Shown here: piece by piece, positions 1 to 64,000 of the stretch
Layout of the letters: each line of letters begins with the position of its first letter
Position numbering within the stretch: the stretch's first letter is position 1
Assembly (NCBI RefSeq): GCF_000526515.1
Contig: NZ_JAGF01000001.1
Span: forward strand, 3,472,001 to 3,536,000
Length of the DNA: 64,000 bases
Direction of reading: 5' to 3'
From: Cellulomonas sp. KRMCY2
Lineage (GTDB): Bacteria > Actinomycetota > Actinomycetes > Actinomycetales > Cellulomonadaceae
Program-made: the position numbers and the translations under genes
The notes under the pieces: model-generated
Told to the model about the DNA's origin: nothing
Databases searched by the model: none
What the model saw: only the letters and a program-made list of their open reading frames with translations

Positions 1-1816
1 GCGCGATCGGGCCGGTGGTCTGCCAGGTGCCGGCAAGCGTCTGCCACAGGATGTTCTCGGTCCGGCCGTCCAGCAGGCCGGGCCGTGCGTCGGCCGTCGC
101 GGTGCGCAGGGCGCCCACGAGCTCCGACCACTCCGTCGGCAGCTCGGACAGGACACCGAGCCGGGCCCGGACGTCCTCGCTGCGCTTGGTGTCATGGGTG
201 GACAGGCCGGTCATCGCGACCGGTGCGTGCTGCTGCGCGCGAGTGGCCCAGGCGTGCAGCTCCTCGGTGCTGATCGCGAAGCGTTCCGGTGCCCCGCCGA
301 CCTCGCACAGGCTGATCAGGTGGCTCCAGCGGTAGAACGCGGTGTCCTCGACCCCCTTGGCCATCACCGCACCGCAGGTCTGCTGGAACCGGACGACCAG
401 CTCGCCGCGACGGGCCTCCCGGGTTCGGCCGGCGGACCCGATCTCCTTGCCGAGGAGCATCTCGGCGAGCAGGTCGAGGCTCTCCAGGCGGTCCTCGTCG
501 AGGTGGGACCGGGCCCGGGTGACGCACTCGGCGAACGCCGCCTGCACGTCCGGGTGCGCGGTCTCGCCCGGTACCACGTAGTACCGGTAGCGGTCCGCGG
601 CGACCAGCAGCTCGACGAGGCAGTCGTACAGGGACCGCCAGGTGTGGTCGCGCAGGCGAACGTCGTCGCGGCAGATCTCCGCCGCCAGGTCGGCGAGGCG
701 GTTGAGCTCTGCGTAGAGCGGGCCGCTGACGATCTCGCGCTTGGCCTCGTCGACCAGGCGGGGCAGGGCGTCGGCGGTGTCGCCGGTCAGCCGGTGCATG
801 ACGGCGCCGAGCTCGGCGCCGCCGCCCGGGTCGACGAAGGTCGCGTGCACGCGCCACATCGCCTCGTACCCGGTGGTACCCGCCGTCGCCCAGTCCTCGG
901 GCAGCTCCTCGGTGGGCGCCAGGATCTTCTCGACCACGACCCAGGCCTCATCGGTCGCCTGCGCGAGACGTTCGAGGTAGCCCTGCGGGTCGGCGAGCCC
1001 GTCCGGGTGGTCGATCCGCAAACCGTCGACGGTCCCGTCCGCCACGAGCGACGTGATGAGCTGGTGGGTCGCGTCGAAGACCAGCGGGTTCTCGACCCGG
1101 ACCGCGGCGAGCGAGCCGACGTCGAAGAAGCGGCGGTAGTTGAGCTCCTCGTTCGCGACCCGCCAGTACGCGAGGCGGTAGTGCTGACGGTCGACGAGCT
1201 CCGCGAGCGGGAGGTGCTCGGTGCCCGCGCGCACCGGGAAGACGGCGTCGTGGTAGCGCAGCACCGTCCGGGGCGTGCCGTCGCCGCCGGGGACGACGGT
1301 GTCCTGCACGGTCAGCTCGTTCGAGGCGAGCACCGCCCCGATCCGGCGCCCCAGCACCGGCATCAACAGGGCGCCGTCCCCGGCGGACCAGTCGACGTCG
1401 AACCAGGATGCGTACGGGGACTCCGGTCCCTCCGCGAGCACCGACCACAGGGCGCGGTTGTGCCAGACCGGGGTCGGTACTGCCATGTGGTTCGGCACGA
1501 TGTCGAGCACCAGGCCGAGCCCGGCCGCGTGGGCCGTACGGGCGAGCCGGTCGAGGCCGGCGCGGCCGCCGAGCACGGGGGAGACCTCGTCGTGGTCGAC
1601 GACGTCGTAGCCGTGGGTCGAGCCCGGGGCGGCGGTCAGCACGGGCGAGAGGTACACGTGCGTGACGCCGAGCCGGGCCAGGTAGCCGATCTGCTCGGCG
1701 GCGTCGTCGAAGGTCAGGTCCGCGCCGAGCTGCAGGCGGTAGGTCGAGACCGGAACCGGTCGGTCCACGGGCGGGCGGCGACGGGCCGGGCCCGGGCGGT
1801 CGGCGGTGATCGTCAT
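1..1816 (-). CDS. treY: malto-oligosyltrehalose synthase (partial, 3' end outside window)
   Basis: TreY converts the reducing-end maltose unit of malto-oligosaccharides into a trehalosyl end in the cytoplasm; TreZ then releases trehalose. About 605 residues are visible and the C-terminus runs off the left edge. GH13 motifs are seen: VLDIVPNHM (region I), GLRIDHPDGLADP with the nucleophile Asp (region II) and VVVEKIL with the acid Glu (region III). The start ATG lies 7 bases after the stop of glgX, so the two are surely cotranscribed. A treZ would be expected beyond the left edge. The family assignment is very secure. Confidence 0.93.
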   Translation of the reverse strand, partial: MTITADRPGPARRRPPVDRPVPVSTYRLQLGADLTFDDAAEQIGYLARLGVTHVYLSPVLTAAPGSTHGYDVVDHDEVSPVLGGRAGLDRLARTAHAAGLGLVLDIVPNHMAVPTPVWHNRALWSVLAEGPESPYASWFDVDWSAGDGALLMPVLGRRIGAVLASNELTVQDTVVPGGDGTPRTVLRYHDAVFPVRAGTEHLPLAELVDRQHYRLAYWRVANEELNYRRFFDVGSLAAVRVENPLVFDATHQLITSLVADGTVDGLRIDHPDGLADPQGYLERLAQATDEAWVVVEKILAPTEELPEDWATAGTTGYEAMWRVHATFVDPGGGAELGAVMHRLTGDTADALPRLVDEAKREIVSGPLYAELNRLADLAAEICRDDVRLRDHTWRSLYDCLVELLVAADRYRYYVVPGETAHPDVQAAFAECVTRARSHLDEDRLESLDLLAEMLLGKEIGSAGRTREARRGELVVRFQQTCGAVMAKGVEDTAFYRWSHLISLCEVGGAPERFAISTEELHAWATRAQQHAPVAMTGLSTHDTKRSEDVRARLGVLSELPTEWSELVGALRTATADARPGLLDGRTENILWQTLAGTWQTTGPIA

Positions 1817-1823
1817 CGGCAGC

Positions 1824-3941
1824 TCACGCGCCGACCGGCGGTCTGGTGAGCACGAGCGTGCTGCGGCCGGTGATCTCGAGCACGCTTCCCCCGATCAGCT
1901 CGGCCCCTGCTCCGAGCGTGTGGTCGGTGTCCACGACGCAGGTCCACACGTCGCCGAACTCGGCCGGCGGCAGCGTGAACGAGACCGGGTCCTTGTCGGC
2001 GTTGTAGAGGACCAGGAAGCTGTCGTCGACGACCGGGTCGCCGCGGTCGTCCGGTTCGGCGATCGCCTCGCCGTTGAGGAAGACCGTCACGGCGCGCGCA
2101 TGGCCCTCGCGCCAGTCCCCATCGGACATGTGCTGCCCGGCGGTGTTGAACCACGCGATGTCACCGAGCTCGGACTCGCCCCCGTGGTCCGCGCTGCCGA
2201 AGAAGAATCGCCGACGGCGGAGCACCGGGTGATCCCGGCGCAGGTGGACGAGCGCCCGGGTGAAGTCGAGGTGCCCGTCCCGGGTCTCGTCCAGCTCCCA
2301 GTCGACCCAGGTGGTCGGGTTGTCCTGGCAGTAGCCGTTGTTGTTGCCCGCCTGGGTCCGGCCGAGCTCGTCGCCGTGGGCGAGCATCGGCACGCCCTGC
2401 GACAGCAGGAGGGTGGTCAGGAAGTTGCGCTGCTGACGCCAGCGCAGCCCGGTGATCGCGAGGTCGTCCGTCGGCCCCTCGACACCGCAGTTCCAGGACC
2501 GGTTGTGGCTCTCGCCGTCGGCGTTGCCCTCGCCGTTGGCGTCGTTGTGCTTGTCGTTGTAGGAGACCAGGTCGTTGAGCGTGAAGCCGTCGTGGGCCGT
2601 GACGAAGTTGATCGATGCGATCGGCTTACGCCCGGTGTGCTCGTACAGGTCCGAGGATCCGGACAGCCGGCTGGCGAACTCGGCGAGCGTCGCGGGCTGG
2701 CCGCGCCAGAAGTCCCGGACGGTGTCGCGGTACTTGCCGTTCCACTCGCTCCACAGCGGCGGGAAGCCACCGACCTGGTAGCCGCCGTCACCGACGTCCC
2801 ACGGCTCGGCGATGAGCTTGACCTGGCTGATCACCGGGTCCTGCTGCACGAGGTCGAAGAAGGCCGAGAGTCGGTCGACCTCGTGGAACTGGCGGGCGAG
2901 GGTCGAGGCGAGGTCGAACCGGAAGCCGTCGACGTGCATCTCCGTGACCCAGTACCGCAGCGAGTCCATCAGGAGCTGGAGCACGTGCGGGTGCCGCATC
3001 AGCAGGGAGTTGCCGGTGCCGGTGGTGTCGAAGTAGTGCGCCTGGTCCTCGTCGACCAGGCGGTAGTAGGCCGCGTTGTCGATGCCGCGGAAGCACAGCG
3101 TCGGGCCGAGGTGGTTGCCCTCGGCCGTGTGGTTGTAGACCACGTCGAGGATGACCTCGATGCCCGCCTCGTGCAGGGCCTTGACCATCTGCTTGAACTC
3201 CTGCACCTGCTGGCCGGGGTAGGCCGCCGAGGCGTACCCGTTGTGCGGGGCGAAGAAGCCGATGGTGTTGTAGCCCCAGTAGTTCGACAGACCCTTGGCG
3301 ACGAGGGTCGGGTCGTTGACGAACTGGTGCACCGGCATGAGCTCGATGGCGGTGATCCCGAGGTCGACCAGGTGGTCGATGATCGCGGGGTGCGCGAGCC
3401 CGGCGTACGTGCCGCGCAGGACCTCGGGGACGCCCGGGTGCTGCTTGGTGAGCCCCTTGACGTGCGCCTCGTAGATCACGCTCTCGTGGTAGCTGTGGTT
3501 CGGCGGCCGGTCGTGACCCCAGTCGAAGAACGGGTTGATCACCACGGACGTCATCGTGTGCCCGGCCGAGTCGTCGGCGTTCAGCGCGTCGGGATCGGCG
3601 AAGTCGTAGGAGAAGAGCGACGCGTCGCCGTCGATCTGGCCGTCGATCGCCTTGGCGTAGGGGTCGAGGAGCACCTTGGCGGGGTTGCAGCGATGACCCT
3701 TCGCGGGCTCGTACGGTCCGTGCACCCGGAAGCCGTACCGCTGACCGGGCTGCACTCCCGGCAGGTAGACGTGCCACACGAAGGCGTCGACCTCGGGCAG
3801 GTCGACCCGCTCCTCGGTGCCGTCCTCGGCGAACAGGCACAGCTCGACCCGGTCGGCAAGCTCGGAGAAGAGCGCGAAGTTGGTGCCTGTTCCGTCGAAG
3901 GTCGCGCCGAGGGGGTAGGGCTTGCCTGGCCAGATCTGCAT
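1824..3941 (-). CDS. glgX: glycogen debranching enzyme GlgX/TreX
   Basis: This 705-residue enzyme hydrolyses alpha-1,6 branches of glycogen and supplies linear chains to TreY. It has an N-terminal CBM48 domain (about residues 1-150) and a GH13 barrel with the nucleophile in GFRFDLAS, the acid Glu in LIAEPWDVG and the His/Asp pair in TAHDGFTLNDL. The reading frame is open further upstream, but MQIWPGKPYPLG is the usual GlgX N-terminus, so the ATG at 3941 was chosen. It precedes treY by 7 bases, which points to the TreX role in trehalose synthesis from glycogen rather than simple glycogen breakdown. Confidence 0.94.
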   Translation of the reverse strand: MQIWPGKPYPLGATFDGTGTNFALFSELADRVELCLFAEDGTEERVDLPEVDAFVWHVYLPGVQPGQRYGFRVHGPYEPAKGHRCNPAKVLLDPYAKAIDGQIDGDASLFSYDFADPDALNADDSAGHTMTSVVINPFFDWGHDRPPNHSYHESVIYEAHVKGLTKQHPGVPEVLRGTYAGLAHPAIIDHLVDLGITAIELMPVHQFVNDPTLVAKGLSNYWGYNTIGFFAPHNGYASAAYPGQQVQEFKQMVKALHEAGIEVILDVVYNHTAEGNHLGPTLCFRGIDNAAYYRLVDEDQAHYFDTTGTGNSLLMRHPHVLQLLMDSLRYWVTEMHVDGFRFDLASTLARQFHEVDRLSAFFDLVQQDPVISQVKLIAEPWDVGDGGYQVGGFPPLWSEWNGKYRDTVRDFWRGQPATLAEFASRLSGSSDLYEHTGRKPIASINFVTAHDGFTLNDLVSYNDKHNDANGEGNADGESHNRSWNCGVEGPTDDLAITGLRWRQQRNFLTTLLLSQGVPMLAHGDELGRTQAGNNNGYCQDNPTTWVDWELDETRDGHLDFTRALVHLRRDHPVLRRRRFFFGSADHGGESELGDIAWFNTAGQHMSDGDWREGHARAVTVFLNGEAIAEPDDRGDPVVDDSFLVLYNADKDPVSFTLPPAEFGDVWTCVVDTDHTLGAGAELIGGSVLEITGRSTLVLTRPPVGA

Positions 3942-4051
3942 GTGCCAAGACTGCCAGGCCGAACGGCCTCGTGCGTCACGGTCTCCGATCCGGGACGCCG
4001 TGGTACGCCACCGGGCCGCGTCGCGCGAGGAGTGCCCTCCGCACCCGCCGC

Positions 4052-4522
4052 TCAGGAACCGGTGACGAGGTCCCCGCCGGCCGAGGTCCACGCCCCGACG
4101 CCACCGTCGAGGTGCGCGAGGGATGTCATGCCGGCTGAGCTCATGACGTCCATCGCCTGGGCCGAGCGGTTGCCCGACCGGCAGTACAGGGCGTAGGTGA
4201 CGTCGGGGTCGAGCGCTGCGATCGCGGTGGCGAAGTCCGGGGCGGAGACGTCCAGGTTGAGGGCCCCGTCCAGGTGACCCTCGGCGTACTCCTGCGGGGT
4301 CCGCACGTCCACGACGACGACGCCGTCGGTCGCGACGAGGTCGGCGAAGGCAGCGGCGTCGAGCGTCTGGGTGCTCGCCTCGCCGTCGGCCGCGGACCCG
4401 ACGGTCGCGCCGTCCTGCTCCTGCGGAGCACATGCGGTCACGCCCATGACGAGGGTGGCCGCGAGCAGCAGGCCGGCCAGGGACGCGCGTCGCGCGGAAC
4501 GGTTCAGGGTGAGTGTCGTCAT
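4052..4522 (-). CDS. rhodanese-like lipoprotein
   Basis: A 156-residue exported sulfurtransferase. Residues 1-31 form a lipoprotein signal ending in a VTAC lipobox (Cys31), so it is probably anchored outside the membrane. A single rhodanese domain (about 53-150) carries the persulfide-forming Cys114 in YCRSGNRS. No ribosome binding site precedes the ATG. Instead a TATAGT hexamer lies 6 bases upstream, suggesting a leaderless transcript. A G-tract palindrome of the CsoR/CstR operator type overlaps that promoter. It follows genes for DsrE2, TusE and an SQR-like enzyme, so a role in sulfane sulfur handling is likely. The physiological substrate is unknown. Confidence 0.88.
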   Translation of the reverse strand: MTTLTLNRSARRASLAGLLLAATLVMGVTACAPQEQDGATVGSAADGEASTQTLDAAAFADLVATDGVVVVDVRTPQEYAEGHLDGALNLDVSAPDFATAIAALDPDVTYALYCRSGNRSAQAMDVMSSAGMTSLAHLDGGVGAWTSAGGDLVTGS

Positions 4523-4531
4523 GGGCCGACT

Positions 4532-4571
4532 ATACCCCAGGGGGTATGCGCCCTCGCATACCCCCTGGGGT
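4532..4571. promoter_or_regulatory. paired CsoR/CstR-type operator in a long inverted repeat
   Basis: The site ATACCCCAGGGGGTAT (4532-4547) is followed by a near-copy on the other strand, ATACCCCCTGGGGT (4558-4571). Together 4534-4550 and 4555-4571 form a perfect 17-base inverted repeat around CCCT. Such G-tract palindromes flanked by ATA/TAT are the known operators of CsoR-family repressors (copper CsoR, persulfide CstR). The right part overlaps the TATAGT promoter of the rhodanese gene. The hairpin could also end transcripts arriving from the DsrE2 gene. The sulfur context favours a CstR-like regulator, but none is encoded in the window. Confidence 0.72.
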
Positions 4572-4590
4572 CAGCCCGCGGTCGTCCCGG

Positions 4591-5100
4591 TCAGATGAAG
4601 AGCATCTGGGCGCCGGCGGTGAGCTCGATGAAGTCGGTGGCGCTGATGATGCCCTCGACCTCCGAGTACAGGTCGGTGTCGGTGAGCTTGTTCATGTCGG
4701 CGCTGAGCCGGCACGCCCACAGGTGCCCGCCGGCCCCGACGATCTGCTCGAGGAACTCGGGGATCTCGGGGACCCCGAGGTCGGCGATCGACTTCTTCAT
4801 CTGCTTGGTCGCCATCCCGGTGATGCCCGGCATCGGCGTCAGGCCCATCGGCATGTGCGTGGCGGTGTTGCCGACCGGGGTGAACTTGAGGTCGTTCATC
4901 CGGGACTTGGTGATCATGTCGAGGCCCCAGAACGTGAAGAAGATGTGGGTCTCGACGCCCTCGCCGAGCGCGGCGTTGCCGAGGATGAGCCCCGGGTAGG
5001 CCATGTCGAGGTTGCCCTTGGAGCAGATGATCGCGAGCTTGCGGCCCTCGTTCGCGTCGTCGTCGAAGGACGGGACGAGCGGGGCTGGGGATGTGGTCAC
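4591..5100 (-). CDS. DsrE/DsrF/DrsH-like (DsrE2) sulfur-carrier protein
   Basis: This 169-residue protein matches the DsrE2 branch of the DsrE/F/H fold. It has KLAIICSKGNLDMAYPGLIL near residues 21-40, FFTFWGLDM at 54-62 and the conserved Cys130 in LWACRLS. Family members bind sulfane sulfur on cysteine and pass it to TusA or DsrC-type partners in the cytoplasm. Cys26 is a second candidate sulfur-binding residue. It sits 31 bases after the TusE/DsrC-like gene and before the rhodanese, so it is probably the middle carrier of a relay. No catalytic DsrAB or Hdr-like partner is seen in the window. Confidence 0.86.
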   Translation of the reverse strand: MTTSPAPLVPSFDDDANEGRKLAIICSKGNLDMAYPGLILGNAALGEGVETHIFFTFWGLDMITKSRMNDLKFTPVGNTATHMPMGLTPMPGITGMATKQMKKSIADLGVPEIPEFLEQIVGAGGHLWACRLSADMNKLTDTDLYSEVEGIISATDFIELTAGAQMLFI

Positions 5101-5131
5101 GATGGTGTTCCTCTCGTTGCGGACGGCATCG

Positions 5132-5446
5132 TCAGACGCAGCCGCGCGGCTTGGGCAGACCGGCGATGTAGGCCATCTTCTTGGCCGGCTTCTTCGGGAA
5201 GAGCGCGAACTGCTCCTTGGTGGACACGCCGCCGACCGCCTGGACCCGGCGGGTGGTCGCCGTCTCGCCCTGGGTGGCGAAGTCCGCGCGAAGGAAGCGC
5301 AGCACCTTCCAGTGGTCGTCGGTGAGCTCGATCCCGATGGCGGCGGCCAGGCCGGGCGCCATCGCCTCGTCCCACTCGGCGGGGTCGGTGAGGAACCCCT
5401 CCTCGTTGACGTGGACCTCGCGTCCGTCGATCGTGGTCACAGGCAT
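5132..5446 (-). CDS. TusE/DsrC/DsvC-family sulfur relay protein
   Basis: A 104-residue cytoplasmic carrier. It ends in GLPKPRGCV, with the penultimate Cys103 that carries sulfur in this family (CysA). The second cysteine of true dissimilatory DsrC, 11 residues earlier, is Ala92 here, so the protein resembles TusE more than DsrC. It lies 3 bases after the stop of the SQR-like gene and before DsrE2, clearly in one operon. The tusBCD and tRNA 2-thiolation genes are not nearby, so the acceptor of its sulfur is unknown. Confidence 0.88.
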   Translation of the reverse strand: MPVTTIDGREVHVNEEGFLTDPAEWDEAMAPGLAAAIGIELTDDHWKVLRFLRADFATQGETATTRRVQAVGGVSTKEQFALFPKKPAKKMAYIAGLPKPRGCV

Positions 5447-5449
5447 GGT

Positions 5450-6724
5450 TCAGTCCTCTCTCAGGTCGTTCGCGGGCGCGGTCGTGGCGAGGGCCGCGGG
5501 CCGCTTCTTGCCGGTCATGGACATGTGCACCGGGACGGGGAGCCGCCTGCCGGGCAGGAGCAGGTTCCAGTAGATCCAGCGGAAGGCGAGCTTGCCCAGG
5601 TGGTTGATCCGGCTCTCGGCCAGGAGCCGCATGGGCCCGACGACGGGCAGCGGGTACATCCCGGGCAGGGGCTCGGTGTCGTAGTTGAAGTCGATCAGCA
5701 GCGCCTTGCCGTTGCCGGACTCGATGAAGCAGTTGGCGTGCCCGTCGAAGCTCTCCGGCATCGGCCGGCCGGCGACGTGCGCCAGGAAGTTCGGCACGAA
5801 GAGGTCGACCGCGAAGTGCGCGACCGAGCCGGCCTTCGAGGCGGGGGCGTCGCTCGCGTCGCCGACGGCGAAGATCGTGTCGTGCGCCTTGGAGATCAGG
5901 GTGTGCTTGTCGACCGGCACGTAGTTGAGCTCGTCGCCCAGCCCCGAGCGGGCGATGAAGTCGGCACCCATGTTGACCGGGATGGTCACCAGGAGGTCGA
6001 ACGGCACCTCGCGCTCGTCGAAGGAGGTCAGCATGCCCGCGTCGGCGTCGATGCTCTCGACGACGAAGTCCGGCTCGATCGTGATGTGCCGTCCCTCGAG
6101 CATCCCGCCGAGGTACTGCGAGGACACCGGCTTGGTGAAGGCGCCCGGCAGCGGGGTCACGTACGTGATGTCGACCTTGTTGCGGATCCCGCGCTTGGTG
6201 AAGAACGCGTCCGCGAGGAACGTGAACTCGAGGGGTGCGACGGGGCACTTGATCGGCATCTCGGCGACGTGCACCACCAGGCGGCCGCCGGGCCAGGTCG
6301 CCAGCTTGGCGGCGAGGGCGTTGGCGCCCGCGTAGGTGAAGAACTCGTGCACCGACCCGCCGAGGCCCTCGGCCATCCCGGGAGTCTCCTCGGGCCGCGG
6401 CGTCGTACCCGTCGCGATGACCAGGTAGTCGTAGTCGAGGACGGCACCGTCCGACAGGAGGACCTGCTTCTTGTCGGCATCGACCCGCTCGACCGTCGAG
6501 ACCACGAGGTCGACGCCCTTGGCGATCGTCGGCTTGCGGGGGCGCACGACGTCGCGCGGCCGGTACGTCCCGAACGGCAGGAACAGGAAGCCGGGCTGGT
6601 AGTAGTGCGTGACCTCGGGGTCGACGATCGTGATCGACCAGTCCTGCCGGCCGAGGCGAGGACGAAGCTTGTTGGCGACCATCGTCCCGGCCGTCCCTGC
6701 CCCGAGCACTACGAGTCGTCTCAT
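5450..6724 (-). CDS. FAD-dependent sulfide:quinone oxidoreductase-like protein
   Basis: A 424-residue flavoprotein with the FAD-binding GAGTAG at residues 8-13, a second dinucleotide-type segment (ATGTTPR near 104-110) and the FAD-contacting FAVGDASD near 285-292. It has only two cysteines, Cys160 in IKCPVAP and Cys332 in HANCFIE. This spacing recalls the redox pair of sulfide:quinone oxidoreductases. It would oxidise sulfide or a persulfide and reduce quinone at the membrane. The frame is open to 6877, but AGGAG precedes the ATG at 6724 with good spacing and MRRLVVLGAG is the usual N-terminus. The ATG at 6727 is the alternative. First gene of the sulfur operon; the substrate is inferred. Confidence 0.84.
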   Translation of the reverse strand: MRRLVVLGAGTAGTMVANKLRPRLGRQDWSITIVDPEVTHYYQPGFLFLPFGTYRPRDVVRPRKPTIAKGVDLVVSTVERVDADKKQVLLSDGAVLDYDYLVIATGTTPRPEETPGMAEGLGGSVHEFFTYAGANALAAKLATWPGGRLVVHVAEMPIKCPVAPLEFTFLADAFFTKRGIRNKVDITYVTPLPGAFTKPVSSQYLGGMLEGRHITIEPDFVVESIDADAGMLTSFDEREVPFDLLVTIPVNMGADFIARSGLGDELNYVPVDKHTLISKAHDTIFAVGDASDAPASKAGSVAHFAVDLFVPNFLAHVAGRPMPESFDGHANCFIESGNGKALLIDFNYDTEPLPGMYPLPVVGPMRLLAESRINHLGKLAFRWIYWNLLLPGRRLPVPVHMSMTGKKRPAALATTAPANDLRED

Positions 6725-6848
6725 CATCTGCTCCTGCTCTGCTCCTGCGACGGCGGACCTCCGTGAGGACACCGCGCGCGGGCGACGTCCTCGTGGCCCG
6801 TATGTCGACAGTATGGCGCGCGCGCCTCGCCCGCAGGGACGAAAGTCC

Positions 6849-6864
6849 ATACCGCGGGGGGTAT
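6849..6864. promoter_or_regulatory. CsoR/CstR-type operator upstream of the SQR-like gene
   Basis: ATACCGCGGGGGGTAT is a close relative of the paired operator at 4532-4571, with the same ATA/TAT ends and G tract. It lies about 125 bases upstream of the SQR-like start, where the promoter of the sulfur operon is expected. On the minus strand TATGGACT at its edge could serve as the -10 element. Two sites of one type at both starts of a four-gene sulfur cluster suggest one regulon. Confidence 0.65.
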
Positions 6865-6949
6865 ATTTCGGCAGCAACGGGTCATGACCGTCGAGGCAGC
6901 CCCGTCGGGCCGTGGCCGCGGTGTGCGAACGGCGGACCGCGCCCGGCCG

Positions 6950-7984
6950 TCAGCCCGCCAGACGGTCGACGATCGCACCGTACAGCGGCGGCAGCGCCCG
7001 CGCGACGGGTACCACGGCGGCGCGCGCGGGGGAGCAGGCCCAGGCCACCAGACCGCTGGTCAGCAGGCGGTAGTCGCGGGTCACGGAGGTCCAGGCCCGC
7101 TCGTAGGCCGCAGCGTCGTCGAGGTGGGCCACCGCCGCGGCGGCCTGGGCGAGGCCGACCCGCAGCCCCTCGCCGGTCAGGGCGTCGACGTACCCGGAGG
7201 CGTCGCCGACCAGGCGCACGCGGCCGGAGGTCCGGCGGGCCGTGCGCTGGTGCAGCGGTCCCGCGCCCCGGACCGGTCCGGCACTCGCCGCCCCGCGCAG
7301 GCGCTCCGCGAGCTCGGGGAACGACGCGAGGGCCTCGTCGTAGGCGAGTCCGGCCGGGCCCAGGATCGCGATCCCCACGAGGTCGTCCTGCACCGGCGTG
7401 ACGTACGCCTCGACCCTCGGTCCCCAGTGCACCTCGACCAGGTGCGTCCAGGCCGGCATCAGGAAGTGTCGCCGCAGCCCGTACCGCCGACGTGGCGCCC
7501 GGCGTGCCGTGGGCCGGGCCGGGACGTCCAGGCCGCTCAGGCGACGCACTGTCGAGTGCAGGCCGTCACAGGCGAGCAGCCAGGACGCGCGCACACCCGC
7601 AGCCTCGACCGCGCCGTCCCGCTCGACGACCCGGTCGACCCGCGCAACGACCTGGCGGGTACCGAGCTCCTCGGCGCGGGCCTGCAGCGCGGCGTGCAGC
7701 GTCGTGCGACGGACCCCGCGGCCCGGGCCGGCCGAGAAGCGGTGGTCGACGTGGGCCCTGGCGTCGCGGTAGCTGATCCCGTCCAGCCGGTAGCCCGCAG
7801 GGTCGACCCCCAGATGCGCCAGGGCCTGCAGGGTGCCCGGCATCAGGCCTTCCCCGCAGGCCTTGTCGATCGGTCCGACCCGCTGCTCGGCCACCACGAC
7901 GCTCAGGCCGGCCAGGCGTGCCCCGATCGCCGCGGCGAGCCCCACCGGTCCGCCGCCCACGACGAGCACGTCGGCGTCGATCAC
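6950..7984 (-). CDS. FAD-dependent oxidoreductase, geranylgeranyl reductase/SrsC-like
   Basis: A 344-residue flavoprotein with VVGGGPVGLAAAIGARLAG at the N-terminus and the GDASGYVDALTGEG motif that contacts FAD. It belongs to the group that includes geranylgeranyl reductases and aromatic hydroxylases. The GTG start overlaps the stop of the methyltransferase gene (GTGA). The order polyketide synthase, methyltransferase, flavoprotein equals srsA-srsB-srsC of Streptomyces griseus, where SrsC hydroxylates alkylresorcinols to give quinones. The same role is likely here. Reduction of a prenyl side chain is the alternative, given the neighbouring UbiA gene. Confidence 0.83.
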   Translation of the reverse strand: MIDADVLVVGGGPVGLAAAIGARLAGLSVVVAEQRVGPIDKACGEGLMPGTLQALAHLGVDPAGYRLDGISYRDARAHVDHRFSAGPGRGVRRTTLHAALQARAEELGTRQVVARVDRVVERDGAVEAAGVRASWLLACDGLHSTVRRLSGLDVPARPTARRAPRRRYGLRRHFLMPAWTHLVEVHWGPRVEAYVTPVQDDLVGIAILGPAGLAYDEALASFPELAERLRGAASAGPVRGAGPLHQRTARRTSGRVRLVGDASGYVDALTGEGLRVGLAQAAAAVAHLDDAAAYERAWTSVTRDYRLLTSGLVAWACSPARAAVVPVARALPPLYGAIVDRLAG

Positions 7985-8526
7985 CGTCGTTCGCCGCCCG
8001 TCGATGGCGCATGGGCTGCGCCCGCGATGGCGCGTTCCTCGGCCGGGATCCGGAAGCGCAGCAGGAGGACTGCGTCGAGCACGGTGAAGGCGGTGGCGGT
8101 GACCCAGGCGCCGTGCACGAGCGGCAGGGCGAGTCCCTCGAGGGCCACGGCCAGGTAGTTCGGGTGACGCAGCCAGCGGTAGGGACCGCGTTCGACGAGC
8201 GGTCGGCCCGGCAGGACGATCACCCGCGTGCTCCAGCGGCGACCGAGGCTCGTGATGCACCACCAGCGCAGGGCCTGGCCCGCGGCCACCGCGACGAGAG
8301 CCGACCAGCCCAGGACCGGGATGAACGGCCGGTCCGCGACCACGACCTCGACGACGGCGCCGACCAGGAGCCCCGAGTGCAGGGCCACCATCGCCGGGTA
8401 GTGCCCCTGGCCGGACTCGACGCCGCCCTGGTCCAGTGCCCACCGGGCGTTGTGCGCCGAGACGACGAGCTCGGCGAGCCTTTCGACAGCTGTCAGGGTC
8501 ATGACCAGCCAGAACAGGGTCAGCAC
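7981..8526 (-). CDS. isoprenylcysteine carboxyl methyltransferase-family protein (SrsB-like)
   Basis: A 181-residue integral membrane protein with four to five hydrophobic segments and the S-adenosylmethionine site signature RGPYRWLRHPNYLAV in the C-terminal half. Bacteria rarely methylate prenylcysteine, and relatives next to type III polyketide synthases (SrsB) methylate phenolic hydroxyls of alkylresorcinols. It lies 3 bases after the polyketide synthase and overlaps the flavoprotein start by 4 bases. The O-methylation role is inferred from this context. Confidence 0.85.
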   Translation of the reverse strand: MLTLFWLVMTLTAVERLAELVVSAHNARWALDQGGVESGQGHYPAMVALHSGLLVGAVVEVVVADRPFIPVLGWSALVAVAAGQALRWWCITSLGRRWSTRVIVLPGRPLVERGPYRWLRHPNYLAVALEGLALPLVHGAWVTATAFTVLDAVLLLRFRIPAEERAIAGAAHAPSTGGERR

Positions 8527-8529
8527 CGT

Positions 8530-9618
8530 TCACACCTCCGAGGTCCGGCGGAGCAGGACGAGATCGGCGCTGACCCCCGGTCCGAAGGCGATCAGCACGG
8601 CGGGGGAGCCCGGTGCCTGGTCAGGGCACGCCCAGTCGTCGGCGAGGAGATGCAGCACGGACGCCGAGGACAGGTTGCCGACCGCGGCGAGCGACCGCCG
8701 GGACAGGGCCAGGGCCTCGTCGCCGAGCTCGAGGGCCTCCTGCACCGCGTCGAGGATGCGCGGTCCTCCGGCGTGCACCAGCCAGGACGTCACGTCGCGC
8801 ACCTTGAGGTCGTGCTGCTCCAGCAGTGCTGTGACGTCGTCCGCCAGGCCCGACCGGATGACGCCGGGCAGACCGGACGTCAGCACGATCCGGAACCCGC
8901 TGGTCTGGACGTGCCAGCCCAGGACGTCGGCCGTACCGGGGTACAGGCGGCTCGCCGTGCCGAGGACGACGTGCCCGGGCAGGGCGGTCGGGCCGGCTGC
9001 CGCCGGGTGGTCGTCACCGACCATCACCACGGCTGCGGCGCCGTCGCCGAACAGGCCGCTGGCGACCAGGTTGGCCATCGAGTCGTCGCCGTGCTGGATC
9101 GTCAAGGAGCAGAGCTCGACGGAGACCAGCACGCCGACCTCCCGGGTGTGCCCGGCAAGGTAGTCGTCGACGCGCGCGAGACCCGCAGCGCCACCGGCAC
9201 ACCCGAGCCCGAAGGACGGCATCCGCTTGACGTCGGTCCGCATCCCGAGCCGTTCGACGAGCAGGGCGTCGACCGACGGCGCGCTGATCCCGGTGACCGA
9301 GGTGAAGAGCAGGAAGTCGACATCGGCCGGTCGGAGGCCCGCCGTGCGCAGGGCCGCGCGCACGGCCCGTTCGGCGAGCCCGGTGGCGATCTCGACGAAG
9401 TGGTCGTTCGCCTCGCCGAAGGACGTCAGGCCCGGGTACCGGTCGAGCGGCAGGGCCAGGTGCCGCGTGCTGACACCGGTCGCGGCGTGCACCCGTTCCA
9501 GGACGGCACGCGCTGTCGAGTCGTCGGTGGTGAGCAGCCGGCCCAGGACGGCGGTGATCGCCTCCTGGGGGTAGACGTGGTCCGGCAGCACAGGGGCCAC
9601 TGCGACCAGGCGCGACAT
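8530..9618 (-). CDS. type III polyketide synthase (SrsA-like)
   Basis: A 362-residue chalcone-synthase-fold enzyme with the complete catalytic triad: Cys140 in SFGLGCAGG, His282 in WLVHAGGP and Asn315 in VGNLSSAS. It condenses malonyl units on an acyl-CoA starter. In srs-type clusters the products are alkylresorcinols or alkylpyrones, which go into the membrane as phenolic lipids or quinones. The ATG at 9618 starts MSRLVAVAPVLP; the frame is open far upstream but that part has no family similarity. It is the first gene of a three-gene operon and shares a 90-base divergent promoter region with the UbiA gene. The product cannot be told from sequence. Confidence 0.93.
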   Translation of the reverse strand: MSRLVAVAPVLPDHVYPQEAITAVLGRLLTTDDSTARAVLERVHAATGVSTRHLALPLDRYPGLTSFGEANDHFVEIATGLAERAVRAALRTAGLRPADVDFLLFTSVTGISAPSVDALLVERLGMRTDVKRMPSFGLGCAGGAAGLARVDDYLAGHTREVGVLVSVELCSLTIQHGDDSMANLVASGLFGDGAAAVVMVGDDHPAAAGPTALPGHVVLGTASRLYPGTADVLGWHVQTSGFRIVLTSGLPGVIRSGLADDVTALLEQHDLKVRDVTSWLVHAGGPRILDAVQEALELGDEALALSRRSLAAVGNLSSASVLHLLADDWACPDQAPGSPAVLIAFGPGVSADLVLLRRTSEV

Positions 9619-9708
9619 CACGGCATCGTGCCATCCGGACGACGATCCGGCCATCGGCCGGGGCGCTCGCAGGCGCGACGTCGCTGCGCCCGTTGCTACC
9701 GTCGGCGG

Positions 9709-10557
9709 ATGGATCGACCCGGCTCCGCCGTCCTGGCACTCGCCCGGGCCTGCCATCCGGGACCCACGGTGCTCGTCACGGTGCTCGCCGTGGCGCTCGC
9801 GCTGGGGACCGGAGCCGGCGGGTGGACGGTCGCGGTGGTCGGCGCGGCGGTGCTCGCCGGTCAGCTGTCGATCGGCTGGTCGAACGACTGGATCGACGCC
9901 GGACGGGACCTCGCGGCCGGACGGCACGACAAGCCGGTCGTCGCAGGCCTCGTCTCCGAGCACGTGCTGCGCCGGGCGTCGCTGCTGGCGGCCGCGGCCT
10001 GCGTCCCGCTCTCCTTCGCCGTCGGCTGGCGGGGCGGTCTCGCGCACGTCGCGGCGGTCGCCGGCGGCTGGGCCTACAACGGCGCGCTCAAGGCCTCGGT
10101 GTGGTCGTGGGCGCCGTTCGCGGTGTCCTTCGGGCTGCTGCCGATCTTCGTCGTCCTGGCGTTGCCGGGACACCCGCGCCCGGCTGCCTGGGCGGTCTCG
10201 GCGGCGGCGCTGCTCGGCGCCGGAGCGCATCTGGCCAACGTGCTGCCCGACCTCGAGGACGACCACGCCACCGGCGTTCGCGGCCTCGCGCACCGGCTGG
10301 GTCGACGGACCTCGAGCGTGCTGGCGCCGGCCGTGCTCCTGGTGGCGGGTGGCCTTGCGGTGCTCGGTCCGGCCGGCGCGCCGGATCCACCGGCGTGGCT
10401 GCTCGGCGCCCTGGTCGGGGCGATCGCCGTGTCTGCGGGTGTGGTCGCCGTCGCAGCGCCGCGGAGCCGACTGCCGTTCACGCTCACGATGGTGGTCGCC
10501 GCCCTGTGCTGCGTGCTGCTCGTGCGCGTCGGTGACCAGGTGGTCCTGCCGATCTGA
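9709..10557 (+). CDS. UbiA-family prenyltransferase
   Basis: A 282-residue membrane protein with about eight to nine hydrophobic helices and both Mg-prenyl diphosphate motifs: SNDWIDAGRDLAAGRHDKP near residue 58 and LPDLEDDHATG near residue 180. It transfers a prenyl chain to an aromatic or other acceptor in the membrane. It starts 90 bases from the divergent type III polyketide synthase, so a role in prenylating that product is attractive. Since actinobacteria also use UbiA proteins for menaquinone or digeranylgeranylglyceryl-type lipids, the acceptor is open. Confidence 0.88.
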   Translation: MDRPGSAVLALARACHPGPTVLVTVLAVALALGTGAGGWTVAVVGAAVLAGQLSIGWSNDWIDAGRDLAAGRHDKPVVAGLVSEHVLRRASLLAAAACVPLSFAVGWRGGLAHVAAVAGGWAYNGALKASVWSWAPFAVSFGLLPIFVVLALPGHPRPAAWAVSAAALLGAGAHLANVLPDLEDDHATGVRGLAHRLGRRTSSVLAPAVLLVAGGLAVLGPAGAPDPPAWLLGALVGAIAVSAGVVAVAAPRSRLPFTLTMVVAALCCVLLVRVGDQVVLPI

Positions 10558-10646
10558 TCCGCCGGCCGGACCGCCGTCGGCTCGGCGCGCGCGGGGCCCG
10601 ACGTCGACCAGCACGCAGGCGGCGGCGATCGGGCTAGCGTGGGCCG

Positions 10647-11522
10647 ATGACCGCAGGACGCCAGGGACCGCTCGTGATCGCGCACCGGGGGGCCAGCGAC
10701 CGGTGGGCCGAGCACACGCGCGCGGCGTACCTGCAGGCCCTCGACGACGGGGCCGACGGTCTGGAGTGCGACGTCCGGCTGACGGCCGACCGGGAGCTCG
10801 TCTGCTGGCACGACGCGACGGTCGACCGGACGTCCGACGGTCATGGCCCCGTGCACGAGCACACCCTCGCCGAGCTGCGTCGGCTCGACGTCTCCTCGTG
10901 GAAGGACCCGTCCGTACCGCCGGGCTACGGGCGGGCCGCCGAGCAGCTTCTGGCCTTCACCGACCTGCTCGACCTCGCCCGGGCTGCCGGCCGCCCGGTG
11001 GTGCTCGCGGTCGAGCTCAAGCATCCCTCGCCGTTCGGCTTCGATGCGGAGGATGCCGTCCTGGCGACGCTCGACGCGGCCGGCTGGGACCCCGGGTCCG
11101 GGACGATCGGTCAGGTGTCGGTCACCTTCATGAGCTTCCACCCCGGCTCGCTCCAGCACCTGGGCTCCTTCGTGCCCAGTGCGCACCTGATGGCGTTGAC
11201 CGACGAGCAGGACGTCGCGGTGGCCGTGGCGGAGCACGCCCCGGACCTGGCCGGCCCGCTCGCCGTGGCCGGCGTCGAGCGCCTGGTCGACGAGGCGCGG
11301 ATGATGATCGACGACCGCCAGGTCGGCGGCGCGGGTCCGAGCGTCGCCTACCTGCGTGCCCACCAGGAGAAGGTCCGCCGGTGGATCCGTGCCGGGACCC
11401 TGGTGCGGGTGTGGACCGTCGACGATCCCGCCGATGTCGCGCTGTGCCGCGAGGTGGGTGTGCCCGAGGTCACGACCAATCGTCCCGCCGACGTGCTCGA
11501 GCTGTTGGGCCGCCGTACCTAG
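10647..11522 (+). CDS. glycerophosphodiester phosphodiesterase
   Basis: A 291-residue TIM-barrel enzyme of the GDPD family that splits glycerophosphodiesters into glycerol 3-phosphate and an alcohol. Catalytic and metal residues are seen in IAHRGAS (His13, Arg14), [11 protein letters not shown] and [10 protein letters not shown]. There is no signal peptide, so it acts in the cytoplasm. Its stop codon shares the bases CTAG with the stop of the convergent hydrolase gene. Confidence 0.92.
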
Positions 11523-12538
11523 GCCGGGCGCGATCCCACCGGGTCGCCGTCGTGGACGGTCAGCCGGTCGTCGAGCCAGCCGAACACTGTCGCGAAGAAC
11601 TCGGCGCGCGGGCCCTCGGCGGACAGGCTCAGGTCATGGATCCCGTCGGCGATCCGCACGAGCGTCACGTCGGCACCGAGGAGCGGGACCCGCGCCGCGA
11701 TCTGCTCGACGTCGAGGATGGTGTCCTGGGAGTCGAGGCCCGGGTTCCCCATCGAGTTCGCGCCGCTCGTCTGCGCGGTGCACACGAGCACGGGCGCGCT
11801 GATCTGCAGTCCCTGCACCAGTCGGGCCTGACCGCGACGCACCGCACGCAGCCAGCCGGCGCGGACCGGGAAGCCCTCGGGCGGCTTGAGCCGCAGGTCG
11901 TAGTCCCAGCGACCCCCGTTCGCCACGTGCAGGTGGTGGGAGTAGGCCGAGTGACCCTCGGCGACGATCCGCTGGGGGTCGAGCGGGCCGACCGCGTCGA
12001 GCACCCTGGTCCCGATGACGCGCTGGAACCAGCGGGCGTTGAGGTCGAACCACGGGCTGTTGAGCACGAGAGCGTCGACCACGCGGGCGTTGCGCAGGCT
12101 GTGCGCCCACAGGCTGGCGGTCAGGCCGCCGGTCGAGTGCGCCATCACGACGAGTCGGTCGTGGCCGAGGGGCCCCCGGATCAGGCGGGCCGCCGCGCTG
12201 AGCTCGCCGACGTACTCGGTCAGGTCGGTGCAGAAGTGTGGCGTCTGCCAGGCGCGCAGCGAACGGCCGCACCGCCGCAGGTCGAGGGCGTAGAAGGTGT
12301 AGCCGTGCGCCAGCCACTGGTCGGCGAGGTGGGTCTGGAAGAAGTAGTCGTTGAAGCCGTGCACGTACAGGACCGCCCCGCCGTGACCGGTCCCGCCGTC
12401 GTCCGCCGGTCCGCCGGGGGTGCTGCCGCGTGCCGCGCGCACGAGGGTCGCGACGAGCGGACCCTCGGCGTCGACGCCGAGGTCGATGGTGGTCTGCTCC
12501 CAGCCGGGTCCCAGGGGGTCCGGGACCCAGGACGTCAT
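11519..12538 (-). CDS. alpha/beta hydrolase
   Basis: A 339-residue alpha/beta-hydrolase with [13 protein letters not shown] (oxyanion region), the nucleophile elbow MAHSTGG and the likely catalytic His in DGIHDLSLS near residue 307. It resembles serine aminopeptidase/monoacylglycerol lipase-like hydrolases, but the substrate cannot be named. It lies 24 bases downstream of the MFS transporter gene on the same strand, so cotranscription is probable. It ends head to head with the GDPD gene. Confidence 0.87.
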
Positions 12539-12562
12539 CGGGTCCTCCGGGAGGTCATCGGG

Positions 12563-14023
12563 TCACGGTTCCACCGTGCCCTGCGGGACGACCGCGTGCC
12601 CGTCGGGCGGGCCCGCGACGTCGGTCCGCCCACGCGCCCCGACGGCGATCGGCACGAGCAGCCCCAGGCCGAGCGCGACGACGAGCATGATCCCGAGGAT
12701 TCCCCAGTGCTGGGAGCCGCCGACGACGATCATCGTCGAGAAGGCCAGCGGCGCGAGGAAGCTCGCGGCCCGCCCGGTCGTCGCGTAGAGCCCGAAGATT
12801 TCGCTCTCCCGACCGGGCGGGATGAGGCGGGCCAGCAGGGTCCGGCTCGCCGACTGCGCGGGGCCGACGAACAGGCACAGCAGGAGGCCGAAGATCCAGA
12901 AGACGATCTGCCCGCCCTCGTGCAGCACGAAGATGGCCAGCCCGGAGACCAGCAGGCCGATCAGCGACGTCATGATGACGGCCTTGGGCCCGACCCGGTC
13001 GTCGAGGAAGCCACCGACGATGGTGGCGACCCCCGCCACCACGTTGGCGGCGATCGCGAAGACGATCACTCCCGCGGCGGTGAAGCCGAAGGTGCCCGAG
13101 GCGATCACCGCACCGAAGGTGAACACGCCGGCCAGCCCGTCCCGGAACACGGCGCTGGCGATGAGGAACTTCAGGGTCTGGCGGGCCTCGCGCCACAGCG
13201 CGGCGACGTCGCGGAAGAGCTGTCGGTAGGACCCGAGGAAGCCGAGGCGTGACCGGGTCGGGCTGGGCGGGACCTCGGGGACGGCGACCAGGACGGGGAT
13301 CGCGAAGACCGCGAACCAGATCGCCGAGACGAGCACCGCGGCGCGGATGTCGAGGCCGTTCTCGCCGGTGATCCCGAACCAGCCGACCTCGGGGTTGATG
13401 AACCCGACGAAGAGGATCAGGAGCAGGACGATGCCGCCGATGTAGCCGGCGCCCCAACCGATCCCGCTGATCTTGCCGACGTTCCGGGCCGTGGAGACCT
13501 GGGCGAGCGTCGCGTTGTAGTTGACGGCCGCCAGCTCGAAGAAGATGTTGCCCAGGCCCAGCAGGGCGATGCCGAGCATGAGGTTCTGGGTCAGGCTCGA
13601 CGGGTCGGGGGTGACCAGGAACATGGCCGCGCTGATCAGGACGGTGATGCCGGTGTGCACGCCGAGCCAGAGCTTGCGGCGGCCGTGGTCGTCGGACCGG
13701 GCGCCGGTGACTGGTGCGAGCAGGGCGATGAAGAGCCCGGCGATGGTCAGGCCCCAGCCGAGCCAGGCCGAGTGGTCGGCCATGATCCCGTCGAGCAGGG
13801 CTGTCGCGGCGCCTGCGGTGTCGCCCTCGGCCGCTGCGGCGGCGACGACCGTCGGGTCGACGAACGACGAGCTCGTCAGCCACCGGGTGAAGACGAAGGT
13901 GGTGATGACGGCGTTGAACGCGGCCGATCCCCAGTCCCACAGCGCCCAGGCGACGACCTGTCGGCGGGTGGTGGCGAGCGGGATGGCGCGGTCGGCGCTC
14001 AGGACGACGGCGTCGTGGGTCAT
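12563..14023 (-). CDS. MFS transporter, UMF1/Atg22-like family
   Basis: A 486-residue permease with about twelve membrane segments. The start region WALWDWGSAAFNAVITTFVFTRWL and the internal GARSDDHGRRKLWL loop are typical of the UMF1 (Atg22-like) branch of the major facilitator superfamily. The ATG at 14023 was chosen because upstream residues have no membrane-protein or family character. The substrate is unknown; amino acid efflux is only an analogy to yeast Atg22. Confidence 0.87.
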   Translation of the reverse strand: MTHDAVVLSADRAIPLATTRRQVVAWALWDWGSAAFNAVITTFVFTRWLTSSSFVDPTVVAAAAAEGDTAGAATALLDGIMADHSAWLGWGLTIAGLFIALLAPVTGARSDDHGRRKLWLGVHTGITVLISAAMFLVTPDPSSLTQNLMLGIALLGLGNIFFELAAVNYNATLAQVSTARNVGKISGIGWGAGYIGGIVLLLILFVGFINPEVGWFGITGENGLDIRAAVLVSAIWFAVFAIPVLVAVPEVPPSPTRSRLGFLGSYRQLFRDVAALWREARQTLKFLIASAVFRDGLAGVFTFGAVIASGTFGFTAAGVIVFAIAANVVAGVATIVGGFLDDRVGPKAVIMTSLIGLLVSGLAIFVLHEGGQIVFWIFGLLLCLFVGPAQSASRTLLARLIPPGRESEIFGLYATTGRAASFLAPLAFSTMIVVGGSQHWGILGIMLVVALGLGLLVPIAVGARGRTDVAGPPDGHAVVPQGTVEP

Positions 14024-14168
14024 CCGCGCATCGTAGGGGTCCGCGATGCCCTCGGCAGGGCATCCGGGTGAACGCGCGTCGACGAGCGGGAGACGACGCA
14101 CCGGCGACGGTCCAGAAAGGGCCTCGGCGACGGCCCAGGGAAGGGCGGGGCCTCAGGTCGCGTCGCCC

Positions 14169-15758
14169 TCAGGCGTCGTCCACGACGACGGTGACCTCGT
14201 GCCACCCGGTCGCTCCGTCCGGGGCGACGGGCGCGACATCGCCGGTCTGCGGCCCGTCGACCGGGTCGCTCGCCCGGACCCGGAGCAGATGCTCTCCTGG
14301 CGTCGCGTCCCAGGTGAAGGACCACTGCCGCCAGGTGTCGATCGAGATCTCGTCACTCATCGTGGCGGGCTGCCACGCACCGTCGTCGACCTGGATCTCC
14401 ACGTCGCTGACGCCCTTGTGCTGGGCCCAGGCCGTGCCGCCCACCGCGACCGCCCCCGCGGTCAGCCGTGCTCCGGGGCGGGGGACCTCGATCCGCGAGG
14501 AGGTCTTGACCGGCCCGAGCGCCGACCAGCCGCGGACCGTCCAGTAGGCGACCTGGTCGGCGAAGCGGGTCACCTCGAGGTCGACCACCCACTTGGTGGC
14601 CGAGACGTACCCGTAGAGGCCGGGCACGACCATGCGGGCCGGGAAACCGTGCGCGAGCGGGAGAGGCTCACCGTTCATCCCGATCGCCAGGATCGCGTCC
14701 CGGTCGTCGGTCAGGACGCCGAGCGGGGTCGAGGCCGTGAAGCCGTCGACGCTCGTCGACAGGACCATGTCCGCGTCGGGTGCCGGGCCCGCCTGCGCGA
14801 GCAGGTCACGGATCGGCAGACCGAGCCAGCGCGCGTTGCCGACCAGCGTCCCGCCGATCGGGTTCGACACGCACGCGAGCGTCACGTATGTCTCGATGAG
14901 GTCGGCAGCGAGCAGGTCGTCCCAGGTGAGTGTCACCTCGTGGTCGACCAGGCCGTGCACGCGCAGGCGCCAGGTCGCCGGGTCGACACGCGGGACCGTC
15001 AGGGCCGTGTCGATCCGGTAGAAGTCGGTGTTGGCGGTGACGACGTCGACGACGCCAGGGGTCGCGGACTGCGCACCCGTCGGCACGGGCGGTGCGGCAC
15101 GGACGGGACGCGGCAGCCGCAGGGCGTCCCTGGCCGTGGCAGCCGCACGGCCCGTCGAGCCCGCGACGGTGCTCGCCGCCGCGGTCAGCGCGGCGACGAC
15201 GGCGACGAGGCTCGCCGCGCCGAGGAAGCCGCGCCGATCTGGTCCGGTCGTGCGTGACGGATCGAGGGCCGACGGTGTGGCGCGTTCGCTCCGGACGAGC
15301 AGGGCGCGCAGGGCGATCGCCCCGGCGACCGCACCGGTGATGCTCGGCACGACGGCGAGCGGACCGGCGTCCGGCCGGGTCGTGGCTGCGACCGCTCCGA
15401 CCACGCCGAGCAGGAGGACCGCACCGGTGCCCGCCGGGTGCGACCGGCGCGCCAGAAGGCCGCTCGCGGCGGCCAGAAGGATCAGGACGACAGTCATCCC
15501 GACGAACAGCGCGGCCTTGTCGTTGACGCCGAACGTCGCCACCGCCAGGTCCTTGAGCCACAGCGGTGTGGCGTCGACGAAGGCGTCGCCCACAGCGACC
15601 AGGGGTGCGGCGGAGGGAGCGATCAGTGCCGCGGCCAGCTGCGCGACGGCCAGTGTGAGACCCGCCGCCAGGACACCGGAGGCGGCCGCGCGTGCCAGCG
15701 CACGACGCCGCCTGCTCCTCGCGTCGGTCGTGGCCTCGGTCGTCGCCTCGGTCGCCAT
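14169..15758 (-). CDS. molybdopterin-dependent oxidoreductase, sulfite-oxidase family, membrane-anchored
   Basis: A 529-residue protein. The first 155 residues hold about four membrane segments, and a further hydrophobic stretch (180-200) follows the twin-arginine-like DRRGFLG at 174-180. The Moco domain (about 235-410) contains Cys296 in TLACVSNP, the expected Mo ligand. A C-terminal Ig-like Mo-co dimerisation domain ends the protein. The catalytic part should lie outside the cell. The family oxidises sulfite or reduces methionine sulfoxide and related substrates; which one applies here is not shown. No heme partner is adjacent. Confidence 0.88.
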   Translation of the reverse strand: MATEATTEATTDARSRRRRALARAAASGVLAAGLTLAVAQLAAALIAPSAAPLVAVGDAFVDATPLWLKDLAVATFGVNDKAALFVGMTVVLILLAAASGLLARRSHPAGTGAVLLLGVVGAVAATTRPDAGPLAVVPSITGAVAGAIALRALLVRSERATPSALDPSRTTGPDRRGFLGAASLVAVVAALTAAASTVAGSTGRAAATARDALRLPRPVRAAPPVPTGAQSATPGVVDVVTANTDFYRIDTALTVPRVDPATWRLRVHGLVDHEVTLTWDDLLAADLIETYVTLACVSNPIGGTLVGNARWLGLPIRDLLAQAGPAPDADMVLSTSVDGFTASTPLGVLTDDRDAILAIGMNGEPLPLAHGFPARMVVPGLYGYVSATKWVVDLEVTRFADQVAYWTVRGWSALGPVKTSSRIEVPRPGARLTAGAVAVGGTAWAQHKGVSDVEIQVDDGAWQPATMSDEISIDTWRQWSFTWDATPGEHLLRVRASDPVDGPQTGDVAPVAPDGATGWHEVTVVVDDA

Positions 15759-15879
15759 GGCACGAGCGTGACTCGTCGAACCATCGATGTCACCCCCGGT
15801 CTCACGTCCGGGCCCACATGTGCAGGCCGTTGCAGGCGGACCGCACGTGCGTGTCAGTGGGCCGGGGGAGCATGACGGG

Positions 15880-16149
15880 ATGGAGACGGTCGGGTCGGCT
15901 CGGCGCGCGGGGCGGGACGCATTCGCGTGCGGCCTTGCACTGGCAGGCTGGTCCGAACGCTCCGCGTGGGGCTACGACGACGTGCTCGAGTGCTTCTGGG
16001 TCGAGCTCTGGCGCGACGGTGACGATGCCGGACCAGCCGTCCGGATCAGTCCCGAGCACCTGATCAGCACGGTGTCGGGCCTCGCCCGCGCGATGGCCTT
16101 CGCCCTGGAGGTCGGCGACGACGAGGCGTACCTGGCCCTGACGGCCTGA
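15880..16149 (+). CDS. hypothetical protein, 89 residues
   Basis: A short soluble protein with no family I recognise. GGGGGAG lies 9 bases before the ATG, which decides this start over an upstream in-frame GTG at 15787. The sequence holds WSERSAWGYDDVLECFWVEL and an acidic C-terminus (EVGDDEAYLALTA). It reads divergently from the Moco enzyme. Codon use agrees with real genes. Confidence 0.7.
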   Translation: METVGSARRAGRDAFACGLALAGWSERSAWGYDDVLECFWVELWRDGDDAGPAVRISPEHLISTVSGLARAMAFALEVGDDEAYLALTA

Positions 16150-16262
16150 GCCGCCACGGGTCGCTCAGGTCCCGGCCATGGCCTCGGAGTTCTGATCCTG
16201 TCGACGCGCGCGGTGCCGAACCTCGACGTACGGTCGACTCTTCCGACCAGGAGGAGGCACTC

Positions 16263-16448
16263 ATGGGAGTCGACGACAAGGTGAAGAACGCCGCCCAGAA
16301 GGCGGCGGGCAAGGCCAAGTCAGCCGTCGGCGACGCGCTGGACGATCGGGACCTCAAGGCCGAGGGCAAGGCGGACCAGACCAAGGCGTCGCTCAAGCAG
16401 GCCGGTGAGAACGTCAAGGACGCCGTCAAGGACGCTGCCAAGGACTGA
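16263..16448 (+). CDS. CsbD-family stress protein
   Basis: A 61-residue, highly charged Lys/Asp/Ala-rich helical protein with the CsbD pattern (VDDKVKNAAQKAAGKAK at the start and GKADQTKASLKQAGENVKDAVKD at the end). CsbD proteins are induced by general stress, but their molecular role is unknown. AGGAGGAGG precedes the ATG, giving a very strong ribosome binding site that suggests high expression. Confidence 0.92.
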   Translation: MGVDDKVKNAAQKAAGKAKSAVGDALDDRDLKAEGKADQTKASLKQAGENVKDAVKDAAKD

Positions 16449-16488
16449 CGGGAGCGGTCGGGCTCGGCCGCTGGTGCACGATGTCCGG

Positions 16489-17049
16489 GTGACCGACCCG
16501 TTGGCCTTCGCCGAGTACGTGCCGGGAGGCTCCACGACGCGCGCCGGCGGCCCGGGCGGGGTCGAGGTGCGGGTCGCCACGCCGGACGACGACGTGGGCC
16601 TCGGGCGTCTGGTCGCCGGCGCACGCGACGCCCTTGCGCTCACGGCCCGGCTGCGCGCCGACGTCCTCGACCTGGAGCGCGTGGTCCTCGTCGCGCAGGA
16701 TCGCGTGGGCGGACGTCTTCTCGGCTATGGACGGGCCGGGTTCCTCACCCCGCCGGACCCGGCTCCGCACGACGTCGCGCCCGCCGGCTGGTACCTGCTC
16801 GGTCTCGTCGTCGACCCGCGGGAGCGCCGCAGGGGCATCGGTGCACAGCTCACCGCCAGCAGGACCCGGTGGATCTGGGAACGCGCCGCCGAGGCCTGGT
16901 ACTTCGCCAACGCACGCAACCTGGTCTCGCTCGAGCTGCACGCCCGCCTGGGCTACCGCGAGGTGACCCGCGACCTCTGGGTGCCGGGAGTCACCTTCGA
17001 CGGTGGCGTCGGGGTCCTGTGCCGCGCGACGCGGCCGGGAGCGGGATGA
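16489..17049 (+). CDS. GNAT-family N-acetyltransferase
   Basis: About 186 residues with the GNAT acetyl-CoA motif A in LLGLVVDPRERRRGIGAQLT and motif B near ARNLVSLELHARLGY. The substrate is unknown. The GTG at 16489 was taken as start, 40 bases after the CsbD stop. The ribosome binding site is weak, so the start is uncertain by several codons. It converges on the DUF885 gene with only 13 bases between stops. Confidence 0.83.
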   Translation: MTDPLAFAEYVPGGSTTRAGGPGGVEVRVATPDDDVGLGRLVAGARDALALTARLRADVLDLERVVLVAQDRVGGRLLGYGRAGFLTPPDPAPHDVAPAGWYLLGLVVDPRERRRGIGAQLTASRTRWIWERAAEAWYFANARNLVSLELHARLGYREVTRDLWVPGVTFDGGVGVLCRATRPGAG

Positions 17050-17062
17050 TCGCGCCGGGAAC

Positions 17063-18769
17063 CTAGAGCGCCGCCAGCTCGCGCTCGAGGTCGTCCAGAC
17101 CGAGCGAGCCCATGGACAGGGCGGCCGTGTGCCAGGCACGCAGGTCGAACGGGCGGCCCGCTGCCTCGTGCCGCGCGCGCGCCGTCGCACGCCCGGCCAG
17201 CCAGGCCCGTTCGCCGAGCTTGTAGCTGATCGCCTGTCCTGGCCAGCCGAGGTAGCGCACGATCTCGCTGTGCACGAAGGCTGCGGGAGAGCCGCTGCGC
17301 GCGGCGAAGAACTCCTCGCCGAGCTCCGCCGTCCAGGTCTCGCCCGGGTGGAACGACGCCGACGCCGGGATGGGCAGCGACAGGTGCATACCGATGTCGA
17401 TGACCACCCGGACCGCGCGCATCCGCTGACCGTCGAGGTAGCCGAGCCGGGCGCCGGGAGTCCCCAGGTAGCCGAGCTCGTCCATCAGACGCTCCGCGTA
17501 CAGCGCCCAGCCCTCGGTCGTCGCAGAGACCGATCCGACGCTGACCTGGAAGCGGGACAGCTCGTCGGCGCGGTACGCCCACTGGCCGAGCTGGAGGTGG
17601 TGACCCGGGACGCCTTCGTGGTACCAGGTGCTGATCAGGTCCCAGGTGGGGAAGCGCGTGCGGTCGAGCGTCGGCAGCCAGGTGCGCCCGGGTCGGGAGA
17701 AGTCGAGCGACGGCCGGGTGTAGTAGGGCGCGGCGGCCGCGCCGGGCGGAGCGATCCGCGCCTCGACCCGCTTGACCGGCTCGGCGATGTCGACGACCGT
17801 CCCGTCGAGCGCGGAGATCGCGTCGTCCATCATCGCCTGGAGCCAGCGGCGGACCTCCTCGACGCCCTCGATCGCCTCGCCGTGCACGTCCAGGTGAGCG
17901 AGCGCCTCGGCAGGGGTGCTCCCGGGCAGCACGCGCTGCGCCTCGGTCACCATCTCTGCCTCGATCCTGCCGAGCTCCTCCCAGCCCCAGTCGTACGCCT
18001 CCTCAGGGTCCAGGCGCGCGCCGATGCTGGAGCGCGCGCCGAGGAGGTAGCGCTCACGCCCCACCCCGTCCGGGACGCCCTGGGCCGCCGGGAGGTACGT
18101 GTCGGCGATCCAGCTCCGCAGGTCGGCGACGGCGTGCGTCGCGGCAGCTGCTGCGCGCCCGAGATCGCGGCCGAGCACCTCGGGCCCGTCGGCGACGAAG
18201 CCCGCGAACCATCCGCCCTCGGTGTGAGTGAGCCATGCACCGAGCTGTTCGACGACGGCCTCGGCCTGACGCGGTGCGCTGAGAGCGCCCTGGGCGAGCC
18301 CGGCGGCGAGGGACCGGCGGTATGACGCGGCCGCATCGGGCACCCGCGCCATCCGCCGTGCGATGACGTCCCAGTCGTCCACGCCGGCCGTGGGCATCAT
18401 GAGGAAGATCGACTGCAGCTGGTGGACGGGCGACCCGATCGGCCGCAGGCTGACCAGGTCCTCGAGGGCGTCATGGACGTCGAGCTGCGCGCCCAGGCGC
18501 TCGCGAAGGAGCGTCGCGCACCGGCGGTCGTCGTCGTCGCCGGCCCGCGCGCCGCCCAGCTCGGTGAGGGCTGCGCCGGCGGCCGCAGCATGGGCCGCGT
18601 GCATCTGGGGCGAGAGGTCGGGCATCCGGTCGTCACCCGGCCGGATCCCCAGGGCGGTCCCGACCGTCGGGTCCAGGTCGGCGAGGGTCTCGACCCAGCG
18701 GTCGGCGATCTCACGGGCCGTCTCGGCTGGGGGTGCCACGTGCTCCGCGGCGGGGTCCTGGGTGGTCAT
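17063..18769 (-). CDS. DUF885 family metallopeptidase-like protein
   Basis: A 568-residue protein with the DUF885 zinc signature TWYHEGVPGHHLQLGQ near residue 382 (HExxH-like HEGVPGHH) and the downstream EGWALYAERLMDELGY that supplies another ligand. Members are thought to be cytoplasmic metallopeptidases related to the M32 fold; few have been tested. No signal peptide is visible. A tetranucleotide repeat tract lies 27 to 55 bases upstream of its ATG. Confidence 0.9.
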   Translation of the reverse strand: MTTQDPAAEHVAPPAETAREIADRWVETLADLDPTVGTALGIRPGDDRMPDLSPQMHAAHAAAAGAALTELGGARAGDDDDRRCATLLRERLGAQLDVHDALEDLVSLRPIGSPVHQLQSIFLMMPTAGVDDWDVIARRMARVPDAAASYRRSLAAGLAQGALSAPRQAEAVVEQLGAWLTHTEGGWFAGFVADGPEVLGRDLGRAAAAATHAVADLRSWIADTYLPAAQGVPDGVGRERYLLGARSSIGARLDPEEAYDWGWEELGRIEAEMVTEAQRVLPGSTPAEALAHLDVHGEAIEGVEEVRRWLQAMMDDAISALDGTVVDIAEPVKRVEARIAPPGAAAAPYYTRPSLDFSRPGRTWLPTLDRTRFPTWDLISTWYHEGVPGHHLQLGQWAYRADELSRFQVSVGSVSATTEGWALYAERLMDELGYLGTPGARLGYLDGQRMRAVRVVIDIGMHLSLPIPASASFHPGETWTAELGEEFFAARSGSPAAFVHSEIVRYLGWPGQAISYKLGERAWLAGRATARARHEAAGRPFDLRAWHTAALSMGSLGLDDLERELAAL

Positions 18770-18795
18770 CGCAGCACGCTATCGCTTCCGGCGAG

Positions 18796-18824
18796 CCTGC
18801 CTGCCTGTCTGTCTGTCTGTCCTG
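18796..18824. repeat. CCTG/TCTG tetranucleotide tract
   Basis: Three CCTG units are followed by three TCTG units and TCCTG, a simple tandem array of 4-base steps in the 69-base gap between the M15 peptidase stop and the DUF885 start. It lies where the DUF885 promoter or leader should be. Changes in unit number would shift promoter spacing, but I cannot show that from one sequence. Confidence 0.8.
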
Positions 18825-18838
18825 CGATCCTGCCGAGC

Positions 18839-20308
18839 TCAGAGCTGGCCGAACTCCCAGTGCCACGGCTCGTAGGGGCCGGCGCCACCGGGCTCCATGT
18901 AGTCGGGGTGGTACCAGCCGTAGTCCGCGGCGTGGGCCTTCATCCAGCGGTACGCGGGGGTGTCGAACTGGCCGACGGCGCCGAAGTCGCTGAAGTCGGC
19001 GGCCAGGCCGCGGCCATGGTTGGACGTGCCGGGTGCACCGGCGAGGAAGCCCCGTGCGCGCCGGGCTGCCACCTGGCCCGCGTAGTCCCGGTAGGAGCTG
19101 CTGACGGACAGGTTCGTCCCGAACCGGTCGCGGTAGGCGTCGTTGAGGTCCTCGAGCGCCTCCGCGGCGTCGCACCGGAGCTCGGTGTCCGCATCGAAGG
19201 ACACCTCGCACAGCGCATCCTGCGGGATCTCACCGTTCGGGGCGTCGGCCGCGACGGCGATCTTGTGCTCGCGCTCGAGCGCTGCCGCCTGGGCCTCGGC
19301 CTCGGACCGGGCGGCAGCCTCAGCGGCGGCGATCGTCGCATCGGCGACCGCCTGGACCTGTGCGGAGAGCTCGGTGACTGTCTCGGCGGCGGCCACCAGC
19401 TGTGCGCTGAGGGCCAGGTGATCGACGGCGTCGGTCGCCGACGGGGGCGGGAGCTCACCGGCTGGTGCCGGCGTCACGACGGCGGCCGGCCCGGCAGGTG
19501 GCGTCGGTGCCGTCGTCGCTGTCGGGGACACGTCGGGGGTGGACGCCGTGGGAGACACCCACATGTCGGACGACGTCGCGGGTTCGGTCGGCGACGGGGT
19601 GCTGGACGCCGACGGCCCGGCGATGACGGCCGTCGTGGTGCCGGACGCGAGCAGGTCGGTCGCTGCGGCCATCGCCTGGACGGCCGACGGCGTCGCGAGG
19701 AGCTGGTCGACAACTGTCGGTGGGGGAGTCGTCGCCGTCACGGTGGCCGCCAGCGGCGCGCTCTCGAGGAGCTCGGCAAGGTGCGCGACGGCCTCGTCCA
19801 GGGGTGAGAGGTCTGCCGGACTCACGACGAGCGCCGAGGAGGCCACGACGGCATCGGCGGTCTCGACGGCCGCCTGTGCGAGGGTGACCGCCTCGGTGCG
19901 CTGTCGTTCGTTGTAGGCAGTTCCCTGGGCGGTGAGCCGGTCCGCGGTGGCCCGGTCGACGCGGACCAGCTGCGCGTGCTCGAGTGCGACCTCGCGGGCT
20001 GCGGCTGCGACGAGCTGCTCGTGCTCCGTGACCCGTTCGGCGCGGACGTGGCCCGCGCCGGCGCCGAAGAGCGCCACTGTCACGACGACGACCGCCGCAC
20101 CCTGCACCATCGAGCTGGTGAGCAGCGACGCGGCCCGGAACCCGGCCCGGTGCGCCGGGCGAGCCGTGCCGGCTGCCGCATGCCGACCGTGGCCCTGCGC
20201 GGTACGTGCTTCGACGAGGGCGAGCAGCCGCGCCGTGGGCCGCCGGGCGTCGCGTTCGGCGACCCGCAGCTCGCGTCGCGTCACCGGCTGCATGCCCTGA
20301 CCCGTCAT
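18839..20308 (-). CDS. M15-family D-Ala-D-Ala carboxypeptidase-like protein, membrane-anchored
   Basis: A 489-residue protein. One membrane segment near residues 62-85 follows a positively charged cytoplasmic tail. A long outer region has Ser/Thr/Pro-rich and Ala/Glu-rich coiled-coil parts (about 90-360). A C-terminal VanY-type peptidase domain (about 375-489) has SSSYRDYAGQ, the zinc motif TSNHGRGLAADF and WHWEFGQL. It should trim peptidoglycan stem peptides outside the membrane. The ATG at 20308 was chosen because it gives the normal order of tail, anchor and domain. A 211-base gap separates it from the divergent sigma factor gene. Confidence 0.88.
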   Translation of the reverse strand: MTGQGMQPVTRRELRVAERDARRPTARLLALVEARTAQGHGRHAAAGTARPAHRAGFRAASLLTSSMVQGAAVVVVTVALFGAGAGHVRAERVTEHEQLVAAAAREVALEHAQLVRVDRATADRLTAQGTAYNERQRTEAVTLAQAAVETADAVVASSALVVSPADLSPLDEAVAHLAELLESAPLAATVTATTPPPTVVDQLLATPSAVQAMAAATDLLASGTTTAVIAGPSASSTPSPTEPATSSDMWVSPTASTPDVSPTATTAPTPPAGPAAVVTPAPAGELPPPSATDAVDHLALSAQLVAAAETVTELSAQVQAVADATIAAAEAAARSEAEAQAAALEREHKIAVAADAPNGEIPQDALCEVSFDADTELRCDAAEALEDLNDAYRDRFGTNLSVSSSYRDYAGQVAARRARGFLAGAPGTSNHGRGLAADFSDFGAVGQFDTPAYRWMKAHAADYGWYHPDYMEPGGAGPYEPWHWEFGQL

Positions 20309-20519
20309 GTGGTGTCGTCCCTGCTGTGGTCGTCCCCGCGTCGACGCGAGCGGGTTCGATGGACGAGTGGCACATCCCCGCACAAGGGGTGTCGGCCGTC
20401 GGCGGAGCCGACTGAAGCGTGCGGGTGGGTGATGTGCACCACGCCGGCAGCCGGCGTCGGCCTCGCTCCGACCCGGGCGGCCGGGTCGCGCCGGCAGCAC
20501 ACTCAGGCATGCTGGCCCG

Positions 20520-21068
20520 GTGCTCGACGACTTCGACCGACAGCTGCTGCGCGCCCGCGCCGGCTCGGGCGACGCCTTCACGGCCCTCTACCGCGACCTC
20601 GTCCGGCCGGTCGCCGCCTACCTGCGGTCGCGCGGTGTCCGCGAGGTCGAGGACGTGACGAGCGACGTCTTCCTGGCCGTCTTCACGGGTCTCGGACGGT
20701 TCGAGGGCGGCCAGGACGACTTCCGGGCGTGGGTCTTCACGATCGCCCACCGCCGTGCCGTCGACACCTGGCGCCGGACGGGTCGGCAGCCGAACCTGGA
20801 GCCCTTCGACCCCGAGGATGACGTGCGCACGTCACCGAGCGCCGAGAGCCATGCCATGCACGCCCTCGGTGCGGAGCGGGTCGAGGCCCTGCTCGCCGTG
20901 CTGACGATCGAGCAGCGCGAGGTCCTCGTGCTGCGGATCATCGCCGACCTGACCGTCGAGCAGGTCGCGGAGGTCGTGGGGCGCCGAGCCGGAGCCGTCA
21001 AGGCGCTCCAGCGCCGCGGCCTGGCCCGGGTGAAAGAGGCTCTTCTGGCGGAAGGCGTACCCCTGTGA
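20520..21068 (+). CDS. ECF-type RNA polymerase sigma factor
   Basis: A 182-residue sigma-70 family protein. Region 2 (about 20-85) has DVFLAVFTGLGRFEG and FRAWVFTIAHRRAVDTWRR. Region 4 (about 120-175) has LLAVLTIEQREVLVLRIIADLTVEQVAEVVGRRAGAVKALQRRGL as the helix-turn-helix. It directs RNA polymerase to a small set of promoters. The GTG start is used. Its stop overlaps the GTG of the next gene (GTGA), so the two products are probably made together, as for sigma/anti-sigma pairs. Confidence 0.92.
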   Translation: MLDDFDRQLLRARAGSGDAFTALYRDLVRPVAAYLRSRGVREVEDVTSDVFLAVFTGLGRFEGGQDDFRAWVFTIAHRRAVDTWRRTGRQPNLEPFDPEDDVRTSPSAESHAMHALGAERVEALLAVLTIEQREVLVLRIIADLTVEQVAEVVGRRAGAVKALQRRGLARVKEALLAEGVPL

Positions 21069-21832
21069 CCCGCTTCGACGATGACAAGGATGTGAGAGCG
21101 GATCAGGTGGACGTGGTGCTCGCCGGTGCAGCAGCACCGGACGAGCCGGAGCTGTCCGCCTTCGTCGCGTCGCTCCGTGCCGCAGCCGACGTCCCCGGTC
21201 CGCGCCCGACGGCCGCGCTGCAGCAGCTGCTGGACGAGGGGCTTGCGCCGGCCGTCGCATCGCGCAGGACGCCTGCACCTGTCCGGCGGCGGCCGGGCCG
21301 CACCCTGACCGGCCTCGGTCTCGCGGCGAAGATCGCTCTGGGTGCAGGGCTGGCCGCGGCGTCCGTGGCCGGCGCCGCCGCCTTCGACGGCGTGCCCGAC
21401 GTGATCCAGGAGCCCGCCCGGGCCATCGTCTCCGGCGTGGTGGACCTGGTCACACCCGGCGGGTCCGGGCAGCAGTCGCCGGCGGGCCCGGACGAGGGCG
21501 TCGGGGTCCCCGCGGATCGCGTGGGTCGGCCGGACGAGCCGGCCGGGAACGGTCCGCCGGTCACACCGACCCACCCGGGCATCTCGTCGTCTCCCCACCC
21601 TTCATGGGGACCCGGCGCCGGCACCTCGGCAGATCCCGGAGCGCCCGCGCAGTCCGGGACCACGCCTCCCGGGACCACGCCGCCCGGGCACGGATCCGAC
21701 CTGCCGGGGCAGGGGACGGGCCGGCCGGAGGTGCCGGGCGAGTCGGCCGACCCGGGCGCGAACAGCGCAGTCCCGCCCACGCGGCCGACCCCTCCCGGTC
21801 AGGACGACACCCGCGGCCGTCTCGATGGGTGA
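21065..21832 (+). CDS. membrane-anchored protein, possible anti-sigma factor
   Basis: A 255-residue protein translationally coupled to the sigma factor gene. It has a soluble N-terminus (about 1-75), one membrane segment (LTGLGLAAKIALGAGLAAASVAGAAAF split over about 80-105) and a long Pro/Gly/Ser-rich outer tail. The layout and position fit an anti-sigma factor, but the zinc-binding HxxxCxxC motif of classical ones is absent and I recognise no domain. The role is inferred from context only. Confidence 0.72.
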   Translation: MTRFDDDKDVRADQVDVVLAGAAAPDEPELSAFVASLRAAADVPGPRPTAALQQLLDEGLAPAVASRRTPAPVRRRPGRTLTGLGLAAKIALGAGLAAASVAGAAAFDGVPDVIQEPARAIVSGVVDLVTPGGSGQQSPAGPDEGVGVPADRVGRPDEPAGNGPPVTPTHPGISSSPHPSWGPGAGTSADPGAPAQSGTTPPGTTPPGHGSDLPGQGTGRPEVPGESADPGANSAVPPTRPTPPGQDDTRGRLDG

Positions 21833-21958
21833 GACGGGCTGAGAGGCGGCGTACCCCTGCGGGCGTCGTCGACGATGGCGTGGACAGGGGCGCGGTCCGG
21901 TGGCTGACACCGGACTGCTGCCCTCGCCATGTTGTCGTCACCTGATGGAGGACACCCG

Positions 21959-22531
21959 ATGAGCACCACCGCACTCGCAGCTGTCGTCGCCAAGCTGACC
22001 GGTCTGAGCCTCGCCGGGAAGGCCGCCGCTGGTCTCGCTGTGGCGGTCGGCGCTGTCGGGGCGGTGGGCGGAGTCACCGCGGCCGTCGAGGCCTCGGCCG
22101 AGGTCGTCGAGACCGACGTCGTCGATGCCGGGGAGCCGGTCGTCGAGCCGACCGAGGCCGCCGGCGACGAAGCAGTCGACGAGTCCACCGACGACTCCAC
22201 CGACCCGGATCCGGACGCCACCGAGGACGGCACCGACCCGGTGGCGAAGGTTCTGCCGGATGCCGCCGAGTTCGGTCAGTCGGTTGCTGTCGATGCCCGC
22301 GACGGGGGCGTGGTCGGATCGGACATCGCCGAGCGCGCCCGTGTGCGGGCTGCGCTGCGGCACAGCGACGAGACCGTCGAACCGGTCGTCGAGCCGACCG
22401 AGGCCGCCGTCGAGGTCGGGACGGATGTCGAGGTCGACGCCGACGACCCTGCCGAGGCAGCGGATGTCGACGCCGCGGCATCTGCCGCCGTCGACCGGAA
22501 GCCGGCGGGTACGCCGGGCGTTCGCCCGTAG
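21959..22531 (+). CDS. hypothetical acidic protein with one hydrophobic segment
   Basis: A 190-residue protein. Residues 1-40 hold an Ala/Gly-rich hydrophobic stretch. The rest is dominated by Asp, Glu, Val and Ala, with the phrase EPVVEPTEAA occurring twice. TGGAGG lies just before the ATG at 21959, which was preferred to an upstream in-frame ATG. It follows the sigma/anti-sigma pair by 126 bases and may belong to the same locus. No family was recognised. Confidence 0.7.
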   Translation: MSTTALAAVVAKLTGLSLAGKAAAGLAVAVGAVGAVGGVTAAVEASAEVVETDVVDAGEPVVEPTEAAGDEAVDESTDDSTDPDPDATEDGTDPVAKVLPDAAEFGQSVAVDARDGGVVGSDIAERARVRAALRHSDETVEPVVEPTEAAVEVGTDVEVDADDPAEAADVDAAASAAVDRKPAGTPGVRP

Positions 22532-22546
22532 CTCCCGCCTCGATCC

Positions 22547-22584
22547 GGCGCCGTCCCCGCACCCCCTCGTGCGGGGGCGGCGCC
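22547..22584 (+). terminator. rho-independent-like hairpin after the acidic protein gene
   Basis: GGCGCCG and CCCCGCAC pair with GTGCGGGG and CGGCGCC around the loop CCCCTC, with one mismatch between the two stem blocks. It starts 15 bases after the stop codon. No U-tract follows, as is common in high-GC actinobacteria. Confidence 0.75.
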
Positions 22585-22652
22585 GCCATCGGCCGGTCGC
22601 AGTGGTGAACGCCGGGCCCGGGCTCGCCACCCCGCCTCACTAGGATCGGCGC

Positions 22653-24167
22653 ATGGCTCGCCCCAGGAACCTCCGGGAGCTGGTTCTTCGGACCCTGGCC
22701 GGCCCGGCAACGCTCGACGTCGGTCGTCGACCGCACGACGCAGGTCTCGACGAGGCAGTGGTCCGCGGGGCGATGGAGCTGGCCCTGCGCACCGGGGAGA
22801 CGGTCCTCTCGCTCGGGGCTGCCGCCGCCGAGGTCGTCGCGGCCATCCTCGGGATCACCCGGGCGTTCGGCCTGGTCGGCTGCCAGGTCGACGTGACCTT
22901 CACGGCGATCACCGTCTCCTACGACCGTGGTGGAGCGAGTGTGCCGATCACCGTCATGCGCGTGGTCACTGCTCGGGTCGACGACTACGGCCGCCTCGGG
23001 CGCGTGATGCAGCTCGCCCGCGAGGTGGCCGTCGGTACCGACCCGGCCGGCGGCACCGGGCCGACCGGGCGCACGGGGCCCGCGGAGCGCATCGAGCCTG
23101 ACGACCGCACCGCACACGTCGATCGCCCGGAGCCGGCCGTCTCCGTCGCCGACCCCGGTGGTGCGCTCCTGCGTCTCGAGCGGGCCCACGCCCGGCTCGA
23201 CGAGATCGTCACAGCGCCGCACCCGTACCGACGCGGGATCGTCACCGTCGTCCTGGCCGTGATGGCTGCCGGTGTGGCGTTCCTGCTGGGTGGTGGTCCG
23301 GGAGTCGCCGTCGTGGCCGGCGCGACGACTGCTCTGATCGACCACGCGCTCTGGCGGCTCGGGCGATGGGGGCTCCCGGCGTTCTTCCGGCAGGCCGTCG
23401 GTGCTGCGATCGCCACCCTCGTCGCCGTCGGGCTGTGGCTCGTCGTACCGCTCCTCCCGGTCGATCTGGCCCAGTTCCCCCCGTCGCTGGTCGTGGCCTC
23501 GGGCATCGTCGTGCTGCTCGCCGGGCTCTCGTTGGTGGGCTCCGCCGAGGACGCCATCAGCGGCTTCCCGGTCACGGCCGGTGGACGCGCCTTCGAGGTG
23601 GTGGTCCTGACCATCGGGATCGTGGCCGGGATCGGGGCCGTGCTCGACGTCGCGCGTCGAGCGGGTGTCCCGCTCGAGATCATCGAGGTGCCGACCAACA
23701 CCTCACCTCTGGTCGTGCAGGCGCTGTCGGCTGCCGTCGTGGCCTCGGCCTGGGGCATCGCCTCCTATGCCCGCCCTCGGGCCGCGCTCGTCGCTGCCGT
23801 GGCCGGGGGAGTGGCCTGGGTGATCTACGCGGTCGGTGTGGACGCCGGCCTCGGCGTCGCCGTCGCGAGCGCCGCGGCAGCGTCGGTCATCGGTTTCCTC
23901 AGCGAGTCCCTCGGCTCGCGGCTGCACGTGCCGACGATCGTCGTCTCGATCTGCGGCATCGTGCCCCTGCTCCCTGGGCTGGCGATCTACCGGGCGCTCT
24001 TCCTGCTCGTCACCGAGCCGTCGGCGACCGGCGGGCTCGGGTCCGGCGCGACCGGGCTGCTGTCGGCGGCCATGGTCGGTCTCGGGCTCGCGGCCGGCGT
24101 CACCCTCGGTGAGTTCCTCGCAGCGTCCCTCGCTCGACTGCCGCGGCGGTCGGACCCGCCCGGGTGA
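22653..24167 (+). CDS. threonine/serine exporter family protein (ThrE-like)
   Basis: A 504-residue membrane protein of the ThrE/YjjP-YjjB fusion type. A soluble N-terminal half (about 1-190) contains the conserved MELALRTGETVLSLGAAAAEV and QVDVTFTAITVSY. About ten membrane segments follow from residue 195. An inserted Gly/Pro/Arg-rich stretch around 125-165 is an odd low-complexity linker. ThrE of Corynebacterium exports threonine and serine. A perfect hairpin shared with nrdJ lies downstream. Confidence 0.88.
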   Translation: MARPRNLRELVLRTLAGPATLDVGRRPHDAGLDEAVVRGAMELALRTGETVLSLGAAAAEVVAAILGITRAFGLVGCQVDVTFTAITVSYDRGGASVPITVMRVVTARVDDYGRLGRVMQLAREVAVGTDPAGGTGPTGRTGPAERIEPDDRTAHVDRPEPAVSVADPGGALLRLERAHARLDEIVTAPHPYRRGIVTVVLAVMAAGVAFLLGGGPGVAVVAGATTALIDHALWRLGRWGLPAFFRQAVGAAIATLVAVGLWLVVPLLPVDLAQFPPSLVVASGIVVLLAGLSLVGSAEDAISGFPVTAGGRAFEVVVLTIGIVAGIGAVLDVARRAGVPLEIIEVPTNTSPLVVQALSAAVVASAWGIASYARPRAALVAAVAGGVAWVIYAVGVDAGLGVAVASAAAASVIGFLSESLGSRLHVPTIVVSICGIVPLLPGLAIYRALFLLVTEPSATGGLGSGATGLLSAAMVGLGLAAGVTLGEFLAASLARLPRRSDPPG

Positions 24168-24196
24168 GCCGTCATCCGACGTCATCCCGGCGGCGG

Positions 24197-24266
24197 ACCG
24201 GCCAGGTGAGTCGACCGGCCAGGTGAGTCGCCGGGCCAGGTGAGGCGGACCGGCCACGCGAAGCGG
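24197..24266. repeat. 17-base tandem repeat, about 3.5 copies
   Basis: ACCGGCCAGGTGAGTCG occurs twice in exact tandem (24197-24213 and 24214-24230). A diverged third copy and a partial fourth (ACCGGCCACGCGAAGCGG) follow, up to the terminator hairpin. It lies in the intergenic space after the ThrE stop. No function is apparent. Confidence 0.8.
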
Positions 24267-24276
24267 ACGGATCGAG

Positions 24277-24332
24277 CGACGCACAGACGGGCGGCGCGGG
24301 ACCGTTGTCCCGCGCCGCCCGTCTGTGCGTCG
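24277..24332. terminator. bidirectional terminator, 26-bp perfect stem
   Basis: The two arms (24277-24302 and 24307-24332) are perfectly complementary over 26 bases around the loop CGTT. The hairpin lies between the convergent ThrE-like gene and nrdJ, 27 bases from the nrdJ stop. It should stop transcription from both sides. No U-tract is present. Confidence 0.85.
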
Positions 24333-24358
24333 CGTGCCTCAGACCGACCAGGTGGACG

Positions 24359-27259
24359 TCAGCTGCAGCCGCTCGTGCTGCCGCAGCCCTCGCAGACGTG
24401 GCAGGAGCCGGCCGGCCGCATCTTGATCCCGCAGTTCATGCACAGCGGCGCATCCGCCTCACGGCCCTGCTTGAGCTCCATGAGCTCGGCCGAGGAGTGC
24501 ACGGTCAGCGGCGCCGGGCTCGACGCCGCATCGGTCTTCTTCGGTGCGGACGGCGCCGCGGCCGGCCGTTCGGCCGCAACCTTCTCCGTGACCGGCACGG
24601 GCTTCTCGGCAGCTGACTGGTTCAGCGAGTCGAAGTCCTCGTTGTCGTTGTTCTCGTACGAGCCGGTCTCGAGCTGACGGGTGCGCTCCTGGGTGGTGTA
24701 GATCCCCAGCGAGGCGCGGGTCTCGAACGGCAGGTAGTCGAGCGCGAGCCGGCGGAAGATGTAGTCCATGATCGACTGCGCCATCCGGATCTCCGGGTCG
24801 TCGGTCATACCGGCCGGCTCGAACCGCAGGTTGGTGAACTTCTCGACGTAGGTCTGCAGCGGGACGCCGTACTGCAGGCCGATCGAGACGGCGATGGAGA
24901 AGGCGTCCATCACGCCGGCGAGGGTCGAGCCCTGCTTGCCGAGGCGCAGGAAGACCTCGCCGAGACCGTCGTCCGGGTAGGAGCCGGCGGTCAGGTACCC
25001 GTTGGCCCCCGCGACCGTGAACGACGTCGTGACCGACGGGCGCTGCTTGGGCAGCCGGGTGCGCACCGGTCCGGCCACGACCTTGGCGGGTGCCGCGGCA
25101 GCCGCCGTGGCAGCTGCTGTCGACGCCGACGCCGACTTGCCGTCCGAGAGCGGCTGACCGACCTTGCAGTTGTCGCGGTAGATCGCGAGCGCCTTGATGC
25201 CCATCGTCCAGGACTTGAAGTAGATCTCCTCGATCTCCTCGATCGTCGCCGACTCGGGCATGTTGACGGTCTTGGAGATCGCGCCGGAGATGAACGGCTG
25301 GACCGCTGCCATCATGCGCACGTGCCCCATCGGCGAGATCGCACGCTCACCCATGGCGCAGTCGAAGACCTCGTAGTGCTCGGTCTTGAGCCCGGGGGCG
25401 TCCACGACGTGACCGTGCTCGGCGATGTACTCGACGATCGCCTCGATGGTCTCCTCGGTGTACCCCATCCGACGCAGTGCGCGCGGGATCGTCTGGTTGA
25501 CGATCTGCATCGACCCGCCGCCGACGAGCTTCTTGAACTTGACCAGCGAGAAGTCGGGCTCCACCCCGGTGGTGTCGCAGTCCATCATGAAGCCGATGGT
25601 CCCGGTCGGGGCGAGCACGGACGCCTGGGCGTTGCGCCAGCCGCTCGACTCGCCGATCCGGTTGCCTGCGGCCCACACCTTCGTCGCGGCCTTGTGGATG
25701 GCTGCGTCCATCGAGCCGAGCGTCCGGACGTCGTCGTTCGCGGCCGCGTGCTTGCGCATGACCCGCTTGTGGGCGGCCGAGTTCCGCTGGTAGCCCTCGT
25801 AGGGACCGACGACGCCGGCCAGCTCGGCCGACCGCTTGTACGCCGTACCGGTCATCAGGGAGGTGATCGCCGCGGCCAGGGCCCGGCCGCCCTCGGAGTC
25901 GTAGCCGTGTCCGGTGGCCATCAGCAGGGCGCCGAGGTTGGCGTAGCCGATGCCGAGCTGGCGGAACTTGCGCGTGGTGTCGCCGATCGCCTCGGTCGGG
26001 AAGTCCGCGAAGCAGATCGAGATGTCCATGGCCGTGATGACGAGCTCGACGGCGCGCTCGAACTTCTCGACGTCGAAGGTCTCGTCGTCGCGCAGGAACG
26101 TGAGCAGGTTGAGCGACGCCAGGTTGCACGAGGAGTTGTCCAGGTGCATGTACTCGCTGCACGGGTTCGACGCGGTGATCCGGCCGGACTCGGGGCTCGT
26201 GTGCCAGTCGTTGATCGTCGAGTCGTACTGCAGGCCCGGGTCCGCACACTCCCAGGCCGCCGTGGCGATCTTGCGGAACAGGGTCTTGGCGTCGACCGTC
26301 TCGATCACGCTGTTGTCGCTGCGGGCGCGCAGGCCGAAGCTGCCGCCGTCCTCGACGGCCTGCATGAACTCGTCGGTCACCCGCACCGAGTTGTTGGCGT
26401 TCTGGTACTGCACCGAGACGATGTCACGGCCGGACAGGTCCATGTCGAAGCCGGCGTCGCGCAGCGCACGGATCTTGTTCTCCTCGCGCGCCTTGGTCTC
26501 GACGAACTCCTCGATGTCGGGGTGGTCGATGTCGAGCACGACCATCTTCGCGGCACGGCGCGTGGCGCCGCCGGACTTGATGGTCCCGGCGCTCGCATCG
26601 GCCCCACGCATGAAGGAGATCGGGCCGCTGGCCGTGCCGCCGGAGGAGAGCAGCTCCTTGGACGAGCGGATCCGCGAGAGGTTGAGGCCGGCGCCCGAGC
26701 CGCCCTTGAAGATCATTCCCTCTTCGCGGTACCAGTTGAGGATCGACTCCATCGTGTCGTCGACGGCCAGGATGAAGCAGGCGCTGACCTGCTGCGGTGA
26801 CGGCGTGCCGACGTTGAACCAGACCGGGGAGTTGAAGGCGAACACCTGGTGCAGCAGCATCCAGGTCATCTCGTGCTCGAAGATCTCGGCGTCCTCGTCG
26901 GTCGCGAAGTAGCCGTTGTCCCGGCCCGCCTTCGTGTAGGTCAGGACGACCCGGTCGATGAGCTGCTTGAGGCTCCACTCGCGCACGGCCGAGCCCACGG
27001 CGCCGCGGAAGTACTTCGTCGTCACGATCGTGGTGGCGTTCAGCGACCAGGTCGACGGGAACTCGACGCCCTTCTGCTCGAAGATCGTCTCGCCCGACTT
27101 CCAGTTGGTCTGGACGATGTCGCGTCGTTCCCAGGTCACCTGGTCGTAGGGGTGGACACCTTCGGTGCTGAAGACCCGCCCGATGACCAGGCCGTTCTTG
27201 CGACCCTTCGCCGGGCCCCGGGACCCGGACCTGCTGCTGCTCTGCGACGTCTCCGTCAT
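24359..27259 (-). CDS. nrdJ: vitamin B12-dependent class II ribonucleotide reductase
   Basis: A 966-residue enzyme that makes deoxyribonucleotides with adenosylcobalamin as radical source. Seen are NPCSEYMHLDNSSCNLASLNLL near the active site, LAPTGTIGFMMDCDTTGVEPDF and the C-terminal Cys-rich CMNCGIKM and CHVCEGCGSTSGC, which bind zinc and help re-reduce the active site. AAGGAG stands 7 bases before the ATG at 27259, and the preceding open frame is promoter DNA. Upstream lie an NrdR box and five DnaA-box-like motifs. Its neighbours are cobalamin uptake and adenosylation genes. The nrdR gene is not in the window. Confidence 0.96.
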   Translation of the reverse strand: MTETSQSSSRSGSRGPAKGRKNGLVIGRVFSTEGVHPYDQVTWERRDIVQTNWKSGETIFEQKGVEFPSTWSLNATTIVTTKYFRGAVGSAVREWSLKQLIDRVVLTYTKAGRDNGYFATDEDAEIFEHEMTWMLLHQVFAFNSPVWFNVGTPSPQQVSACFILAVDDTMESILNWYREEGMIFKGGSGAGLNLSRIRSSKELLSSGGTASGPISFMRGADASAGTIKSGGATRRAAKMVVLDIDHPDIEEFVETKAREENKIRALRDAGFDMDLSGRDIVSVQYQNANNSVRVTDEFMQAVEDGGSFGLRARSDNSVIETVDAKTLFRKIATAAWECADPGLQYDSTINDWHTSPESGRITASNPCSEYMHLDNSSCNLASLNLLTFLRDDETFDVEKFERAVELVITAMDISICFADFPTEAIGDTTRKFRQLGIGYANLGALLMATGHGYDSEGGRALAAAITSLMTGTAYKRSAELAGVVGPYEGYQRNSAAHKRVMRKHAAANDDVRTLGSMDAAIHKAATKVWAAGNRIGESSGWRNAQASVLAPTGTIGFMMDCDTTGVEPDFSLVKFKKLVGGGSMQIVNQTIPRALRRMGYTEETIEAIVEYIAEHGHVVDAPGLKTEHYEVFDCAMGERAISPMGHVRMMAAVQPFISGAISKTVNMPESATIEEIEEIYFKSWTMGIKALAIYRDNCKVGQPLSDGKSASASTAAATAAAAAPAKVVAGPVRTRLPKQRPSVTTSFTVAGANGYLTAGSYPDDGLGEVFLRLGKQGSTLAGVMDAFSIAVSIGLQYGVPLQTYVEKFTNLRFEPAGMTDDPEIRMAQSIMDYIFRRLALDYLPFETRASLGIYTTQERTRQLETGSYENNDNEDFDSLNQSAAEKPVPVTEKVAAERPAAAPSAPKKTDAASSPAPLTVHSSAELMELKQGREADAPLCMNCGIKMRPAGSCHVCEGCGSTSGCS

Positions 27260-27368
27260 GTCGTGCTCCTTCGGGTTCCCAGGATCGGGGCCGGTCGCGT
27301 TGCCCGGTGCCGTCGTGCCTGTGCGGTCTCTGTCGTCGTGCCTCTGGTCGTGCTTCTGGCCGTACGTC

Positions 27369-27433
27369 TGTGGGTATGCCTGTGCGTAGTGCTGTGGGAA
27401 AGCTGTGGGTAGCGGGCGCATCCCTGTGGATAC
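27369..27433. promoter_or_regulatory. phased array of five TGTGSGTA-like (DnaA-box-like) motifs
   Basis: Motifs at 27369 (TGTGGGTAT), 27381 (TGTGCGTAG), 27393 (TGTGGGAAA), 27404 (TGTGGGTAG) and 27425 (TGTGGATAC) stand 12, 12, 11 and 21 bases apart, roughly on one face of the helix. The last matches the DnaA box complement TGTGGATAA in 8 of 9 positions; the rest are weaker. They lie between the NrdR box and the nrdJ start. DnaA binding is an inference from similarity and from nrd regulation in other bacteria. Confidence 0.5.
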
Positions 27434-27470
27434 CTTCACCACTACCACTGCCCGAACCACAGGCAGGTGA

Positions 27471-27486
27471 CCACTATATGTAGTGC
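27471..27486. promoter_or_regulatory. NrdR box upstream of nrdJ, with degenerate second box
   Basis: CCACTATATGTAGTGC matches the NrdR consensus acaCwAtATaTwGtgt in about 14 of 16 positions. Exactly 32 bases nearer to nrdJ (27439-27454) the half site CCACTA recurs in a degenerate copy; paired boxes three helical turns apart are normal for NrdR. NrdR represses ribonucleotide reductase genes when dATP is high. Confidence 0.75.
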
Positions 27487-27697
27487 CTACGACATTCGCA
27501 CGGCAGGGCTTCGTCCCACGACCGGTCGACGCCCGCGGGCCGGTGGTGAACCCGCAGGTGAGGGCGTCCGGCCGGTCCGCGGAGGCCGATGAACGCGCCT
27601 TCGATGGTCGGCGTGTCGCGTGCCGGGCGCGTCGGGACGGGTTCGGGAGAACCGGGACAGATCGGACCCGGGCTCGCTGCGCGCTCGGCGGAACGGG
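27487..27697. other. intergenic region after the ECF transporter operon
   Basis: Between the ecfS stop and the NrdR box I see no convincing gene. Open frames here have no ribosome binding site and no family character. No clear terminator hairpin was found, so read-through from the transporter operon into nrdJ is possible. Confidence 0.5.
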
Positions 27698-28585
27698 CTA
27701 TGCGGCTGCGCCGCGGCCGGTCCCGTCCCCGGGATCGGCACGGGCGACCGCCGGGGGGCCGAATGCGGCGCGGGTGGCCGTCCGGCGGACGGCGGAGAGC
27801 GCCGGCCGGCCGAGCAGCGCGATCCCGACCGCCGTCGTCACCGCCCGGCCGATGTCCCAGCCGAGCGACGTGGCAGTGCTGTAGAGCACGAACCGGCGCA
27901 GGTTGGTCGTGACCGGGTCGCCTGCGACGAACGAGAGCCCGGACTCCGTGCCGAGCTGGAACGGCCAGAACGAGAGGTTCATGGCCAGGCCGAAGGCGAG
28001 CGCCGCCACCGTGCCGTAACCGGCCAGCACGGCGACCTCCGTCCGGCCGCGTACCCGTCGTGGCAGGAGGCCGGCCCCGAGACCGATCCAGGAGGCTGCC
28101 AGCATCTGGAACGGCATCCACGGCCCGACGCCGCCGGTCAGCAGCGCCGAGGCGAAGATCGTCGTCGAGCCCAGGGCGAAGCCGAACCCTGGTCCGAAGA
28201 CGCGGCCGCCGATCACGATCACCACGAACACGAGCTCGACACCGGCGGTGCCGGCGGAGAGCGGTCGCAGGACGGCTCCGACCGCGGAGAGCAGGCCGAG
28301 CACGGCGATCGCCTTGACGTCGATGCCGCCGTCACCGAGCGCGACGAGGACGACGCCGAGGACCGCGACGAGCACGCCCGCGAGCACCAGCGGCGCATCC
28401 GTGCCGTGCTCGAGGCCGCTGCCCGGCCTGATCACCAGCGGCCAGCCGAAGGCGACGAGCCCAGCCGCCGTCGCCAGCGCGAGGGCCATCACGGTGCGGG
28501 ATCGCAGGGGGAGCGCATCGACGTCGCGGGCAGGTCCCGGCCCACCGGCCGGGACCGTCCGGGCCGGTGTCGTGCGGGCGGTCAT
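27698..28585 (-). CDS. ECF transporter S component (probable cobalamin)
   Basis: A 295-residue protein with a charged N-terminal tail and six to seven membrane segments, typical of substrate-binding S components. Its ATG overlaps the stop of the ATPase gene (ATGA), and it is the last gene of an operon with EcfT and a fused ATPase. The operon begins with a cobalamin riboswitch, and B12-related genes lie on both sides, so the likely substrate is cobalamin or a corrinoid. Sequence alone does not fix the substrate. Confidence 0.83.
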   Translation of the reverse strand: MTARTTPARTVPAGGPGPARDVDALPLRSRTVMALALATAAGLVAFGWPLVIRPGSGLEHGTDAPLVLAGVLVAVLGVVLVALGDGGIDVKAIAVLGLLSAVGAVLRPLSAGTAGVELVFVVIVIGGRVFGPGFGFALGSTTIFASALLTGGVGPWMPFQMLAASWIGLGAGLLPRRVRGRTEVAVLAGYGTVAALAFGLAMNLSFWPFQLGTESGLSFVAGDPVTTNLRRFVLYSTATSLGWDIGRAVTTAVGIALLGRPALSAVRRTATRAAFGPPAVARADPGDGTGRGAAA

Positions 28586-30324
28586 GCGGGCACCGTCAGC
28601 GCCGCGCGCACCGCGGCGACGGTCAGCAGCTCGAGGGGGTGCAGGATCTTGGCCACCTGCGGCGCGAACGTCGGCGAGGCCACGAGCACCTCGGCCGCGC
28701 TGCCGTCGGCGACGACCTCACCCTCGGCCATCACGACCACGCGTCGGGCGCAGTCGGCGACGAACTCGACGTCGTGGCTCGAGAGCAGCACCGCGCCCCC
28801 CGCGGCGGCGTGCCGGTTCAGTGCCGCGGCGAGCAGGCGTTTGGTCGCGTAGTCCAGCCCTCGTGTCGGCTCGTCGAGCAGCAGGACCCGCGGCCGTGCG
28901 GCGAGCTGGATGGCCAGGACGAGATCGAGCCGCTGACCTTCCGACAGGTCCCTGGGGTGGGTTGTGCCGGGCAGCTCCGGCGCGAGGCCCGTGAGACCGG
29001 CCAGGATCGCCCGGGTGGTGCCCGCGGCGGCGTCCGCCTGGACGTCGGCGGCGGCGCACTCGGCGGCGACCGTGTCGAGGTAGAGCAGGTCCTGGGGGTT
29101 CTGGGGCACCAGGGCCACGAGCCGTCTGGCGTCGTGCGGGCGCAGGGTCGCCGGGTCGGCGGCTGCGGCACGTCGGGCCGGTGACCCGCCGGGCGCTGCC
29201 GGACCGACGTCGGACGGTGCGTCGGTCGCCACCTGGACGCTGCCCGCGCTACGCGGTCCGGACCCCTGCAGGGCCCAGAGCAGCGAGGACTTGCCGGCGC
29301 CGTTGCGGCCCATCAGGGCGACCACCTCGCCGGCATCCAGGCGGAGGTCGACGCCGCGCACCGCTCGCGTCCTGCCGTAGCGGACCTGCAGGCCACGGGC
29401 TGCCAGCAGCATCGGCCGAGAGTCCTGCAGGCGCTCGGCAGCGGGCCGACCGGTGCTCCGAGGGGCGCCCGTCACTGGGTCGTCGACCGAACCGACCGAC
29501 CGCGCCGCGGCCTCGCTCAGGCGGGTGCGCAACGGCGCGGCGCGCCGCCTGGCGTCCCGGACCGACAACGGGACGGGCTGCCAGCCGGCAAGTCGACCCA
29601 GCTCGATGATCGGGGGAGCCACGACCGAGCCGGCCAGCACGTCGGCCGGCAGCCCGTCGGTGACCGTGCCGTCGGCCGCCACGGCGATCACCCGGTCCGC
29701 GTACTGCACGACCCGCTCGAGCCTGTGCTCGGCCAGCAGGACCGTCATCCCGAGGTCGTGCACGAGCCGGGTCAGCGCGGCCAGGACGTCCTCCGCGGCC
29801 GATGGGTCGAGGGCGGAGGTCGGCTCGTCGAGGACCAGGATGCGCGGGTGGCTGGTCAGGACGGCGCCGATCGCCACCCGCTGCTGCTCACCGCCGGACA
29901 GGTCCGCGAGCGGGCGGGTGCGGAGCCTGGCCAGGCCGAGCAGGTCCAGCACCTCTTCGACCCGCTGACGCATGACGGTCGGCGGGATCCCGAGCTGCTC
30001 CATGCCGTAGGCGAGCTCCTCCTCGACCGTGTCGGTGACGAATCCCGCGGTGGGGTCCTGGACGACCACCCCGACGACATCGGCCAGGTCCCGCGGCGGG
30101 TGGTCGCGCGTGTCGCGCCCGTCGACCACGACCCGGCCCAGGAGCAGCCCGCCGGTGAAGTGCGGCACCAGACCGCAGACGGCCCGCAGGAAGGTCGACT
30201 TCCCGGCGCCGGTCGGCCCGACCACGAGGCAGAGCTCGCCCTCCGGGACGCGCACCGACACGTCCCGCAGAGCGGGGGCGGACGCGCCGGGGTAGGTCAC
30301 TGTCACCTGGTCGAAGACGATCAC
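28582..30324 (-). CDS. ECF transporter ATP-binding protein, two fused ATPase domains
   Basis: A 580-residue fusion of EcfA and EcfA'. Domain 1 has Walker A GPTGAGKST, signature LSGGEQQR and Walker B ILVLDEPTS. Domain 2 (from about residue 290) has GRNGAGKSS, LSEGQRLD and VLLLDEPTR. It powers the transporter from the cytoplasmic side. The GTG at 30324 overlaps the stop of the EcfT gene (GTGA) and has GGAGG upstream. The second domain carries a Pro/Ala-rich insert after its Walker A region. Confidence 0.92.
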   Translation of the reverse strand: MIVFDQVTVTYPGASAPALRDVSVRVPEGELCLVVGPTGAGKSTFLRAVCGLVPHFTGGLLLGRVVVDGRDTRDHPPRDLADVVGVVVQDPTAGFVTDTVEEELAYGMEQLGIPPTVMRQRVEEVLDLLGLARLRTRPLADLSGGEQQRVAIGAVLTSHPRILVLDEPTSALDPSAAEDVLAALTRLVHDLGMTVLLAEHRLERVVQYADRVIAVAADGTVTDGLPADVLAGSVVAPPIIELGRLAGWQPVPLSVRDARRRAAPLRTRLSEAAARSVGSVDDPVTGAPRSTGRPAAERLQDSRPMLLAARGLQVRYGRTRAVRGVDLRLDAGEVVALMGRNGAGKSSLLWALQGSGPRSAGSVQVATDAPSDVGPAAPGGSPARRAAAADPATLRPHDARRLVALVPQNPQDLLYLDTVAAECAAADVQADAAAGTTRAILAGLTGLAPELPGTTHPRDLSEGQRLDLVLAIQLAARPRVLLLDEPTRGLDYATKRLLAAALNRHAAAGGAVLLSSHDVEFVADCARRVVVMAEGEVVADGSAAEVLVASPTFAPQVAKILHPLELLTVAAVRAALTVPA

Positions 30325-31400
30325 CGGACCACCTCCGGGCGCCGGGCCGCGGGGCGACGGCTCCCGTGACGAGCGGGCCCGAAGGCCGGGGCCGCGGCGA
30401 GCAGCGCGCAGCCCGCGGCGACCGGCGGCAGCGACGGCCAACCCAGCGGGCTGACCGACGGGTCGAGGGCGGCCGGGTCGGTGGCCGTCGCGAGCACGAG
30501 GAGTCCGGCTGCCAGGACGCCGCACGCGGCGACCGCCGTCTCCGGCAGACCCCACCGATCGGGTCGGTACCTGGTCCGGCGGACCCGCCGTCCGGCCAGG
30601 ACCGAGCCGACGACGGCCGCGCCGGCGCCCACGACCAGCACCGGCACGCCGAGCCACGCCGGCGACGTCCCGTCGAGCAGGCCGTAGGTGCCGAGGGCAG
30701 CGGCGAGCAGCGCGAGCAGGAGCAGCCCCGCCACGCCCCGGTCCGTACGGCCCGGCAGGGCGCGGGCGTAGCCGCGCGAGTCCATCGACGCCGCGAGGGC
30801 GAGCGAACGGTCGAGGGCGTCGGTCAGGACGGGCACGGCCGTGGACAGGACCGCCCGCACACCGTGCCCGTCCTGGCCCCGGAGTCGCTGAGCTCGTCGT
30901 ACCCCGCCGGCCGACGTGACCAGCTGCGGGGTCACGCTCACGGCGATGACGACAGCCGTGCCGAGCTGGTGCAGCGCGGCGGGCAGCGACCGCAGGGCAC
31001 GACGCGGGTTGGCGAGGGCGTTCGCGGCGCCGAAGCACACCACGAGCGTCGCGAGGCGCAGCCCGCCGTAGACGGCGATGAGCAGGCCGGTCAGGGTGAT
31101 CGGACCGAAGAGCTCGACACCGACGGCCCAGTCGGGCAGCGCGACCCGCGGCACCTCGACGAGCACCGGGCCCGGTGTCTTGATCCCGACGACGACGTAG
31201 AAGAGCACGCGGGCGGCGACGATGAACCCACCGAGGACGAGGTAGCCACCGAACGCCCGAGCCCACGGGACGTCGTCGCGGCGTGCCACGACGACCAGGA
31301 CGACGGCGGACAGGACGAGGCCGATCACCAGCGGGTTGGTCGTGCGCGTCGTGGCCACGGCGAGGCCGATGGCCCAGACCCACCACGCCAGCGGATGCAT
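30321..31400 (-). CDS. ECF transporter transmembrane component EcfT (CbiQ-like)
   Basis: About 359 residues with membrane segments in both halves and the coupling-helix motif ALAASMDSRGYARAL near residue 205, typical of EcfT. It links the S component to the ATPases. The ATG at 31400 (MHPLAWWVWAIG) was preferred over the ATG at 31442 because it directly begins the first membrane region. The gene overlaps the ATPase gene by four bases. Confidence 0.88.
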   Translation of the reverse strand: MHPLAWWVWAIGLAVATTRTTNPLVIGLVLSAVVLVVVARRDDVPWARAFGGYLVLGGFIVAARVLFYVVVGIKTPGPVLVEVPRVALPDWAVGVELFGPITLTGLLIAVYGGLRLATLVVCFGAANALANPRRALRSLPAALHQLGTAVVIAVSVTPQLVTSAGGVRRAQRLRGQDGHGVRAVLSTAVPVLTDALDRSLALAASMDSRGYARALPGRTDRGVAGLLLLALLAAALGTYGLLDGTSPAWLGVPVLVVGAGAAVVGSVLAGRRVRRTRYRPDRWGLPETAVAACGVLAAGLLVLATATDPAALDPSVSPLGWPSLPPVAAGCALLAAAPAFGPARHGSRRPAARRPEVVR

Positions 31401-31473
31401 CGTCGCCCGCCCTCTCGTCTCGTTCTCGTCCCGGACCGTCACGGATCGTCCCGGTGGCTACCGGGGTCGGCGC

Positions 31474-32166
31474 TCAGTCCTGTCCGGGCGGACCGAAGCT
31501 GTTCAAGCGGCGGCGACCGACCAGGACGGCGGCAGCAGCCAGGACGGCGAGCAGACCGAGACCACCGAGCACGGCCGGGGACGGGCCGGCGTCGGCCGGC
31601 TCGGCTGCGTCGGTGGCGGCCGAGCCGTCCTCGGCCTGGTCGGTCTCGGCTGCCTCGTCGGACCCGGCCGTCGCCGCGGACCCGGCGGCAGCGATGACGG
31701 CGGCCGGCTCGACCGTCGGACCGGCCGTACCGTCGCTGTAGCGCCAGCCCTCGAGGTGCCCGGCCACGGGGACAGCTACGTCGGAACCCTCCAGGTAGGA
31801 CTCCCACTGACCGTCCGGCGCAGCGAACCAGTACGACCAGAACGAGCCCTCGAAGGTCTCCGGGCACGGGTCGGGGGCGCCGTCGATCGCGCAGATCATC
31901 GACGCGGCGTCCCTGGTCTCGGTGAAGCCGGCGGCCTGCAGTGCCTCGGTGCCGGTGGCGGCATCGAGCGCGCAACCGACCTCGACCGCACCCCCGAGGT
32001 CGGTCAGGTCCACGACGACAGTGACGCCCTGCGGGTCGGTGCACGCCCCGCTCGGGTCGGCCGTCGACGGGACAGCGGCCTGGGCCGCAGTGGGGAGGGT
32101 GAGCAGGACGACGGCCAGCAGTCCGGACGCCGCGCGGCGCGCGCGGGGTGCGTGGGATGTGAGCAC
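31474..32166 (-). CDS. cell-surface protein of the B12 operon, possible DUF4430/transcobalamin-like domain
   Basis: A 230-residue protein with a signal peptide (about 1-31, cut near AQAAVP), an outer domain with four cysteines (about 32-150), an Ala/Asp/Glu-rich linker and a C-terminal membrane anchor followed by RRRRL. The domain ends FWSYWFAAPDGQWESYLEG, which recalls DUF4430/transcobalamin C-terminal-like domains. First gene after the cobalamin riboswitch and before EcfT, so it may present cobalamin to the transporter. The GTG at 32166 has AGAGG upstream. The domain call is my reading, not proved. Confidence 0.78.
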   Translation of the reverse strand: MLTSHAPRARRAASGLLAVVLLTLPTAAQAAVPSTADPSGACTDPQGVTVVVDLTDLGGAVEVGCALDAATGTEALQAAGFTETRDAASMICAIDGAPDPCPETFEGSFWSYWFAAPDGQWESYLEGSDVAVPVAGHLEGWRYSDGTAGPTVEPAAVIAAAGSAATAGSDEAAETDQAEDGSAATDAAEPADAGPSPAVLGGLGLLAVLAAAAVLVGRRRLNSFGPPGQD

Positions 32167-32229
32167 AGGTGCCTCTTTCTGAGCGGTCCGCGACGGACCC
32201 GGCACCCGTGCACGTCCCGCCTCGGGCCC

Positions 32230-32267
32230 GGAGCCCGACCGCGGGTCGTTGCGACGACCCGGGCTCC
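32230..32267 (-). promoter_or_regulatory. expression-platform hairpin of the cobalamin riboswitch
   Basis: GGAGCCC pairs with GGGCTCC, and inside it GGGTCGT pairs with ACGACCC around TGCG. The hairpin lies between the aptamer and the start of the surface protein gene, 63 bases from the GTG. It could act as a terminator, or be part of a switch hiding the ribosome binding site. No U-tract is seen. Confidence 0.6.
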
Positions 32268-32289
32268 GCCCCGTATGCCTCGACGGTGG

Positions 32290-32440
32290 GAGCCTCTCGC
32301 CCGGCGTCAGGTGCTCCGGCTCGTCGGACGGTGGACCGTCCGACCTACGGTTGCGGGTCAGCGCCGGAGTCGGACCGGCTTCCCCTGGCTGCAGGACGTG
32401 TGTGAAGAGGTGCCACCTCTCGGTGGCGTGCTCACGCTAC
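32290..32440 (-). ncRNA. cobalamin riboswitch aptamer
   Basis: Read on the minus strand, the region has the conserved core GGGAAGCCGG, TCCGACTCCGGC and GCTGACCCGCAACCGT (ending near 32347). Next come a stem CGGACG/CGTCCG and the B12 box GAGCCGGAGCACCTGAC near 32306-32322. A small hairpin GCCACC/GGTGGC at the 5' end fits a peripheral helix. Binding of adenosylcobalamin normally switches downstream transport genes off. The outer limits are approximate. It lies upstream of the surface protein and ECF operon. Confidence 0.87.
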
Positions 32441-32488
32441 TACCTGATCGTGGTGTGCGGCACCAGGGGTAGGGTCCGGTTCCGGTCA

Positions 32489-32533
32489 GGGAACGTTCCC
32501 CGGCAACCCCGGCAACCCCGGCAACGCCGGCGA
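32489..32533. repeat. 12-base palindrome and 9-base tandem repeat upstream of pduO
   Basis: GGGAACGTTCCC (32489-32500) is a perfect palindrome. It is followed by three CCCCGGCAA-type units and a diverged fourth, ending 8 bases before the ribosome binding site AGGAGG. The palindrome may be an operator of the adenosyltransferase gene; no regulator is identified. Confidence 0.65.
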
Positions 32534-32551
32534 CGTGGACAGGAGGCGGCT

Positions 32552-33106
32552 GTGCGGATCTACACCAAGGGTGGCGACGACGGGACGACCGGCCTGTTCC
32601 TGGGCAGCCGGGTCTCCAAGGCAGACGTCCTGGTGGACGCCTACGGTGACATCGACGAGGCGGTCTCGTTGCTCGGCGTCGCGCGTGCGGCGTGCCGGGA
32701 CGACGACGCGCGGCTCGCCGCGATCCTGTTCGCGCGCCAGCGGGAGCTGTTCGTCGCGGCCGCCGACCTGGCGACCAACCCGGCACACCGGGACCGTCTC
32801 GTGCCGGAGGTGTCCCTGGTCACGTCGGCGATGGTCGAGCGCGTCGAGCAGCTGATCGACGAGCTCGTCGCGGAGCGCCCGTTGCGGCCGGTCTTCATCG
32901 TGCCGGGCGGGACCCCGCTGTCAGCAGCGATCGACCACGCCCGCACGGTCGTCCGTCGCGCCGAGCGACACGTGGTCCAGGCCCAGGACGCCGGCCACGA
33001 GGTGAGCCCGCTCGTGCTGCACTACCTCAACCGGCTCTCGGACCTGGTGTTCGTGCTCGCGCGGTGCGCGGCAGGGGACGACGAGGAGCCGGCCAGCCAC
33101 GACTGA
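32552..33106 (+). CDS. pduO: PduO-type ATP:cob(I)alamin adenosyltransferase
   Basis: A 184-residue enzyme that transfers the adenosyl group of ATP to cob(I)alamin, forming adenosylcobalamin. N-terminal IYTKGGDDGTTGLFLGSRVSKAD and the signature VVRRAERHVV with YLNRLSDLVFVLAR define the PduO type. The GTG at 32552 has AGGAGG 5 bases upstream. It reads divergently from the riboswitch-controlled transporter operon and would supply the cofactor of NrdJ. Confidence 0.94.
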   Translation: MRIYTKGGDDGTTGLFLGSRVSKADVLVDAYGDIDEAVSLLGVARAACRDDDARLAAILFARQRELFVAAADLATNPAHRDRLVPEVSLVTSAMVERVEQLIDELVAERPLRPVFIVPGGTPLSAAIDHARTVVRRAERHVVQAQDAGHEVSPLVLHYLNRLSDLVFVLARCAAGDDEEPASHD

Positions 33107-33110
33107 GCCG

Positions 33111-33152
33111 GGCCGCGCCGCGACCCGCCGCGCCGCGACCCGCCGCGCGGCC
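33111..33152. repeat. 15-base direct repeat within an inverted repeat after pduO
   Basis: CGCGCCGCGACCCGC is present twice in near tandem, bounded by GGCCGCGC (33111-33118) and GCGCGGCC (33145-33152). The structure could fold as a terminator for pduO; the distance to the stop codon is only a few bases. Confidence 0.55.
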
Positions 33153-33294
33153 GGGTGAGATCGTCGTACGCGGCGCTCGACGGATGCTCCGGAGCGGGTC
33201 CGCGGGTCGTCGCGCCGTATACTCGGCGACCACGGTCAGGGTCCGCGAGGCCCGCGAGGAGCAGGTCACCGGGGACCCGCGGGAGGCAGGAGCT

Positions 33295-33918
33295 GTGGCG
33301 TTCGAGCTCGACCCGTGCCTCGTGCGGACAGCGGCCGGCGAGCTGCTGGTGCGCGGGTTCGTGCGCGAGCACGGCGCCGACTCGCTGCTGATCGAGGCCG
33401 AGCACTTCACCGGGAGCTGGCTCGAGGCGGGTGACATGGCAGTCGTCGAGGTGATGAGCGCGCACAAGGGCGCCTGCACCTACGACGCGGTCGTGGTGTT
33501 CAGCGAGGCGCGGCGGATCGAGCTCGCGCGCCTCCGGCTGCGCACGGTCGTCCAGCAGCGGGCCGCGGTCCGGGTCCTGACCGCCATCCCGCTGCAGGTG
33601 ACGCACCGGGTCGAGGGGAACGAGCAGATCGCGCTCGACGAGCCGATGGACATCCTCGTGCTCGATGTCAGCGCGACCGGGATGCGCTTCCGGTGCGCCA
33701 CGAAGCTCGCCGCGGGTACTCGCGTCGCACTCACCTTCCGCGGGACCCGCACCCCGCTCCACCTGGTCCTCGAGGTGCTGCGCGTCGAGGAGCACAAGGC
33801 GGGCCCTGCCTACGGCTGCGCGCTGGTCGGGATCACCGAGCGGGAGTCCGACGAGCTCTTCCGGTTCGCGCTGGACGAGCAACGGCGGCAGCTCGCACTG
33901 CGGGCGGACGCGCGCTGA
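33295..33918 (+). CDS. PilZ-domain protein
   Basis: A 207-residue cytoplasmic protein. The C-terminal half (from about residue 100) has the cyclic-di-GMP-binding pattern: RAAVR (RxxxR) followed by VLDVSATGMRF (DxSxxG). The N-terminal half looks like a YcgR-type flanking domain but is short. The GTG at 33295 with GGGAGGCAGGAG upstream was chosen. It stands alone after pduO, with no diguanylate cyclase or motility gene near, so its output is unknown. Confidence 0.85.
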   Translation: MAFELDPCLVRTAAGELLVRGFVREHGADSLLIEAEHFTGSWLEAGDMAVVEVMSAHKGACTYDAVVVFSEARRIELARLRLRTVVQQRAAVRVLTAIPLQVTHRVEGNEQIALDEPMDILVLDVSATGMRFRCATKLAAGTRVALTFRGTRTPLHLVLEVLRVEEHKAGPAYGCALVGITERESDELFRFALDEQRRQLALRADAR

Positions 33919-33964
33919 CGACGCGCCGGAGGCCCGACCGACCGGTGAGGTCCGTCGGGGCTCC

Positions 33965-34024
33965 GTGCTCAGTGTGCGGTGGTGCTCAGCGTGCGTGGTG
34001 CTCAGTCGTGCGGCTGGTACTCAG
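33965..34024. repeat. imperfect 16-19-base tandem repeat reaching the helicase stop codon
   Basis: Units begin GTGCTCAG at 33965, 33982 and 33998, then GTACTCAG at 34017. The stop codon of the helicase gene (TCA on this strand, 34021-34023) lies inside the last unit. The array fills the gap between the convergent PilZ and helicase genes. Confidence 0.75.
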
Positions 34025-35904
34025 ACCGACGGGCGCGCCGCCCGACGGGGGCGGGTCGCGTCGCTGCGCTGACCTTCGTACCGGTGGCCGTCGGCCCGTG
34101 CCCCGCCGTGGCTCTCGGGGCGGTCGGTCGGGTGCGCACGGTGGTGCGTCCCGGCGTGGGCGGTGGCATGCGCGGCCGACCGGCCGCGCGGACCCTCGTC
34201 CACGCTGATCCGCAGCGGACGGCCACCGACACGTGCCGCGCCGATGCGGCGGAAGGCCTCGGGCGAGAGCTCCGCGGAGATCTCGATCAGGCTGAAGCTC
34301 GCGAAGATGTCGATCTTGCCGAGGTCCTTGCCGGTCAGGCCGCCCTCACCGGTGATCGCACCGACGATCGCCTCGGGCCGCGCCCCGTGGGTGTGCCCGA
34401 CGGCGACCCGGTAGCGCGTGCCGGTCGACGGGCGACGCGCCGCGGTACGGGCGCGCTCCTCGCTCGTGAAGGAGATCCGGCCGTCGTCGCCGCGGGATGC
34501 GCCGCGGGCTGCCTGGCTCGGGGCCTCGTCGATCTCCTCCGTGCTCACGCTGCCGGGGCCGCCGTCGCCGACGGCGAGCGAGGCGAGGATCGCGGCGAGC
34601 TCCGCGCCGTCCATCCCGCTCTCGGCGAGGTAGGTGGCGACAGCCGTGCGGTACATGTCCAGCCGTCCCGCCTGCTGCCGGTCACCGGCCTGGCCGAGCA
34701 GCCGGCCGACCCCGTGGGCTGAGACGTCGAGCGGGGACGGGACAGTGCTCTCCTCGATCTTCTGCCGGGTCAGACGCTCGATCGCCCGCAGCCGACCCTG
34801 CTCGTTGGGCGTGACGAAGGTCATCGCCACGCCGGTCCGCCCCGCACGGCCGGTGCGGCCGATGCGGTGCACATAGGCCTCGGGCTCGCCGGGCACGTCG
34901 AAGTTGACCACCAGGCCGACGCGCTCGACGTCCAGGCCGCGGGCGGCGACGTCGGTGGCGACCAGGACGTTCAGGGCCCCGCCGCGCAGGCGCTCGACGA
35001 TCTTCTCGCGATCCTTCTGGGCGACGTCGCCCGAGATCGTCGCTGCCGACAGACCCTTGGCGATCAGTGCGGTGCCGACCTCTTCCGCGGCACCCCTGGT
35101 CCGGCAGAAGACGATCGCCGCATCGGCGTCCGAGGTGGCCAGCACGCGGGTCAGCGCACCGATCTTGTGCCGGAAGGGCACGACGGCGAACGTCTGGCGG
35201 ACGCCGGTGACCGTGGAGGACTGGCGGGAGGTCGCGATCTGCACCGGGTTCTTCAGGTGCTCGTTGGCGACGCGGACGATCGCCGGCGGCATGGTCGCGG
35301 AGAACAGGGCGACCTGGCGGCGTTCGGGGGCGAACGAGAACACCTTGTCGACGTCCTCCGCGAAGCCCATCCGCAGCATCTCGTCGGCCTCGTCCAGGAC
35401 GAGGAAGTTCACCGCGTCCATCCGCAGGGTGTGACGCTCGAGGTGGTCGATCACACGGCCCGGGGTCCCGACGACGATCTGGGCACCGCGTGCCAGGGCA
35501 CGCTGCTGGGGCAGGAAGGGTGCTCCGCCGTAGACCGCGACGACGCTCAGGTTCTTGATGTGCTTGGCGAAGGACTCGATCGCTTCGGCGACCTGCATCG
35601 CGAGCTCGCGGGTCGGTGTCAGGACGAGGCCCTGGACCTGCCCGAGGTCGGGGTCGACGGCGGCGAGCATCGGCAGGCCGAACGCGGCGGTCTTGCCGGT
35701 GCCGGTCTGGGCGACGCCGGTGATGTCACGGCCGGCGAGCAGGGCGGGGATGGCCGCTGCCTGGATCGGGGTCGGTCGCGTGAAGCCGAGGTCCAGCACC
35801 GCCCGGAGCAGGGGCTCCGGCAGACCGAGGTCGATCAGGTCGAGCTCGGTGTGGTCGGCATGGTCGGCAGGCAGCACCGAGCCGGAGGCGTCGTTCGAGG
35901 GCAT
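34021..35904 (-). CDS. DEAD-box RNA helicase with DbpA-type C-terminal domain
   Basis: A 627-residue ATP-dependent RNA helicase. Motifs in order are AQTGTGKT (I), PTRELAMQ (Ia), TPGRVIDHL (Ib), DEAD in LDEADEML (II), SATMPP (III), IVFCRTRGAAEE (IV), VATDVAARGLDV (V) and HRIGRTGRAG (VI). The C-terminal part (about 520-600) has a DbpA RNA-binding fold (YRVAVGHTHGARPEAIVGAIT and FSLIEIS), and an Arg/His/Gly-rich tail ends it. This is the CsdA/DeaD type, used in ribosome assembly and cold adaptation. The ATG at 35904 begins the recognised protein. A 265-base gap separates it from the SDR gene. Confidence 0.93.
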   Translation of the reverse strand: MPSNDASGSVLPADHADHTELDLIDLGLPEPLLRAVLDLGFTRPTPIQAAAIPALLAGRDITGVAQTGTGKTAAFGLPMLAAVDPDLGQVQGLVLTPTRELAMQVAEAIESFAKHIKNLSVVAVYGGAPFLPQQRALARGAQIVVGTPGRVIDHLERHTLRMDAVNFLVLDEADEMLRMGFAEDVDKVFSFAPERRQVALFSATMPPAIVRVANEHLKNPVQIATSRQSSTVTGVRQTFAVVPFRHKIGALTRVLATSDADAAIVFCRTRGAAEEVGTALIAKGLSAATISGDVAQKDREKIVERLRGGALNVLVATDVAARGLDVERVGLVVNFDVPGEPEAYVHRIGRTGRAGRTGVAMTFVTPNEQGRLRAIERLTRQKIEESTVPSPLDVSAHGVGRLLGQAGDRQQAGRLDMYRTAVATYLAESGMDGAELAAILASLAVGDGGPGSVSTEEIDEAPSQAARGASRGDDGRISFTSEERARTAARRPSTGTRYRVAVGHTHGARPEAIVGAITGEGGLTGKDLGKIDIFASFSLIEISAELSPEAFRRIGAARVGGRPLRISVDEGPRGRSAAHATAHAGTHHRAHPTDRPESHGGARADGHRYEGQRSDATRPRRAARPSV

Positions 35905-36169
35905 GCGGGGATCCAGTCGTCGTCGAGGTGGGAGCGTGGACGGTCGTCGATGGCCGTCGTAGTCGCATCCCGAACTCTCGATCGGCCGGTGCCTGGGCAC
36001 CGGCTGCACACAGCCACAGGTGGCACGAGCCACACGCGGTCACACACAGGGAGACGCGACGTACTCCAAGGGGTCAGGGGCGAGTGTACCGGTCAACCGG
36101 GCCGGGGGGACAGGCGGCAGACGACCGGTGTGCGTGAGCCGTGTCACTGGCGGGGCCTTGTGGCGGCTG

Positions 36170-37696
36170 CTACCAGGCTGCAGGCTTGTAGTCCTTGAGG
36201 AAGACACCGTACAGGTCTTCGCCGCCCTCACCGCGCACGATCGGGTCGTACACCCGCGCCGCGCCGTCGACCAGGTCGAGCGGCGCGTGGAAGCCCTCCT
36301 CGGCGAGTCGCACCTTCGTCGGGTGCGGACGTTCGTCGGTGATCCAGCCGGTGTCGACGCTGGTCATCAGGATGCCGTCGGTGAAGAGCTCGGCCGCGCT
36401 CGTCCGGGTGAGCATGTTCATCGCGGCCTTGGCCATGTTCGTGTGCGGGTGCCCGGGACCCTTGTAGCCACGGGAGAACACGCCCTCCATCGCCGAGACG
36501 TTCACGACGTGGCTGCGCCGGGCCGGCGAGGCTGCGAGGCACGGCCTCAGCCGGCTGACCAGGATGAACGGCGCCGTCATGTTGCAGAGCTGGACCTCGA
36601 GCATCTCGAGGGCGTCGACCTGGTCGACTGTCGCGACCCAGCTGTTCGAGCGGTGCAGGTCGGGAAGCAGGCCGCCGGCGTCGATCGCGTCGCCGCGGGC
36701 GAGCCGGGCGAGCGACGACGAGCCGCCGGCCAGGGCCTGGGCGGTGAGGTCCGAGGCCCGGACCCTCGCCCGATGGTGCACGGACCCGGCGACCTCGTCG
36801 TCGTGGTGCGTGGCGGGATGGGTCCCGACCGAGCTGACCAGCGCGGCCGGGTGGGCGTCGCTCGCGTGCTCGAAGGTGATCAGGTGCGGCAGCGGGCCGT
36901 GCGGCAGGGGAGCGTGCTCGGCCTCGGTCAGTGGGGCGTAGGCGCCGGGCGACCGCCGGACCGTCTGCGCAGCGTTGTTGATCAGGATGTCGAGGGGACC
37001 GGCTGCGGCGACCTCGTCGGCCAGGGCGACGACCTGGGCCGGGTCCCGCAGGTCGATCCCCACGACGGTCAGGTGGTCCAGCCAGTCCGCGGCGTCGGGC
37101 ATCGCGGCGAAGCGTCGGACGGCATCCCGAGGGAAGCGCGTGGTGATCGTCGTCGTCGCACCGTCGCGGAGCAGCCGGAGCGCGATGTACATCCCGATCT
37201 TCGCGCGGCCACCGGTCAGCAGGGCCCGGCGACCGGTCAGGTCGGTGCGAGCGTCCCGCCGGGCGTGGTTGAGTGCGGCACAAGCGGGGCACAGCTGGTG
37301 GTAGAACGCGTCGACCTGGTCGTACAGCTCCTTGCAGATGTAGCACGCACGCGGTCGGCGCAGGGTTCCGGCGCTGGCTCCACGGACGTTGGAGACCAGC
37401 GGGAGTCCTGCGGTCTCGTCGTCGATCCGGCGCGGCGACCCGGTCGCGGTCGCGGCCACGACGGCCGCGTCGTCGGCGCTGATCGCTGCGCGCCTGGTCG
37501 CGCGGCGCTCCTTCTTCACAGCCTTGAACAGGCCGGCCGTGGCACGGCGCAGCGCCAGCGCGTCGGGATGGTCGGCCGGCAGCGACTGGGCCTGTCGCAG
37601 TACGGCGAGGCAGGCGGCGAGCTCGATCGGGTCGATCGGGTCGATCGGGGCCGAGGGATCTGCGGCGTCGTGCGTCGCGGGCAGGCTGGCGTCCAT
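36170..37696 (-). CDS. SDR-family oxidoreductase with N-terminal zinc-ribbon-like extension
   Basis: A 508-residue protein. Residues 1-150 form an extension with CYICKELYDQVDAFYHQLCPAC, a probable zinc-binding Cys4 site. The SDR domain follows with LTGGRAKIGMYIA (NAD(P) site) and NNAAQ. The usual active-site Tyr-xxx-Lys reads TNMAK, so Tyr is Thr, while the Ser of NVSAMEG is kept. It may therefore be catalytically unusual or only bind nucleotide. GGAG precedes the ATG. It is divergent from the DUF6421 gene with a 229-base region between them. Confidence 0.85.
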   Translation of the reverse strand: MDASLPATHDAADPSAPIDPIDPIELAACLAVLRQAQSLPADHPDALALRRATAGLFKAVKKERRATRRAAISADDAAVVAATATGSPRRIDDETAGLPLVSNVRGASAGTLRRPRACYICKELYDQVDAFYHQLCPACAALNHARRDARTDLTGRRALLTGGRAKIGMYIALRLLRDGATTTITTRFPRDAVRRFAAMPDAADWLDHLTVVGIDLRDPAQVVALADEVAAAGPLDILINNAAQTVRRSPGAYAPLTEAEHAPLPHGPLPHLITFEHASDAHPAALVSSVGTHPATHHDDEVAGSVHHRARVRASDLTAQALAGGSSSLARLARGDAIDAGGLLPDLHRSNSWVATVDQVDALEMLEVQLCNMTAPFILVSRLRPCLAASPARRSHVVNVSAMEGVFSRGYKGPGHPHTNMAKAAMNMLTRTSAAELFTDGILMTSVDTGWITDERPHPTKVRLAEEGFHAPLDLVDGAARVYDPIVRGEGGEDLYGVFLKDYKPAAW

Positions 37697-37925
37697 CGTC
37701 TCCAGTGTCCTCCGGCGGTCGGTGTGCTTCGCGCGGTGCGGTGCGGTGCGAGGTGCTGCTCGCGGTGCTGTGCGAGGTGGCTGCGGCCGTCCGGTGCTGG
37801 CGCCTCGGGGTGCGGCGCGCCCGGAGAACTGTACGCAGCGGATCGTTGACCGGCCCCGGCCGGAAACGTACCGTGCAGTAACTTCTGCGGGTTCTCCGGC
37901 AGACGGAGGAGAGGACGGTGCTGCT

Positions 37926-39824
37926 GTGAGTCTGTTTCCCCAGGTCGACCGACGTGGTGCCGCGGCCGGGGCGGCGGCGAGCCGATCCGAGGATCGTCAC
38001 GCCGACGGCCCGGACACCGATCCGCCGGACGTCCTGCTCGTCGGGTCGGATGCGCGCCTGACCGTCGCGGACGCCGAGCGGATCGCGGCGGGCTGCGGCC
38101 TCGTGGTGACCGGCGCGGGCCCGTGGGACCCCGGGTTGCGCACCCTCGTGGCCGAGGCCGGCATCGACGTCGTGACCCGGCCGCGCGAGCGTTCCGGGCT
38201 CGTCGGGGACCGTGACGCCATGGCCACGGGCACCGAGCAGGACCTGCTGGCCGGCGTGGTCGACGCGGAGGGCGTGGTCGGAGCCCACCTCGAGGGCAGG
38301 TCCCCGGCCGCGGCCTTCCTGCGGACCCAGGCCGGCGCCGTCGTCGGGGCGCTGGTCGAGCCCGGTGACGGACGTGGGCGCGCAGTGGTCCTGTGCGTCG
38401 ACCTCGACGACTCGCCGTCGGCCCGCGCGCTGATGCACAACGCCGTGACCTGGTGCGCACCCGCCTCCGCTGCGTCCCCCGGGTCGCACGGTGACCAGGG
38501 GCGGCCGGACCTGGCCGCGCACCCCGCCTGGACTGCGCTCAAGGACGCCGTCGAGGCCTTCCAGCTGTTGCAGGCCGAGGACGGGTCGGTGCCGGAGCCG
38601 GCCGACCATGCCAGGGCCCGGATCCTCGTCGACGAGGTCTGCGCCGGCGTCACGGCACTCGCACCGGTGTTCGGCCACGACGCCGCGTACCTCGAGGCCG
38701 TCGTGACCGACCTGCGTCGGTGGGCCGACGAGGGTCTGGGCGTCCCGGACTTCCTCGACTCGCTCGTCGCGTTCGCGCCCCAGGCCCAGCGGGTCGACGG
38801 GCTCGCGCACCTGGTCCTGTTCCCGATGTACACCCAGAACGGCAGCCGGGACCGCCACCTGGAGGCCGTCATGGTCGAGGTGGTCTGGCCCGACTTCGTC
38901 GCGGAGCTCGAGGCGGGGGACTACTCCAACCGGATGTTCGTGCCGATCCGCTTCATCGACTTCACCTCCGGGTACGACACGAACGCCGCGGTGCTCTTCC
39001 CCGAGACGATCGCGATGCGGACCATCCCGACCTTCACCTGGGGCGCGATCTTCGCCGACCGCGAGGCCGCCCGGTTCCGCGCCGTCGTGCAGGCCGCCGC
39101 GCAGACCACCGGCCTGGCCCTGCCACCGGACGCGGCGCGGCTGGTCGCCGACCAGCGGCTCGCGGAGGAGACCTTCGTGATGTGGGACCTCATCCACGAC
39201 CGCACCCACATGCGTGGCGACCTGCCGTTCGACCCGTTCATGATCAAGCAGCGGATGCCGTACTTCCTGTACGCCCTCGAGGAGCTCCGGTGCGACCTGA
39301 CCGCGTTCCGCGAGTCCGTCGCGCTCGAGGCGCGCGGGGTCCCGCACGCCCGGCTGGTCCAGTACGCGGTCATCTTCGACCGCATCTTCCGCTTCGCGAT
39401 CACCGGCTCGCGCGTCCGCAACTACGACGGGCTGGGTGGGCAGCTGCTCTTCGCGTGGCTGCACCAGCACCACGTCCTGCACTGGACGAACAACCGGCTG
39501 AGCATCGACTGGGAGCAGGTGCCGGACGTCGTGCTCGCCCTCGGCCACGAGATCGAGGACCTGTACTGGCGCTCGATCGACCGACCGAAGATCGCGCACT
39601 GGCTCGCCGCGTACGAGCTGGTCAGCGCGACGGTGACACCGCACCCCGCCTCGACGTGGGCCAAGGGGCCCGACGCGCTGCCGCTGCAGGGCCAGCTCAA
39701 GGAGATGACCGACGCGGTGCTGCCTGACGAGTTCCCGCTGTCCATGTTCTACGAGGCGCTGAGCCGCCGGATCGGCGACGTCGTCGCGTCCACCTCGGGG
39801 ATCACCGGAGGCTCCGCCCGGTGA
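37926..39824 (+). CDS. DUF6421 family protein
   Basis: A 632-residue soluble protein matching the actinobacterial DUF6421 family. The central part holds VLFPMYTQNGSRDRHLEAVMVEVVW, FVPIRFIDFTSGYD and a His/Asp-rich stretch MWDLIHDRTHMRGDLPFDPF that could bind metal. No enzymatic activity is known to me. The GTG at 37926 is preceded by GGAGGAGAGG. It is divergently paired with the SDR gene, and the pairing suggests a shared pathway. Confidence 0.84.
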   Translation: MSLFPQVDRRGAAAGAAASRSEDRHADGPDTDPPDVLLVGSDARLTVADAERIAAGCGLVVTGAGPWDPGLRTLVAEAGIDVVTRPRERSGLVGDRDAMATGTEQDLLAGVVDAEGVVGAHLEGRSPAAAFLRTQAGAVVGALVEPGDGRGRAVVLCVDLDDSPSARALMHNAVTWCAPASAASPGSHGDQGRPDLAAHPAWTALKDAVEAFQLLQAEDGSVPEPADHARARILVDEVCAGVTALAPVFGHDAAYLEAVVTDLRRWADEGLGVPDFLDSLVAFAPQAQRVDGLAHLVLFPMYTQNGSRDRHLEAVMVEVVWPDFVAELEAGDYSNRMFVPIRFIDFTSGYDTNAAVLFPETIAMRTIPTFTWGAIFADREAARFRAVVQAAAQTTGLALPPDAARLVADQRLAEETFVMWDLIHDRTHMRGDLPFDPFMIKQRMPYFLYALEELRCDLTAFRESVALEARGVPHARLVQYAVIFDRIFRFAITGSRVRNYDGLGGQLLFAWLHQHHVLHWTNNRLSIDWEQVPDVVLALGHEIEDLYWRSIDRPKIAHWLAAYELVSATVTPHPASTWAKGPDALPLQGQLKEMTDAVLPDEFPLSMFYEALSRRIGDVVASTSGITGGSAR

Positions 39825-39837
39825 GAGGATGCTGCGC

Positions 39838-40914
39838 GTGACGCTCCATGACACCACCGGCCGTGGCTTTGCCTCCGACAACTACGCAGGGGTTCATCCC
39901 GAGGTCCTCACGGCCGTCAGCGCGGCCAACGGTGGTCACCAGACCTCCTACGGCGAGGACGTCTACACCGAGCGGCTGCACGGCGTGATGGCCGAGCACT
40001 TCGGACGTGACGTGCAGGTCTTCCCGGTGTTCAACGGGACCGGCGCCAACGTGCTGTCCCTGCAGTCGATGCTGCCGCCGTGGGGCGCGGTGATCTGCAC
40101 GGAGACCGCGCACATCCACTCCGACGAGAACGGTGCGCCGGAGCGGGTCGCCGGGATCAAGCTGCTGACGGTCCCGACCCCGGACGGCAAGCTGACCCCG
40201 GAGCTGGTCGACCGGCAGGCCTGGGGCTGGGGTGACGAGCACCGTGCGCAGCCGCTCGTCGTGTCGATCACCCAGACCACCGAGCTGGGCACCTGCTACT
40301 CCGCGCAGGAGATCGCGGCGCTGTGCGACCACGCGCATGCGCACGGCATGCGGGTGCACATGGACGGTGCGCGGATCGCCAACGCCGCCGCGACCCTCGA
40401 CCTGCCGCTGCGGGCGTTCACGACGGACGTCGGTGTGGACGTCGTCTCCTTCGGCGGGACCAAGAACGGGGCCCTGGGTGCCGAGGCAGTGGTCGTGCTC
40501 GACCCCGAGGCGTCCACCGGCCTGGTCTACCTGCGCAAGATGAACATGCAGCTCGGCTCGAAGATGCGCTTCATCTCCGCACAGCTGCTCGCACTCCTGG
40601 AGGGTGACCTCTGGCTGCGTTCGGCGCAGCACGCGAACGCGATGGCCACCCGGCTGCATGCCGCGGTCCGCGACCTGCCCGGTGTCACCGTCGAGCGGCC
40701 GGTGCAGGCCAACGCCGTCTTCGCCGTGCTCCCGGCCGGGGTGGCAGACCGTCTGCGGGAGCGCTTCCGGTTCTACGACTGGGACGCTGCCACGGGTGAG
40801 GTCCGCTGGATGTGCGCCTTCGACACCACGGCGCAGGACGTCGACACGTTCGCTGCGGCCATCGCGGCCGAGCTGACGGGTGCCGGGGCCGGAGCCCGGA
40901 CCGTCGAGGTCTAG
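39838..40914 (+). CDS. low-specificity L-threonine aldolase / beta-eliminating lyase family
   Basis: About 358 residues of a fold-type I PLP enzyme. The PLP lysine is in SFGGTKNGALGAEAVV, with the preceding Asp in HMDGARIANAA. It cleaves threonine or allo-threonine to glycine and acetaldehyde, or a related beta-hydroxy amino acid. GAGAGG lies 9 bases before the GTG at 39838; the in-frame ATG at 39829 is too close to it, so the GTG was preferred. It follows the DUF6421 stop by 13 bases and is probably cotranscribed. Confidence 0.88.
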   Translation: MTLHDTTGRGFASDNYAGVHPEVLTAVSAANGGHQTSYGEDVYTERLHGVMAEHFGRDVQVFPVFNGTGANVLSLQSMLPPWGAVICTETAHIHSDENGAPERVAGIKLLTVPTPDGKLTPELVDRQAWGWGDEHRAQPLVVSITQTTELGTCYSAQEIAALCDHAHAHGMRVHMDGARIANAAATLDLPLRAFTTDVGVDVVSFGGTKNGALGAEAVVVLDPEASTGLVYLRKMNMQLGSKMRFISAQLLALLEGDLWLRSAQHANAMATRLHAAVRDLPGVTVERPVQANAVFAVLPAGVADRLRERFRFYDWDAATGEVRWMCAFDTTAQDVDTFAAAIAAELTGAGAGARTVEV

Positions 40915-40972
40915 GAGCCGGCCTCTCGACCGGCTGCCGACCGGCGTCCCGCGTTCGGCCGAGGGGCTCCGG

Positions 40973-42073
40973 TCACAGCACGCCGGCGTCGATCAGCCGC
41001 AGGGCGAGCTCGTACCCGTCACCGCCGTGGACCACCAGCGGAGCCGGCAACCGCTGGGCCACGTCGTCCTGCGCCGGGGCGGGTGTGCCGTGCGACAGCA
41101 GCTGCTCGGTGGGCGTCAGCTGGCGGATCGCGACGACGGTGACCCGATCAGGATGCTCAGCGGCGACGTCGCCGTAGATCTGCGGGTCGTGCTGGCCGTC
41201 GTCACCCACCAGGACCCACCGGATCTCCGGCAGCTCAGCCATCAGCCGACGCAGGCTCTCGCGCTTGTGCTGCTGACCCGAGCGGAACCAGCCGCTGTTC
41301 GTCGGCCCCCAGTCGGTCAGCAGCAGCGGGCCCGCCGGGTAGCCGTGGCTCGCCAGGAAGCGGCGCAGCGCGGGGGCCACGTTCCAGGCCCCGGTCGAGA
41401 GGTAGAAGGTCGGTGCGCCCGGGTTGGCGTCGAGCCACCGGAGGTACAGCTCCGCCATCCCCGGCACGACGCGACGGGCGTTCTCGTTCAGGACCAGGCC
41501 GTTCCACGCAGCCAGCAAGGGCCGGGGCAGTGCCGTGACCATGACGGTGTCGTCGATGTCGCTGACCAACGCCGCCCTCTGGTCGGTCCCCACCACCAGG
41601 ACCGGCGCCCGGACCGAGCTGCCCGCGATGCTCAGAGTGACCTCCTGCCAGCCGGGCGCGAGGTCGACGTCCAGCATCGCGTCGACGTACCCGCCGCGGT
41701 CAGCCGTCACCGTGCGGGTCACCGGACCGGCCGGACCGGCCGCGGTGACCGTCACCGTCGCGCCCGGGTCCTGGGCGGTCAGGAAGCTGCGCCAGCCCCG
41801 GACCGCGCGCTGGGCCGACCCGGGATCGCGTTCGGCGACCTCGCTCGTGCCGGTGCCCGGTGCGGCCAGCAGGGTGCGTGCCAGGACCCGCACCCTCGTC
41901 GGTGTCCCGTACCCGGTGTAGGGCTCGACCCGGGTGACCCAGCCGCGACGTCGGAGCCACCGGGCCAGGAGCGCGTTGAACCGGTCCTCGAGTCGTGCTG
42001 CACGGTGCGGCCGGCGCGACTCGGACGGCGGCAGAGCCGGCGAGGGCGGTGGGGTCTGGCTCACGCCGGCCAC
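40973..42073 (-). CDS. App1-like phosphatase (DUF2183)
   Basis: A 366-residue HAD-type phosphatase. The nucleophile motif VSDIDDTVMVT (DxDxT), then FYLSTGAWN, the Lys in QHKRESLRRL and VLVGDDGQHDPQIY (GDxxxxD) match yeast App1 phosphatidate phosphatase and its bacterial relatives. An N-terminal beta-rich region (about 30-160) precedes the catalytic part. No signal peptide. The GTG at 42073 has no strong ribosome binding site; a GTG at 42061 is an alternative. The substrate is inferred from the family. Confidence 0.88.
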   Translation of the reverse strand: MAGVSQTPPPSPALPPSESRRPHRAARLEDRFNALLARWLRRRGWVTRVEPYTGYGTPTRVRVLARTLLAAPGTGTSEVAERDPGSAQRAVRGWRSFLTAQDPGATVTVTAAGPAGPVTRTVTADRGGYVDAMLDVDLAPGWQEVTLSIAGSSVRAPVLVVGTDQRAALVSDIDDTVMVTALPRPLLAAWNGLVLNENARRVVPGMAELYLRWLDANPGAPTFYLSTGAWNVAPALRRFLASHGYPAGPLLLTDWGPTNSGWFRSGQQHKRESLRRLMAELPEIRWVLVGDDGQHDPQIYGDVAAEHPDRVTVVAIRQLTPTEQLLSHGTPAPAQDDVAQRLPAPLVVHGGDGYELALRLIDAGVL

Positions 42074-42125
42074 TGTCGCACCCGCACCGGTCGGACGCAG
42101 CCGGAGGGCAGCGGGAGGCCGGGCG

Positions 42126-42458
42126 TCAGCCGAGCTTGGCGACCGTCAGGAGTAGGACGCTGTCCTCGATCGCCTGGATCGAGCTGCGGCTCACCGGCAC
42201 GATGATCAGGTCGCCGGCCGAGCCGTCCCAGCTGGTGGAGCCGCTGGTCAGGCGGATGCGTCCGGTCAGGACGTGGACGGTCGCCTCGCCCGGGTTCTCG
42301 GAGTTGTCCGTGCTGCGCCCTGCGCAGAGGGCGATGACGGTCTGCCGGAGCACCTTCTCGTGCCCGCCGTGCACCGTCTTGGCGCTCCGACCGCTCGACG
42401 CGCGCCGGGCCGCCTCGAGCTGGTTGCGTGCCAGGGCGATCAGCGACGACTTCTCCAT
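42126..42458 (-). CDS. cupin-domain protein
   Basis: A 110-residue single-domain cupin with the beta-barrel pattern VLTGRIRLTSGSTSWDGSAGDLIIVP. The metal-binding histidines of motif 1 are not complete, so it may be a non-enzymatic ligand-binding cupin. It lies between the LLM oxidoreductase and the App1-like gene on the same strand. Confidence 0.8.
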   Translation of the reverse strand: MEKSSLIALARNQLEAARRASSGRSAKTVHGGHEKVLRQTVIALCAGRSTDNSENPGEATVHVLTGRIRLTSGSTSWDGSAGDLIIVPVSRSSIQAIEDSVLLLTVAKLG

Positions 42459-42509
42459 GGCGAGGCCCTTCGTCGGTCCGGCGTCGAGGCCAGCATAGGG
42501 TGCCGTGGG

Positions 42510-43538
42510 TCAGCCGAAGAGGTCGGCGACTGCTCGCAGGCTGGTCAGGTCGCCCTGCACCAGGATCGATGTCACGACCGTCTCCTCCCAGGCCGCCAGT
42601 CGGTCGCGCACAGCGGCGCTGGGCCCGATCAGGGCGATGTCCTGGACCAGGGCGGTCGGGACGGCCGCTGCCGCCTCGGCCCGGCGGCCCTCGCCGAACA
42701 GCTCCGCGACCCGGCTGCACTGCTCGACGTAGCCGAGGCGCTCCAGCATCTCACGGTGGAAGTTGGCGCCCTCGGCCCCCATCCCGCCCACGTACAGCGC
42801 GATGAACGGGCGGACCACGTCGGCGGCCCGCTCGAGGTCGTCGTCGATGACGACCGGGACGGTCGCGCTCACCTCGAACGCCTCGGCCGGGCTCAGGTCG
42901 GGCCGCCGTCGCGCGAAGCCGTCGGCGAGGGCCTCCCGGTAGAAGGTGTCGGCGCTCGGGGCGAAGAACAGCGGCAGCCAGCCGTCGGCGATCTCGGCGG
43001 CGAGCGCGACGTTGCGAGGGCCCTGCGCGGCCAGGTGGATGGGCAGGTCGGCACGCACCGGGTGCACCGTCGAGCGCAGGGGCCTGCCGAGCCCGGTGCC
43101 GCCCCGGTGCGGCAGCTGGTAGAAGTCGCCGTCCGCCATGACCGGTGACTCACGGCGCAGGACCTGCCGGACGACGTCGACGTACTCCCGGGTCCTGGCG
43201 AGCGGCCGCGGGTAGGGCGCCCCGTACCAGCCTTCGACGACCTGCGGACCGGAGGCGCCGAGGCCGAGCACGAACCGACCGCCGGACAGGTGGTCCATCG
43301 TCAGGGCCGCCATCGCCGTCGCCGTCGGCGTGCGCGCGGAGATCTGGGCGATCGCGGTCCCGAGCCGGATGCGCTCGGTCTGGCTGCCCCACCAGGCCAG
43401 CGGCGAGAACGCGTCGGACCCGTACGCCTCGGCCGACCACACCGAGTCGAAGCCGAGGCGGTCAGCAGCGATCACGGCGTCGCGGGCACCGGGTGGCGGT
43501 CCTGCCGACCAGTAGCCGAGGTGGTAGCCGAAGCGCAT
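42510..43538 (-). CDS. LLM-class (luciferase-like) F420-dependent oxidoreductase
   Basis: A 342-residue TIM-barrel enzyme of the luciferase-like group. It has MRFGYHLGYW, SVWSAEAYGSDAFSPLAW and GGRFVLGLGASGPQVVEGWYG, typical of F420-dependent members. The hydride-transfer substrate is unknown. The ATG overlaps the stop of the DUF4126 gene by one base (TGATG reading), so the two are translationally coupled. Confidence 0.88.
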   Translation of the reverse strand: MRFGYHLGYWSAGPPPGARDAVIAADRLGFDSVWSAEAYGSDAFSPLAWWGSQTERIRLGTAIAQISARTPTATAMAALTMDHLSGGRFVLGLGASGPQVVEGWYGAPYPRPLARTREYVDVVRQVLRRESPVMADGDFYQLPHRGGTGLGRPLRSTVHPVRADLPIHLAAQGPRNVALAAEIADGWLPLFFAPSADTFYREALADGFARRRPDLSPAEAFEVSATVPVVIDDDLERAADVVRPFIALYVGGMGAEGANFHREMLERLGYVEQCSRVAELFGEGRRAEAAAAVPTALVQDIALIGPSAAVRDRLAAWEETVVTSILVQGDLTSLRAVADLFG

Positions 43539-44173
43539 CACGGGCCGACCCGGTCGGACGGGCCGACGAGGGTGCCCGGGATCGGTCCGGTGCGGCGCGA
43601 TCGTGCGGCACGGCGCCGGAGCATGCGTGCGCCGGCCCAGACCAGGAGGGCGACGAGCACGAGCACCAGCAACGGGACCAGGACCGCACTCACGGTCAGG
43701 GCCAGGCTCGTCACGTCCTCCGCGGTGCTCACCAGCGGTCCCCCGAGACCCAGGGTCGTGGCGTTGACGAGCGGCCGGGCGAGCGCCTTGCCGGTGTGCA
43801 CGGTCAGGGCCAGGACGACGCCCAGGACCACCGGCACCCAGGCGTTCGAGGTGAAGAAGGAGGCAGGGTCCGTGACAGCCGCCGTCTGCGAGGCGGAGCC
43901 GGCGCCGAACGCGAGCCCGCCGGCGGTCGGCCGGATGGCCGTCTGCAGCACGTCGTTGATGTGGTCGACGCCGGGGACCTTGTCCGCCACGACGTCCACG
44001 ACGAGCAGGACGACGAGGATGGTCAGGACCCAGCCGTCGGACAGCCACTCCCACCCGGCCGGCAGGTCGACGAGACCGGTCCACCGGTCCAGGGCGCCGA
44101 TGACGACCAGGGGCAGCGCGGCGTTGAGGCCGGCAGCCGTGGCCAGTCCGATGCCGGTGAGCAGCTCGAGCAT
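43538..44173 (-). CDS. DUF4126 membrane protein
   Basis: A 211-residue membrane protein with five to six hydrophobic segments and the DUF4126 features GIGLATAAGLNAALPLVVIGAL and DKVPGVDHINDVLQTAIRPTAGG. Its function is unknown. It ends in a basic tail. It starts 48 bases from the divergent RNB nuclease gene. Confidence 0.86.
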   Translation of the reverse strand: MLELLTGIGLATAAGLNAALPLVVIGALDRWTGLVDLPAGWEWLSDGWVLTILVVLLVVDVVADKVPGVDHINDVLQTAIRPTAGGLAFGAGSASQTAAVTDPASFFTSNAWVPVVLGVVLALTVHTGKALARPLVNATTLGLGGPLVSTAEDVTSLALTVSAVLVPLLVLVLVALLVWAGARMLRRRAARSRRTGPIPGTLVGPSDRVGP

Positions 44174-44221
44174 GGGGTCAGCATCGCATCGCTGGCCGCC
44201 CTGCGCCGTACCGTGGGCCGG

Positions 44222-45661
44222 GTGTCCGCCCCCCGACGACAGCTCCGTTCCTCGCACGACGCGCTCCGGGCCGGGTTCGCGGCGATCCGGGTCGAGCACG
44301 AGGTACCCGTGGACTTCACGGCCGCCGCGTCCGCCGAGGCCCAGGTGGCTGCGCGCGAGCGGTTCGGCGACGGCCGAGCGCCGGGTGGAGCGGGTCGCGT
44401 CGACCTGACGCACATCGACTTCGTGACCATCGACCCGCCCGGTTCGACCGACCTCGACCAGGCGATGCACCTGTCGCGCTCAGGGGCTGGTCACCGGGTC
44501 CGCTACGCCATCGCCGACACCGCGGCCTTCGTCGTCCCTGGCGGTGCGCTCGATCGCGAGACCCACGAACGCATCGAGACCGTGTACTGCCCGGACGCGC
44601 GCGTCCCGCTGCACCCACCGGTGCTGTGCGAGGCGGCCGCGTCCCTGCTGCCCGGTCAGGTGCGCCCGGCCGTCGTGTGGACCCTCGACCTCGACGACTC
44701 CGGTGAGGTGGTCGATGTCGCCGTCGAACGCGGTCTGGTGCGCAGCCGGGCCCAGCTGGACTACCCGACCCAGCAGCGCCGTCTCGACGCCGGTGCCGCG
44801 GCCGACGACGTGGTCGTGCTCCTCGCGGAGATCGGTGTGCGTCGGGCGGCGCTCGAGCGGGCTCGGGGTGGTGTCTCGCTCGGCCGACCGGAGCAGGAGG
44901 TCGTCGACGCGCCCGACGGCGGCTGGGCGCTCGCGTTCCGGGCCCCGCTGCCGATCGAGGACCACAACGCGCAGATCTCGCTGATGACCGGGATGGCCGC
45001 AGCCGCACTCATGATCAGCGCCCGGGTGGGTGTGCTGCGAACGATGCCCGCCGCCGAGGACCGCGCGCTGGCCCGACTGCGGCACCAGGCCAGGGCGCTG
45101 GGCGTCCCGTGGCCCCGTGAGAAGGGTTACGGCGAGGTGCTCGCGTCGCTCGACCGCGATCTGCCTGAGACGGCCGCCTTCCTTGCCGCAGCCACGGCGC
45201 TGTTTCGCGGGGCGGCCTGGACGTCGTTCGAGGGCGAGCCGCCGGCCGGGCGCGAGCACGGGGCGATCGCGGCGCCGTACGCGCACGTCACGGCACCCCT
45301 GCGCCGGCTGGTGGACCGCTACGGGCTGGAGATCTGCCTCGCGGCGCATGCGGGGTCGCCGGTGCCCGAGTGGGTTCTCGCAGCGCTGCCCGCGATCGGC
45401 GCGGAGATGAGCGAGGGCGCACGTCGGACCAACGCGGTCGACCGGGCCTGCACCGACCTCGTCGAGGCCGCCGTGCTCTCGTCGCACGTCGGGGCGTCGT
45501 TCGACGGCGTGGCTCTCGACGAGCGCACCGTCCAGCTCAACGATCCTGCTGTGGTGGCCCGGACCGAGGGCGCCGAGCTGCCGGAGGGGGAGCGTGTCAC
45601 GGTCCGCCTGATCAGCGCGGACGTCGCCACCCGGACCGTGCGCTTCCACCACGACGGCTGA
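44222..45661 (+). CDS. RNB-domain ribonuclease (RNase II/R-like)
   Basis: A 479-residue protein with the RNB catalytic signature FVTIDPPGSTDLDQAMHLS (metal-binding Asp cluster) near residue 70 and PYAHVTAPLRRLVDRYG near 350. RNase II/R family members degrade RNA 3' to 5'. It is shorter than RNase R because the cold-shock and S1 RNA-binding domains are missing; such short forms are common in actinobacteria. The GTG at 44222 was chosen since upstream translation runs over the divergent gene. Confidence 0.9.
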   Translation: MSAPRRQLRSSHDALRAGFAAIRVEHEVPVDFTAAASAEAQVAARERFGDGRAPGGAGRVDLTHIDFVTIDPPGSTDLDQAMHLSRSGAGHRVRYAIADTAAFVVPGGALDRETHERIETVYCPDARVPLHPPVLCEAAASLLPGQVRPAVVWTLDLDDSGEVVDVAVERGLVRSRAQLDYPTQQRRLDAGAAADDVVVLLAEIGVRRAALERARGGVSLGRPEQEVVDAPDGGWALAFRAPLPIEDHNAQISLMTGMAAAALMISARVGVLRTMPAAEDRALARLRHQARALGVPWPREKGYGEVLASLDRDLPETAAFLAAATALFRGAAWTSFEGEPPAGREHGAIAAPYAHVTAPLRRLVDRYGLEICLAAHAGSPVPEWVLAALPAIGAEMSEGARRTNAVDRACTDLVEAAVLSSHVGASFDGVALDERTVQLNDPAVVARTEGAELPEGERVTVRLISADVATRTVRFHHDG

Positions 45662-45802
45662 GCCGCGGCTCATCGGGCGGACCGTCGGCCACGCGCCGCG
45701 CGGCGAGAGCGGACGCCCGTGGGCGGGCCGTAGGATCGCCCGGAGGGAGCGGGCTCGGCGAGCCTGCTGCGGGAGATGGGCGAGCGGGGGAGCGGTCGAG
45801 CA

Positions 45803-46423
45803 GTGACGGACCTGGACCGGCCCGGCAGCGCGGGTGAGACAGCTGTGCCCGGAGGCTCGCGGATCGCGACGATCCCGAACGCGATCAGTGCCGTTCGCCT
45901 GCTGCTGGTACCCGTCTTCACCGTGCTGCTGCTCAACGACCACGACCTGTGGGCCCTGGGCGTCCTGATGGTCTCCGGCGCGAGCGACTGGCTCGACGGG
46001 GTGCTCGCGCGTTCGCTCAACCAGCAGTCGCGGCTGGGCGAGCTGCTCGACCCCTCGGCCGACCGGCTCTTCATCCTGGTCACCCTGATCGTGCTGGCGT
46101 TGCGCGATGTCGTCCCGGTGTGGCTGGTCGTGGCCATCGTGGGGCGTGACGTGCTGCTCAGCCTCGTTCTCCTGGTCCTCCTCGCCGCCCGGATAGGTCC
46201 ACTGCCGGTGCACTTCGTCGGCAAGGCCGGAACGTTCGCTCTGCTCTATGCCTTCCCCCTGCTGCTGCTCGCGCAGTGGTCGGGGCCGCTCGGCCTGCTG
46301 TCCGGAGTGGTCGGGTGGGCCTTCGCGTGGTGGGGTGTCGGCCTCTACTGGCTCGCCGGCGTCGCCTACCTGCGTCAGGCGGCCGTCGAGCTGCGCCGGC
46401 TCCGGCCCGCGGTCGTGGCGTGA
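45803..46423 (+). CDS. CDP-alcohol phosphatidyltransferase family protein (PgsA2-like)
   Basis: A 206-residue membrane enzyme with the CDP-alcohol motif SDWLDGVLARSLNQQSRLG followed by ELLDPSADR (DGxxAR...GxxxDxxxD) and about five membrane helices. It joins a CDP-diacylglycerol unit to a polyol in phospholipid synthesis. GGGGGAG stands 10 bases before the GTG at 45803; an in-frame ATG at 45776 is the alternative. Its position before DUF881, small basic protein and GarA matches pgsA2 of mycobacteria. The stop overlaps the next GTG. Confidence 0.88.
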   Translation: MTDLDRPGSAGETAVPGGSRIATIPNAISAVRLLLVPVFTVLLLNDHDLWALGVLMVSGASDWLDGVLARSLNQQSRLGELLDPSADRLFILVTLIVLALRDVVPVWLVVAIVGRDVLLSLVLLVLLAARIGPLPVHFVGKAGTFALLYAFPLLLLAQWSGPLGLLSGVVGWAFAWWGVGLYWLAGVAYLRQAAVELRRLRPAVVA

Positions 46424-47442
46424 CCGAGCCGGACGGGCCTGAGCCGGACGGGACGGAGCCGGACGCGGTCGAGCCTGAGGTGGCCGAGCCTGAGGTGGTG
46501 GATCGCGGCGCCGGCTCCGGCCGGACGCCCCGGAGCACGAGCAGGCGGGCCGGCGGGACGGATCACGGCAGTCACGCCGCACCGGCGCTGGATGCGTCGA
46601 TGGGGCTGCTCTACGAGGTGATGTACCGGCCGGTCGACCCGGGCTATGCCGAGGCCGCTGCTCGTGTCGAGCCCGTGCTCGCCCCGGGCGCGCTCGCCCG
46701 GCGGACGGGCGGCTACCTTCTTGTCGGTGTCGCGCTCGGGGTCGTCACGATGGCCGCGGTCCTGTCGCTGCGGACGCCGGAGCCGGCTGCGCTCGAGTCG
46801 CGGTCGCTGCTCGAGAGCGAGGTCGCCGACCGCGCCGCGGACGCCGAGGCGCTGGCGCAGAGCAACGCAGCGGTCGCCGAGGAGATCGCTGCCCTGCAGT
46901 CGGATGCCCTGGCGGCCGCGAATCCCGGGTTGTTCGCGGACCTGCAGGAGGCCGAGCTGCTCTCCGGTGCGTTGGCGGTGACGGGTCCTGGCCTGGTCAT
47001 CGAGCTGCGCGACCCGGAGCTGGGTGCGGCGACCGTCGTGGACCCGGATGCCCGGGTCCAGGACCTCGACCTGCAGATCCTGACCAACGGGCTCTGGGCG
47101 GCCGGCGCGGAGGCGATAGCGATCAACGGCCAGCGGCTCACCGCGCTCAGCGCGATCCGGGGGAATGGCCCGGCGATCCTCGTCGACCTCGCGCCGCTCC
47201 TGCCGCCGTACCGGGTCGAGGCCATCGGGGACGTCCGTCCGATGCAGACCGACTTCGCGCGGTCGACCGCCGCAAACCACCTCTCCATGCTGTCCGGCAC
47301 GTACGGGATCGCGGTCACGACGCGGGCCGACAGCGCCCTCGAGCTCCCTGCCGGAGGCGCGACCGTGCTGCGGTACGCGTCGACCGGCGATGTGGCGGAT
47401 GTGGCATCGTCTGTGCCAGCCGACCAGGAAGGCAAGCAATGA
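46420..47442 (+). CDS. DUF881 protein (first copy)
   Basis: A 340-residue protein with a Glu/Pro-rich cytoplasmic N-terminus (1-45), one membrane segment near 97-115, a coiled-coil stretch (about 120-165) and the DUF881 domain (about 170-325) with VTGPGLVIELRD and LWAAGAEAIAINGQRLTALSAIR. The fold is related to division-associated proteins but its role is unknown. It is coupled to the phosphotransferase gene (GTGA) and the small basic protein gene (ATGA). Confidence 0.88.
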   Translation: MTEPDGPEPDGTEPDAVEPEVAEPEVVDRGAGSGRTPRSTSRRAGGTDHGSHAAPALDASMGLLYEVMYRPVDPGYAEAAARVEPVLAPGALARRTGGYLLVGVALGVVTMAAVLSLRTPEPAALESRSLLESEVADRAADAEALAQSNAAVAEEIAALQSDALAAANPGLFADLQEAELLSGALAVTGPGLVIELRDPELGAATVVDPDARVQDLDLQILTNGLWAAGAEAIAINGQRLTALSAIRGNGPAILVDLAPLLPPYRVEAIGDVRPMQTDFARSTAANHLSMLSGTYGIAVTTRADSALELPAGGATVLRYASTGDVADVASSVPADQEGKQ

Positions 47443-47771
47443 TCGCAGTGCTCGGCCTGCTCATCGGAGCCGTGATCGGGCTCGTCCTCGAGCCGACGGT
47501 GCCCCTCGTCCTGCAGCCGTACCTCCCGATCGCGGTCGTCGCGGCGCTCGACGCCCTCTTCGGTGGTCTGCGGGCGCTGCTCGACGGAACCTTCAACGAT
47601 CGCGTGTTCCTCGTCTCGTTCCTCTCGAACGTGGTCGTCGCCGCGCTGATCGTGTTCCTCGGCGACCAGCTCGGGGTCGGCACGCAGCTGTCGACGGCCG
47701 TCGTCGTCGTCCTCGGGATCCGGATCTTCTCCAATGCTGCCGCCATCCGCCGGCACCTGTTCAAGGCATGA
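47439..47771 (+). CDS. small basic family protein (DUF1290)
   Basis: A 110-residue protein with three membrane helices, starting MIAVLGLLIGAVIGLVLEP and containing ALDALFGGLRALLDGTFNDRVF, the DUF1290 signature. It is always found between DUF881 genes in actinobacteria; the function is unknown. The start overlaps the previous stop. Confidence 0.92.
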   Translation: MIAVLGLLIGAVIGLVLEPTVPLVLQPYLPIAVVAALDALFGGLRALLDGTFNDRVFLVSFLSNVVVAALIVFLGDQLGVGTQLSTAVVVVLGIRIFSNAAAIRRHLFKA

Positions 47772-47772
47772 C

Positions 47773-48570
47773 GTGACACCCGACCACCGCAACGACGGCC
47801 CGCCGGACTCCCTCGACGAGGTGCCGGCCCCGGTCGTCCCCGAGCGAACGGCCTGGCGGACGATCGCCCGGGCGCTCGCCCCTCGCGCGACCCGGGCGCA
47901 GCTCATGGCGGGCCTGCTGTGCGCACTGCTGGGGTTCGCGGTGGTCGTCCAGGTCCGCGCCAACCGGACGGAGGGGCTCGGCAGCCTGCGGCAGGACGAG
48001 CTCGTCCGGCTCCTTGACGACGTCACCCAGCGCACCGAGGAGCTCGAGGGACAGGCGGTGGAGCTGCGTGAGCAGCGTGCCGGGCTGGTGACCGGCTCGG
48101 ACACCCAGCGTGCCGCCCGTGAGGCGGCGGCCGAGCGCGCCGAGGTGCAGGGCATCCTCGCCGGCCGGTTGCCGGCCGAGGGCCCCGGGGTCGAGCTCGT
48201 GATCCGCGAGCCGGAGGAGCCGATCCCGGCCCTGGTCCTCTACAACGTGCTCGAGGAGCTCCGCAACGCCGGGGCGGAGGCGATCCAGGTCGGTGACCTC
48301 CGGCTGACCGCATCGAGCTATTTCGTCGACACCTCCGACGGGGTCGAGGTGGACGGGACGATCCTCGAACCGCCGTACCGCTGGCGCGCGATCGGTGACC
48401 CCGAGACGATCTCACCGGCCCTGAACATGCCCGGTGGCGCCCTGACGGTCGTCCGCAACGCCACCGGGACCGCCGACCTGCGACTGCTCGACCTGGTGCA
48501 GGTCACCGCCGTCCGCGAGATCCGGCCGCCGACCTTCGCGACGCCGGTACCTGCCGCCGAGCCGGGCTGA
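47773..48570 (+). CDS. DUF881 protein (second copy)
   Basis: A 265-residue paralogue of the first DUF881 protein. It has a short cytoplasmic N-terminus, one membrane helix (LMAGLLCALLGFAVVVQV), a coiled coil (about 70-120) and the DUF881 domain with VLEELRNAGAEAIQVGDLRLTASSYF. The GTG lies 1 base after the small basic protein stop. In mycobacteria the next gene is gcvH; here it is absent and garA follows directly. Confidence 0.88.
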   Translation: MTPDHRNDGPPDSLDEVPAPVVPERTAWRTIARALAPRATRAQLMAGLLCALLGFAVVVQVRANRTEGLGSLRQDELVRLLDDVTQRTEELEGQAVELREQRAGLVTGSDTQRAAREAAAERAEVQGILAGRLPAEGPGVELVIREPEEPIPALVLYNVLEELRNAGAEAIQVGDLRLTASSYFVDTSDGVEVDGTILEPPYRWRAIGDPETISPALNMPGGALTVVRNATGTADLRLLDLVQVTAVREIRPPTFATPVPAAEPG

Positions 48571-48648
48571 GGGATGCCGGTTCCGCTCACGTCCGCATAG
48601 GCTGTGCCCAGGACGCAGACCCGAACCCGTGACAGCCGAGGAGGAACG

Positions 48649-49131
48649 ATGAGCGAGCGCGATCCGTCCGAGCAGCGCTGGGCCTCGGTCGAGACCACGA
48701 TGAGCTTCGGCGAGGGCGTCATCCCGGCGGAGCACGAAGGGCCGGTCGTCGGGCTCAGTGCGGCAGAGCACGCGGCGGTCGCTGCACTGCCGCCCACGTC
48801 GGCACTCTTGATCATGCAGCGCGGCCCGAGTGCAGGGGCGAGGTTCCTGCTCGATGCCGACCGCACGGTGGCCGGCCGCAGCCCCAGCGCGGACATCTTC
48901 CTCGACGACGTGACCGTCTCGCGCAAGCACGTCGAGTTCGTCCGTGAGCAGGACGGCTTCGTGGTGCGTGACGTCGGGTCGCTCAACGGCACCTACGTCA
49001 ACCGGACCCGGATCGAGCAGGCTGTCCTGCGTGCGGGCGACGAGGTCCAGATCGGCAAGTTCCGGATGACCTTCCACCCGAGCCCGGTTCGTCCCGCCCA
49101 CGGCTCGACTGCGGGGGACCAGGGATCGTGA
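48649..49131 (+). CDS. garA: FHA-domain regulator GarA
   Basis: A 160-residue protein. Residues 15-19 read ETTMS, the phosphoacceptor segment (Thr16/Thr17) used by PknG and PknB in GarA/OdhI. The FHA domain (about 55-145) has TVAGRSPSADIFLDD, VSRKHVEF and SLNGTYVN. Unphosphorylated GarA binds and restrains 2-oxoglutarate dehydrogenase and glutamate enzymes. GAGGA precedes the ATG. Its stop overlaps the next GTG (GTGA). Confidence 0.93.
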   Translation: MSERDPSEQRWASVETTMSFGEGVIPAEHEGPVVGLSAAEHAAVAALPPTSALLIMQRGPSAGARFLLDADRTVAGRSPSADIFLDDVTVSRKHVEFVREQDGFVVRDVGSLNGTYVNRTRIEQAVLRAGDEVQIGKFRMTFHPSPVRPAHGSTAGDQGS

Positions 49132-49937
49132 CCACCGCGCCCGGCCTGAGCTCGGCGCGAGACCGGCACGAGCGTGCCGACGACGGGCGTGCCGTCCGTG
49201 GTGCGCCTCCCGCCGGCAGACCGCAGCTGGTCGAGCGCTGGCCGCACGGTGTCTCGGGCGAGCCGACGATGCGGATCTCGGACGTCCTGGCCGAGCTGGG
49301 CGGCGACTTCCCGACCGTGACGCCGTCCAAGCTGCGCTTCCTGGAGGAGCAAGGTCTCGTCGAACCGCGCCGTACCGCAGGCGGCTATCGCCAGTACAGC
49401 CCTGCGGACGTGGAGCGGCTGCGCTACGTGCTGCGCCAGCAACGCGACAGGTACCTGCCGCTCCGGGTGATCGGTGAGCAGCTCGCCGCGCTCGACTCGG
49501 GCCGCACCGACGAGCCACTGACCCCGCGCCTCGCCACCGCCGACGGTGAGCGGACCGGCCCTGCGCTTGCCGGTCGGCACACGGCCGCATCGCTGGCGAC
49601 CGAGACCGGGGTCGAGGTCGACTTCGTCGTCGCCCTGCTCGAGGCCGGCGTCCTGAGCGCGAGCAGGTCCGGTCACCTGGACGCGTCGGCGCACGAGGTC
49701 GTGGTCGCGGCTGCGGCCCTGGCGGAGCACGGGATCGAGCCGCGTCACCTGCGCTCGTTCCGCGCGGCGGCCGACCGGCAGGTCTCGGTGGTCGACCAGA
49801 TCGTCGCACCGTTGCGGGGTCAGCGGGCCGTCGCCGCCCAGGCGCACGCGGCGAGCGTCGCGGCCGAGGTCGGCGAGCTGTGCGGTCAGCTGCACACCGT
49901 GCTGGTCCGGGCCGGGGTCGCACGACTGACGAGCTGA
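49128..49937 (+). CDS. ftsR: MerR-family transcriptional regulator FtsR
   Basis: A 269-residue regulator. After a poorly conserved N-terminus, the MerR DNA-binding domain (about 48-120) has MRISDVLAELGGDFPTVTPSKLRFLEEQGLVEP and GYRQYSPADVERLRYVL. The C-terminal half is an all-helical ligand or dimer domain. Its counterparts (Rv1828, corynebacterial FtsR) control the ftsZ promoter. It is coupled to garA by a 4-base overlap. A later start at 49269 would begin directly at the MerR domain. Confidence 0.9.
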   Translation: MTTAPGLSSARDRHERADDGRAVRGAPPAGRPQLVERWPHGVSGEPTMRISDVLAELGGDFPTVTPSKLRFLEEQGLVEPRRTAGGYRQYSPADVERLRYVLRQQRDRYLPLRVIGEQLAALDSGRTDEPLTPRLATADGERTGPALAGRHTAASLATETGVEVDFVVALLEAGVLSASRSGHLDASAHEVVVAAAALAEHGIEPRHLRSFRAAADRQVSVVDQIVAPLRGQRAVAAQAHAASVAAEVGELCGQLHTVLVRAGVARLTS

Positions 49938-50014
49938 GGCGGCGTCCGCCACCCGCGGGAACCTGACGGCCCGACCAGGTGCCGAGACCGACCCCGACGT
50001 CGTAGCGTGGCAGT

Positions 50015-50530
50015 GTGGCAGGTGGGCTGGTGGAGCTGGAGGTCCTCGGAGTGCGGCGGCAGTCGCCCCTCGACCAGGTCGTCGTGCTCCTGCTCGACCT
50101 CGTCGGCCGGCGGCTGCTGCCGATCGTCGTCGGTCTTGCCGAGGGGACGGCGATCGCTGCGGCCCACTCGGGTGCCGTCCCGCCCCGTCCGATGACGCAC
50201 GACCTGCTGGTCGCAACCCTGCGCTCGACCGGCGTCGACCTCGAGCGCGTCGAGATCGTCGCCCTGATCGACGGGGTCTTCCACGCGGAGCTGGTCCTGG
50301 ACAACGGGGAGCGGGTCGACTCGCGGGCCTCGGACGCCATCGCGGTCGCCGTGCGTGCCGGGTGCCCCGTGCTGTGCGCACCGGAGGTCCTGATCGAGTC
50401 GGGCCTGGAGGTCGAGGAGCACACGGCGGACGAGGAGGTCGAGGAGTTCAGGGCCTTCCTCGACACCGTGAGCCCGGACGACTTCGTCGCCGGTGACGAA
50501 GGCCCTGAGGGTCGGCGGCCGCCATCGTGA
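50015..50530 (+). CDS. bifunctional nuclease (BFN) family protein
   Basis: A 171-residue DUF151/BFN-domain protein. It has VELEVLGVRRQSP near the start, LLPIVVGLAEGTAIA and the acidic VDSRASDAIAVAVRAGCPVL. Plant members degrade RNA and DNA; bacterial activity is largely untested. The first GTG is used; a GTG at 50030 is also possible. It lies 77 bases after ftsR in the conserved order known from Rv1827-Rv1830. Confidence 0.9.
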   Translation: MAGGLVELEVLGVRRQSPLDQVVVLLLDLVGRRLLPIVVGLAEGTAIAAAHSGAVPPRPMTHDLLVATLRSTGVDLERVEIVALIDGVFHAELVLDNGERVDSRASDAIAVAVRAGCPVLCAPEVLIESGLEVEEHTADEEVEEFRAFLDTVSPDDFVAGDEGPEGRRPPS

Positions 50531-50722
50531 GGACGTCCGGGCGGCGACATCCCTGACCTTCAGGTGGAGATTGAGACACGCGGCGGCGACACGCCGGGCC
50601 CCGCTCAGCGTGGCGTCGTTGACGCCCCCCACCTGCGGCCATAGCGTGACCAGTGAACATCCCGTAGCCCCCGGAGCGTCGGAGCGGATCACGAGTCGTG
50701 GATGGACGAAGGGGAGTGGCCT

Positions 50723-51307
50723 GTGAACGGCACCGGAGAGACGATCGGGGAGTCCGTCGGCGTTCCTCAGCGTGCCCAGGGCCTGCTGTTCGGTGACCAG
50801 CTGCCGGATCTGGACACCACGACCGGCTACCGCGGCCCCACGGCGTGCGGTGCTGCCGGCATCACCTACCGACAGCTCGACTACTGGGCACGCACCGGTC
50901 TCGTCGAGCCGACGATCCGGCCGGCCAGCGGTTCCGGGACCCAGCGTCTCTACAGCTTCCGGGACATCCTGGTGCTCAAGGTGGTCAAGCGGCTGCTCGA
51001 CACCGGCGTCTCGCTCCAGCAGATCCGGACCGCCGTCGCCCACCTGCGTGAGCGCGGCGTCGAGGACCTCGCCCAGATCACCCTCATGAGTGACGGTGCG
51101 AGCGTGTACGAGTGCACGTCGGCCGACGAGGTCATCGACCTGGTGCAGGGTGGCCAGGGGGTGTTCGGGATCGCTGTCGGCCGGGTGTGGCGTGAGGTCG
51201 AGGGGACTCTCGCGGCGCTGCCGACCGAGCGGGTCGACGACGACTCCACCGCGTCGACGGGCAACGACGAGCTCGCGCAACGTCGTCGGGCGCGCACCGC
51301 CGGCTGA
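50723..51307 (+). CDS. MerR-family transcriptional regulator (Rv1830-like)
   Basis: A 194-residue regulator with a MerR winged helix-turn-helix: GYRGPTACGAAGITYRQLDY followed by WARTGLVEPTIRPASGSGTQRLYSF (about 35-80). A dimer helix and a short C-terminal domain with VIDLVQGGQGVFGIAVG follow. GGGGAG stands 6 bases before the GTG at 50723, preferred to the ATG at 50702. It closes the GarA cluster. The upstream 192 bases hold TTCAGGTGGAGATTGA, which may belong to a promoter controlled by these regulators. Confidence 0.9.
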   Translation: MNGTGETIGESVGVPQRAQGLLFGDQLPDLDTTTGYRGPTACGAAGITYRQLDYWARTGLVEPTIRPASGSGTQRLYSFRDILVLKVVKRLLDTGVSLQQIRTAVAHLRERGVEDLAQITLMSDGASVYECTSADEVIDLVQGGQGVFGIAVGRVWREVEGTLAALPTERVDDDSTASTGNDELAQRRRARTAG

Positions 51308-51438
51308 TCGGCCGGACGACTCAGCACCCGCCAGAGGACCTGGCGATCACCGCCCGTGCGTCCGGCCTGCGGACGAGAGGCGGCCGGCACCGCAGAGCGG
51401 CTACCGTGCTGCTGCCCCCGCTACGTCTGAGGTGAGTC

Positions 51439-54400
51439 GTGTTCTCCAAGGTTCTCGTCGCCAACCGCGCTGAGATCGCGGTACGTGGCTTCCGCGCGGC
51501 CTATGAGCTCGGCGCGCGCACGGTCGCCGTCTTCCCGCACGAGGACCGCAACTCCGAGCACCGGCTCAAGGCCGACGAGGCGTACCCGATCGGTGTCCCC
51601 GGTCATCCGGTGCGCGCCTACCTCGACATCGAGGAGATCATCCGGGTGGCCCGTGAGTCGGGTGCCGACGCGGTGTACCCGGGCTACGGCTTCCTGTCGG
51701 AGAACCCGGCCCTGGCCCGGGCGTGCGTCGAGGCCGGGATCGCCTTCGTCGGGCCGCCGGCCGAGGTGCTCGAGCTCGCGGGGAACAAGGTCAGCGCGCT
51801 GCACGCGGCGCGGGCCGCGGGGATCCCGGTCCTGGCGTCCAGCGAACCGTCGTCCGACGTCGCCGAGCTGCTCGCCGCCGCCGATGCCGTCGGTTTCCCG
51901 CTGTTCGTCAAGGCGGTCGCCGGCGGCGGCGGCCGCGGCATGCGACGGGTCGCTGCGCGGGCCGACCTCAAGGCGGCCCTCGCAGCCGCGATGCGCGAGG
52001 CGGACGGCGCGTTCGGCGACCCCACCGTCTTCCTCGAGCAGGCCGTGCTGCGACCCCGGCACATCGAGGTCCAGATCCTCGCCGACGCCACCGGCGAGAT
52101 CGTCCACCTGTTCGAGCGGGACTGCTCGGTCCAGCGCCGGCACCAGAAGGTCATCGAGATCGCCCCCGCGCCGAACCTCGACCCCGCGCTGCGCGACGCG
52201 TTGTGCCGCGACGCGGTGGCCTTCGCGCGGAGCATCGGTTATGTCAACGCCGGCACCGTCGAGTTCCTGGTCGACACGGTGGGGGAGCGGGCGGGCCGGC
52301 ACGTCTTCATCGAGATGAACCCGCGCATCCAGGTCGAGCACACGGTCACCGAGGAGGTCACCGACATCGACCTGGTGTCCTCGCAGATGCGGATCGCAGC
52401 GGGGGAGACCCTCGCTGACCTCGGCATCTCCCAGGACACCGTGCGGGTCAACGGTTTCGCGCTCCAGACCCGGATCACGACCGAGGACCCGGCCAACGGC
52501 TTCCGTCCCGACACCGGTCGGATCGTCGCCTACCGGTCGCCGGGTGGCGCGGGCGTGCGGCTGGACGGGGCAACCGCCAGCGCAGGCGCCGACGTCAGCG
52601 GCCACTTCGACTCGATGCTGGTCAAGCTCACCTGCCGGGGTCGCGACTACCCGACGGCGGTCCGTCGCGCGCGGCGGGCCCTCGCCGAGTTCCGGATCCG
52701 CGGGGTCCGGACCAACATCCCCTTCCTGCAGGCCGTCCTGGCCGATCCCGAGTTCGTCGAGGGCCGGCTGTCCACCTCGTTCATCGACGAGCGGCCGCAG
52801 CTCCTGGTGGCCAGGGAGAGCGCCGACCGGGGCACCAAGATCCTTTCCTACCTCGGCAACATCACCGTCAACCGGCCGTACGGGTCGCCGGTGGGGATCC
52901 TCGAGCCGCAGCGCAAGCTGCCGCAGCTCGACCTGAGCGTCCCGGCCCCGGCCGGCAGCCGGCAACGGCTGCTCGAGCTCGGACCCGAAGGTTTCGCCAA
53001 GGCCTTGCGGGAGCAGACCGCCGTCGCCGTGACCGACACGACCTTCCGGGACGCGCACCAGTCGTTGCTCGCGACCCGGGTGCGGACCTTCGACCTGGTC
53101 ACCGTCGCGCCGTACGTCGCGCGGATGACCAGCGGGCTGCTCAGTGTCGAGGCGTGGGGTGGGGCGACGTACGACGTCGCTCTGCGGTTCCTCGGCGAGG
53201 ACCCCTGGGACCGGCTCGCGGCGCTGCGGGAGGCGCTGCCGAACGTCGCGCTGCAGATGCTGCTGCGCGGGCGTAACACCGTCGGCTATACGCCGTACCC
53301 GACCGAGGTGACCCGCGCCTTCGTGCGTGAGGCCACCGCGACCGGGATCGACATCTTCCGGATCTTCGACGCCCTGAACGACGTCGACCAGATGCGGCCG
53401 GCCATCGACGCCGTGCGTGAGGTCGGCACCTCGGTCGCCGAGGTCGCGCTGTGCTACACGGCCAACCTCTCGGACCCCCGTGAGGACCTCTACACGCTGG
53501 ACTACTACCTCCGGCTGGCGGAGCGGATCGTCGAGTCCGGCGCGCACGTCCTGGCCGTCAAGGACATGGCCGGCCTGCTGCGCCCCGGCGCCGCGAAGAC
53601 GCTGGTGACCGCGCTGCGCGAGCGCTTCGACCTGCCGGTCCACCTGCACACGCACGACACCGCCGGTGGTCAGCTCGCGACCCTGATGGCTGCGGTCGAC
53701 GCCGGCGTCGACGCCGTCGACGTCGCCAGCGCGGCGATGGCGGGCACGACCAGCCAGCCGCCGCTGTCCGCGCTCGTGGCGGCCCTCGAGCACGGGGACC
53801 GGGACACCGGGCTGAGCCTCCGGGCGGTGTGCGATCTCGAGCCCTACTGGGAGGCCGTCCGGCGGATCTACCGGCCGTTCGAGTCCGGCCTGCCGGGACC
53901 GACGGGACGCGTCTACGACCACGAGATCCCCGGTGGTCAGCTGTCGAACCTGCGCCAGCAGGCCATCGCGCTGGGTCTCGGAGACCGCTTCGAGCAGATC
54001 GAGGCGATGTACGCCGCCGCGGACAAGGTCCTCGGCCGGCTGGTCAAGGTGACACCGTCGAGCAAGGTCGTCGGCGACCTGGCGCTGCACCTGGTGGCGC
54101 GCGGCGCCGACGCCGACCACTTCGCGGCTGCCCCCCAGGAGTACGACATCCCCGACTCTGTGATCGGCTTCCTCGGTGGCGAGCTCGGCGACCCGCCCGG
54201 TGGCTGGCCCGAGCCGTTCCGCACGTTGGCCCTGCAGGGCCGCGCGCCGCACCGGGAGACGGCTCGCCTGACGGACCAGGACCGCGCCGACCTGGACGGG
54301 GACTCGACGACCCGGCGCGACCGGCTCAACCACCTGCTCTTCCCTGGACCGACCAAGGAGTTCCAGCAGGTGCGCGCGACGTACGGGGACACGAGCGTGC

Positions 54401-54837
54401 TCGACACCGCCCGCTACCTGTACGGCATGCGGCCCGCCACGGAGGTCGAGGTGCAGCTGGGCCGTGGTGTCCGGCTGCTGGTCGGCATGGAGGCGGTGGG
54501 GGAGCCCGACGAGCGCGGGATGCGGACCGTGATGTTCACGCTCAACGGGCAGCTGCGACCCGTCCAGGTCCGTGACCGCAGCGTCGAGGTGGACCAGGCG
54601 ACCGCCGAGAAGGCCGACCCGGGCACGCCTGGGCAGATCGCCGCGCCGTTCGCCGGCGCGGTCAGCCCGCTGGTCCAGGAGGGGCAGCGGGTCGAGGCCG
54701 GTCAGACCGTGGCCACGATCGAGGCGATGAAGATGGAGGCCGCGATCACCACGCCGATCGGTGGCAAGGTGCTGCGTCTGGCGATCGGGGCCGTCCAGCA
54801 GCTCGAGGGCGGCGATCTGGTGCTGGTGGTCGGCTGA
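51439..54837 (+). CDS. pyc: pyruvate carboxylase
   Basis: A 1132-residue single-chain enzyme that makes oxaloacetate from pyruvate. The biotin carboxylase part (about 1-455) has FLEQAVLRPRHIEVQILAD and FIEMNPRIQVEHTVTE. The carboxyltransferase barrel (about 525-800) has VTDTTFRDAHQSLLATRVR and the metal-binding HLHTHDT. The biotinyl domain ends the protein, with Lys1098 in EAMKMEA. It refills the TCA cycle. GGTGAGTC precedes the GTG. Codon use and length are normal. Confidence 0.96.
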   Translation: MFSKVLVANRAEIAVRGFRAAYELGARTVAVFPHEDRNSEHRLKADEAYPIGVPGHPVRAYLDIEEIIRVARESGADAVYPGYGFLSENPALARACVEAGIAFVGPPAEVLELAGNKVSALHAARAAGIPVLASSEPSSDVAELLAAADAVGFPLFVKAVAGGGGRGMRRVAARADLKAALAAAMREADGAFGDPTVFLEQAVLRPRHIEVQILADATGEIVHLFERDCSVQRRHQKVIEIAPAPNLDPALRDALCRDAVAFARSIGYVNAGTVEFLVDTVGERAGRHVFIEMNPRIQVEHTVTEEVTDIDLVSSQMRIAAGETLADLGISQDTVRVNGFALQTRITTEDPANGFRPDTGRIVAYRSPGGAGVRLDGATASAGADVSGHFDSMLVKLTCRGRDYPTAVRRARRALAEFRIRGVRTNIPFLQAVLADPEFVEGRLSTSFIDERPQLLVARESADRGTKILSYLGNITVNRPYGSPVGILEPQRKLPQLDLSVPAPAGSRQRLLELGPEGFAKALREQTAVAVTDTTFRDAHQSLLATRVRTFDLVTVAPYVARMTSGLLSVEAWGGATYDVALRFLGEDPWDRLAALREALPNVALQMLLRGRNTVGYTPYPTEVTRAFVREATATGIDIFRIFDALNDVDQMRPAIDAVREVGTSVAEVALCYTANLSDPREDLYTLDYYLRLAERIVESGAHVLAVKDMAGLLRPGAAKTLVTALRERFDLPVHLHTHDTAGGQLATLMAAVDAGVDAVDVASAAMAGTTSQPPLSALVAALEHGDRDTGLSLRAVCDLEPYWEAVRRIYRPFESGLPGPTGRVYDHEIPGGQLSNLRQQAIALGLGDRFEQIEAMYAAADKVLGRLVKVTPSSKVVGDLALHLVARGADADHFAAAPQEYDIPDSVIGFLGGELGDPPGGWPEPFRTLALQGRAPHRETARLTDQDRADLDGDSTTRRDRLNHLLFPGPTKEFQQVRATYGDTSVLDTARYLYGMRPATEVEVQLGRGVRLLVGMEAVGEPDERGMRTVMFTLNGQLRPVQVRDRSVEVDQATAEKADPGTPGQIAAPFAGAVSPLVQEGQRVEAGQTVATIEAMKMEAAITTPIGGKVLRLAIGAVQQLEGGDLVLVVG

Positions 54838-54890
54838 CGCGTCGCCCACCGGGCGTACCGTTGTGACACCTGTCCGCGAGGAGGTGGCCC

Positions 54891-55028
54891 ATGTCAGTCA
54901 ACCCGTCGACGAGTCCCGCGCCTGAGCACGTGCCCGAGCCGACTCACGAGGACGTCCCGCGCCTGGAGTACGACGAGACCGTGCCGCCGCGGCCGGAGGA
55001 AGAGATCGCGGACGCGACGCGCGCCTAG
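54891..55028 (+). CDS. small acidic Pro/Glu-rich protein, 45 residues
   Basis: A short reading frame 53 bases after pyc. GAGGAGG lies 7 bases before the ATG, an unusually good ribosome binding site. The product is rich in Pro, Glu, Thr and Asp (EHVPEPTHEDVPRLEYDE in the middle) and is probably disordered. No family was recognised. It could be cotranscribed with pyc. Confidence 0.68.
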   Translation: MSVNPSTSPAPEHVPEPTHEDVPRLEYDETVPPRPEEEIADATRA

Positions 55029-55156
55029 GGTCTGCCTCCGCCCCCATCAGCGCCCGTCACAGCTCCACCCGATCGCCGGACCGCACAACGTTGCAGGCTC
55101 CTGATCCGTTCATACAGTGAGACGATCAGGATGCGCGACCGGCAGAGGGGAGCCCG

Positions 55157-55705
55157 GTGATGGCCGCCTGGCAGGGGCTTCTCGAGGAGCTCGTGCGGGA
55201 TCGGCGCTCGGCGCTGATCGGGTACGCGGCGCTGCTGACGGGCGACCGGGGCGAGGCCGAGGACCTCGTGCACGATGCCGTCGTGCGGACGTTCGGCCGG
55301 CCACGGTCCTTCCCGAACGTGAATGCGGCCGACGCGTACGTCCGGCGCGCGATCGCCAGCGCGTTCATCGACCAGGTGCGATCGCGGCGCGCCTGGCTCG
55401 TCGCGTTGCCCCGCCTGGTGGCGGGAGCGGCCGCCCCGGACGACGACGTCGCCGATCGGCTGGACGTCCGGGCCGCGTTGGGGACCCTGCCGCGGCGCCA
55501 GCGGACCTGCGTGGTCATGCGGTTCTACGACGACCTGCCGGTGGCCGACATCGCGGCGGCGCTCGGGCTGAGCGACGGCGCGGTGAAGCGCTATCTGAGC
55601 GACGGCATCCACCACCTGAACGCGGCGCTCGGCACCGCGGCCGACCCGCACGTCGGCGACACCCCGACGGTCGAGGTGCACGTGACCGGAAGGAGGGCCG
55701 GCTGA
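55157..55705 (+). CDS. SigE-family RNA polymerase sigma factor
   Basis: A 182-residue ECF-type sigma factor. Region 2 has ALLTGDRGEAEDLVHDAVVRTFGRP and AYVRRAIASAFIDQVRSRR. Region 4 has LPRRQRTCVVMRFYDDLPVADIAAALGLSDGAVKRYLSDGI. It uses a GTG at 55157 with GAGGGGAG upstream; the ATG at 55160 is also possible. Its stop overlaps the ATG of the next gene (TGATG), a typical sigma/partner arrangement. Confidence 0.92.
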   Translation: MMAAWQGLLEELVRDRRSALIGYAALLTGDRGEAEDLVHDAVVRTFGRPRSFPNVNAADAYVRRAIASAFIDQVRSRRAWLVALPRLVAGAAAPDDDVADRLDVRAALGTLPRRQRTCVVMRFYDDLPVADIAAALGLSDGAVKRYLSDGIHHLNAALGTAADPHVGDTPTVEVHVTGRRAG

Positions 55706-56880
55706 TGAGCGACGAGCTGTCGGCGATGATCCGTGCCACCGCGCGCGACGAGGCTGCCGCGGCCGACCGTGAGTTCCCGTACTCCTCGGCCACTCTCGAC
55801 CGGTTCGTCGGCGACGTCCGCCGGCGCCGGGTGGTCGGCGGGGCGATGCTCGCCGTCGCGGGCGTGGCAGTGGTCGGTCTGGGCATCCTCGGGCTGGGCC
55901 GGCCGTGGGACGACGCCCCGCCCGTGCTGGTCCCGGGACCGAGTCCGACGCCCTCGGTGTCCTCGTCTCCGGCACCATCACCGTCCTGGTCCCCGACCCC
56001 CGAGCCCGCACCGTCACCGAGTGCGACGCCGTCCGAGACCGTCCCCGCCCCCGACAGGACCTCGACCCCCAGCGTGACCACCTCGGGTGTGGTCCCCGGT
56101 CAGGTCACGGTGATCGACGCCGGTCCGGGCGGGGGCTCCGGAGAGGAGTACCTCCGGTGGTCCGAGGTCGCGGACGCCACCGGCTACCGCGTGTACCGGT
56201 CGAGGTCCGCAGACGGGCCCTTCGTCAAGACCGCGGCGATCGATCTCACGACCGGTGCGACGGAGGTCGGGGCGCACGTCCTCGAGCTCGCGCATCGCGA
56301 CGAGGCCTACAAGGAGCAGTTCGGGTACCTCTGGGACGTCGACTACTCCGAGGAAGAGGTGTACGCAGGGGAGTCGGATCTGTACTACGCCCCCACCTAC
56401 TTCCGGGTGACGGCCTTCAGCGCGGCGGGCGAGGGGCTGCCATCGGTCGTGGTCTGTGCCTACCCGGCACCTGGGGCAGCGGATCCATGCGTGGTCGGCG
56501 CACCAGACGTGGTTCCAGGTCAGGTCGTCAGTGTGCAGGCCGGTGCCGGTGGCGGTTCCGGGGAGGTCGTGGCCCGGTGGGTCCCGATCGCCAATGCCAC
56601 GGGCTACCGCGTGTACCGGTCGGACTCGCCGGACGGACCCTTCACCGCATCCGCGTCGATCGACATCGCCACCGGTGAGACGACGATCGAGTCCGGCGCT
56701 CCCAACGAGTACGTCCACATCGACGACTACCGGGACGCGGCGACAGCCTGGGACTTCGAGTACCTCGAGGTGACGACCTCCGCCGCCACGTACTTCCGGG
56801 TGGTCGCGTTCACCGCCGCGGGCGAGGGCCCGCCCTCACCAGTGGTCTGTGCCAGCCCGGTCGGGGAACCGGAGTGCTGA
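55705..56880 (+). CDS. membrane-anchored protein with two fibronectin III-like repeats, sigma partner
   Basis: A 391-residue protein. The cytoplasmic N-terminus (1-45) is typical of SigE-family partners, a membrane helix spans about 46-64 and a Ser/Pro/Thr linker runs to about 128. Two outer domains of about 125 residues follow. Each begins VVPGQV, has GGGSGE and ATGYRVYRS, and ends YFRV.AF.AAGEG.PS.VVCA. The repeat is strong at DNA level too, so the duplication is recent. The N-terminus may hold the sigma factor at the membrane; the outer part may sense or bind sugars or peptides. Both are inferences. Confidence 0.8.
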   Translation: MSDELSAMIRATARDEAAAADREFPYSSATLDRFVGDVRRRRVVGGAMLAVAGVAVVGLGILGLGRPWDDAPPVLVPGPSPTPSVSSSPAPSPSWSPTPEPAPSPSATPSETVPAPDRTSTPSVTTSGVVPGQVTVIDAGPGGGSGEEYLRWSEVADATGYRVYRSRSADGPFVKTAAIDLTTGATEVGAHVLELAHRDEAYKEQFGYLWDVDYSEEEVYAGESDLYYAPTYFRVTAFSAAGEGLPSVVVCAYPAPGAADPCVVGAPDVVPGQVVSVQAGAGGGSGEVVARWVPIANATGYRVYRSDSPDGPFTASASIDIATGETTIESGAPNEYVHIDDYRDAATAWDFEYLEVTTSAATYFRVVAFTAAGEGPPSPVVCASPVGEPEC

Positions 56881-56931
56881 CCGCCGGTAGCTCGCTGGAT
56901 GCACGGTTGACCATGGAAGGAGACGAGCGAC

Positions 56932-58305
56932 GTGGGCCTGGGTGAGGTTGTCCGCGAACCGGCCGGTCGGCGTCGCCGGTCGCTCGTCGTCGCGGTGCTC
57001 CTGCTGGCAGGGGTGGTCGTGCTCGCTGTCGCGGCGCCCTGGAGGCCCGGGCCGACCATGCCGCCGTCGGGTGCCTCGGTGTCCGTCGGGCCGTCGGCGT
57101 CTGGCGACACGTCGCCGTCCGCGAGCCCGTCGCCGTCCGCGAGCGCCCCGACACCGTCGTCCGGCCCGGGCGAGCCCGTCGTGATCGGGACCGTGACGAC
57201 GCACCCGAACCTGCCGCCCGCCAGGCCCTTGGAGCGCGGCCTCCTGGCCGGTGCGGGGGAGGGCTGGAGCCTCGTCGAGTACAGCGCCGTCCAGGCCGAC
57301 GTACCGTTCACCGCGGGACCCACCATCCTTTACCTCGCTGGTCCTGACGGGGAGGTCTACCAGGCGCACGACTTCGGGGTGGGCGCGCACGTCCGACTGG
57401 CGGACTGGGCGGCGACGTCGTCGCTGGTGCTCGTCCTGACCGGCCCCGAAGGCAGGTCGGAGGGGTACACCACGGTTCAGGCGCTCGACCTGGAGACCGG
57501 CGACGTCGTCGCGAGCTTCGACCTCGAACCGGGCTTCGGGACCTTCGCCGCGTCCTTCACCCAGCCGACCGGCCGGAATGTCGTCGTGCGGGCCACGAAC
57601 GGCGAGCGCGGCTGGCTCAAGCGGTTCTCCCTGGACGGTCAGGAGCTGGCCACGCTGGTCGCCGGAGTGGACCAGCAAGGGGACTGGTTCTCACCGACGT
57701 GGCTGTACGGCCAGGACGGGACGTACGTCGTCGTCGGTGGCGACGGGCTGTCGGCCGCGGGCGACGACGGACTGTCCCGCGTGAGCGTCGACGGCACGAC
57801 GACCACGCCGATCCCGTTGCCTGCCGGGACGGTGTCGTGCCGCCCGATCCGCTGGTGGGACAGCACACGTCTGCTGGCCGGGTGCGCCGATGACTTCGGC
57901 CCGAACCCGGGCGACCCGACCCTCCGGCTGACCGGCAGCAACATGTGGCTGATCCCGATGACCGGCCAGGCGGCGACACGGCTCAGCTCGCACGTGTCCG
58001 AGTCGGTCGTGGACTACGGCATCACCGACCTGTGGGAGGTCGAGGGAACCCGCTACGCCCGGTGGTACGGCGACTGCGGGGCTGTGTCGTTCGGCACGCT
58101 CGATGCGGGGGGCATCTACACGGCGGAGGTCAGCGGGGTCGACGTCCTAGGACATCGCGGGGAGACGTTCGTCGGCAGGCGGCTCGAGAGCTGCGGTGAC
58201 CCTGGCGGTGAGCTGGTCGTCCTGAACGGGCCGGACGGAGCGGTGCGGGTGGTCGTGCCGCGGGTCGGCGACGCCGAGGGCGTGCGCCAGGTCGTCGTCA
58301 GGTAG
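56932..58305 (+). CDS. membrane-anchored protein, possible beta-propeller
   Basis: A 457-residue protein with a basic N-terminus, a membrane helix (about 18-35), a Ser/Pro linker with an 18-base DNA duplication at 57111-57146, and an outer domain of about 370 residues. The outer domain has repeated beta-strand patterns (YLAGPDGEVYQAHDF, VQALDLETGDVVASF, MWLIPMTG) that suggest a propeller. It follows the sigma factor pair and is probably in the same operon. Family and ligand were not recognised. GAAGGAGA precedes the GTG. Confidence 0.75.
   Translation: MGLGEVVREPAGRRRRSLVVAVLLLAGVVVLAVAAPWRPGPTMPPSGASVSVGPSASGDTSPSASPSPSASAPTPSSGPGEPVVIGTVTTHPNLPPARPLERGLLAGAGEGWSLVEYSAVQADVPFTAGPTILYLAGPDGEVYQAHDFGVGAHVRLADWAATSSLVLVLTGPEGRSEGYTTVQALDLETGDVVASFDLEPGFGTFAASFTQPTGRNVVVRATNGERGWLKRFSLDGQELATLVAGVDQQGDWFSPTWLYGQDGTYVVVGGDGLSAAGDDGLSRVSVDGTTTTPIPLPAGTVSCRPIRWWDSTRLLAGCADDFGPNPGDPTLRLTGSNMWLIPMTGQAATRLSSHVSESVVDYGITDLWEVEGTRYARWYGDCGAVSFGTLDAGGIYTAEVSGVDVLGHRGETFVGRRLESCGDPGGELVVLNGPDGAVRVVVPRVGDAEGVRQVVVR
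57111..57146. repeat. 18-base tandem duplication in the linker of the propeller-like protein
   Basis: GTCGCCGTCCGCGAGCCC is followed directly by GTCGCCGTCCGCGAGCGC, one base different. It encodes the Ser/Pro-rich linker after the membrane helix and keeps the frame. Confidence 0.85.
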
Positions 58306-58332
58306 GCGCCGACGCCGGGCGCGATCGGCAGG

Positions 58333-58665
58333 TCAGGACCCGTGCCCGGTGTCGGCCGTGGGGGCGGTGTCGGTCGCGCGTGTGGCCCGTTCGGCGGCGT
58401 AGGCCCGCTTGAGGGAGACGAGGCCCGCGATCGCCACCCCGGCGGCCACAGCGACCATCACCCAGTTGAGCCAGATCCCGCCCTCACCGAGGATCGCCCC
58501 GAACTGGTAGCCGATCACGACGGCGCCCACGACGATCATCAGCGTGGGGGACCACCACCAGCGGCTGTCGAGCGAGCGGTTCCCGGCGAACGTGAGGTTC
58601 GCGGCACCGTCGCGATCGGTCGGGGCTGCGTCGTCGGGGGAGTGATCGGCAGGCGTGGCAGGCAT
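58333..58665 (-). CDS. hypothetical protein with two membrane helices
   Basis: A 110-residue protein with a polar N-terminus (1-38), two membrane helices (about 41-60 and 67-86) and a charged tail. No family was recognised. CTTCTCCC on this strand, i.e. GGGAGAAG on the minus strand, lies just upstream of the ATG. It converges on the propeller-like gene and reads away from the IS element. Confidence 0.75.
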   Translation of the reverse strand: MPATPADHSPDDAAPTDRDGAANLTFAGNRSLDSRWWWSPTLMIVVGAVVIGYQFGAILGEGGIWLNWVMVAVAAGVAIAGLVSLKRAYAAERATRATDTAPTADTGHGS

Positions 58666-58702
58666 GGGAGAAGGGTCTCACGGGGGAGCGTCACGATGCG
58701 AT

Positions 58703-59750
58703 TCGAACATACGTATTGGGTATCTGCTTGAGTCCAGTAGATTCTGGGGTATGGACGAGCGGATTCCGGTGGCAGGGGTGGACTACCCGCGCACCCATCA
58801 GCAGTTGGTGGCGTGGTTCTCCACGGAGGCGGACTGCCTGGCGTACCTGGCCCGGTTGCGCTGGCCGGGCGGGTTCGTGTGTCCGGGGTGCGGGTCGGAC
58901 CGGGCGTGGCGCACCGCCCGGCGGGGGATGTGGATGTGCTCGGGGTGCGGGCGTCAGACGTCGGTCACGGCGGGCACGATCTTCCACCGGTCCCACACAC
59001 CGTTGACGACGTGGTTCGCGGCGATCTGGTTCGTCTGCGCGTCGAAGAACGGGGTCTCGGCCAGCACGTTGCAGCAGGTCCTGGGGTTCGGGTCCTATGA
59101 GACCGCCTGGGCGTGGATGCACAAGCTGCGCCGGGCGATGGTCCGCCCCGAGCGTGAGCTGCTGGCCGGGGTCGTCGAGCTGGACGAGACGATGGTCGGT
59201 GGGCGCGCGAAGAAGGCGTCGAGCGTGGTGATCACCAAGGTCCCGGTGATGGTCGCGGTCGAGACCCCCGGGGGCCGCAAGATCGGCCGGATCCGTCTGG
59301 CCAGGGCCGATGCACGCAACTCCAACCAGCTCGTGGACTTCGCCCACCGGGTGATAGCCCCCGGCGCGCACATCCGCACCGACGGCGCCCGCAACCTGCG
59401 CCAGCTCGGCGAGCAGGGCTTCACCCACGAGTACCGGGTCCTGATCTCCTCGGTCGAGCCGGCCCACGAGTACCTGCCCGGGGTCCACCTGGTTGCCTCG
59501 CTGCTCAAACGCTGGGTCGCCGGGACCCTGCACCACGGGATCTCCAAGCGCCAGCTGGACTACTACCTCGACGAGTTCACCTTCCGGTTCAACCGTCGCT
59601 CCTCACGCTCACGCGGCCTGCTGTTCTACCGCCTGCTCCAACAAGCCGTCGCCACCGACCCCCACCCCCTGACTAGCCTCATCGGCGGCACCGAAAACAG
59701 CGTCTGACCTGCACACTTGACTCAAGCAGATACCCAATACAGGTGTTCGA
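58703..59750 (+). mobile_element. IS1595-family insertion sequence
   Basis: One transposase gene lies between inverted repeats. The left end TATTGGGTATCTGCTTGAGTC (58714-58734) is matched by its complement at 59719-59739. Beyond a 3-base mismatch the repeat resumes with TCGAACA on the left and TGTTCGA on the right, which gives the outer limits used here. I find no matching target duplication next to either possible end, so the exact ends are uncertain. Confidence 0.82.
58751..59707 (+). CDS. IS1595-family transposase (ISXO2-like)
   Basis: A 318-residue transposase. An N-terminal zinc ribbon (CPGCGSDR about 44-51 and CSGCGRQT about 62-69) is followed by the ISXO2-like DDE domain. This has ELDETMVGGR, the second acidic site in RTDGARNLRQL and the HHGISKRQLDYYLDEFTFRFNRR stretch near the end. 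It appears intact. The ATG at 58751 lies 17 bases inside the left inverted repeat. Confidence 0.92.
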   Translation: MDERIPVAGVDYPRTHQQLVAWFSTEADCLAYLARLRWPGGFVCPGCGSDRAWRTARRGMWMCSGCGRQTSVTAGTIFHRSHTPLTTWFAAIWFVCASKNGVSASTLQQVLGFGSYETAWAWMHKLRRAMVRPERELLAGVVELDETMVGGRAKKASSVVITKVPVMVAVETPGGRKIGRIRLARADARNSNQLVDFAHRVIAPGAHIRTDGARNLRQLGEQGFTHEYRVLISSVEPAHEYLPGVHLVASLLKRWVAGTLHHGISKRQLDYYLDEFTFRFNRRSSRSRGLLFYRLLQQAVATDPHPLTSLIGGTENSV

Positions 59751-59796
59751 CATCGGGCGTCGGTCGGGGGATCTCCGGGTCGGGCATCATGTCCGG

Positions 59797-60294
59797 ATGA
59801 CCACTGTGTGCCGGCTGACGGAGGAGGGCTGGGAGTCCTTGCGCGATCTGCGCCTCGAGGCGCTGAGCGAGGCTCCGGAGGCGTTCGGGTCGTCGCCGGC
59901 TCGTGAGCTCGGGTTCAAGGAGAGTCACTGGCGGATGCGGCTGCGGTCGACCGCCTGGTTCGTCGCGGACGACCACGGCGCGCAGGTCGGCCTGGTGGCC
60001 GGCATGCCTGAGCCCGGAGCGGAGCCCGACGACCGGCACGTGCTGGCGCTGTGGGTGCGGCCGACGTACCGGGGCCACGGCGTGACGGCCGACCTGCTGA
60101 GTGCTGTCGCGTCATGGGCGCGGCAGGACGGCGCCCGGACGCTCTCGCTGTGGGTCGTCCAGGACAACCTCGCGGCGCAGGCGTCCTACCGACGACTCGG
60201 CTTCGAGCCGTCGGGTGTGACGATGCCGTTGCCGCGCGACCCGACCAGGACCGAGGAACGCTGGGTCCGCACGCTGCCCGATGACGCGGCGTGA
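59797..60294 (+). CDS. GNAT-family N-acetyltransferase
   Basis: A 165-residue GNAT enzyme. It has LRDLRLEALSEAPEAFGSS near the start, the acetyl-CoA motif LALWVRPTYRGHGVTADLL and VVQDNLAAQASYRRLGFEPSG. The substrate is unknown. The ATG at 59797 was chosen over an upstream start that would reach into the IS terminal repeat. Confidence 0.9.
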   Translation: MTTVCRLTEEGWESLRDLRLEALSEAPEAFGSSPARELGFKESHWRMRLRSTAWFVADDHGAQVGLVAGMPEPGAEPDDRHVLALWVRPTYRGHGVTADLLSAVASWARQDGARTLSLWVVQDNLAAQASYRRLGFEPSGVTMPLPRDPTRTEERWVRTLPDDAA

Positions 60295-60372
60295 GGACGT
60301 GCACTCGTCGCGGTCGCCTCGTTCGGCCGGCGGCTGCACCGGGGAGTGCTCTGAGTAGGGTTCTCCGAGCCG

Positions 60373-60400
60373 TAATGACATAATGTACATTATCGGCTAA
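60373..60400 (-). other. dif-like XerC/XerD recombination site (candidate)
   Basis: Read on the minus strand: arm TTAGCCGATAA, spacer TGTACA, arm TTATGTCATTA, i.e. 11+6+11 as in dif. The inner ATAATGTACATTAT is a perfect palindrome differing from the E. coli dif core (ATAATGTATATTAT) in one base, and TTATGT of the XerD arm is kept. The AT-rich block stands out in very GC-rich DNA and lies in a region without genes. The alternative is an operator of a repressor that binds ATGT/ACAT halves. Confidence 0.58.
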
Positions 60401-60717
60401 GTGATGGGACCTGCTCCGCTCGTCGACTGCTCGCGACTGAACGAATGTCGCGACTGAACGTGTGTGTGGACCTTCTGGCGCCTGCGGCCCGCGCATCGAC
60501 CGACATGGCACATGGTCGACCCGCGGTTCACCCGCTCGGACCACTCCGTGGGGCTTCACGACGACTAGACTGGATGGAAGTCCGACAAAACGGACAAACA
60601 GGTCACCATCTGTGGGTGATCACAGGGTGTCGCCGAGGGCGAGGGGGTCGCCGGCGGCACGGGTACCGCGGCCGGGCGACCCAGTCCGGCCGGATCTCAC
60701 GTTCCAGGAGGACTCCT
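60401..60717. other. intergenic region right of the dif candidate
   Basis: No gene is supported here. The 13-base direct repeat TCGCGACTGAACG occurs at 60431-60443 and 60448-60460, 17 bases apart. GGACAAA-like words occur near 60585-60600. The final part is the leader of the secreted protein with its AGGAGG. Confidence 0.5.
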
Positions 60718-61065
60718 ATGAAGAAGACCCTGACGGCACTTGCCCTGGCGGCGTTCGCCGTTCTCGCAGCCGGCGCGCCCGCCGTCGCCGCCCCCACGGA
60801 CCCGATCCTGAACCACACCTCCTACTGGGAGGCGTACACCGGCGACACGTGCGTGAAGGTCGAGATCGCGGACGGCATCACGACCTACACGCTGCCCGCC
60901 TCGCCGTCCGGCACGTACACGCTCCTGGTCCTCAAGGCCGGTAGCGGGTCCGCGGCGAACGACGTCATCGCGATGCCGACGGCCGGAGTGCCCTACGGTC
61001 ACGCGACCGGCAAGGACCTGAGCCACGTCATCTACTGCTACGGCGACGTCGAGGTCCCGACCTGA
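60718..61065 (+). CDS. small secreted protein
   Basis: A 115-residue protein with a clear signal peptide: MKKTLTAL, a hydrophobic core, and a probable cut after AVAA near residue 25. The mature part of about 90 residues has two cysteines (CVKVEIADG and IYCYGDVEV) that may form a disulfide. AGGAGG lies 6 bases before the ATG. No family was recognised. A 44-base palindrome follows the gene as terminator. Confidence 0.82.
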   Translation: MKKTLTALALAAFAVLAAGAPAVAAPTDPILNHTSYWEAYTGDTCVKVEIADGITTYTLPASPSGTYTLLVLKAGSGSAANDVIAMPTAGVPYGHATGKDLSHVIYCYGDVEVPT

Positions 61066-61108
61066 CCGCAGCTCGACACGCCCCGGCGGTCATCGCCGCC
61101 GACCTGAT

Positions 61109-61152
61109 CGTGCGTTCGGCCCGTCACGTCGACGTGACGGGCCGAACGCACG
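61109..61152. terminator. 44-base perfect palindrome after the secreted protein gene
   Basis: The sequence reads the same on both strands over 44 bases around the centre GTCGAC (61128-61133). It begins 43 bases after the stop codon. As RNA it forms a stem of up to about 20 base pairs, enough to end transcription. A protein-binding role is also possible. Confidence 0.75.
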
Positions 61153-61244
61153 TCTCGGGTCGTACCCACGTCTCGGTGCGTACCGCGGCCGAGTGACGGA
61201 TCTGCACGGCACGACGCGTCGGCCGGCATCTGACGCCGCCGGCG

Positions 61245-62549
61245 GTGCAGCAGAATGTGCCGGTGTCCCGGCTGCTGCTCGACCTGACCCCGCTGCGGGT
61301 CAGCGTCCCGTACCGCAGGATGTGGCTCGGGACGTCGTTGTCGGGCATCGGCACCGCGCTGACCACCGTCGTCGTCGGGCTGCAGGTCTACGACCTCACG
61401 GGTTCGACCGCGAGCGTCGGGCTGGTCGGGCTCTTCGCGTTCGTCCCGCTGGTCGTCCTGGGCCTGTACGGCGGGGCGATCGTCGACGCGCACGACCGGC
61501 GCCGGGTCATCCTGCTCACGTCGTCGGGGCTGTTCCTCGTGGCGCTCGGGTTCGCCGTCCAGGCCTGGCTGGGAGGTGACGACGTGCGGGTCCTCTACGT
61601 CCTGGTGGCCGTCCAGAGCGGCGTGTTCGCGATCAGCTCGCCGGCTCGCACGGCCGTCCTGCCGCGGCTGATCGGGCTGCGGCTGCTGCCGGCCGCCAAC
61701 GCGCTGTCGAGCCTGTCGTTCGGTGTGAGCATGACGATCGGGCCGCTGCTCGCGGGCTTCCTGGTCGGCTGGGGCGGGTACCGCACGGCGTACAGCATCG
61801 AGGTCGTGCTCCTGGCGGTGGCGCTCGTGACGCTCGTCGCACTCCCTCCGATGCCACCGGAGGGCGCGGTGCGACGTGCCGGCCTCGGCTCGGTCCTCGA
61901 GGGACTGCGGTTCCTCCGGACCCGACCGAACATCCGCGCGACGTTCGCGGTCGACCTGATGGCGATGGTCCTTGCGATGCCACGCGTCCTGTTCCCCGCC
62001 ATCGGAGCGGTTCTGATCGGTGGCGGGGAACCCACGGTGGGCATCCTGACCGCAGGGATTGCGGCTGGTTCGATCCTGGGCGGCCTGTTCTCCGGGCGGC
62101 TGGGCGCGGTCCGGCGGCAGGGGCGCGCGGTGATCGTTGCCATCGTCGGCTGGGGCCTGGCCGTGACCGCGTTCGGACTGGTGGTCGCCTCGGCGCCGGG
62201 TGCTGCGGCTCCCTTGGCCGACGGCTCCGGAGCGTCCTGGACGTTGTGGCCTGCGACGGCGTGCATGGTGCTGGCCGGCTCGGCCGACACCGTCAGCAGC
62301 ATCTTCCGCTCCACCATCCTGCAGGCCGCGACGCCGGACGCGATGCGGGGCCGGCTGCAGGGCATCTTCATCGTCGTGGTCGCCGGCGGGCCCCGACTCG
62401 GTGACCTGGTGCTCGGTGCGCTCGGCGGTCTGCGTGGCGAGGCTTTCGCAGCCGTCGTCGGTGGACTGGCGTGCGCGCTGGGCGTTACCGCCTTCGCGGT
62501 GCTGCAGCCTCGCTTCCGGCACTACGACGCCGAGCACCCGGAGCCGTAG
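61245..62549 (+). CDS. MFS transporter, EntS-like exporter
   Basis: A 434-residue permease with about twelve membrane segments. It has YRRMWLGTSLSGIGTALTTVVVGLQVYDLTGS, the loop GGAIVDAHDRRRVIL between helices 2 and 3, and RSTILQAATPDAMRGRLQGIF. This fits the enterobactin-exporter-like (MFS_3) group. The substrate is unknown. Three in-frame GTG codons (61245, 61257, 61263) are possible starts and none has a good ribosome binding site; 61263 gives the usual VSRLLLDLTPLR. Confidence 0.87.
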   Translation: MQQNVPVSRLLLDLTPLRVSVPYRRMWLGTSLSGIGTALTTVVVGLQVYDLTGSTASVGLVGLFAFVPLVVLGLYGGAIVDAHDRRRVILLTSSGLFLVALGFAVQAWLGGDDVRVLYVLVAVQSGVFAISSPARTAVLPRLIGLRLLPAANALSSLSFGVSMTIGPLLAGFLVGWGGYRTAYSIEVVLLAVALVTLVALPPMPPEGAVRRAGLGSVLEGLRFLRTRPNIRATFAVDLMAMVLAMPRVLFPAIGAVLIGGGEPTVGILTAGIAAGSILGGLFSGRLGAVRRQGRAVIVAIVGWGLAVTAFGLVVASAPGAAAPLADGSGASWTLWPATACMVLAGSADTVSSIFRSTILQAATPDAMRGRLQGIFIVVVAGGPRLGDLVLGALGGLRGEAFAAVVGGLACALGVTAFAVLQPRFRHYDAEHPEP

Positions 62550-62594
62550 GCCGCGACGACCACTCCCCCGCCGATCCATCGGCCCACGGAGTGA

Positions 62595-62612
62595 TAGTTG
62601 TAGGATCAACTA
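62595..62612. promoter_or_regulatory. MarR-type operator candidate
   Basis: TAGTTGTAGGATCAACTA is an inverted repeat of TAGTTG/CAACTA with a 6-base spacer, in an AT-rich island of GC-rich DNA. Spaced TTG/CAA palindromes of this size are typical of MarR-family repressors. It lies 128 bases before the UPF0303 gene start. No MarR gene is in the window. Confidence 0.5.
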
Positions 62613-62739
62613 ATAGGACCTCCCGTCTTCAGGTCGAGAGGTCGGTGCTGCGGGATCGTCCTTCCGGCGCTGAGCGAACGCCGGGTGCCGGTGTCCCTGG
62701 CATACGGCAGGCTGGTACCCGACGCACAGGAGGTTTCCC

Positions 62740-63252
62740 ATGACCGGCACAGCGGCGCAGGACAGCACCGAGATCGCCCGACTCATCGGCATCGTGACCG
62801 AGCAGCAGCACCGGCTGCAGCTGACGCACTTCGACAACGACGACGCATGGCGGCTCGGCTGCCTGCTGGTGGAGCTCGGCCGGGAGCGGCGACTACCCAT
62901 CGTGGTCGACGTCCGGCGCAACGGTCACCAGCTCTTCCACGCGTCGCTGCCGGGGACGACGCCGGACAACGACTCGTGGGTCGAGCGCAAGGTGCGGGTG
63001 GTGAACCGGTTCGGCGCGCCGTCCTACCTGCTCGGCCTGCGCTCCCGCCTCGTCGGGAGCACGTTCGAGCAGGACTCCGGCCTGCCGGTGCAGGAGTACG
63101 CAGCCCACGGGGGGTCGTTCCCGATCACGGTCAAGGACGTCGGCATCGTCGGCACGGTGACGGTCTCCGGTCTGCCGCAGGCCAAGGACCACGCGCTGGT
63201 CGTCGAAGCCCTCGAGGGCTTCCTCGACCTGCCGCACCTGGTTGACTCCTGA
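62740..63252 (+). CDS. UPF0303 / heme-degrading (HbpS-like) domain protein
   Basis: A 170-residue single-domain protein of the UPF0303/HbpS-like fold. It has LPIVVDVRRNGHQLFHASLPGTTPDNDSWVERKVRVVNRFG and GLPQAKDHALVVEALEGFL. Relatives bind heme or small molecules; activity here is unproven. AGGAGG precedes the ATG. It lies directly before the ABC exporter gene, which starts two bases after its stop. Confidence 0.86.
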   Translation: MTGTAAQDSTEIARLIGIVTEQQHRLQLTHFDNDDAWRLGCLLVELGRERRLPIVVDVRRNGHQLFHASLPGTTPDNDSWVERKVRVVNRFGAPSYLLGLRSRLVGSTFEQDSGLPVQEYAAHGGSFPITVKDVGIVGTVTVSGLPQAKDHALVVEALEGFLDLPHLVDS

Positions 63253-63254
63253 CC

Positions 63255-64000
63255 GTGGCGGTGCCGTCGGACACCGGGTCGCTGCTCCGCCGGATCGGTG
63301 GCCTGCTGTCGCCGTACCGGTCGTCCCTCGTGCTGGTCGCCGTGTCGATCGTCGTGGGTGCCGGGCTGGGCATCGTCACGCCGTTCCTCACCCAGGCTGT
63401 CTTCGACCGGGCACTGTTCCCGGTCGGTGGCGGTGACGTGGACCTGCGGCTGCTCGCCTGGCTGGTCTCCGGGATGGTCGTGGTCCCGCTGCTCACGGCG
63501 GGGATCGGCGTCGGGCAGACGTACCTGACCACGACCGTCGGCAACCGTGCCATGGCCGAGCTGCGCAGCCGCCTGTTCGAGCACCTCGAACGGATGGAGC
63601 TCGCCTTCTTCACGGCGACGAAGACCGGCTCGATCCAGTCGCGGCTGGCCAACGACGTCGGCGGCGTCCGTTCGGTCCTGACGAACACAGCGGCCAGCAT
63701 CCTGTCCAACGCGGTGACAGTGATCGCGTCGCTCGTCGCGATGCTCCTGCTCTCCTGGCAGCTCACGCTGATCTCACTTGCGCTCATGCCCGTCTTCCTG
63801 GTCCTGCAGCGGCGGGTCGGCGCCCGCCGTCAGGTGCTGGCCCGCCGGACGCAGGAGTCGCTCTCCGACATGACGGCGATCACCGAGGAGGCGCTGAGCG
63901 TCTCCGGCGTCCTGCTGTCGAAGGTCTTCAACCGGGCCGACGTCGAGATCGCGAGGTACCGCGACGAGAACGAGCGCCAGGTCGGCCTCCAGGTGCGCCA
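63255..64000 (+). CDS. ABC transporter, permease/ATPase fusion (partial, 3' end outside window)
   Basis: About 248 residues are visible, all in the membrane domain: a cytoplasmic start, then segments at about 20-40, 60-85, 135-155 and 160-175. Features include FLTQAVFDRALFP, ELRSRLFEHLERMELAFFTATKTGSIQSRLANDVGGVRSVL and ARRTQESLSDMTAITEEALSVSGVLLSKVFNR, typical of type IV (multidrug/lipid) exporters. The ATPase domain should lie beyond the right edge. The GTG at 63255 is coupled to the UPF0303 gene; a GTG at 63261 is the alternative. Confidence 0.9.
   Translation, partial: MAVPSDTGSLLRRIGGLLSPYRSSLVLVAVSIVVGAGLGIVTPFLTQAVFDRALFPVGGGDVDLRLLAWLVSGMVVVPLLTAGIGVGQTYLTTTVGNRAMAELRSRLFEHLERMELAFFTATKTGSIQSRLANDVGGVRSVLTNTAASILSNAVTVIASLVAMLLLSWQLTLISLALMPVFLVLQRRVGARRQVLARRTQESLSDMTAITEEALSVSGVLLSKVFNRADVEIARYRDENERQVGLQVR

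Follow-up and report, generated by a model that had tools for sequence, protein, structure and literature searches.

A sqr-tusE-dsrE2 module under a CstR-type operator in Cellulomonas sp. KRMCY2, with a probable role in sulfide oxidation and persulfide relay

Genes and features of the locus

The window is a stretch of 64,000 nucleotides from Cellulomonas sp. KRMCY2 (contig NZ_JAGF01000001.1, positions 3,472,001 to 3,536,000). All four minus-strand genes that an earlier note had described in it, coding for a sulfide:quinone oxidoreductase (SQR), a TusE/DsrC-like protein, a DsrE2-like protein and an exported rhodanese, are present, as are the two matching palindromes; a third, degenerate copy was found in addition. 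The features and their predicted limits are as follows.

5450-6727, minus strand: sqr, type III-like SQR (NF049943 match, structure model, cysteine alignment)
5132-5446, minus strand: tusE/dsrC-like gene for a single-cysteine sulfur carrier (TIGR03342, PF04358, alignment to DsrC structures)
4591-5100, minus strand: gene for a divergent DsrE2-like carrier with C26 and C130 (PF13686, alignment)
4052-4522, minus strand: gene for an exported lipoprotein-type rhodanese, probably its own transcription unit (PF00581, lipobox, active-site motif)
6849-6864, no strand: CstR-type operator (ATACC-n6-GGTAT) of sqr-tusE-dsrE2
4532-4547, no strand: CstR-type operator of the rhodanese gene
4558-4573, no strand: degenerate second operator copy with two mismatches
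4534-4571, minus strand: perfect 17-bp inverted repeat formed by the two operator copies, possibly the terminator of the sqr operon
4529-4534, minus strand: putative -10 box TATAGT, overlapping the rhodanese operator (read from sequence)

The sqr product scored 625 bits against NF049943 (curated cut-off 525) and is type III-like by this family model, with sulfide as its likely substrate. Its structure model (pLDDT 90.9) best matched human SQOR in the PDB with TM values of 0.84-0.89, and the fold is supported by the top 19 Foldseek PDB rows, which were all SQRs. Cys161 and Cys333, numbered from the first ATG and identical to the pair 160/332 previously counted from the second ATG, correspond in the alignment to the catalytic cysteine pair of human SQOR (KC and SC). 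Both columns are invariant in an alignment of 54 rows, comprising 47 scanned loci, Cellulomonas sp. KRMCY2 and six sequences from genome regions; the clean list of SQR matches held 71 of 80, nine having been dropped for a stop inside the matched stretch. The codon of the second cysteine is an in-frame TGA in six of six relatives examined from family f41, a count that leaves out G346 with its two TGA codons. NF049943 is listed with an HxxU motif in the available part of PMC13188914, and the selenocysteine of this selenoprotein subtype is absent from Cellulomonas sp. KRMCY2, where HANC, with cysteine, stands at the HxxU position.

The TusE/DsrC-like protein exceeded the cut-off of TIGR03342, the TusE/DsrC/DsvC family (77.6 vs 53.5 bits), and scored 106.9 bits against PF04358, while missing the cut-off of the TusE equivalog PRK11508 (63.7 vs 191 bits). 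It scores higher against DsrC structures (67 bits) than against PDB 7syb, titled 'Sulfurtransferase' (31 bits). Its penultimate cysteine (CysA), Cys103, is invariant in a 15-row alignment and kept in the TusE of 79 of 79 loci among the best 80 listed, and alignment to DsrC structures placed alanine at the CysB position, eleven residues before CysA. The DsrE2-like protein scored 101.8 bits against PF13686 (DrsE_2 family; gathering score 25) and missed the cut-off of the DsrE2 equivalog NF047629 (96.7 vs 210 bits).

The rhodanese (65.8 bits against PF00581) carries, as read from its translation, a signal peptide, the lipobox VTAC and the active site YCRSGN. The TATAGT box 6 nt before its ATG, as read from the DNA, suggests a leaderless start; a consensus scan for standard sigma-70 promoters and U-tailed terminators returned neither. 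The inverted repeat at 4534-4571 has a 4-nt loop and a z value of -5.86. Neither this hairpin nor the fact that the rhodanese operator is the gene's own had been recognized in the earlier note. A rhodanese resembling this one (RhdSP-like) follows the module in only 2 of the best 80 loci listed (L041 and L080), and no such gene follows it in the order's 14 other carriers. Because the rhodanese has an operator of its own, is preceded by the hairpin and is rarely found beside the module, a single four-gene operon was rejected, and the four-gene relay unit of the earlier note gives way to a conserved unit of three genes, sqr, tusE and dsrE2, which presumably share one mRNA.

Conservation of the three-gene unit

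In a sample of 149 genomes from the order, DsrC/TusE was found in 15, and the identical 15 carry this SQR. SQR presence was counted from 423 bits upward, with the next best match at 245, because an E value of up to 0.001 against NF049943 admits weak flavoprotein hits and yields matches in 134 of the 149 genomes. G023 has its SQR divided between two frames and G093 between contigs; in G029 it is partial. Within a phylum sample of 396 genomes, the linkage and order held in 27 of the 27 genomes outside family f41 that have both genes; 16 phylum genomes hold lower-scoring SQR relatives (about 255-373 bits) and no DsrC, and DsrC-family genes that occur without this SQR type also exist (families f42 and f43 of the sample).

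The predicted conservation of gene order in actinobacterial relatives was borne out, as all 15 carriers of the order sample and 79 of the best 80 loci listed keep sqr-tusE-dsrE2, the 80th ending at a contig edge. The distances of SQR, TusE and DsrE2 correlate pairwise (r 0.47, 0.55 and 0.67; 0 of 2000 permutations each); the distance and gain/loss analyses covered 79 loci and Cellulomonas sp. KRMCY2, with L038, which lacks TusE and DsrE2 at a contig end, dropped. The idea of a compact actinobacterial relay thus stands for the conserved order within actinobacteria and falls as a restriction to them: by record titles, the same order occurs in Anaerolinea thermolimosa (an isolate), a Thermoflexales MAG, a Chloroflexi MAG (3.3-kb contig) and an Opitutaceae MAG. 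A search of the open-access literature found no description of this gene set.

Several loci carry additions. By gap size, an extra gene lies between those for SQR and TusE at 32 of the best 80 loci listed; several of the 32 printed frames are wrong-frame ORFs. At 29 loci the extra gene clusters as one family, and all three extra genes scanned with Pfam contain DUF1641. A gene named HTH-PocR from a single Pfam scan (L108) takes the place of the operator at 27 of the best 80 loci listed, one of which also has a doubtful operator. Gain/loss changes numbered 12 for the HTH gene, 10 for the operator and 7 for DUF1641 on a tree that was built quickly and rooted on a single long branch. TusA was rejected as a member of the unit, with no match to one TusA reference among the best 80 loci listed.

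The earlier note had also listed DsrAB, Hdr-like and tusBCD genes as absent. For DsrA this held at the cut-off, with a weak 44-bit match in the Cellulomonas sp. KRMCY2 genome; the PF01077 matches fell in a two-domain reductase of 595 aa and in a single domain of a 929-aa frame, and the PF02754 (Hdr-like) search gave five matches in three places. None of 39 module genomes had a DsrA above the cut-off, as against three of three f41 controls, and a DsrAB-linked DsrC was accordingly rejected. In terms of DsrC sensu stricto, the carrier has CysA and lacks both CysB and co-occurrence with DsrAB.

Operators and regulators

The palindrome was found at three places in the window, as six matches on both strands, while shuffled sequences gave a mean of 0.76 and none of 100 reached six. 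The CsoR/CstR homologue whose existence had been anticipated was located as the third CsoR-family gene of the genome. As read from sequence it has the pattern C..G..C, without the copper-ligand histidine, and the two others have C..H..C; it is therefore of CstR type, and it lies under the same operator. Nine of the 11 n6 sites in the genome precede sulfur or thiol genes. ATACC-n7-GGTAT occurs only twice, in both cases at copper-type CsoR loci, of which the genome has two. Of the n6 sites, one overlaps a tRNA-Gln gene, and the one at 1587332 has no inspected target.

The same operator precedes genes for a rhodanese, persulfide-dioxygenase-type enzymes and a flavoprotein-rhodanese-TusA-DsrE2 fusion, so that the sulfur acceptor, formerly left blank, now has candidates. 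Persulfide dioxygenase, CoA-disulfide reductase, CopZ, Cu-ATPase and YHS are putative names, assigned from sequence or domains; one thioredoxin was scanned by Pfam and the other named by likeness.

Across loci, the n6 operator was found upstream of sqr in 26 of 93 promoters, and 67 of the 93 lacked it at up to one mismatch. The sqr promoter of the module in Nocardioides pocheonensis (L057) carries the operator with one mismatch. Two pairs among these upstreams share their last 150 nt (91 distinct), and L029, L034 and L035 are not included. The hit at L064, 226 nt upstream and with an irregular centre, is probably due to chance; no other spacer from 3 to 10 was found among the 93. Considering the 67 promoters without the operator and the 27 loci with HTH-PocR, CstR control is not universal.

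Proposed mechanism and alternatives

These results suggest, with fairly good confidence, that sqr-tusE-dsrE2 is a CstR-repressed module for sulfide oxidation and persulfide relay. Sulfide would react at the Cys161/Cys333 pair of SQR, electrons would pass via FAD to menaquinone, and the sulfane sulfur would stay on SQR as a cysteine persulfide, to be taken over by Cys130 of DsrE2 and Cys103 of TusE. A transfer from SQR to DsrE2 to TusE seems the natural order, which the sequence does not fix. The sulfur could then be delivered to members of the regulon, namely the rhodaneses, the persulfide-dioxygenase-type enzyme and the flavoprotein-rhodanese-TusA-DsrE2 fusion, and sulfite may exit by TauE/SafE. 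Persulfide would inactivate CstR and thereby switch on the operator-bearing units. If SQR does pass its persulfide on to a protein, its product would not have to be free polysulfide.

Known SQRs give their sulfur to small molecules. The module may accordingly be a plain sulfide detoxifier, in which SQR frees polysulfide or a low-molecular persulfide and DsrE2 and TusE buffer or scavenge it without contacting SQR. This has a real though lesser chance of being right: CstR control and the dioxygenase-type regulon gene fit detoxification, and a sulfide-induced set of SQR-III, TusA homologue and DsrE2 is read as such in Methylacidiphilum (available part of PMC10205796), whereas one SQR type and one TusE type are linked almost without exception, more closely than a loose buffer would need. 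That the carriers instead feed biosynthesis, with SQR supplying sulfur for tRNA 2-thiouridine via MnmA as TusBCDE does in E. coli, is improbable. The family includes TusE, CysB is absent as in TusE, and the available text of PMC3397948 describes the TusBCD-TusE-MnmA chain, but the presence of the module in only 15 of 149 order genomes argues against a housekeeping route, and the CstR-type operator and the lack of a match to the one TusA reference at the best 80 loci listed also speak against this reading. Least credible is a copper-stress unit with the palindromes as copper CsoR sites, which are TAC/GTA G-tract palindromes of the same operator class (PMC3902906, available part); since the copper-type CsoR loci have n7, which is also the spacing of the copper motif TAC-X9-GTA in that source, and the sulfur genes n6, spacer length and the neighbouring genes led to the rejection of copper control, and neither a broken gene order nor a copper-only CsoR speaks against the persulfide-relay module.

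On the relay reading, the module may tentatively be taken as a DsrAB-free use of DsrC that extends from Actinobacteria to Chloroflexi and Verrucomicrobia, in which the SQR product would pass directly to DsrE2 and a one-cysteine DsrC as dedicated protein carriers, and not to a small thiol or free polysulfide, control would have been re-wired between CstR and HTH-PocR, and the second SQR cysteine would be interchangeable with selenocysteine in the wider SQR family. DsrC/TusE-family genes exist in genomes without DsrAB, where their role is unclear; the constant SQR partner makes the role of TusE testable, and TusE could also serve another acceptor, e.g. in tRNA thiolation. The n6/n7 spacer rule, drawn from one genome, might separate the copper and persulfide regulons of Actinobacteria from sequence.

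Comparison with known systems

To our knowledge, the CstR operons of Staphylococcus aureus and others contain no DsrC-family carrier. A regulatory parallel is the Streptomyces coelicolor sulfane-sulfur circuit (SCO0620, PDO, rhodanese, TauE), whose CsoR-like regulator, according to the available part of PMC7533328, binds ATACCn6GGTAT, uses Cys37/Cys66 and controls a dioxygenase, a rhodanese and a sulfite transporter. The 16-bp operator and the Cys-pair regulator are the same here, and operator-bearing loci of Cellulomonas sp. KRMCY2 likewise hold dioxygenase-rhodanese-type and TauE/SafE genes, whereas the S. coelicolor circuit as described in that part has no SQR, TusE or DsrE2.

In gene content, the operon MFUM_v2_0219-21 of Methylacidiphilum fumariolicum SolV is also a three-gene set of SQR-III, small carrier and DsrE2, and it rises about 1.7-fold with sulfide (PMC10205796, available part). 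Its middle gene is a TusA homologue, in contrast to the DsrC/TusE of Cellulomonas sp. KRMCY2, and the same portion of that paper does not mention a CstR operator.

For the relay itself, Allochromatium vinosum DsrEFH/DsrC likewise pairs a DsrE-type donor with a DsrC-type acceptor whose penultimate cysteine is essential, and Cys111 of DsrC accepts the sulfur of DsrE Cys78 without Cys100 (PMC3397948, available part). The A. vinosum protein has CysB and works with DsrAB, whereas here CysB is alanine and DsrA lies below the cut-off. E. coli TusBCD/TusE resembles the present system in having no CysB and a DsrE-family donor; the carrier of Cellulomonas sp. KRMCY2 differs from it in falling below the TusE equivalog cut-off and in its linkage to SQR.

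Conservation of the SQR-TusE-DsrE2 module

Profile matches and a motif search recovered the four genes, all on the minus strand, and the palindromes described in an earlier note.

Features of the locus in the window
6849-6864: ATACC-n6-GGTAT palindrome
6727-5450, minus: sulfide:quinone oxidoreductase (SQR), 625 bits against the type III SQR (selenoprotein subtype) model NF049943, cut-off 525
5446-5132, minus: TusE, a DsrC/TusE-family single-cysteine carrier, 77.6 against the family model (cut-off 53.5), below the cut-off of the TusE equivalog model
5100-4591, minus: DsrE2, over threshold for Pfam DrsE_2, below the cut-off of the DsrE2 equivalog model
4532-4547: ATACC-n6-GGTAT palindrome
4522-4052, minus: lipoprotein-type rhodanese

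The conserved unit is three genes, SQR-TusE-DsrE2. Of 149 sampled genomes from the order, 15 (in 13 genera) carry DsrC/TusE. An SQR of at least 423 bits is confined to the identical 15, and below these the best score drops to 245 bits; 13 of these SQRs exceed the cut-off, one is split over contigs (G093) and one is partial (G029). The chance of such identical sets is about 7e-21, or 6e-14 counted by genus, with genomes taken as independent, and both figures are too optimistic because the carriers share descent. The gene order, which the earlier note proposed to look for in relatives, is kept in the loci fetched from all 14 other carriers, including one with the module split over two contigs (G079) and one with the SQR split over two frames (G023). 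A genome scan returned at least 589 relatives, and among the best 80 the order recurs in 79 loci, the 80th stopping 68 bp past the SQR. The conserved order supports the earlier note's proposal, but record titles do not confine the unit to Actinobacteria: of the 80 loci, one is labelled Opitutaceae (a MAG) and three Chloroflexi (Anaerolinea thermolimosa, a Thermoflexales MAG and a Chloroflexi MAG), although MAG labels, used here as given, may be wrong.

Across 396 genomes sampled from the phylum, SQR and DsrC are adjacent in 27 of the 27 genomes that have both outside family f41, with 34 to 817 bp between profile matches, from whose coordinates adjacency was taken. Also outside f41, SQR relatives with lower scores (about 255-373 bits) turn up in 16 genomes that show no match to DsrC. 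In 12 others, DsrC is matched but this SQR is missing: seven in family f43, two in f42, two below cut-off, and G485, where TusE-DsrE2 adjoins an SQR fragment. SQR, TusE and DsrE2 have correlated pairwise distances across 80 rows (r 0.47, 0.55 and 0.67; 0 of 2000 permutations each), so the three seem to travel together. The proposed absence of DsrAB was borne out for DsrA: no match passes the cut-off in any of 39 module genomes, where weak matches are frequent (up to 50 bits), and one does in each of 3 f41 controls.

Cysteines of the SQR and the carriers

A structure model of the SQR built from 54 sequences (mean pLDDT 90.9) best matched human SQOR (TM 0.84-0.89), with C161 and C333, both invariant in the 54-row alignment, aligned to two SQOR cysteines that form its catalytic pair. 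Seven over-cut-off SQR genes of f41 contain an in-frame TGA. In all six examined (L116-L121, without the two-TGA gene of G346), it lies exactly at position 333 as the sole stop of the aligned stretch, in agreement with the HxxU motif reported for NF049943 (PMC13188914). C333 is very likely redox-active because relatives exchange it for selenocysteine. The f41 genomes checked for DsrA, all positive, were G167, G195 and G207, of which two also belong to the six TGA cases above.

All 79 scanned loci have a TusE that ends in GCV or GCI, and the window protein has Ala at the CysB position of DsrC, eleven residues before the penultimate Cys. Such an Ala has been reported in organisms without DsrAB, and in A. 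vinosum DsrC is described as receiving sulfur from DsrE on its penultimate Cys, CysB being dispensable (PMC3397948). Across 15 rows of DsrE2, C130 never varies, and C26 is conserved in all but one.

In 32 loci the SQR-TusE gap measures 436-1084 bp, and one gene family is common to it in 29, identified as DUF1641 in 3 of 3 tested; the window module is without this gene. B. subtilis ForE, a DUF1641 protein, is reported to be required for coupling formate dehydrogenase to a menaquinone analogue (PMC8808070), and by analogy the gap protein may help this SQR reach quinone.

Operators and regulators

The genome has three CsoR-family genes. Two encode the Cys-His-Cys set, and their neighbours look like CopZ/Cu-ATPase and a YHS protein. 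In the third, Gly replaces His, and the gene follows a rhodanese gene preceded by an n6 operator (ATACC-n6-GGTAT); it is a CstR-type homologue such as the earlier note proposed to locate. Exact matches to n6 number 11 in the genome, against 0 for the reversed pattern, and nine have sulfur or thiol genes downstream: rhodanese-cstR, a flavoprotein-rhodanese of CoA-disulfide-reductase type, two thioredoxins, a flavoprotein-rhodanese-TusA-DsrE2 fusion, a 38-aa Cys-rich peptide, a rhodanese with a metallo-beta-lactamase-rhodanese of persulfide-dioxygenase type (TauE/SafE downstream), the SQR operon and the exported rhodanese. Of the other two, one has no assigned target and one, perfect (locus L006, 6582-6597), reaches into a tRNA-Gln gene (6590-6662) at its 5' end and is probably a chance match from the acceptor stem.

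The fusion, 827 aa (locus L007, 6898-9381), joins a flavoprotein disulfide reductase to rhodanese, TusA and DsrE2. The peptide (L007, 10779-10892) has its own operator; a second copy (L005, 5817-5930), 76% identical, lies 3' of an operator-bearing thioredoxin, and relatives occur in module loci L050, L058, L068 and L075.

Exactly two sites with a 7-nt spacer (ATACC-n7-GGTAT, n7) were found (L008, 6186-6202; L009, 5841-5857), one 34 bp upstream of the first copper-type csoR and one about 590 bp upstream of the second, past a YHS-like ORF. They match the reported copper motif TAC-X9-GTA (PMC3902906), and the S. coelicolor sulfane-sulfur regulator is reported to bind n6 (PMC7533328). Spacer length in this genome splits copper-type loci (n7, 2/2 sites) from sulfur/CstR loci (n6, 9/11).

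Within 250 nt upstream plus the first 20 nt of the SQR, n6 with at most one mismatch occurs at 26 of 93 SQR loci, and every other spacer from 3 to 10 at 0 of 93. The 250 nt alone gave 23 of 93 versus 0.1 in shuffles (reversed motif 0; inside SQR genes 0/80). An HTH-PocR gene lies near the SQR in 27 of the best 80 loci of at least 589, with an operator match, itself doubtful, in L064 only. The module seems to be placed under at least two regulators because operator and HTH-PocR gene occur at largely separate loci. The HTH_17-PocR genes beside SQR, in 27 loci between L036 and L112 mostly without the CstR operator, encode a candidate sulfide sensor.

The earlier note counted the rhodanese as fourth member of the relay; it is probably a separate transcription unit, with its own operator and outside the three conserved genes. 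A TATAGT box overlaps this operator 6 nt before the ATG. Between dsrE2 and rhodanese two operator copies make up a perfect inverted repeat of 17 bp (4534-4571; folding z -5.86), an arrangement present at 1 of the 18 operator sites examined. The nearest relative (L041) has a separate 14-bp hairpin before its rhodanese operator, and the gene after that rhodanese starts like the glycogen-debranching-type gene adjoining the window rhodanese. Folded as a hairpin, the repeat in the window may terminate the SQR transcript, a possible double use as operator and terminator.

Proposed function and relation to known systems

Judged from sequence, the best reading is a persulfide-switched sulfide oxidation module feeding a persulfide relay: sulfide oxidation would supply the relay, and persulfide would be the switch. 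No description of the SQR-TusE-DsrE2 unit was found in the open-access literature searched. Of the published units found, the nearest is an SQR-III-TusA-DsrE2 operon that sulfide induces in Methylacidiphilum (PMC10205796). Compared with that operon as reported there, a DsrC-type protein here takes the place of TusA and the module has a CstR-type operator.
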